Shown here one piece after another: positions 1 to 22,405 of a DNA stretch of 22,405 bases. The notes beneath the pieces are model-generated. The model saw nothing but the letters and a program-made list of their open reading frames with translations. It made no database searches and was not told the origin of the DNA. Source of the stretch: a virus. The stretch lies in the IMG/VR virus record IMGVR_UViG_3300044516_000830, positions 1 to 22,405 of that record, one strand, 5' to 3'. How positions within the stretch are numbered: the first letter of the stretch is position 1; the number at the start of each line of letters is the position of its first letter. The translations under genes were made by a program, and so were the position numbers.

Positions 1-607
1 AATTTTCAATCTCACGTTTCCAGTTAATCTTTAATGTTGCGGGACAAATAATTAATACTTTCTTTGAGCCTGATTCTAATGCCGCTATGATTGTTGATGT
101 TGTTTTACCAAGACCCATATCATCGGCAAGGATAAACTTTTTGTTCTCAACTAATTTTTGAACGGCTTCTTTTTGGTGTTCAAGTGGTGGACGATGTGAA
201 TACTTTGAATAGTCAATCACAACATCTTTAACTGAATTGTCTTTAATGATTGCCGCTTTTGGTAACCAAAAATCGTGAAGTTCCTCTTTATCCAATACTT
301 TACCCCAAATGTGGTATGCTTTTTCTTTATCCGCCAATAACTTCTCAACCCAAACTTTTTGTGGGATTTCGGTATATAATTTGTCATCAGCCAATTTCTG
401 TGCGAAATAAGCGTCAAGAATAACCCATTTCTTTGCAACCTTTGGTTGTTTATCGTGGAAATTAATAATGTATTCCGATTGACTCCTTGTTGGATAAAAC
501 TTTCTGTTAACTTGTGACTTACGTTTTAATTCCAAGATATAGTTATTGCCACCCTCATATGACTCAAGAATGGACATCGCCTTTGATTCTAAACTAACAT
601 CACTCAT
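1..607 (-). CDS. SNF2-family DNA helicase, N-terminal part (partial)
   Basis: The minus-strand frame opens with ATG at 607-605 (MSDVSLESKA) and stays open to the window edge, giving about 202 residues; the C-terminal part lies outside the window. After an N-terminal region of about 140 residues of unknown role comes a Q-like segment (RPPLEHQKEAV). A Walker A / motif I follows at about residues 159-168 (ADDMGLGKTT), then motif Ia at about 185-196 (IICPATLKINW). DxMGLGKT together with CPxxLxxNW is the hallmark of SNF2-type superfamily 2 ATPases. These translocate on double-stranded DNA and in phages probably serve replication, recombination or repair. The gene is divergent from the tail cluster, so it belongs to a different transcription unit. 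Family assignment is firm. The exact role (UvsW-like, SMARCAL1-like or other) cannot be told because the DExx box and C-terminal helicase lobe are not in view. Confidence 0.9.
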   Translation of the reverse strand, partial: MSDVSLESKAMSILESYEGGNNYILELKRKSQVNRKFYPTRSQSEYIINFHDKQPKVAKKWVILDAYFAQKLADDKLYTEIPQKVWVEKLLADKEKAYHIWGKVLDKEELHDFWLPKAAIIKDNSVKDVVIDYSKYSHRPPLEHQKEAVQKLVENKKFILADDMGLGKTTSTIIAALESGSKKVLIICPATLKINWKREIEN

Positions 608-662
608 CTAATATTAATAAATTTATCTTAAATATAGTAAAAGTTTAAGTATTTATCAATAT
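608..662. promoter_or_regulatory. Divergent promoter region with TATTTATC element
   Basis: These 55 bases separate the minus-strand helicase start (607) from the plus-strand gene at 663. They are almost pure A/T and have no ribosome binding site for either gene. On the plus strand AAGTATTTATC lies at 647-657, ending only 5 bases before the ATG. If the element is a -10-type box, the transcript would begin at or next to the ATG. On the minus strand a weaker AATTTATT-like stretch faces the helicase gene. The promoter role is inferred from position and from the same element upstream of other genes here. Confidence 0.45.
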
Positions 663-1175
663 ATGGAGAAATTAGTTCCGATAACGAGATTAGGTAATTT
701 TTTTGGTGGAGAAGATTTCGACCTTGATATTGGTATGGGCCAAGAATGGTTGGAGGGTGATATGAACTTTACCATTGTGTTATATCGTATTGACCGATAT
801 AAAACAAAGAAAGATGACGTTTATGGTGAAGTATTGGAAGACGGAGTTCAATTCATGGCACCTGTTGAATTAAAAGGTTTGGTTCAAGTTATGGCCCCAA
901 CCAATAAATTCTATGGTAATTCCAAAGTTGAAATCCAAGAACCAGGTAATATGAAGTTCTCAATTTATCAAAAACAACTTGAAGATTTGAATGTTGAAAT
1001 ATTCATGGGTGATTATATTGGATATTATGAAACCGAGGACCGAGTTAGGTATTATACCGTTAGTGATGACGGATATGTTAGGTCTGACAATAAACACACT
1101 TATGGTGGATACAAACCGTTCTATAGAACAATTACCGCCACATGGGTAAGTGAAAACGAATTTAGAGGTATATAA
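663..1175 (+). CDS. Conserved phage structural protein, possible neck/connector component
   Basis: A 170-residue acidic protein without signal peptide, membrane segment or obvious catalytic motif. It has a mixed beta-rich sequence with aromatic-rich patches such as DYIGYYETEDRVRYYTV and GYKPFYRT, and ends in NEFRGI. I recognise the general look of an uncharacterised protein common in T4-like phages of marine and freshwater bacteria, but cannot name a characterised homologue. It starts a three-gene unit, and its stop overlaps the next start by one base (TAATG at 1173-1177). In T4 the neck genes 13 and 14 precede gene 15. Because a gp15-like gene lies two genes downstream, a neck or head-completion role is a reasonable inference from position only. 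There is no Shine-Dalgarno sequence before the ATG. The coding call is firm; the function is not. Confidence 0.7.
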   Translation: MEKLVPITRLGNFFGGEDFDLDIGMGQEWLEGDMNFTIVLYRIDRYKTKKDDVYGEVLEDGVQFMAPVELKGLVQVMAPTNKFYGNSKVEIQEPGNMKFSIYQKQLEDLNVEIFMGDYIGYYETEDRVRYYTVSDDGYVRSDNKHTYGGYKPFYRTITATWVSENEFRGI

Positions 1176-1588
1176 TGAAAGTTGTTATTACAGAATCACA
1201 ATTTGACAATTTATTCTTGGGTAAGAAAGTAATGGTATATTACAACTTACACAAACACACTTTTTCTGTGACATACGACAGTAAAGTTATTATGCATGCT
1301 GACTATGTTAAGTTGGGGGATGTTGAGTTCAGAGTTAGAAAAGGAGGTAAAGAACGAGTTCGTTCTGAAAAATCAAAAAACGTTCACGCATTTGTGATTG
1401 GAAAATTATTGGACTATTGTGAATATCCTTGTGATGACATTCCAAATCCACCATCAGACATGATTGTAACATATAATCCATATAGATACGATTCATTTGT
1501 TTATAAAGATAGTGAAGAACCTGTATATAACGCCAAAGAAGTTGACATGATTAATTCACAAAATAAACTATTTGTAGTAGAAAAATAA
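1175..1588 (+). CDS. Small phage protein of unknown function (KNVHAFV family)
   Basis: A 137-residue protein coupled to its neighbours by TAATG overlaps at both ends (start at 1175; stop shared with the ATG at 1588). It opens with MKVVITESQFDNLF. The core reads VYYNLHKHTFSV, then an HADYVKL segment and a basic RKGGKERVRSEKSKNVHAFVIG stretch (about residues 56-77). The NLHK..FSV / KNVHAFV.G pattern is one I associate with small uncharacterised proteins of phages and prophages; no enzymatic function is known to me. The basic middle section could bind nucleic acid, but this is inference. The C-terminal third is acidic and tyrosine-rich. Its place inside the neck/tail-terminator unit implies late expression with virion genes. 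Confidence 0.7.
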   Translation: MKVVITESQFDNLFLGKKVMVYYNLHKHTFSVTYDSKVIMHADYVKLGDVEFRVRKGGKERVRSEKSKNVHAFVIGKLLDYCEYPCDDIPNPPSDMIVTYNPYRYDSFVYKDSEEPVYNAKEVDMINSQNKLFVVEK

Positions 1589-2631
1589 TGCCATTACCAA
1601 GAACAGTAGTTAAACCAACATTACCTTTAGTACCAAAAAAAGTTTTGTCTGAAAGAAGAGAACAACTTTTAGAATATATTAAAGAAGATGGAACTTATTT
1701 ACCTAAGTCAGTTTTACATGCCGACTTGGATAGGGGTATGCTTGATTTTGTTAAGACAGAACTTGAAGTTGTAACTGCAGGTAAAATCGTTCCTTTATTG
1801 GATGTTATTATTACAACTCAAAACTGGACACAATATTTGGAGACGTGGCAATTTGTGGATTTAGATTATAATCCATCTCCACCATTTATTACGGTAGTTA
1901 GAACACCTGAAGTTAAGTACGGTACCAACCCATCACTTCAATATACAATACCAAATAGAAAACAATTTTATTATGCTTCTGTCCCAACTTGGAACGGAAA
2001 CGAACAAGGTATGGACATTTATACAATTCCACAACCTGTACCTGTTGATATTACTTATAGTGTGAAAATTATTTGTAATAGAATGAGAGAGTTGAATCAA
2101 CTTAATAAAGTTGTAATGCAAACTTTTTCATCAAGACAAGCATACACATTTATTAAAGGTCAATATGTCCCAATCATTTTAAATAATGTATCTGACGAAT
2201 CTCAAATGAGTATGGATTCAAGAAAGTATTACGTTCAAAGCTATGAGTTCACTATGTTGGGTTATTTGATTGATGAAGAAGAGTTTGAAGTAAAACCCGC
2301 AATTCAAAGAGTTACACAGCTCGTTGAAATTGATACCTCAACAAGAAAACAAAGAAGAAACAAATATCCTGAAAATCCTGATGAATTTGAAATGCCGTTT
2401 TTATTTGTTTCAGGTAATACCGTTTTAACTGATAGAATTGATTTTACCGCCAATATGAGTTTAGTGTCAACAGACAATGTCGATACTTTTGATGTTTACA
2501 TTAATGGTGATTATTATGGTAGTGATTTACAACTAATCGAAATTACTACAAATGATATTTTAAGAATAGAAGTTACAAAAAATGACAATACTCAAGAAGC
2601 ACTTGTGATATTCGAAAACAAATTAATTTAA
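1588..2631 (+). CDS. Tail terminator / tail sheath stabilizer candidate (gp15-like)
   Basis: A 347-residue protein immediately upstream of the sheath gene, where T4 has gene 15 (the protein that caps the tail and stabilises the sheath). The central part (about residues 150-235) has VPVDITYSVKI followed by MRELNQLNKVV, VPIILNNVSDES, then RKYYVQSYEFTMLGYLID. This order resembles T4 gp15: an IYELSIFTRYEDDMFQIVE-like strand-helix, a polar DE-containing loop, then a final strand ending in a W/Y-hydrophobic motif. The alignment is by eye and weak at residue level. Residues about 268-347 form an extra beta-rich tail, possibly Ig-like, that T4 gp15 (272 aa) lacks. Start is by TAATG coupling at 1588. 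The stop codon overlaps the end of the convergent minus-strand gene. Other possibilities are another neck or tail-completion protein. Confidence 0.6.
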   Translation: MPLPRTVVKPTLPLVPKKVLSERREQLLEYIKEDGTYLPKSVLHADLDRGMLDFVKTELEVVTAGKIVPLLDVIITTQNWTQYLETWQFVDLDYNPSPPFITVVRTPEVKYGTNPSLQYTIPNRKQFYYASVPTWNGNEQGMDIYTIPQPVPVDITYSVKIICNRMRELNQLNKVVMQTFSSRQAYTFIKGQYVPIILNNVSDESQMSMDSRKYYVQSYEFTMLGYLIDEEEFEVKPAIQRVTQLVEIDTSTRKQRRNKYPENPDEFEMPFLFVSGNTVLTDRIDFTANMSLVSTDNVDTFDVYINGDYYGSDLQLIEITTNDILRIEVTKNDNTQEALVIFENKLI

Positions 2632-2789
2632 TCTTCTCCATAGATATCTTTCTTATCTTTACACTTCTCGATGATTAAATTCTCCAAAAATTTATAAATC
2701 TTAATTCCACGCTTATCACAGTACTTTTTTAGGATATCATGTGATTCAGGGGATATTTTGATGTTCTTTATTTCTTTCTTGATTTTCAT
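2628..2789 (-). CDS. Small ribbon-helix-helix-like DNA-binding protein
   Basis: A minus-strand frame of 53 residues (ATG 2789-2787, TAA 2630-2628). It starts MKIKKEIKNIKIS, which would make the DNA-contacting strand. Two predicted helices follow: PESHDILKKYCDKR, a glycine-less IKIY turn, and KFLENLIIEKCKDK. Length, basic charge and strand-helix-turn-helix order fit the MetJ/Arc-type ribbon-helix-helix fold, whose members act as dimeric repressors. It is the only gene besides the helicase on the minus strand. Its 3' end overlaps the stop of the gp15-like gene by four bases, and it fills most of the gap before the sheath gene. A TATTTATA element on the minus strand (2831-2824) lies about 35 bases upstream of its start. 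A regulatory role on the sheath promoter is plausible but inferred. It could also be a fragment of a toxin-antitoxin antitoxin-type protein, but no toxin partner is visible. Confidence 0.7.
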   Translation of the reverse strand: MKIKKEIKNIKISPESHDILKKYCDKRGIKIYKFLENLIIEKCKDKKDIYGED

Positions 2790-2823
2790 GGGTAGAAAAA
2801 AGGTAGAATTTATTCATACCGTT

Positions 2824-2831
2824 TATAAATA
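2824..2831. promoter_or_regulatory. TATAAATA / TATTTATA element between divergent genes
   Basis: The plus strand reads TATAAATA, identical to the T4 late-promoter core, 79 bases before the sheath ATG. The minus strand reads AAGTATTTATA, close to AAGTATTTATC upstream of the gene at 663, and lies about 35 bases before the ribbon-helix-helix gene. Because the octamer and its complement are both plausible boxes, the direction is uncertain. The region between 2790 and 2909 holds nothing else coding. Confidence 0.4.
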
Positions 2832-2868
2832 CTTATCCAAAAGTAAAGTTTTTTCATTAAAAGTCGAA

Positions 2869-2876
2869 TATTTATC
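2869..2876 (+). promoter_or_regulatory. Candidate sheath-gene promoter element TATTTATC
   Basis: TATTTATC occurs 33 bases before the sheath ATG, within a very A/T-rich stretch (AATATTTATCTATAAAATAA). The same octamer precedes the gene at 663, and close variants precede the tube, tape-measure and baseplate genes. A promoter function is inferred from recurrence in intergenic positions. Confidence 0.4.
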
Positions 2877-2909
2877 TATAAAATAAATCTGTAACAGAAT
2901 AATTTAATA

Positions 2910-5900
2910 ATGGCAACACAAGCAAATCAAAAAGTATTCGTATCACCAGGCGTTTACACATCTGAAACCGACCTATCATTCGTAGCCCAAAGTGTGGGGG
3001 TAACGACTTTAGGTCTTGTTGGGGAAACTATAAAAGGCCCAGCATTTGAACCAGTATTCATAACAAATTACGATGAGTTCCAAGCCTACTTTGGTGGAAC
3101 CGAACCCGTTAAGTTTTATAACACTCAAATCCCAAAATATGAGGCGGCATATATTGCTAAATCATACTTGCAACAATCAAACCAATTGTTTGTTACAAGA
3201 GTATTAGGTTTGTCAGGTTATGATGCGGGTCCATCTTGGAGTTTATCATTAGTAGCTAATGTTGACCCAACAACTATCGGTGACCCATCAAACGCAACAA
3301 CGTTTACCGCAACATTCACGGGTACCTCATCAGGTACTACCGTTACGATTGTCAGTGGAGCGTTACCTGCTCAAGCTCAGTCAAATTTGAATGTTCAATA
3401 CAGATTACAAGACGGTTCAACATCTACAATACAAGATGACCTTAATGTTTATTTAGGTGGCATAATTAACACACCTTCTCTTTCGGCTACAACTTCTGTA
3501 ATGTACGGTGCAATTCCTAATACAGATTATTCAAATATAATTTTATCTTATCCTACAATCCAAAATCCATATGATTGTATAAACAATTTTGAACTTAACG
3601 ATTTAAGTGCGTCTTCAAATGACCCTTGGTATTATGCTAACTTTGACATTTCTTCAGGAAATAACTATACGGGTTATTCATTCTACTATGTTGTTAATAG
3701 TTTAAGTTCGGGCGGGACTGGTGTTTTCACGGGTACAATTACTGGTGAATCTTATACATTTACAGGTACTGCTTATACAGATTTTAATAATATGGTTGTT
3801 GGTACTCTCCGTTCAAGAGGTATTACTCAATATGTCAATTCTGTTGATAGTATTGACCACGGTCCTGTTTATGAAGTAGGTATTGATTATGATAACGACA
3901 ATGCTTGGGTTCCTAACAACTTACAATTAATTTGTACTAATCAATATTCGGGTATTACTCAAACACCATATGGAACATTCTTGTTATCAGGTGTAACTAA
4001 AGATAATAATACATTCTCATTAGAAACTTCATTATTAGCGTCTTCCGCAAAATACATCACAAAAGTGTTAGGGGTTGATAATTTTGGTAAATCAAGATTT
4101 GAAGTTCCAATTTATGTTGAGGAAATTTATCAAGGAAGTTTAAATTACGCTTATAGTCAAGGATACATTCGTGGGTTAAATTGTGACTTAATTGCATTGC
4201 CCGACGCAAGAAGTCAATCAAGTCAATCAATCGCTTGGAATTTAGAAAAATACCAATCACCTGAAACACCTTATTTAGTTTCTGAATTGAGAGGTAATAA
4301 AGTATATAACTTATTTAAATTCATTTCCATTTCTGATGGAGATTCCGCAAACACTGAGGTTAAGGTGTCAATTGCAAACTTATCATATAACAATATGTCG
4401 TTTGATGTTTTTGTTAGAAATTTCTTTGATACAGATGCAAACCCTGTTGTAATTGAAAAGTTTACCAATTGTAATATGGACCCAGCAACTAATAACTTTA
4501 TTGCGAAAAAAATTGGTTCGTCTAATGGTGAATTCGCTTTAATTTCAAAATATATCATGGTTGAAATGGCAAATGAGTATCCAATCGATTCTTTACCTTG
4601 TGGTTTCTACGGTTACACACAAAGAGAATATGAAGATGCTGCAATTTACTCATCACCATACCCTAAATTTAAAACAAAATACGATTTCCCTGGAGAGGTT
4701 ATTGCTAATCCACCTTTTGGAACACCCGTTGGTGGTTCAAATACTGTGGAATCTCCTGGAGATATCATAAGAAGAACTTATTTAGGTTTCTCTACACAAT
4801 ACGGAATTGATGAATCATTCTTAACTTACAAAGGAAAACAAAACCCACAATCTAATTGGGCTTTGGCGACTGACTCATTTAAATGGAATTACTTAAGTAA
4901 AGGTTTCCACATGGATTCGGGAGCAACTGTTGTTACAATTGCTAATACATCAATGACAAGTGGTCAAACAGCGTTTGAATGTGGTGTTGCAGAATTTAGA
5001 GCAGACCCAGCAACACAAGATAACCCATACTACTTTATCTACTCAAGAAAATACACTGTGTGTTTCGCAGGTGGATTTGACGGATGGGATATTTACAGAG
5101 AATGGAGAACTAACCAAGACAGATTCCAATTAGGACAGTCAGGTTATTTGGCAGGTACTGCACCATCTTCAAGATACCCAACTGCAACAGGTAACGGATT
5201 GTTCAAGAGAATTATTGTTCAAAACAATACTCAGGACTTTGCAAATACTGACTACTACGCTTACTTACTTGGTATTTTGACATTCGCTAATCCTGAAGCA
5301 ACTAACATTAACGTGTTTGCAAGTGCAAGTATTGACTATATTAACAATTCAAATCTTGTAGAAGAAGCTATTGACATGATTCAATACTCAAGAGCTGACT
5401 CGGTTTATATCTGTACAACTCCTGATTACCAAATGTTTACTCCAGATTCAACAAGTTCTTTGGATATCATCTATTCACAAGAAGCGGTTGACAATTTGGA
5501 TAACACAGGAATTGATTCTAACTACACCGCAACTTACTACCCTTGGATTTTAACAAGAGATACAGTAAACAATACACAAATTTACTTACCACCAACAGGT
5601 GAGGTTTGTAGAAACTTAGCGTTGACTGATAACATTTCATTCCCTTGGTTCGCATCTGCGGGTTACACAAGAGGTCTTGTAAACTCAATCAAAGCTAGAC
5701 AAAAACTTACACAAACTGACAGAGATACATTGTATCAAGGTAGAATCAACCCTATCGCAACTTTCTCTGATGTTGGAACTGTAATTTGGGGTAATAAAAC
5801 ATTACAAATTGCTGACACTGCACTTAACAGATTGAATGTAAGAAGATTATTACTTCAAGCTCGTAAGTTAATTTCCGCAGTAGCTGTAAGATTATTGTTT

Positions 5901-6137
5901 GAACAAAACGACCAAATCGTTAGACAACAATTCTTGGATAGTGTTAACCCTATCTTGGATTCAATCAGAAGAGACAGAGGTTTATACGATTTCCGTGTAA
6001 CTGTTTCATCTTCACCTGAAGACTTAGATAGAAACACATTAACAGGTAAAATTTACTTAAAACCTACGAAGGCATTAGAATTCATCGATATCGAATTCTT
6101 TATTACTCCAACAGGAGCTTCGTTTGAAAATATTTAA
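2910..6137 (+). CDS. Tail sheath protein (gp18-like), enlarged
   Basis: The contractile tail sheath subunit, 1075 residues. It polymerises around the tail tube and contracts on infection. The N-terminus (about 1-105) has the classic sheath opening: VSPGVYTSETDLS, then GLVGETIKGPA and the ITNYDEFQAYFGG segment. The C-terminal part (about 700-1075) has CFAGGFDGWD near residue 720, then LNVRRLLLQARKLI and a terminal RDRGLYDFRVTVS...LEFIDIEFFIT strand pair, which in sheath proteins builds the intersubunit mesh. T4 gp18 has 659 residues; the extra length is mostly a Thr/Ser/Gly/Tyr-rich beta region at about 105-420, probably surface domains. Tyrosine codons are mostly TAT in that middle part and mostly TAC in the C-terminal part. 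No Shine-Dalgarno sequence precedes the ATG. An intrinsic terminator follows 10 bases after the stop. Confidence 0.97.
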   Translation: MATQANQKVFVSPGVYTSETDLSFVAQSVGVTTLGLVGETIKGPAFEPVFITNYDEFQAYFGGTEPVKFYNTQIPKYEAAYIAKSYLQQSNQLFVTRVLGLSGYDAGPSWSLSLVANVDPTTIGDPSNATTFTATFTGTSSGTTVTIVSGALPAQAQSNLNVQYRLQDGSTSTIQDDLNVYLGGIINTPSLSATTSVMYGAIPNTDYSNIILSYPTIQNPYDCINNFELNDLSASSNDPWYYANFDISSGNNYTGYSFYYVVNSLSSGGTGVFTGTITGESYTFTGTAYTDFNNMVVGTLRSRGITQYVNSVDSIDHGPVYEVGIDYDNDNAWVPNNLQLICTNQYSGITQTPYGTFLLSGVTKDNNTFSLETSLLASSAKYITKVLGVDNFGKSRFEVPIYVEEIYQGSLNYAYSQGYIRGLNCDLIALPDARSQSSQSIAWNLEKYQSPETPYLVSELRGNKVYNLFKFISISDGDSANTEVKVSIANLSYNNMSFDVFVRNFFDTDANPVVIEKFTNCNMDPATNNFIAKKIGSSNGEFALISKYIMVEMANEYPIDSLPCGFYGYTQREYEDAAIYSSPYPKFKTKYDFPGEVIANPPFGTPVGGSNTVESPGDIIRRTYLGFSTQYGIDESFLTYKGKQNPQSNWALATDSFKWNYLSKGFHMDSGATVVTIANTSMTSGQTAFECGVAEFRADPATQDNPYYFIYSRKYTVCFAGGFDGWDIYREWRTNQDRFQLGQSGYLAGTAPSSRYPTATGNGLFKRIIVQNNTQDFANTDYYAYLLGILTFANPEATNINVFASASIDYINNSNLVEEAIDMIQYSRADSVYICTTPDYQMFTPDSTSSLDIIYSQEAVDNLDNTGIDSNYTATYYPWILTRDTVNNTQIYLPPTGEVCRNLALTDNISFPWFASAGYTRGLVNSIKARQKLTQTDRDTLYQGRINPIATFSDVGTVIWGNKTLQIADTALNRLNVRRLLLQARKLISAVAVRLLFEQNDQIVRQQFLDSVNPILDSIRRDRGLYDFRVTVSSSPEDLDRNTLTGKIYLKPTKALEFIDIEFFITPTGASFENI

Positions 6138-6147
6138 TAAACATAAC

Positions 6148-6175
6148 GGGGGTACAATTAGTACCCCCTTTATTT
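6148..6175 (+). terminator. Intrinsic terminator after the sheath gene
   Basis: GGGGGTAC (6148-6155) pairs perfectly with GTACCCCC (6161-6168) around a 5-base AATTA loop, followed by TTTATTT. The 8-bp stem has six G-C pairs, exceptional in such AT-rich DNA. It lies just after the sheath stop and just before the HAD gene start at 6183. Confidence 0.9.
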
Positions 6176-6182
6176 GCCAAGT

Positions 6183-7013
6183 ATGAAAAGACAACTTAGA
6201 GAGGGATTTAAGGCTGAGGGAACACCAGATATGAAATATTATGCGTTTGATTGGGATGACAACATTGTTCATATGCCAACAAAGATAATGTTAAAAACTG
6301 AAGATGGTGATGAAGTTGGTATGAGTACAGATGATTTTGCGGAATACAGAAGTAAAATTGGAAAAGAAGATTTTGATTATAATGGTGATACCATTGTTGG
6401 ATTTTCTGAAGAACCATATAGAAACTTTAGAACCGCAGGTGACAAAGATTTTTTGGTTGATGCTATGAGAGCAAAACTTGGACCGGCATTTAATGATTTT
6501 AGAGAAGCGATTAATAACGGGTCAATATTTTCAATTATTACTGCGAGAGGTCACAACCCCAACACTTTAAAACAAGCCGTATACAATTATATTATTGACG
6601 GGTTTCATGGAATAGATAAAGACCAACTCGTTAAGAACCTTAAAAAATATAGGTCGTTTTTTGACGAGGAAGATATGACGGACGATGAATTAATCAAATC
6701 GTATTTGGACCTTAACAAATATCATCCAGTGTCTTTTGACGATGAAGAAGGTGCTGCCAACCCTGAAGAAGCAAAAGTTCGTGCTATGGAAGAGTTTGTT
6801 TCTTATATTAAGAAAATGTCAAAAAAGTTAAATAAAAATGCCTTTATTAAAAATGATGTATCTAATAACTTTGTTCCGGAGCAACCTAGTATTGGATTTT
6901 CAGATGATGATATTAGAAATGTAGAAGTAATGAATAATTATTTTAAAGATAAACCAGATAATATAGTTAAGACTTATTCTACTGCTGGAGGCGTTAAAAA
7001 GGAATATAAGTAG
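6183..7013 (+). CDS. HAD-superfamily phosphatase
   Basis: A 276-residue protein from ATG at 6183. A TTG nine bases earlier is in frame but lies in the terminator tail and is less likely. ATG at 6231 (MKYYAFDWDDN) is another possible start that begins right at the domain. Motif I is FDWDDN (nucleophile D23, acid/base D25), motif II is IITARG (T120), and motif IV is GFSDDD (D241-D243). A Lys for motif III is probably among the several lysines at about 197-215. HAD enzymes form an aspartyl-phosphate intermediate; here the substrate is unknown. A cap-like insertion lies between motifs I and II, and an acidic helical stretch (DEEDMTDDEL) follows motif II. A nucleic-acid end-processing phosphatase like the one in T4 Pnkp is one possibility. 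It sits between the sheath and tube genes, insulated by a terminator upstream and a candidate promoter downstream, a moron-like arrangement. Confidence 0.85.
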   Translation: MKRQLREGFKAEGTPDMKYYAFDWDDNIVHMPTKIMLKTEDGDEVGMSTDDFAEYRSKIGKEDFDYNGDTIVGFSEEPYRNFRTAGDKDFLVDAMRAKLGPAFNDFREAINNGSIFSIITARGHNPNTLKQAVYNYIIDGFHGIDKDQLVKNLKKYRSFFDEEDMTDDELIKSYLDLNKYHPVSFDDEEGAANPEEAKVRAMEEFVSYIKKMSKKLNKNAFIKNDVSNNFVPEQPSIGFSDDDIRNVEVMNNYFKDKPDNIVKTYSTAGGVKKEYK

Positions 7014-7116
7014 ATAATAATCTCGACAAAATAAAAGTAAAGAGAAAAATTTTTTAACAAGACTATATTTATAGGATATAAACAACAAAAAAAAAACAAA
7101 AAAAAATTAAAATAAC
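7014..7116 (+). promoter_or_regulatory. Tail-tube promoter and A-rich leader
   Basis: This 103-base gap holds TATATTTATAGG at 7064-7075, containing the TATTTATA octamer (7066-7073), then an A-rich leader with runs of ten A (7087-7096) and nine A (7098-7106) before the ATG at 7117. There is no Shine-Dalgarno sequence. The A-rich leader probably keeps the start unstructured and supports strong initiation, as is known for Bacteroidetes genes; for this gene that is inference. Confidence 0.5.
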
Positions 7117-7605
7117 ATGGCTGATTTATTAATGAAAATGCCGATACCTTACGAACCAAAACGCCAAAACCGTTTTATTTTAAGGTTTCCGTCAAGTTTG
7201 GGTATCAACGAATGGTTTGTTGAAAGTGCTGCAAGACCATCAATTAAGATTAATTCAACTGAAATACAATTTCTAAACACCTCTACATTTGTAGCTGGTA
7301 GATTTAACTGGGACCCAATCAGTGTTAAGTTCCGTGACCCTATTGGACCATCAGCGGCTCAGGCTCTTATGGAGTGGGTTCGTTTACACGCTGAATCGGT
7401 GACAGGTCGTATGGGTTATGCTGCGGGTTACAAAAAAGACATCGACCTTGAGATGTTGGACCCAACAGGAGTTGTTGTTGAGAAATGGATTCTTTACGGA
7501 ACATTCTTAACTGATGTAAACTTCGGAACATTATCTTATAGTCAAGATGCGTTAGCGGATATTACAGCTTCTTTGAGAATGGATAGATGTGTGTTAGTTT
7601 ACTAA
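7117..7605 (+). CDS. Tail tube protein (gp19-like)
   Basis: A 162-residue protein, almost the same length as T4 gp19 (163 aa). Stacked hexamers of this protein form the inner tail tube inside the sheath. The sequence opens with a short N-terminal arm, then NRFILRFPSSLGINEWFV. The middle carries the PISVKFRDPIGPSAAQALMEWV segment (about residues 67-88), and the protein ends in ADITASLRMDRCVLVY. The beta strand, DPIGPSA loop and amphipathic helix, with a final hydrophobic strand, are typical of T4-type tube proteins. It lies downstream of the sheath, as gene 19 follows gene 18 in T4, but here a HAD phosphatase gene separates them. It probably has its own transcript, from the promoter region at 7014-7116 to the terminator at 7639-7673. 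Confidence 0.93.
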   Translation: MADLLMKMPIPYEPKRQNRFILRFPSSLGINEWFVESAARPSIKINSTEIQFLNTSTFVAGRFNWDPISVKFRDPIGPSAAQALMEWVRLHAESVTGRMGYAAGYKKDIDLEMLDPTGVVVEKWILYGTFLTDVNFGTLSYSQDALADITASLRMDRCVLVY

Positions 7606-7638
7606 TTCACTTTACATAAAATTACACTCACTTATATT

Positions 7639-7673
7639 TAACCGTAAAGCTAATAAACTTTACGGTTATTTTT
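7639..7673 (+). terminator. Intrinsic terminator after the tail tube gene
   Basis: TAACCGTAAAG (7639-7649) pairs perfectly with CTTTACGGTTA (7658-7668) around an 8-base loop, an 11-bp stem, followed by TTTTTATATATG. The T-run leads directly into the next gene's ATG at 7678, so little or no leader remains between terminator and start codon. Confidence 0.9.
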
Positions 7674-7677
7674 ATAT

Positions 7678-8421
7678 ATGGACAATCAATCAAGAGACCA
7701 CGGTCAAGACAATTTCACACTACCACACGATGTGGTACAATTACCATCACAAGGTATTTTTTATAAAAACAAAAAGAAATCAATTAAAGTTGGTTATCTT
7801 ACCGCATCAGATGAAAACATTTTGATGGGTGGTGCCGCTGATTTAACAATGACTTTATTGAGGGCAAAAATTTATGAACCAGATGTTAAGGTTGAAGATT
7901 TAATTGAGGGTGATGTTGAAGCAATTTTAATATTTTTAAGAAATACTGGATTTGGTCCTGAAATGGTATTAAATGTTACAGACCCTGTAACTAAAAAACC
8001 ATTTAAAAGTACCGTATCGTTAGACCAACTAACTATTATTAATGGACAACAACCAAGTGAAGATGGTTCATTTACTATTTTATTACCAAAATCTCAATCA
8101 TCAATTAAATTAAAACCATTAAGTTATGGTGAAATTATGGAGATTGGTAAAATGGCTGAAACATATCCACAAGGAAGAGTTGTTCCAAAAATTACTTGGA
8201 GAATGCAAAAAGAAATTATTGAAGTTGATGGTTCAACTGACAAAGCTATGATTGCAAAATTTGTTGAGTCAATGCCAATCTCTGACTCAAAATTCGTAAG
8301 AAACTTTATGAATGAAAACGAACCAAGATTGGATATGACCAAAACAATTACAGCCCCGTCAGGAGAAAAACTAACAGTTAATGTTGGGTTTGGGGCTGAC
8401 TTTTTTCGCCCTTTCTTCTGA
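7678..8421 (+). CDS. Baseplate hub / tail-assembly chaperone (gp26-like)
   Basis: A 247-residue protein placed between tail tube and tape measure, the usual site of tail-assembly chaperone genes. The N-terminal part (about 18-60) has the pattern LPSQGIFY...IKVGYLTASDENIL, which matches the T4 baseplate hub family of gp26 (LPS+G.PY, then a V+PLT...EE.L-like strand). An acidic helix with DVEAILIFLRNTGFGPEM follows at about 84-105. A second half contains LKPLSYGEIMEIGKMAE. The protein ends GFGADFFRPFF, similar to the FFWP-type ends I know for this family. There is no Shine-Dalgarno sequence. The last 47 bases overlap a small +1 reading frame at a UUU UUU CGC site, so the gene probably yields a short form (this one) and a long fused form. 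The role in baseplate hub versus tail-tube assembly is inferred from family and position. Confidence 0.7.
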   Translation: MDNQSRDHGQDNFTLPHDVVQLPSQGIFYKNKKKSIKVGYLTASDENILMGGAADLTMTLLRAKIYEPDVKVEDLIEGDVEAILIFLRNTGFGPEMVLNVTDPVTKKPFKSTVSLDQLTIINGQQPSEDGSFTILLPKSQSSIKLKPLSYGEIMEIGKMAETYPQGRVVPKITWRMQKEIIEVDGSTDKAMIAKFVESMPISDSKFVRNFMNENEPRLDMTKTITAPSGEKLTVNVGFGADFFRPFF

Positions 8422-8560
8422 TTATAGAAAGATACAGATAGATGAATTTTACTATCTGACAACATTAATGAATATTTCTTATCAAGATTTTGAAAGAATG
8501 CCGTTGTTTGTAAGAAAATATTTATTGGATAAATGGATTGAAGATAAAAAGAAGGACTAA
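8381..8560 (+). CDS. +1-frame extension of the chaperone gene (frameshift product C-terminus)
   Basis: The +1 frame relative to the gp26-like gene is open from 8375 to a TAA at 8558-8560. If Phe-tRNA slips from UUU (8404-8406) to UUC (8405-8407), translation continues GCC CTT TCT TCT GAT. This adds 50 residues (ALSSDYRKIQIDEFYYL, then SYQDFERMPLFVRKYLLDKW) to the first 243, giving a 293-residue protein. The added part is a compact helical domain with a MP..VRKYLLDK pattern that I recognise from C-terminal domains of related T4-like phage hub proteins. The alternative is separate initiation at ATG 8381 (59 residues). The stop codon lies inside the stem of the following terminator, which marks this frame as real coding sequence. 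It recalls the G/GT tail chaperone pair of lambda, encoded between tail tube and tape measure. Confidence 0.75.
   Translation: MLGLGLTFFALSSDYRKIQIDEFYYLTTLMNISYQDFERMPLFVRKYLLDKWIEDKKKD
8401..8409 (+). promoter_or_regulatory. Candidate +1 ribosomal frameshift site (UUU UUU CGC)
   Basis: In frame 0 the codons are GAC TTT TTT CGC CCT. A P-site Phe-tRNA (anticodon GAA) on UUU can move one base to UUC, which pairs better, while CGC in the A site is likely a slow codon in this AT-rich, AGA-using phage. UUU CGN is the same core as the +1 shift site of influenza PA-X. The site lies 12 bases before the frame-0 stop. No clear downstream pseudoknot was seen. Confidence 0.6.
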
Positions 8561-8585
8561 AAAATTAGTCCTTCTTCTATTTATA
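8549..8585 (+). terminator. Intrinsic terminator after the chaperone gene
   Basis: AAGAAGGACTAA (8549-8560) pairs perfectly with TTAGTCCTTCTT (8565-8576) around an AAAA loop, a 12-bp stem followed by CTATTTATA. The left arm includes the last codons and the stop of the +1 frame. The tail contains TATTTATA (8578-8585), the same element seen upstream of other genes, so this may be a combined terminator/promoter before the tape-measure gene. Confidence 0.85.
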
Positions 8586-8604
8586 TGGAAACTAAATAAT
8601 TGTA

Positions 8605-10473
8605 ATGGCAGATAATCTTAACGAATCGTACGACAACCTTAAAAAAAATATTGACAGTTTAGGTTCTCCTATAGATAAAATATTACAGTCAATTGAGGAC
8701 ATGGCTAATGAGGCCGATAAACTCAATGTGGCGTTTGTTGGGGGTAGAGTAAGACTTGACGAAATGAATGATGCTGCTGCTAAGTCAGCCGCGGGTATTA
8801 TTCGTTTAGGTGGAGATATTGGTGATATTTCCAAGACTATATCAGGAATTGCTGAAGGTTCAAGAAGACAAGTTATTGCAACTGAAGACCAAGTTAGTAA
8901 ACTTTATGCTGCTACTGAAATTTTGGGTGGTACTGCAGGAGGGCTAGTTGAAATTTTTGGTAATGTTGGTATTGAAGTATCTCAAATTGGTACAAACCTA
9001 GAAAGTTCAATTGAATATATTCAAAGTGTTGGTTTAAATGCTCGTGAGGTTATGGAAGATGTGACTGGTAGCATGTCACAAATGAACCGATTCCAATTTG
9101 AAGGCGGTGTGAAAGGTTTAGCAAAGATGGCGGCACAAGCATCGATGTTAAGGTTTGATATGCAACAAACCTTTACTTTAGCGGATAGGGTTTTAGACCC
9201 TGATGGGGCTATAGAAGTTGCTGGAGCCTTTCAAAGATTAGGTGTTTCTGCAGGAAATTTGGCGGACCCATTCGCTTTAATGAATCAATCAATTAATGAC
9301 CCATCGGGTTTACAAACTAGTTTATCTGAAGTTGCAAAACAGTTTACAGAATTTGATGAAAAAACAAAAACATTTAAAATAAATCCTCAAGGTGTTTTAA
9401 CACTTAGAGAAATGGAAAAACAAACTGGTGTTAGTGCTGTGGAAATGAGTAAAATGGGTCTTGCCGCGGCAGACTTAGATAGAAGACTTTCTGCTATTAG
9501 TCCATCGCTTGATTTTGAAGATGAAGAAGATAAGAAACTTATCGCCAATATGGCCACTATGGATAAAAGTGGTGAGTACACAGTACAACTTAAGAATGAC
9601 AAGACTGGTGAAATTGACAGAATTAAATTAGGTGAATTAACAAATGAACAACTTATCGCCTTAAGAAAACAACAAGAGGAATCACCAAAAACTTTAGAAG
9701 ATATTCAAAAGACCCAATTAAATGTTGTAGAGAACATTGATAGGACTCTCTCAAGTAATGTTGCAAAAGGTACGTTTGGTGTTGCAGGTTCTTCGGTTGT
9801 TAGAGGTAATTACACGGGAGCTGATAGAATTAGCCGAGCAGTTAGTAGTTCTGTTGACAATGCGGTACCTGAAAGTGCGGTAATTATAGACAACGTTAAT
9901 AACGCAATTGAAAAAATGAGTGCGTTATTTATGGCTAAAGATGCAAATAAAATAAGTGCTGACGATTTTGCTAAAAAATTAGCATCACTTGAGGATACTA
10001 TTCTAAAAGATGCAAATAGTTTAGGTGAAAAAGGAATGAATGCATTTAAAGATATCATTGCAGAATCAAGTAAAAAAGTTACGGGAAATAGTGGTATTGA
10101 AAAAGAATTTAGAAGTTTAAGTCAAGAAATTTTAAGTGCAACAGGTAAACCAGTAACCGCAACAGAACATCTTAAAAAGAAAGCTGAAGAGGAAAAATCG
10201 TTATCGTATGCCGATATTATAGGTAGAAAAAGTCAAAGTCCTACCGAAAAAACAGGTGCTGGTACATCAACAAACAGTGGAACATCAACAAATAAAGTTG
10301 ATGTTGGAGGTACTATAACATTTAAATTTGATTTACCTCCAGGTACAACACTTAACCAACAACAATTAAACGCTGCGTTTAATAGTGAAGAGTTTAAACA
10401 ATATATTGCCAACCTTACAAAGAAAAATTCTTCAGAAAACAAAGGGTCTGGTGTTGTATCCTACGGACGATAA
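8605..10473 (+). CDS. Tape measure protein
   Basis: A 622-residue protein directly after the chaperone frames, the usual position of the tape measure, which fixes tail length and is ejected ahead of the DNA. The N-terminal half is rich in predicted helices with heptad-like spacing and small residues (KNIDSLGSPIDKILQSIEDM; AAAKSAAGIIRLGGD). The middle has alternating Gly/Ala-rich helices (GGVKGLAKMAAQASML; VAGAFQRLGVSAGN). The C-terminal fifth is low-complexity and Gly/Thr/Ser-rich (TGAGTSTNSGTSTN), then ends with a short globular piece. The length is close to T4 gp29 (590 aa). At about 0.15 nm per residue the tail should be near 93 nm. No strong membrane segment is visible. A 4-codon mini-frame (ATG 8585, stop 8597-8599) lies just upstream of the chosen ATG. 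Sequence similarity to known tape measures is generic; assignment rests largely on position, length and composition. Confidence 0.75.
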   Translation: MADNLNESYDNLKKNIDSLGSPIDKILQSIEDMANEADKLNVAFVGGRVRLDEMNDAAAKSAAGIIRLGGDIGDISKTISGIAEGSRRQVIATEDQVSKLYAATEILGGTAGGLVEIFGNVGIEVSQIGTNLESSIEYIQSVGLNAREVMEDVTGSMSQMNRFQFEGGVKGLAKMAAQASMLRFDMQQTFTLADRVLDPDGAIEVAGAFQRLGVSAGNLADPFALMNQSINDPSGLQTSLSEVAKQFTEFDEKTKTFKINPQGVLTLREMEKQTGVSAVEMSKMGLAAADLDRRLSAISPSLDFEDEEDKKLIANMATMDKSGEYTVQLKNDKTGEIDRIKLGELTNEQLIALRKQQEESPKTLEDIQKTQLNVVENIDRTLSSNVAKGTFGVAGSSVVRGNYTGADRISRAVSSSVDNAVPESAVIIDNVNNAIEKMSALFMAKDANKISADDFAKKLASLEDTILKDANSLGEKGMNAFKDIIAESSKKVTGNSGIEKEFRSLSQEILSATGKPVTATEHLKKKAEEEKSLSYADIIGRKSQSPTEKTGAGTSTNSGTSTNKVDVGGTITFKFDLPPGTTLNQQQLNAAFNSEEFKQYIANLTKKNSSENKGSGVVSYGR

Positions 10474-10512
10474 TAAAACATTAGATTGAAGAATAAAAAA
10501 TACAAATTAACC

Positions 10513-10520
10513 TATTTATT
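10513..10520 (+). promoter_or_regulatory. Candidate promoter element TATTTATT
   Basis: The 60-base gap between tape-measure stop (10473) and baseplate start (10534) contains CCTATTTATTAAG at 10511-10523, 13 bases before the ATG, followed by TATAAATG overlapping the start codon. No terminator hairpin was found in this gap, so read-through from the tape-measure gene is also likely. Confidence 0.35.
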
Positions 10521-10533
10521 AAGAAACGTATAA

Positions 10534-13500
10534 ATGGGTAGTCCGTTAGATTATATAAGTACCGAGGTTTTTAGAAAAAAACTAATTGTCCGAAATTTAG
10601 TACCATATGCTAAATCACCTAGTCCTGCGACCCCGCCAATAACTTTTGAGGTTATACAAAGAGATTTAACACCTGTTGATAGTCCTGATTTTCTAATTGA
10701 TACTCCATACATCGCCAATTCACAATTTTATCCACTTAACAAGTGGGGAAATCAAGGGGGATACTACCAAGCACCCGACCTTACAGGTAATTTAAATACA
10801 ACATCAAATCAAGGTGAATATGGACCTGGTCAACAGGATGCTTATATTGTGAACACAGGATTTGCGGCAACTCAAAAATGGAGACCATTAAATGCGTATT
10901 CAAGCCCAAACAACTTTGATGCTGGTGAAGCTGTTACTAGTTTAGAAACTGTTAGACCTGACCAAGATAGACTACCAAACGGTCAACCTTACTTTACATT
11001 TGTACCTTCATCGTATAGACCTGTTTCAATCTTATTAAATCCCGACCCACAGGGTAGTGATGGTTTATTAAGTGATGACTCCTTTATAGCTCGATTGGGG
11101 GCAAAAACTTTAAAGAAAGAGTTCCAAGACCGTATTGGTAGAGAGTTATTAAGACAAACTCTTGGTCGTGCCAACATATTAAATGTTAATAGTGGTACAA
11201 ACCTTGTTAATATTTTAACAGGTCGAGTTCCTTTAATTGAACCAAATTATAACATTACGGTACCGTCAAATCCATTGGGTGCTGCTGCCGACTTTGCTCT
11301 TAGATTAGGGGGAAGTACTTTACCGTTCTCAACAATTCCTGGTTCTTATTTTGACCAAAGTATTAATCCACCACAACCAACAACAATACAACAATCATTG
11401 TTGGCAAACCCACTTGCGGTTGGAGGAAAATTTATTAGTAATTTATTAGGTGCTAGTAAGACAGGTACACAAATATTCTACGAAAATACGGGCCAAGGTC
11501 AAAAATCTATTTTATTTAAAAATCTTAACTTTAATAAATTTAAACCAAACTACGATAGAACTCTATTAGATAGATTGGGTGGTGCAATTGTCGGGACTAA
11601 TACAAATAACTCCAACTTTTATGTTGGTAGTACATCTTCAGACCCATCAAGAATATTTTCACCATCAGGGTCGTTACCAAATGATGCGTTTGGTAATGAA
11701 CAACAAGACCCAGTTTATGGACCATCTGAGTTAGCTCAGTTATATGAAGGTCCAAGTAAGGAGATTAGACTTGGTGCTAACGGCCCAACATATAGTAATG
11801 GTGGTGGTATTGAAGGTGGATTCACATGGGTGTCTCCAAAGTATAAAGGTAATGCTGGTAAAAAAGTTGGTGTTGGAGGTTTAATAACAGACCAAGACTC
11901 GGACTTTAAACCATCGTCTTATAACTCAACAGAGTCCACAGAAAGAACTTTTAAGGAAGGTTCTATACTTGATAAGACACAAAGAATTATTGATAGCCAA
12001 CCACAAGGTGGTAAAAGATTACAACACGTTGGTAATGCAATGGACCAAGTCAGCAAAGTATTCAATGATGGATACACAGAAATGACAAAGGGTTCAAGAG
12101 TATTAACTTACGTTGGGGCGATTGGACAAGAAGTTGGAACAGAGTATTGTAGAGTATTTGCTAAAGATATACCATACCTACAATATAACGACCTTCAAAA
12201 AACTGATGGTATTACAACTGAAGGTAGAAGATTTTCATATTCTGTTTTAGATAAGACATATAACCTTAACATTGCACCAAACAAACAAGAGGGTGGACAA
12301 GATTCATCTAACATTATTGGTACAATGAATAATGCTTATGCCAAGAAATATATGTTCTCATTGGAGAACTTGGCGTGGGCAACATCAAACTCACCAGGTC
12401 TTGCGGTTTCTGATTTGGCGGTATGTGAAAGAGGTCCTAATGGTGGTAGAGTTATGTGGTTCCCACCTTATAACTTAACATTTAATGAATCAGTTCAGGC
12501 GAACTGGACTCCAAATGATTTTATTGGTAGACCTGAACCAATCTATACTTACAAAAATACAAGTAGAACGGGTACTTTAACATGGGATATTGTTGTTGAC
12601 CATCCGTCAATATTAAATGTTATTGTTAACAAGGTATTGGCAAACGAAACAAACAAAACAAGAGTTGATAGTATATTAGATTCATTCTTTGCGGGATGTA
12701 GAAAATATGATTTATATGAATTGGCCAAAAAATATTATACAATAAATCCAAACGATTTGTTTCAAATCCAACAGGCAATTACATCTAAAGAAATTACAAG
12801 AGAACAGATGCAATTTGCTGTTAGTACAATAACCGTGGATGCTCAAGTTGCGGGTGCAAACGGTGCGGGTAATGGAAGTGGTGGTGCAAACAGTTCAAGT
12901 ACACCACCTCCTGGTAGTCCTGCGTATTTTATGGAAAAATATGCTCAAATTGGTTTTTATTTTGGTAATGATTTTCCTAAACCAAAGACATCACCAAATT
13001 ATACCGAAGAATATAATAGATACACAAGTTCTACAAACAAAGCTTTATATGCTAGTAAATCAAATGGCACTCAATTAACTCGGGCGTTTGATACTATGGT
13101 CACACCAAATTATGTGATTGCACAACAAATGGCTATTGATATTGCAGAACAAATTAAAAATAGTGAAAGTGGTAGTGTGACACTTATTGTAGATTCAAGT
13201 TGCTCTGCACCACAAACTGAAGCATATAACCTAGCATTATCTACCAGAAGGATTGATTCTGTGATTAAATTTTTTGCTGAAAATGCTGCAACCAAAGATT
13301 ATGTGAAACAACAAAAATTAATAGTAAAAAGAGGTCAGGGATTTGGTGAAACAACTAGTTCTTCTCCATTAGTTTCAAAAACAACCCAACCACCATATGC
13401 GTTACCACTCACACCAAATCTTCCCGCGGTAAATTGTACTGATACAAATGGTACTGTTGTTGGAGGTGATACCATGGCATCTACTGAAGTATTCACAACA

Positions 13501-15588
13501 AACGCAATGGCTTGTAGAAGAGCCTATATTTCAGAGATTAAATCAACCCTAAAATCACCACCACCAGCACCACCAAATCCAATAAAACAAACACAAACGG
13601 TTGTTACGGGTAATGTTGTTACTACAACAGAAAAGGTAAATACTACAGAAACAGTTGTAGTACCAAGAGATAATATTAGTAAAAGAGTTCTAAGAGCTTT
13701 ATTATCTGAGTGTGATTATTTTGAAGTTATTAAGGAAGAAACTCCTATGGTTTTTGATAATCTTAAAGATAAGTTAAAATTCTTTGAACCTGCATTCCAC
13801 TCAATGACACCTGAGGGACTTAATACAAGGTTAACATTTTTACAACAATGTATGAGACCTGGTGACACAATACCTGTAGTTAAATCTATTGGGGGTAGAG
13901 ATGTTTTGGAATATAACAATGCCACAAATACTGCGTTTGGTGCGCCACCAGTATTGATTTTAAGAGTTGGGGATTTCTTTAATACTAAAATCATCCCAAC
14001 AAGTTTGACAATTGCTTATGAAGGATTGGATATTAACCCTGAGGGTATTGGTGTCCAACCTATGATTGCAAAAGTGACAATGGCATTTAACTTTGTTGGA
14101 GGTAGCGGATTAAAAGAATCTGTCGACAAATTACAAAATGCGTTAACATTTAATTACTATGCAAATACTGAAATTTATGATGATAGAGCTGACCCAACAG
14201 ATTCAAGCTATAAAGTAATTGATAAAGATTTCTTACAGTTTGCTGCGATAAGTAATGTTACCCCTCCAACAATTAACGATGCACAACCTAATAACGGTTT
14301 AAGTAATGAATCAACTATTGGAACTATATTAACTAACACTAGTAGTTTAAGTGCTCAAACAGGTACCCTTAGTTATCAAACATTTATGGATAAGTTTGTT
14401 ACGGAAACACAAAATTATTTTACAAATGTTGTAAATAAAAGTAAAGAAACTGTAAACCAATATAATAACGCATTACGTCAACAATGGATGTTAGAAAGAA
14501 ATTATCAACAAGGTAAATTCTTATTGACCGAAGATGGTGAGACGATTTTATTTGGTAAACCTTATAATCTTGAAAAAAGAATTGATACGGTTTTTGAAGA
14601 TTTAATATCTGATATTAAAAATGACGATGATGAATTTATCAAATTTATTAAAGATAAAAATTTTGATTTTACAAATAAAACGATTAGACAAGTTAAAGAA
14701 AATTTCACCAACTTTGTTAAAAACAAAAAAGGTACGTATCAAAATGCGGTAACAACCATTACTCAAAGTATGGTTAATACTCAACAAACTTATGTTGCTT
14801 ACATTGCAAGGGCAAATACAATTCCATATTATGTACCATCGTTTTCTGGAACAGGTACGGATGGTTCACAAGATAAAATTGGTAATGTTAAATCATTTGT
14901 CACAATACCAACAACAAGTATTGACACAAGTTCAAAAAATGCGTCAAACACATTAGAAGAATTGAGTTATGATATTGTAACTATTAAAAGTGCTATAACA
15001 GCATTTAATGCGGTTACAATGTCCGCATATACTTTTAGCTATAACACTAACACATATAGTGGTATTTTAGTATTTGAACCTAATTATCAATTACCGCAAG
15101 GTCAAAAAGTTTTTGTTCCATTTAATCAGTCGTCAATTTTTGAGATTGACTCATTTAGAAGAGAGTATATGTTACTTTCTGACGATGTTGTCGATTCAAA
15201 AAAATATGAAACCTTTAAAAATGCAATGATTGGTAATATAATTAATAATGTGGGATTACTTGGTACTGCGGAAAAAGGACCTATATTAATTGAGGCGTTT
15301 GATGAGTATTGGGATAGAAAGGCAAAAGGTTTATTTGAAAGTGAAAATAATATTACTAAAGAATTTATTAATAGTATTGAAAAAGAAAAATTACAAGACT
15401 TCTTGAAGTTCACACCATTCCCAACTAAGAAAAGATTGTTTACCTATACTACTGAAAACGCAGGAACAGACTCTCAAAAGACTTTGATTAAAGGATTGGG
15501 GGCAACTGAAAACTATAACACAAATAATAAAACGTGGAATGATGAAATATCTGCAGACGTATACGTATCAAAAGTAAAATTTAACTAA
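10534..15588 (+). CDS. Large baseplate protein (gp48/gp54-like) with OmpA-like module
   Basis: A 1684-residue protein between tape measure and gp53-like genes, where baseplate-tube junction proteins are expected. Residues about 641-692 (WFPPYNLTFNES, then DFIGRPEPIYTYKNTSR, LTWDIVVDHPS) and about 1171-1222 (GIGVQPMIAKVTMAF, then FVGGSGL, DKLQNALTFNYYAN) look like conserved baseplate segments found in large tail proteins of related phages. Between two low-complexity linkers (Gly/Asn/Ser then PPPGSP at about 773-798; SPPPAPPNP and a Thr/Val-rich run at about 1006-1043) sits an OmpA-like domain. It has VTLIVDSSCSAP, then AYNLALSTRRIDSVIKFF near 896-912 and GQGFGE near 934. OmpA-like domains bind peptidoglycan. 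The C-terminal third has charged helices and no recognised domain. T4 gp48 and gp54 have 364 and 320 residues, so this is greatly enlarged. The stop overlaps the next start (TAATG). Confidence 0.7.
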   Translation: MGSPLDYISTEVFRKKLIVRNLVPYAKSPSPATPPITFEVIQRDLTPVDSPDFLIDTPYIANSQFYPLNKWGNQGGYYQAPDLTGNLNTTSNQGEYGPGQQDAYIVNTGFAATQKWRPLNAYSSPNNFDAGEAVTSLETVRPDQDRLPNGQPYFTFVPSSYRPVSILLNPDPQGSDGLLSDDSFIARLGAKTLKKEFQDRIGRELLRQTLGRANILNVNSGTNLVNILTGRVPLIEPNYNITVPSNPLGAAADFALRLGGSTLPFSTIPGSYFDQSINPPQPTTIQQSLLANPLAVGGKFISNLLGASKTGTQIFYENTGQGQKSILFKNLNFNKFKPNYDRTLLDRLGGAIVGTNTNNSNFYVGSTSSDPSRIFSPSGSLPNDAFGNEQQDPVYGPSELAQLYEGPSKEIRLGANGPTYSNGGGIEGGFTWVSPKYKGNAGKKVGVGGLITDQDSDFKPSSYNSTESTERTFKEGSILDKTQRIIDSQPQGGKRLQHVGNAMDQVSKVFNDGYTEMTKGSRVLTYVGAIGQEVGTEYCRVFAKDIPYLQYNDLQKTDGITTEGRRFSYSVLDKTYNLNIAPNKQEGGQDSSNIIGTMNNAYAKKYMFSLENLAWATSNSPGLAVSDLAVCERGPNGGRVMWFPPYNLTFNESVQANWTPNDFIGRPEPIYTYKNTSRTGTLTWDIVVDHPSILNVIVNKVLANETNKTRVDSILDSFFAGCRKYDLYELAKKYYTINPNDLFQIQQAITSKEITREQMQFAVSTITVDAQVAGANGAGNGSGGANSSSTPPPGSPAYFMEKYAQIGFYFGNDFPKPKTSPNYTEEYNRYTSSTNKALYASKSNGTQLTRAFDTMVTPNYVIAQQMAIDIAEQIKNSESGSVTLIVDSSCSAPQTEAYNLALSTRRIDSVIKFFAENAATKDYVKQQKLIVKRGQGFGETTSSSPLVSKTTQPPYALPLTPNLPAVNCTDTNGTVVGGDTMASTEVFTTNAMACRRAYISEIKSTLKSPPPAPPNPIKQTQTVVTGNVVTTTEKVNTTETVVVPRDNISKRVLRALLSECDYFEVIKEETPMVFDNLKDKLKFFEPAFHSMTPEGLNTRLTFLQQCMRPGDTIPVVKSIGGRDVLEYNNATNTAFGAPPVLILRVGDFFNTKIIPTSLTIAYEGLDINPEGIGVQPMIAKVTMAFNFVGGSGLKESVDKLQNALTFNYYANTEIYDDRADPTDSSYKVIDKDFLQFAAISNVTPPTINDAQPNNGLSNESTIGTILTNTSSLSAQTGTLSYQTFMDKFVTETQNYFTNVVNKSKETVNQYNNALRQQWMLERNYQQGKFLLTEDGETILFGKPYNLEKRIDTVFEDLISDIKNDDDEFIKFIKDKNFDFTNKTIRQVKENFTNFVKNKKGTYQNAVTTITQSMVNTQQTYVAYIARANTIPYYVPSFSGTGTDGSQDKIGNVKSFVTIPTTSIDTSSKNASNTLEELSYDIVTIKSAITAFNAVTMSAYTFSYNTNTYSGILVFEPNYQLPQGQKVFVPFNQSSIFEIDSFRREYMLLSDDVVDSKKYETFKNAMIGNIINNVGLLGTAEKGPILIEAFDEYWDRKAKGLFESENNITKEFINSIEKEKLQDFLKFTPFPTKKRLFTYTTENAGTDSQKTLIKGLGATENYNTNNKTWNDEISADVYVSKVKFN

Positions 15589-15911
15589 TGGCATATCAAT
15601 ATTATAATAGATACAGTGACTTTCTTATTAATGGAGAACAAACTGTTGTGCCGTTCGTACAATTACCACAAAAAACAACTGACAAATCCTACATATATAA
15701 AGTGGCTAGAAGTAGACTAGATGTGGTTTCTCAAGAGTATTATAGTTCACCATATTTTAGTTGGTTAATTTTACAGGCAAACCCACAATTTGGAGGTTTA
15801 GAAAATAACATATTTGATGGGGCGGTATTGATTATTCCTTATCCGCTACTACCTTCATTACAGGACTATAAAGCATCTTTAGAAAATTATTTTTATTATT
15901 ATGGCAGGTAA
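15588..15911 (+). CDS. Baseplate wedge protein (gp53-like, LysM-like fold)
   Basis: A 107-residue protein coupled to the preceding baseplate gene by TAATG at 15588. The sequence opens YYNRYSDFLINGE, then VPFVQLPQKTTDKSYIYKVARSRLDVVSQEYYSSPYFSWLIL as a helix-rich core, and NIFDGAVLIIPYPLL. The pattern 'short strand, RxDxxSxxYY helix, Wxx, then GxxxxIP' is that of T4 gp53 and of the LysM-like tail protein X, which attach near the hub and wedges. T4 gp53 is longer (196 aa). Its last 11 bases overlap the next gene, whose ATG is at 15901 in another frame. Start by translational coupling is likely, as no ribosome binding site is present. Confidence 0.7.
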   Translation: MAYQYYNRYSDFLINGEQTVVPFVQLPQKTTDKSYIYKVARSRLDVVSQEYYSSPYFSWLILQANPQFGGLENNIFDGAVLIIPYPLLPSLQDYKASLENYFYYYGR

Positions 15912-18900
15912 CAGACCAGGAGACAATAGTGGAAATATATTAGTGGAATTTGATTACAATAACATTATTGTTGTTGACCCAAACAAAACTATTGATGCGT
16001 TTGGAAATATTCGTGAAAGATTGGTTGACCATGAAAAGATGGTTATGTTTGCCAACCTTGAAGCAGAACTTTTACCAAGAACTAAATTATCGGTAGGTGG
16101 TAGTCCTGAAGATAGAATTTCTATTCTTTCTATTGCCAAAATTAATTTTTTAAGACCAACCGAACTTACTTCACTGACAACGGGTTATTATGATGAATTG
16201 ACAGGTAAAAGTACAAGAAATGGGTTAGGAGATAATCAATTAAATGTTAAGGATATTGAACCCATAAATGGTAATACCGCATATCAAAAAGTTACGGTTA
16301 ATAACCCTGGTAATCAATCTACTGATAATGGATTATTAGGAATCACATCAATTAGAGTTACTACTAATACGTCATTTATACCAACTGTAAGTATGGAGTT
16401 GGAAGATATTCAAGGACGAGCATTATTTCAATTAGGTGATAATTCACCATATGCTGCGTTTTTTAATTTACCTTACCCACCATTTTATTTAACACTTAAA
16501 GGTTATTACGGTCAGGCAATAAAATATCAATTAAATTTAAAAACATTTAACGCCAGATTTAATTCTTTTAGTGGAAACTATTCAATTACTTTAGAATTTG
16601 TTGGATACAAATTTAACATTTTAAATGAGATATCGATGGGTCACTTATTGGCGGCTCCTCACATGTATAGTACAAGATTTGATATTTCTAAATCTGCAAC
16701 ATCACCTGAAGCACCAAATAAAAATGTTGAAGCGGGTACAAAACAAACGGGAGCAATATCAAAAGAATCCACCAATAGTACAAACAATATTGTAACTCAA
16801 ATTGTTAGTGAAAGGGGTTATCAAAAAGTTGTTGAAGTTTATAGTGAATATAAAGCCAAGGGATTGATTGACCCTGATTTTCCTGAATTAACCTTTGCGG
16901 AGTTAATTAATAAGTTAGAAACTTTTGAGACAACAATAATAAATTCATATACTAAAGTTGACGTACAACCATTAACTAATATTAGGGCTTATAAAGAGAC
17001 ATTAACCAATTATTATAATGGGATTTATGGTAATCAAGATTCTTGGTTTAATATAAATTTAAATCCAAGACCAATCGTTTTAAAGGATGGGACTTTAGTT
17101 TATGCGTTTAATAAAGAAATATTAGAGGACCAAACAAAAAGACAAAGAGCTTTACAAGTATTAAGTGGGGATACAATTGCATTCAATGAATTATTAGCCT
17201 CAAATCCAACTTTAGGTGTGAATGGGATATCAAAAATTGAAAATCCAATTAATCACAATACGTATTTTATTAACGTATCTTTTGACCAAGTTGATTTACC
17301 AAAAACAGTTATTGAACAATCAAATAGGTATACACCAACCGAAACCGATACAAAATTAGTTAAAGAATATTTGGAGAAAAAAATATTTGTACCAACTCTT
17401 GAAACTCAAGAAGGGGGCAATACTAACCAATCGGTTAATGTTATTACAAATCCATTACTTGTGTTTAAGTCATCATCAACAACGGTTAACAGTGTTCCAA
17501 GATTTGAAAACTTAATCTATCAAATAGAGGCCGAAACTAATAGAAAATTAACAGAATATGAAACTGCGTTAACCGCTGATTTTTCTAGAAAAATTGAAGA
17601 TACTAAAATAGGTCTTGGTTTTAAACCATCAATTAGAAATATATCTGCAGTTATTATGGCTTCTGCTGAAGCGTTCATTCGATTATTAGATGACGTTCAC
17701 ACAAATGCTTGGAATGTTAAGTACGACCCCGTAAGACAACTTGCAATTTTAGATAATCAATCATCGGCGCCTGGTACCGATACAAAGGGCAGTCTTCAAA
17801 TTTCACAACAAGCTAAAAATGAAAATCAAGGATTATCCACAAGCCAAGAACCTGTATACCCATGGCCACAATATTTTGTTGAAACTCCTGAAGATAAAAA
17901 AGGACGTTTTCAATTAAAATATATTGCAGACCCTTCTGAAGTTAACGTAACAAAAGGTTATCTATATGATAAATGGCCTGAGGTTGAATTTGTTGAAGAG
18001 TATATGAAAGGACTAACTCAAAAGTTTAATCCACCAATTGCCCAAGTACCAACAGATAGTCAAGCAACTACAAATATTATAAACATTAACGCAATTGAAT
18101 ATCCTTCAAATGGTATCGCGTACCTTAATAAAGAGGAAATTAAGTTTTTTTATGAAATATGGGAAAGACAATTTTTAACGTCAAACTATTCTGGTTATAT
18201 TAGAGCAAATGGTAATCAATTAAATCAATTGACGGACTTAGTTCTTAGCTCTGAAACAAATAATATTATAAGTAGTTTAGGTGTTAGTTCACCATTTTTA
18301 ACTTTAAAGTTAAAAAATTATAATATAACGGCTGAAAACTATGTTCTATTTTTAGAAAACATATCTAACCAAGGAACTGGTAGGTCGTATCAAGAATTTA
18401 TTAGAGATTTTTATGTTACACCATATATTAGAAATTTAACTGAAAATTCGTTTAATATTCTTACCACAAATCAATTGGGTAAAGAACCACAAAATAATGC
18501 CAAATCTGAAGCGTTATTACAGTTAGTTAAAGCTTCTAATAATACACCATTAATTATTGATACTTATCCGTTTACAAATCCGAATTGGGTGAGTGGTAAT
18601 ATGAGTCTTAGTAATCAGGCTCAAGGAGATTCAGTTTATAATACAAATCAAACTTTAACTGTTTTTAAACCGAGAAATGTAATTTCAAACTTTACAAGTG
18701 TTTATGATTACACAACCAATAGACCTGTTACTAATTTTTCGTATTTAAATGTTACCAACCCAATTACAGAAATTACTGCAACAAATTTAACAACATTTTT
18801 AGATACAAGAAAAAATCCTGATAAATTTATACCAACAGAAGGATATGTTAACCACTTTAGACCCGTCACCAACTTAACCACAGAAACAACCACAACAATG

Positions 18901-21900
18901 TTGAATACACCGTACATGGTTAATGCGATTCAAAATGGTGTTTATAATTGGAGAAAAAAAGATAAGTATCCTTATGTTCAGGCTGCGTATCTTTTCATAA
19001 ATTCATTACCGTTAGCGTCTTTAAGAGAAAGATATAAAACATATGGTTCACCAAACGATTTAGATTATATTGCATCTTGTTTTAAAAAGTTTGGCGCGAT
19101 TCACAAAATGCCATACGCTTGGGTATTAAAGATGGGTTCTTTATGGTACAGATATAAAACATACAAAACAACTGGCATTGATTTCCTTGACTCTGCTTGG
19201 AATAACTTTGATTATAAAGTTAACTTTGACCCAGTAACAAGTGCCGATACCAAAACATATACATTTCAATTTGATGGTGTTAAGAATATAAAATTACAAA
19301 ATGTCTCAATTGTTACTAATTCAAAAATACAAACTGGATTTTATCCAAAAGTTATTAATGATTTTAACGTTTTTTATAATGGATATGATTTATATACAGG
19401 ATATACTGACACAGAAATACAAACAAGTATTAATGGAGGTATGAAAGTATATAATTTTACAGATTCTAACATTTACCCAAATGGTTTTACTGGTACATCA
19501 ATTCAAACATGGTCGGTAATTTTACCCGATAATTTAATTGATTTTGTTGCGTCATCAGGAACTTGTTCTCCAAATCAAAATACGACAGGGGTTAATTATT
19601 TTATTGTCCCTTCATTCGGTTCTTCAGTAAATCAAGTTAATGTTGAATGTTTACAAAATAACAATCAAATTGTACCAATATTAAATAACCCATCTGTTTA
19701 TAATGGTTCTGTTAGATTATTATGGTCAGCACCAAATTATGGTTATTTTGATAATAATCAAATAGTTAAACCACAACCCGACTCTTATGTTAATCAAATT
19801 TTAACTGGTAATACAAAACAAGCGCCGTTTAAATTATTATTGGAAAATAACTATTCTAATATTGAAGAAGTGTTTTCAGTATTTGATAAAAGTATTTTAG
19901 ATAAATTTGAACAAGAGTTTTTAAATTTTTCTAAACCAATATCTGACATAGATTTAGGGCCACAAGTTGTTGTCCCCGTTAATCAATCTCCTGTTGATAA
20001 TAGTGCAACGTATAAAAACTTCCAATATCTATTTAGAAGTTTAATGTCTGTCAATGCCAAGGCGGGTTTAACAAATTCGGAGTATTTTAATACTCTTGGT
20101 GATAAACAACTGGTTACATTTTCAAATACGATTAAATCATTTATGGAATATGATGTGGTTTTAAAATATGGTAACCCTGCAAATTATAAAAGAAGAGTCG
20201 TTGATTCATTCCTCGCATCTAATGGGGGAAACAATTCAATTGTGGACCCAATTCAATTTGGTACATATATTAATAATACATTACCATCGGTTAATGGTGC
20301 GATTACTTTGGCTCAATCAAAGGCAACATATTCACAAGCTTGGTTGGCGTTAGAAACCGAAGTAGGGTTTTCAACAATAACCAATTTAAGATATACTAAC
20401 CAAGGTTCATATATTACGGATTTCTTTATTGATAATAATATTGAATTCTCAGTCAATAATGTTGTGTTATGTTCACAACTTATTAAGCAATATGCCACTC
20501 AAAAATTAAATGTACCAACAATTAATAGTTCACAATTTAAAACAAACATCAACACTTATTTAGGTGGGACTGACGCCTTACAAAATATTTTCTTGAATCA
20601 AATATTAACAAAAGTGAGACTTGATTTACCTAATCAACAAGAGTTACCTGAAAGAAAAATACAGAGTGTTATTGATGGACAACAAAGTAAGGTTGAAAAT
20701 TACGAAGTGTTTAAAGCCTTAAATGATAAATGGATTTCTGGTGGTGATTTTACAAACAAGACATTATTTGAAGACTTTTTATTCTTAGATAGAGCATCGA
20801 GAAATGTTGGAGACGTTCTTCTTATTGATGTATTTGATTTAAAAAATACTTTAAAGGCTAGTTCCATTAATATGGAAATGAGTGTGTTCACATTTCTTAG
20901 TGGAATATTAATTAAAAACAAATTTAATGTAATGCCATTACCAGCGTATGTTAACTTTTATAATGTACAAGATGCCGATGGAACCACAATATCACAAAGT
21001 GCTGAAGGGTCTTTACAGTTTGCGGATAATATGTGGGGAACGTTTTTGGATGTGGACTACAGAAAATCAGGACCAAAAATGATTTGTTTCTATGCTGGTT
21101 TACCATCAAATTATTTAGACTTACCAAAGGGAAATTCTCGATATAGAAATGATGCCTTTGATTTAAGACGAGCATCAGAAAATCCATTAATTGAAAATCA
21201 AGTTGGAAAAAAAGATTGGGCGTTATCTAATAAATGTGTTGGGTTTAATGTTGATATTGGAACAAGAAATCAGAATGTGTTTTACTCGTTTAGTGTTTCT
21301 ATGGATAGTGGTAAAGCAACTTCGGAGACAATTCAAACACAATTAAACATGGTAAACCAAGCAAATGGTAAAAATGTTGCAACCCAAAACGTTGGTTTGT
21401 ATAATTTATACAAACAAAGAAGTTATAAATGTGATATTATTTGTTTGGGAAATGCATTATTACAACCTACAATGTATTTTAACCTTAGACATGTTCCAAT
21501 GTTTAATGGTCCTTATTTAATTACTGAAGTTAATCACACAATAACTGCTGGTGAATTTCAAACTAATTTTTCTGGTGTTAGACAAGGAATTTATGATTTA
21601 CCGTCAATAGATAATTTCTTACAAAGTGTTAATCAAAATCTTTTAACTCAGATTGAAACTGTAATTCTTGCCAATAAAGATAATGTTACTGATAAACCAA
21701 TCACCAATATTAATAAAACGGCACAATTAACTCAATTAGGTGATAATGTTGGTGCAGCAACAAATACATGTACTAATAACTTAAATACCAATTATAGTAC
21801 TTGGGGAAATTTTGTCGAATCTGTTACAATAGGTTTAACACCTACACAACTTTCCGATGCTATTAAAGCTAAAACAACTAGTACTGAAATACAAACTAGT

Positions 21901-22405
21901 ATCTACTTGTTATGTTATGTTCTAACATTTAATAAAGATAGTTTTTATGGTTATAATAATAATTTTGCATCAGTTGTTTTGAATACTTATTGGGGGGAAA
22001 GTACAAAATATTTTATACAAAAACAAGCATCGTGTGTTAAACTTCCAAACTCATTGGGGGCTCCTACATCACAACCTATTGCCAATTTTGAAACCCTTGA
22101 TAAATTCTTAGATTTTATGGTTGCAAGATTAACACCAAATATTAGAAGAATATATTATGGTGATAATGGTAACGCTCCGTTAGGTCTTTTGAAATATTAT
22201 GTATGTTATTGGAAACCACCAAGTGATGGAATTCCAAACATACCCGAATCTTATTTTGACGCGAATCAAAATGAATTTAACACATTAAAAAGTACTTTTG
22301 ATAAAGCTTATAAGTCGGCAGCACAAGTTGGATTAGATTTTGAATCTGCTAGAAAGGCGAATAAGAGTCAAGCTCAACAAATTGCGGACGGAGTTACGGG
22401 AGCAA
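15901..22405 (+). CDS. Giant baseplate hub protein (gp27-like), C-terminus beyond window
   Basis: An open frame of at least 2168 residues from ATG 15901 (MAGNRPGDNS), without stop to the window edge, overlapping the gp53-like gene by 11 bases. Residues about 143-255 (ITSIRVTTNTSF, then MELEDIQGRALFQLG, FYLTLKGYYGQ) resemble the first hub domain of phage gp27/D-type proteins. Residues about 1842-1899 (YKCDIICLGNALLQPTMYF, then GPYLITEVNHTITAG) match the hub pattern 'G...Q....' followed by 'Y.I..V.H.i..g.F.T'. The hub fold is thus split by about 1600 residues of inserted beta-rich and helical sequence (a helical region with many charged residues at about 534-613; a Trp/Tyr-rich segment at about 1026-1093). 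Residues about 1984-2090 contain a possible peptidoglycan-related domain (YGYNNNFASV...PIANFETLDKFLDFMV), of which I am unsure. Role: central spike/hub platform of the baseplate. Confidence 0.75.
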   Translation, partial: MAGNRPGDNSGNILVEFDYNNIIVVDPNKTIDAFGNIRERLVDHEKMVMFANLEAELLPRTKLSVGGSPEDRISILSIAKINFLRPTELTSLTTGYYDELTGKSTRNGLGDNQLNVKDIEPINGNTAYQKVTVNNPGNQSTDNGLLGITSIRVTTNTSFIPTVSMELEDIQGRALFQLGDNSPYAAFFNLPYPPFYLTLKGYYGQAIKYQLNLKTFNARFNSFSGNYSITLEFVGYKFNILNEISMGHLLAAPHMYSTRFDISKSATSPEAPNKNVEAGTKQTGAISKESTNSTNNIVTQIVSERGYQKVVEVYSEYKAKGLIDPDFPELTFAELINKLETFETTIINSYTKVDVQPLTNIRAYKETLTNYYNGIYGNQDSWFNINLNPRPIVLKDGTLVYAFNKEILEDQTKRQRALQVLSGDTIAFNELLASNPTLGVNGISKIENPINHNTYFINVSFDQVDLPKTVIEQSNRYTPTETDTKLVKEYLEKKIFVPTLETQEGGNTNQSVNVITNPLLVFKSSSTTVNSVPRFENLIYQIEAETNRKLTEYETALTADFSRKIEDTKIGLGFKPSIRNISAVIMASAEAFIRLLDDVHTNAWNVKYDPVRQLAILDNQSSAPGTDTKGSLQISQQAKNENQGLSTSQEPVYPWPQYFVETPEDKKGRFQLKYIADPSEVNVTKGYLYDKWPEVEFVEEYMKGLTQKFNPPIAQVPTDSQATTNIININAIEYPSNGIAYLNKEEIKFFYEIWERQFLTSNYSGYIRANGNQLNQLTDLVLSSETNNIISSLGVSSPFLTLKLKNYNITAENYVLFLENISNQGTGRSYQEFIRDFYVTPYIRNLTENSFNILTTNQLGKEPQNNAKSEALLQLVKASNNTPLIIDTYPFTNPNWVSGNMSLSNQAQGDSVYNTNQTLTVFKPRNVISNFTSVYDYTTNRPVTNFSYLNVTNPITEITATNLTTFLDTRKNPDKFIPTEGYVNHFRPVTNLTTETTTTMLNTPYMVNAIQNGVYNWRKKDKYPYVQAAYLFINSLPLASLRERYKTYGSPNDLDYIASCFKKFGAIHKMPYAWVLKMGSLWYRYKTYKTTGIDFLDSAWNNFDYKVNFDPVTSADTKTYTFQFDGVKNIKLQNVSIVTNSKIQTGFYPKVINDFNVFYNGYDLYTGYTDTEIQTSINGGMKVYNFTDSNIYPNGFTGTSIQTWSVILPDNLIDFVASSGTCSPNQNTTGVNYFIVPSFGSSVNQVNVECLQNNNQIVPILNNPSVYNGSVRLLWSAPNYGYFDNNQIVKPQPDSYVNQILTGNTKQAPFKLLLENNYSNIEEVFSVFDKSILDKFEQEFLNFSKPISDIDLGPQVVVPVNQSPVDNSATYKNFQYLFRSLMSVNAKAGLTNSEYFNTLGDKQLVTFSNTIKSFMEYDVVLKYGNPANYKRRVVDSFLASNGGNNSIVDPIQFGTYINNTLPSVNGAITLAQSKATYSQAWLALETEVGFSTITNLRYTNQGSYITDFFIDNNIEFSVNNVVLCSQLIKQYATQKLNVPTINSSQFKTNINTYLGGTDALQNIFLNQILTKVRLDLPNQQELPERKIQSVIDGQQSKVENYEVFKALNDKWISGGDFTNKTLFEDFLFLDRASRNVGDVLLIDVFDLKNTLKASSINMEMSVFTFLSGILIKNKFNVMPLPAYVNFYNVQDADGTTISQSAEGSLQFADNMWGTFLDVDYRKSGPKMICFYAGLPSNYLDLPKGNSRYRNDAFDLRRASENPLIENQVGKKDWALSNKCVGFNVDIGTRNQNVFYSFSVSMDSGKATSETIQTQLNMVNQANGKNVATQNVGLYNLYKQRSYKCDIICLGNALLQPTMYFNLRHVPMFNGPYLITEVNHTITAGEFQTNFSGVRQGIYDLPSIDNFLQSVNQNLLTQIETVILANKDNVTDKPITNINKTAQLTQLGDNVGAATNTCTNNLNTNYSTWGNFVESVTIGLTPTQLSDAIKAKTTSTEIQTSIYLLCYVLTFNKDSFYGYNNNFASVVLNTYWGESTKYFIQKQASCVKLPNSLGAPTSQPIANFETLDKFLDFMVARLTPNIRRIYYGDNGNAPLGLLKYYVCYWKPPSDGIPNIPESYFDANQNEFNTLKSTFDKAYKSAAQVGLDFESARKANKSQAQQIADGVTGA

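Follow-up and report, generated by a model that had tools for sequence, protein, structure and literature searches.

The gene at positions 7678..8421 (+ strand) of the viral DNA analysed here very probably encodes two tail assembly chaperones of a T4-type phage with a contractile tail, a reading to which we give a probability of about 0.93 on comparative sequence grounds. The short form (TAC-N) resembles gp26 of phage T4, and an extended form (TAC-NC), which would be reached by a +1 ribosomal slip near the 3' end of the gene, resembles gp51. The DNA (hereafter the window) is a stretch of 22,405 nt corresponding to positions 1 to 22,405 of the IMG/VR record IMGVR_UViG_3300044516_000830.

The gene, its two reading frames and its surroundings

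The frame-0 gene (247 aa) ends in GAC TTT TTT CGC CCT TTC TTC TGA (protein end DFFRPFF*). The putative slip site is TTT TTT C (UUU_UUU_CGC; 8401..8407, +), with the two TTT codons at 8401-8403 and 8404-8406, C at 8407 and CGC (8407-8409) as the A-site codon. The +1 frame passes the frame-0 stop and runs for 46 further codons to a TAA at 8558-8560, within a terminator-like hairpin with a 12-bp stem (8549..8576, +) that overlaps the end of the extension. Skipping one base gives a product of 293 aa with 50 residues beyond F243 (A-L-S-S-D-Y...KKKD plus TAA; 8408..8560, +), hereafter the extension, TAC-C or T domain. From the slip to the frame-0 stop, CGC CCT TTC TTC (8407..8418, +) is dual-coded, reading RPFF in frame 0 and ALSS in +1. 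An earlier reading made from the sequence alone had proposed a +1 slip that bypasses the stop and adds 50 residues ending in the terminator stem, and the sequence is letter for letter as it described. It placed the slip on UUU to UUC, and a candidate shift site is indeed present there, but slippage at the first UUU (UUU_U) is equally possible and gives the same peptide, D-F-F-A-L-S-S-D-Y, as slippage at the second (UUU_C).

Another terminator-like hairpin lies 5' of the gene (7639-7668), so the chaperone gene is flanked by two terminators. Upstream is the tail tube protein (gp19-like; 7117..7605, +; phrog_4542, E 5.5e-25), and downstream is a 622-aa ORF (8605..10473, +) that matches no family and is, by position, the probable tape measure protein. 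The same order of tube, chaperone and tape measure is found in the phages immuto and LIS04, in which the tape measure is annotated. The tail sheath (2910-6137), upstream of the tube, is unusually long (1075 aa) and has its sheath family matches at the C-terminal end. The ORF between sheath and tube (6174-7013) has no Pfam match, and its start, YYAFDWDDNI, resembles a HAD-type phosphatase motif; a 1684-aa ORF downstream of the tape-measure-like ORF (10534-15588) has a weak OmpA-like match (E 0.039). No Shine-Dalgarno sequence precedes the start codons of the main genes in the window, which suggests a host among the Bacteroidota. A host search of GTDB genomes found no relative, and a nucleotide search against phage records returned no match.

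The frame-0 protein matches PF12322 (T4_baseplate; 27.6 bits, cut-off 24.5) and phrog_150 ('baseplate hub'; E 3.4e-12), a family that contains both gp26 and gp51 of T4. The AlphaFold model of TAC-N, which was predicted apart from that of the extension, has a pLDDT of 86.8 and gives 56 Foldseek matches in BFVD at E<=0.001, to T4-like baseplate hub (gp26-type) assembly proteins, among them the baseplate hub subunit of SP-15 (E 1.3e-17). NCBIfam holds no match, nor does the PDB by sequence or by fold. T4 carries two members of the family, and one was found in each of seven distant phages searched, in each of 12 long IMG/VR contigs (90-317 kb) and in the record of the window, none of these contigs and records being proven complete. 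The two-gene organisation of T4, with separate gp26 and gp51, is thus not what we observe here, where the gene is present in a single copy.

Conservation of the putative slip site and the start of +1 coding

A first scan of IMG/VR gave 80 loci, and later scans reached down to about 52% identity. The close relatives (clade A) comprise 100 distinct sequences, four of them cut by contig ends; the 96 that are long enough to judge share 52-100% identity and fall into 49 clusters when grouped at about 80% similarity. All 96 have an open +1 ORF, and the -1 frame has a median length of only 20 nt. When this one sequence is shuffled at constant composition, a run of 46 open codons has a probability of about 0.005, and across the relatives the +1 ORF is conserved far beyond chance. 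An in-frame UUU_Y occurs within the overlap in 96/96 clade-A genes. The second slip codon is TTT in 95/96 and the third is CGN in 95/95 (CGC 37, CGT 29, CGG 27, CGA 2), with no AGA or AGG, the codons that make up 87% of upstream Arg codons (AGA 76.5%, AGG 10.9%); in this codon count a 90%-identity subgroup with TTT TTT CTC was scored one site off. Both CGC and CGG occur about 0.2 times per 1000 codons in the window, and CGC is very rare in the genome. Part of this preference for CGN may stem from the residues encoded in +1 (Phe, then Ala, Val or Gly) and not from selection for slow decoding, so it is firmer evidence that the +1 frame is used than that the codon is slow. The TTC TTC that follows is near-invariant even though TTT makes up 75% of Phe codons, as expected for dual coding, and the dual-coded stretch hardly varies, with the lowest divergence in the region. 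The comparison that the sequence-only reading had called for, namely whether homologues keep UUU UUU CGN and the +1 frame, therefore turned out positive, and clade A showed neither of the outcomes that it named as contrary (a domain fused in frame, or one encoded separately behind a conserved start of its own).

A GGG codon lies 6 nt 5' of the slip (8392..8394, +; GGGG with the next base) in 90/96 clade-A genes, compared with 9.5% of upstream Gly codons, and it may act as a stimulator, although the genes of the window are without Shine-Dalgarno sequences. A search for a conserved stimulatory RNA structure gave none: a consensus fold of 11 relatives contained 20 pairs, none with a compensatory change, and we rejected a GGGG...CCUU hairpin as stimulator because it is broken in the CGG variants.

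Two more distant clades share the +1 arrangement. Clade B includes Flavobacterium phage immuto, LR756508, Microcystis phage Mel-JY01, Rhodothermus phage RM378 and IMG/VR loci; the +1 ORF is present in 78/80, all 78 with an in-frame UUU_Y in the overlap, and the site is mostly TTT YTT TGG, with TTC TTT TGG and, rarely, TTT CTA TGG. Clade C includes Bacillus phage SP-15, Listeria phage LIS04, Streptococcus phage GXN1 and others; here the +1 ORF is present in 23/23, mostly with TTT TTT CGN, and UUU_Y in 19/23. The remaining four (L288, L292, L293 and L298) keep the +1 ORF with AAU CCC AGU in place of UUU_Y, and may use CCC_A as the slip site. Taken together, 193 of 197 members of clades A-C have an in-frame UUU_Y, and the layout, the slip and the small helical domain are common to immuto, Mel-JY01, RM378, SP-15, LIS04 and GXN1.

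Where the +1 frame begins to be coding can be seen from the pattern of substitutions. Among single-difference codons from -39 to -19, that is from the equivalent of ATG 8381 to the slip, the synonymous share is 64% in frame 0 and 9% in +1. Beyond the frame-0 stop, in the T region, 57% are synonymous in +1 as against 19% and 13% in the other offsets. These proportions indicate that the +1 frame codes for protein once past the slip and that upstream of it, including at ATG 8381, only frame 0 is under selection.

This pattern bears directly on the possibility that the +1 ORF is translated independently as a separate gene, from ATG 8381, from a nearby TTG or by coupling at the TGA. The ATG (8381..8383, +) does open an ORF of 59 aa, and the missing Shine-Dalgarno sequence before it says nothing, since the genes of the window generally lack one. 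Separate ORFs for the domain do occur in the wider family: the domain is a separate ATG-led ORF in two clade-B loci that have lost the TTT at the slip site (L395 and L399) and in the phage Cygsa01, it is annotated as a separate small gene in Cygsa01, cyanophage Sf-FS3 and Rhizobium phage RL38J1, and the annotation of the Mel-JY01 gene as two genes would fit as well. However, 43/96 members of clade A, 48/80 of clade B and 17/23 of clade C lack any +1-frame ATG ahead of the domain, and 35/199 sequences have neither ATG, GTG nor TTG there. The slip codons are conserved at the nucleotide level, and selection on the +1 frame is absent between ATG 8381 and the slip and present after it. The combination of frame-0-only selection 5' of the slip with an unconserved ATG speaks for access to the domain by frameshifting and not by initiation, as the sequence-only reading had also preferred, and we regard ATG 8381 as unused and a separate start as very unlikely.

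Slippage of the polymerase on the T6 run, giving a subset of mRNAs one U short, appears slightly less probable still. The TTTTTT run is present in about 91/96 clade-A genes, but it is short, the +1 ORF is kept in clade B (TTT CTT TGG) and in TTC TTT CGN variants that have no T6, and polymerase slippage would not require the conservation of CGN 3' of the run. We therefore reject both translation from a separate start and transcriptional slippage on the comparative evidence. A sequencing or assembly error (indels in T-runs are a common error type) or a decayed in-frame fusion is refuted because hundreds of independent assemblies, and isolate genomes as well, show the same arrangement, with a functional stop and selection on both frames, and has a negligible probability.

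Relatives that encode the domain in the -1 frame

The putative +1 slip has a counterpart in the opposite direction. In clade D, which consists of the jumbo phages Atu_ph07 (L177), PA5oct (L179) and RAS14 (L180) and their relatives (L304-L361), the domain lies in the -1 frame, and the heptamer U_UUU_UUY is found at the same Phe-Phe position in 47/47; the gp26-like gene of these phages is annotated without the extension. Clade E (LR756511-like) has the domain in -1 in 10-11 of 13 members with the same heptamer, and one locus (L363) is open in both frames. Cyanophage Sf-FS3 and the Rhizobium phages IC12 and RL38J1 also carry the domain in -1, with T_TTT_TTC or T_TTT_TTG, and Cygsa01 has it in -1 without such a heptamer. 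By comparison, U_UUU_UUY occurs in only 3 of 199 +1 overlaps, and only a few of the +1 genes have U as the base preceding the UUU run. On a tree of the N part with 124 rows, a quick reconstruction with SH-aLRT support only and some long branches, the layout labels need 5 changes, and the starred branches force at least 2 switches of direction. We consider it likely that recoding at the Phe-Phe hinge of the gp26 family (UUU UUY) is ancient and has changed direction several times, with +1 at UUU_CGN or UUU_YUU_UGG and -1 at U_UUU_UUY, set by the bases beside the run, and that T4 escaped through gene duplication and a few relatives by splitting the domain off as its own ORF.

The added domain and comparison with known systems

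When profiles of the extension are compared between clades A, B, C and E, they match one another at 95-98% probability, and the pooled profile matches clade D at 92.6%. Against the C-terminus of T4-type gp51 with its cyanophage and Rhizobium homologues, the pooled profile reaches 90.9% (E 1.1e-6), compared with 1.1% for the best of 30 column-shuffled profiles; for clade A alone the match is weak (50%, null maximum 17.6%). These profile matches indicate a relationship between the added domain and the C-terminal part of T4 gp51. The clade-A extension is modelled as three helices with a pLDDT of 91. The top BFVD match of the model is a tail assembly chaperone of a Microbacterium phage (prob 0.97, TM 0.88, rmsd 0.9), with further tail assembly chaperones lower in the list; the domain is short, and all Foldseek E-values for it are above 0.1. 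The analogy with the G/GT chaperone pairs of other phages, drawn at the outset from position, is supported by that position, by this homology to gp51 and by the likeness in fold to annotated chaperones.

In the mechanism that we infer, which extends to the slippage itself, its rate, the UUU used and the function of the products as chaperones, most ribosomes would end at TGA 8419 and release the gp26-like TAC-N of 247 aa. A minority, with UUU (Phe) in the P site and a slowly decoded codon (CGC) next, would move forward by one base as the P-site tRNA-Phe leaves UUU and pairs anew with the overlapping UUU or UUC; in bacteria, UUU_Ynn is especially prone to +1 shifting (PMC5009743). Reading on in +1 would give the 293-aa TAC-NC, with its three-helix domain homologous to the gp51 C-terminus. 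By analogy with lambda gpG/gpGT, TAC-N would coat the tape measure protein and the extension would recruit tube subunits.

Among long-tailed phages, T4 has so far counted as the exception to frameshifting of the chaperone. Our data point to frameshifting as common across the wider T4-type family, with the gp26/gp51 pair of T4 as a duplicated alternative to it. The data also provide a large natural set in which one recoding site is used in both directions, usable for studying what determines +1 versus -1, and they correct the annotation of many genomes in which the small domain is missing or mis-started. The tail assembly chaperones of T4-like phages are reportedly the subject of a study by Vladimirov, Gautam and Davidson from 2022 (Virology 566:9). 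A later paper refers to that study for -1 signals of the poly-T kind in the TAC-N genes of such phages.

The type of mechanism is known, and what appears to be new, judging from sequence comparison, is its occurrence as a +1 shift in the gp26/gp51 lineage of T4. The tail assembly chaperone pair gpG/gpGT of lambda (Xu, Hendrix, Duda 2004; reviewed in PMC5009743) is similar in that a single gene between tube and tape measure gains a small C-terminal domain by a frameshift close to its 3' end; lambda shifts by -1, whereas here the shift would be +1 at UUU_Y and TAC-N belongs to the T4 gp26/gp51 family. G-T frameshifting has been stated to be widespread 'except T4' (PMC5009743). With T4 the gene shares its family (phrog_150, PF12322), and gp51 consists of a gp26-like part and a helical domain related to the +1 extension, but T4 carries its two copies on opposite strands and uses no frameshift, in contrast to the one copy and +1 slip proposed here. 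Poly-U slip sites near the end of TAC-N are also found in the -1 frameshifted chaperones of Pakpunavirus Adele and Andersonviridae (PMC12846349) and in SPP1 17.5, with UUUUUUC (PMC6316719), and the -1 gp26 relatives described above likewise use U_UUU_UUY; in our gene the direction is the opposite. The closest likeness of the site itself is to +1 shift sites that combine UUU_C with an A-site CGN codon, among them the bacterial UUU_Ynn sites that include YopN-TyeA and the influenza PA-X site UCC_UUU_CGU (PMC5009743). These lie in other genes, PA-X is translated by eukaryotic ribosomes and has UCC in front, and the stimulator here is only a candidate. The resemblance to PA-X noted from the sequence alone holds for UUU_CGN, but a better precedent is found in the +1 sites of bacteria with UUU_Ynn.
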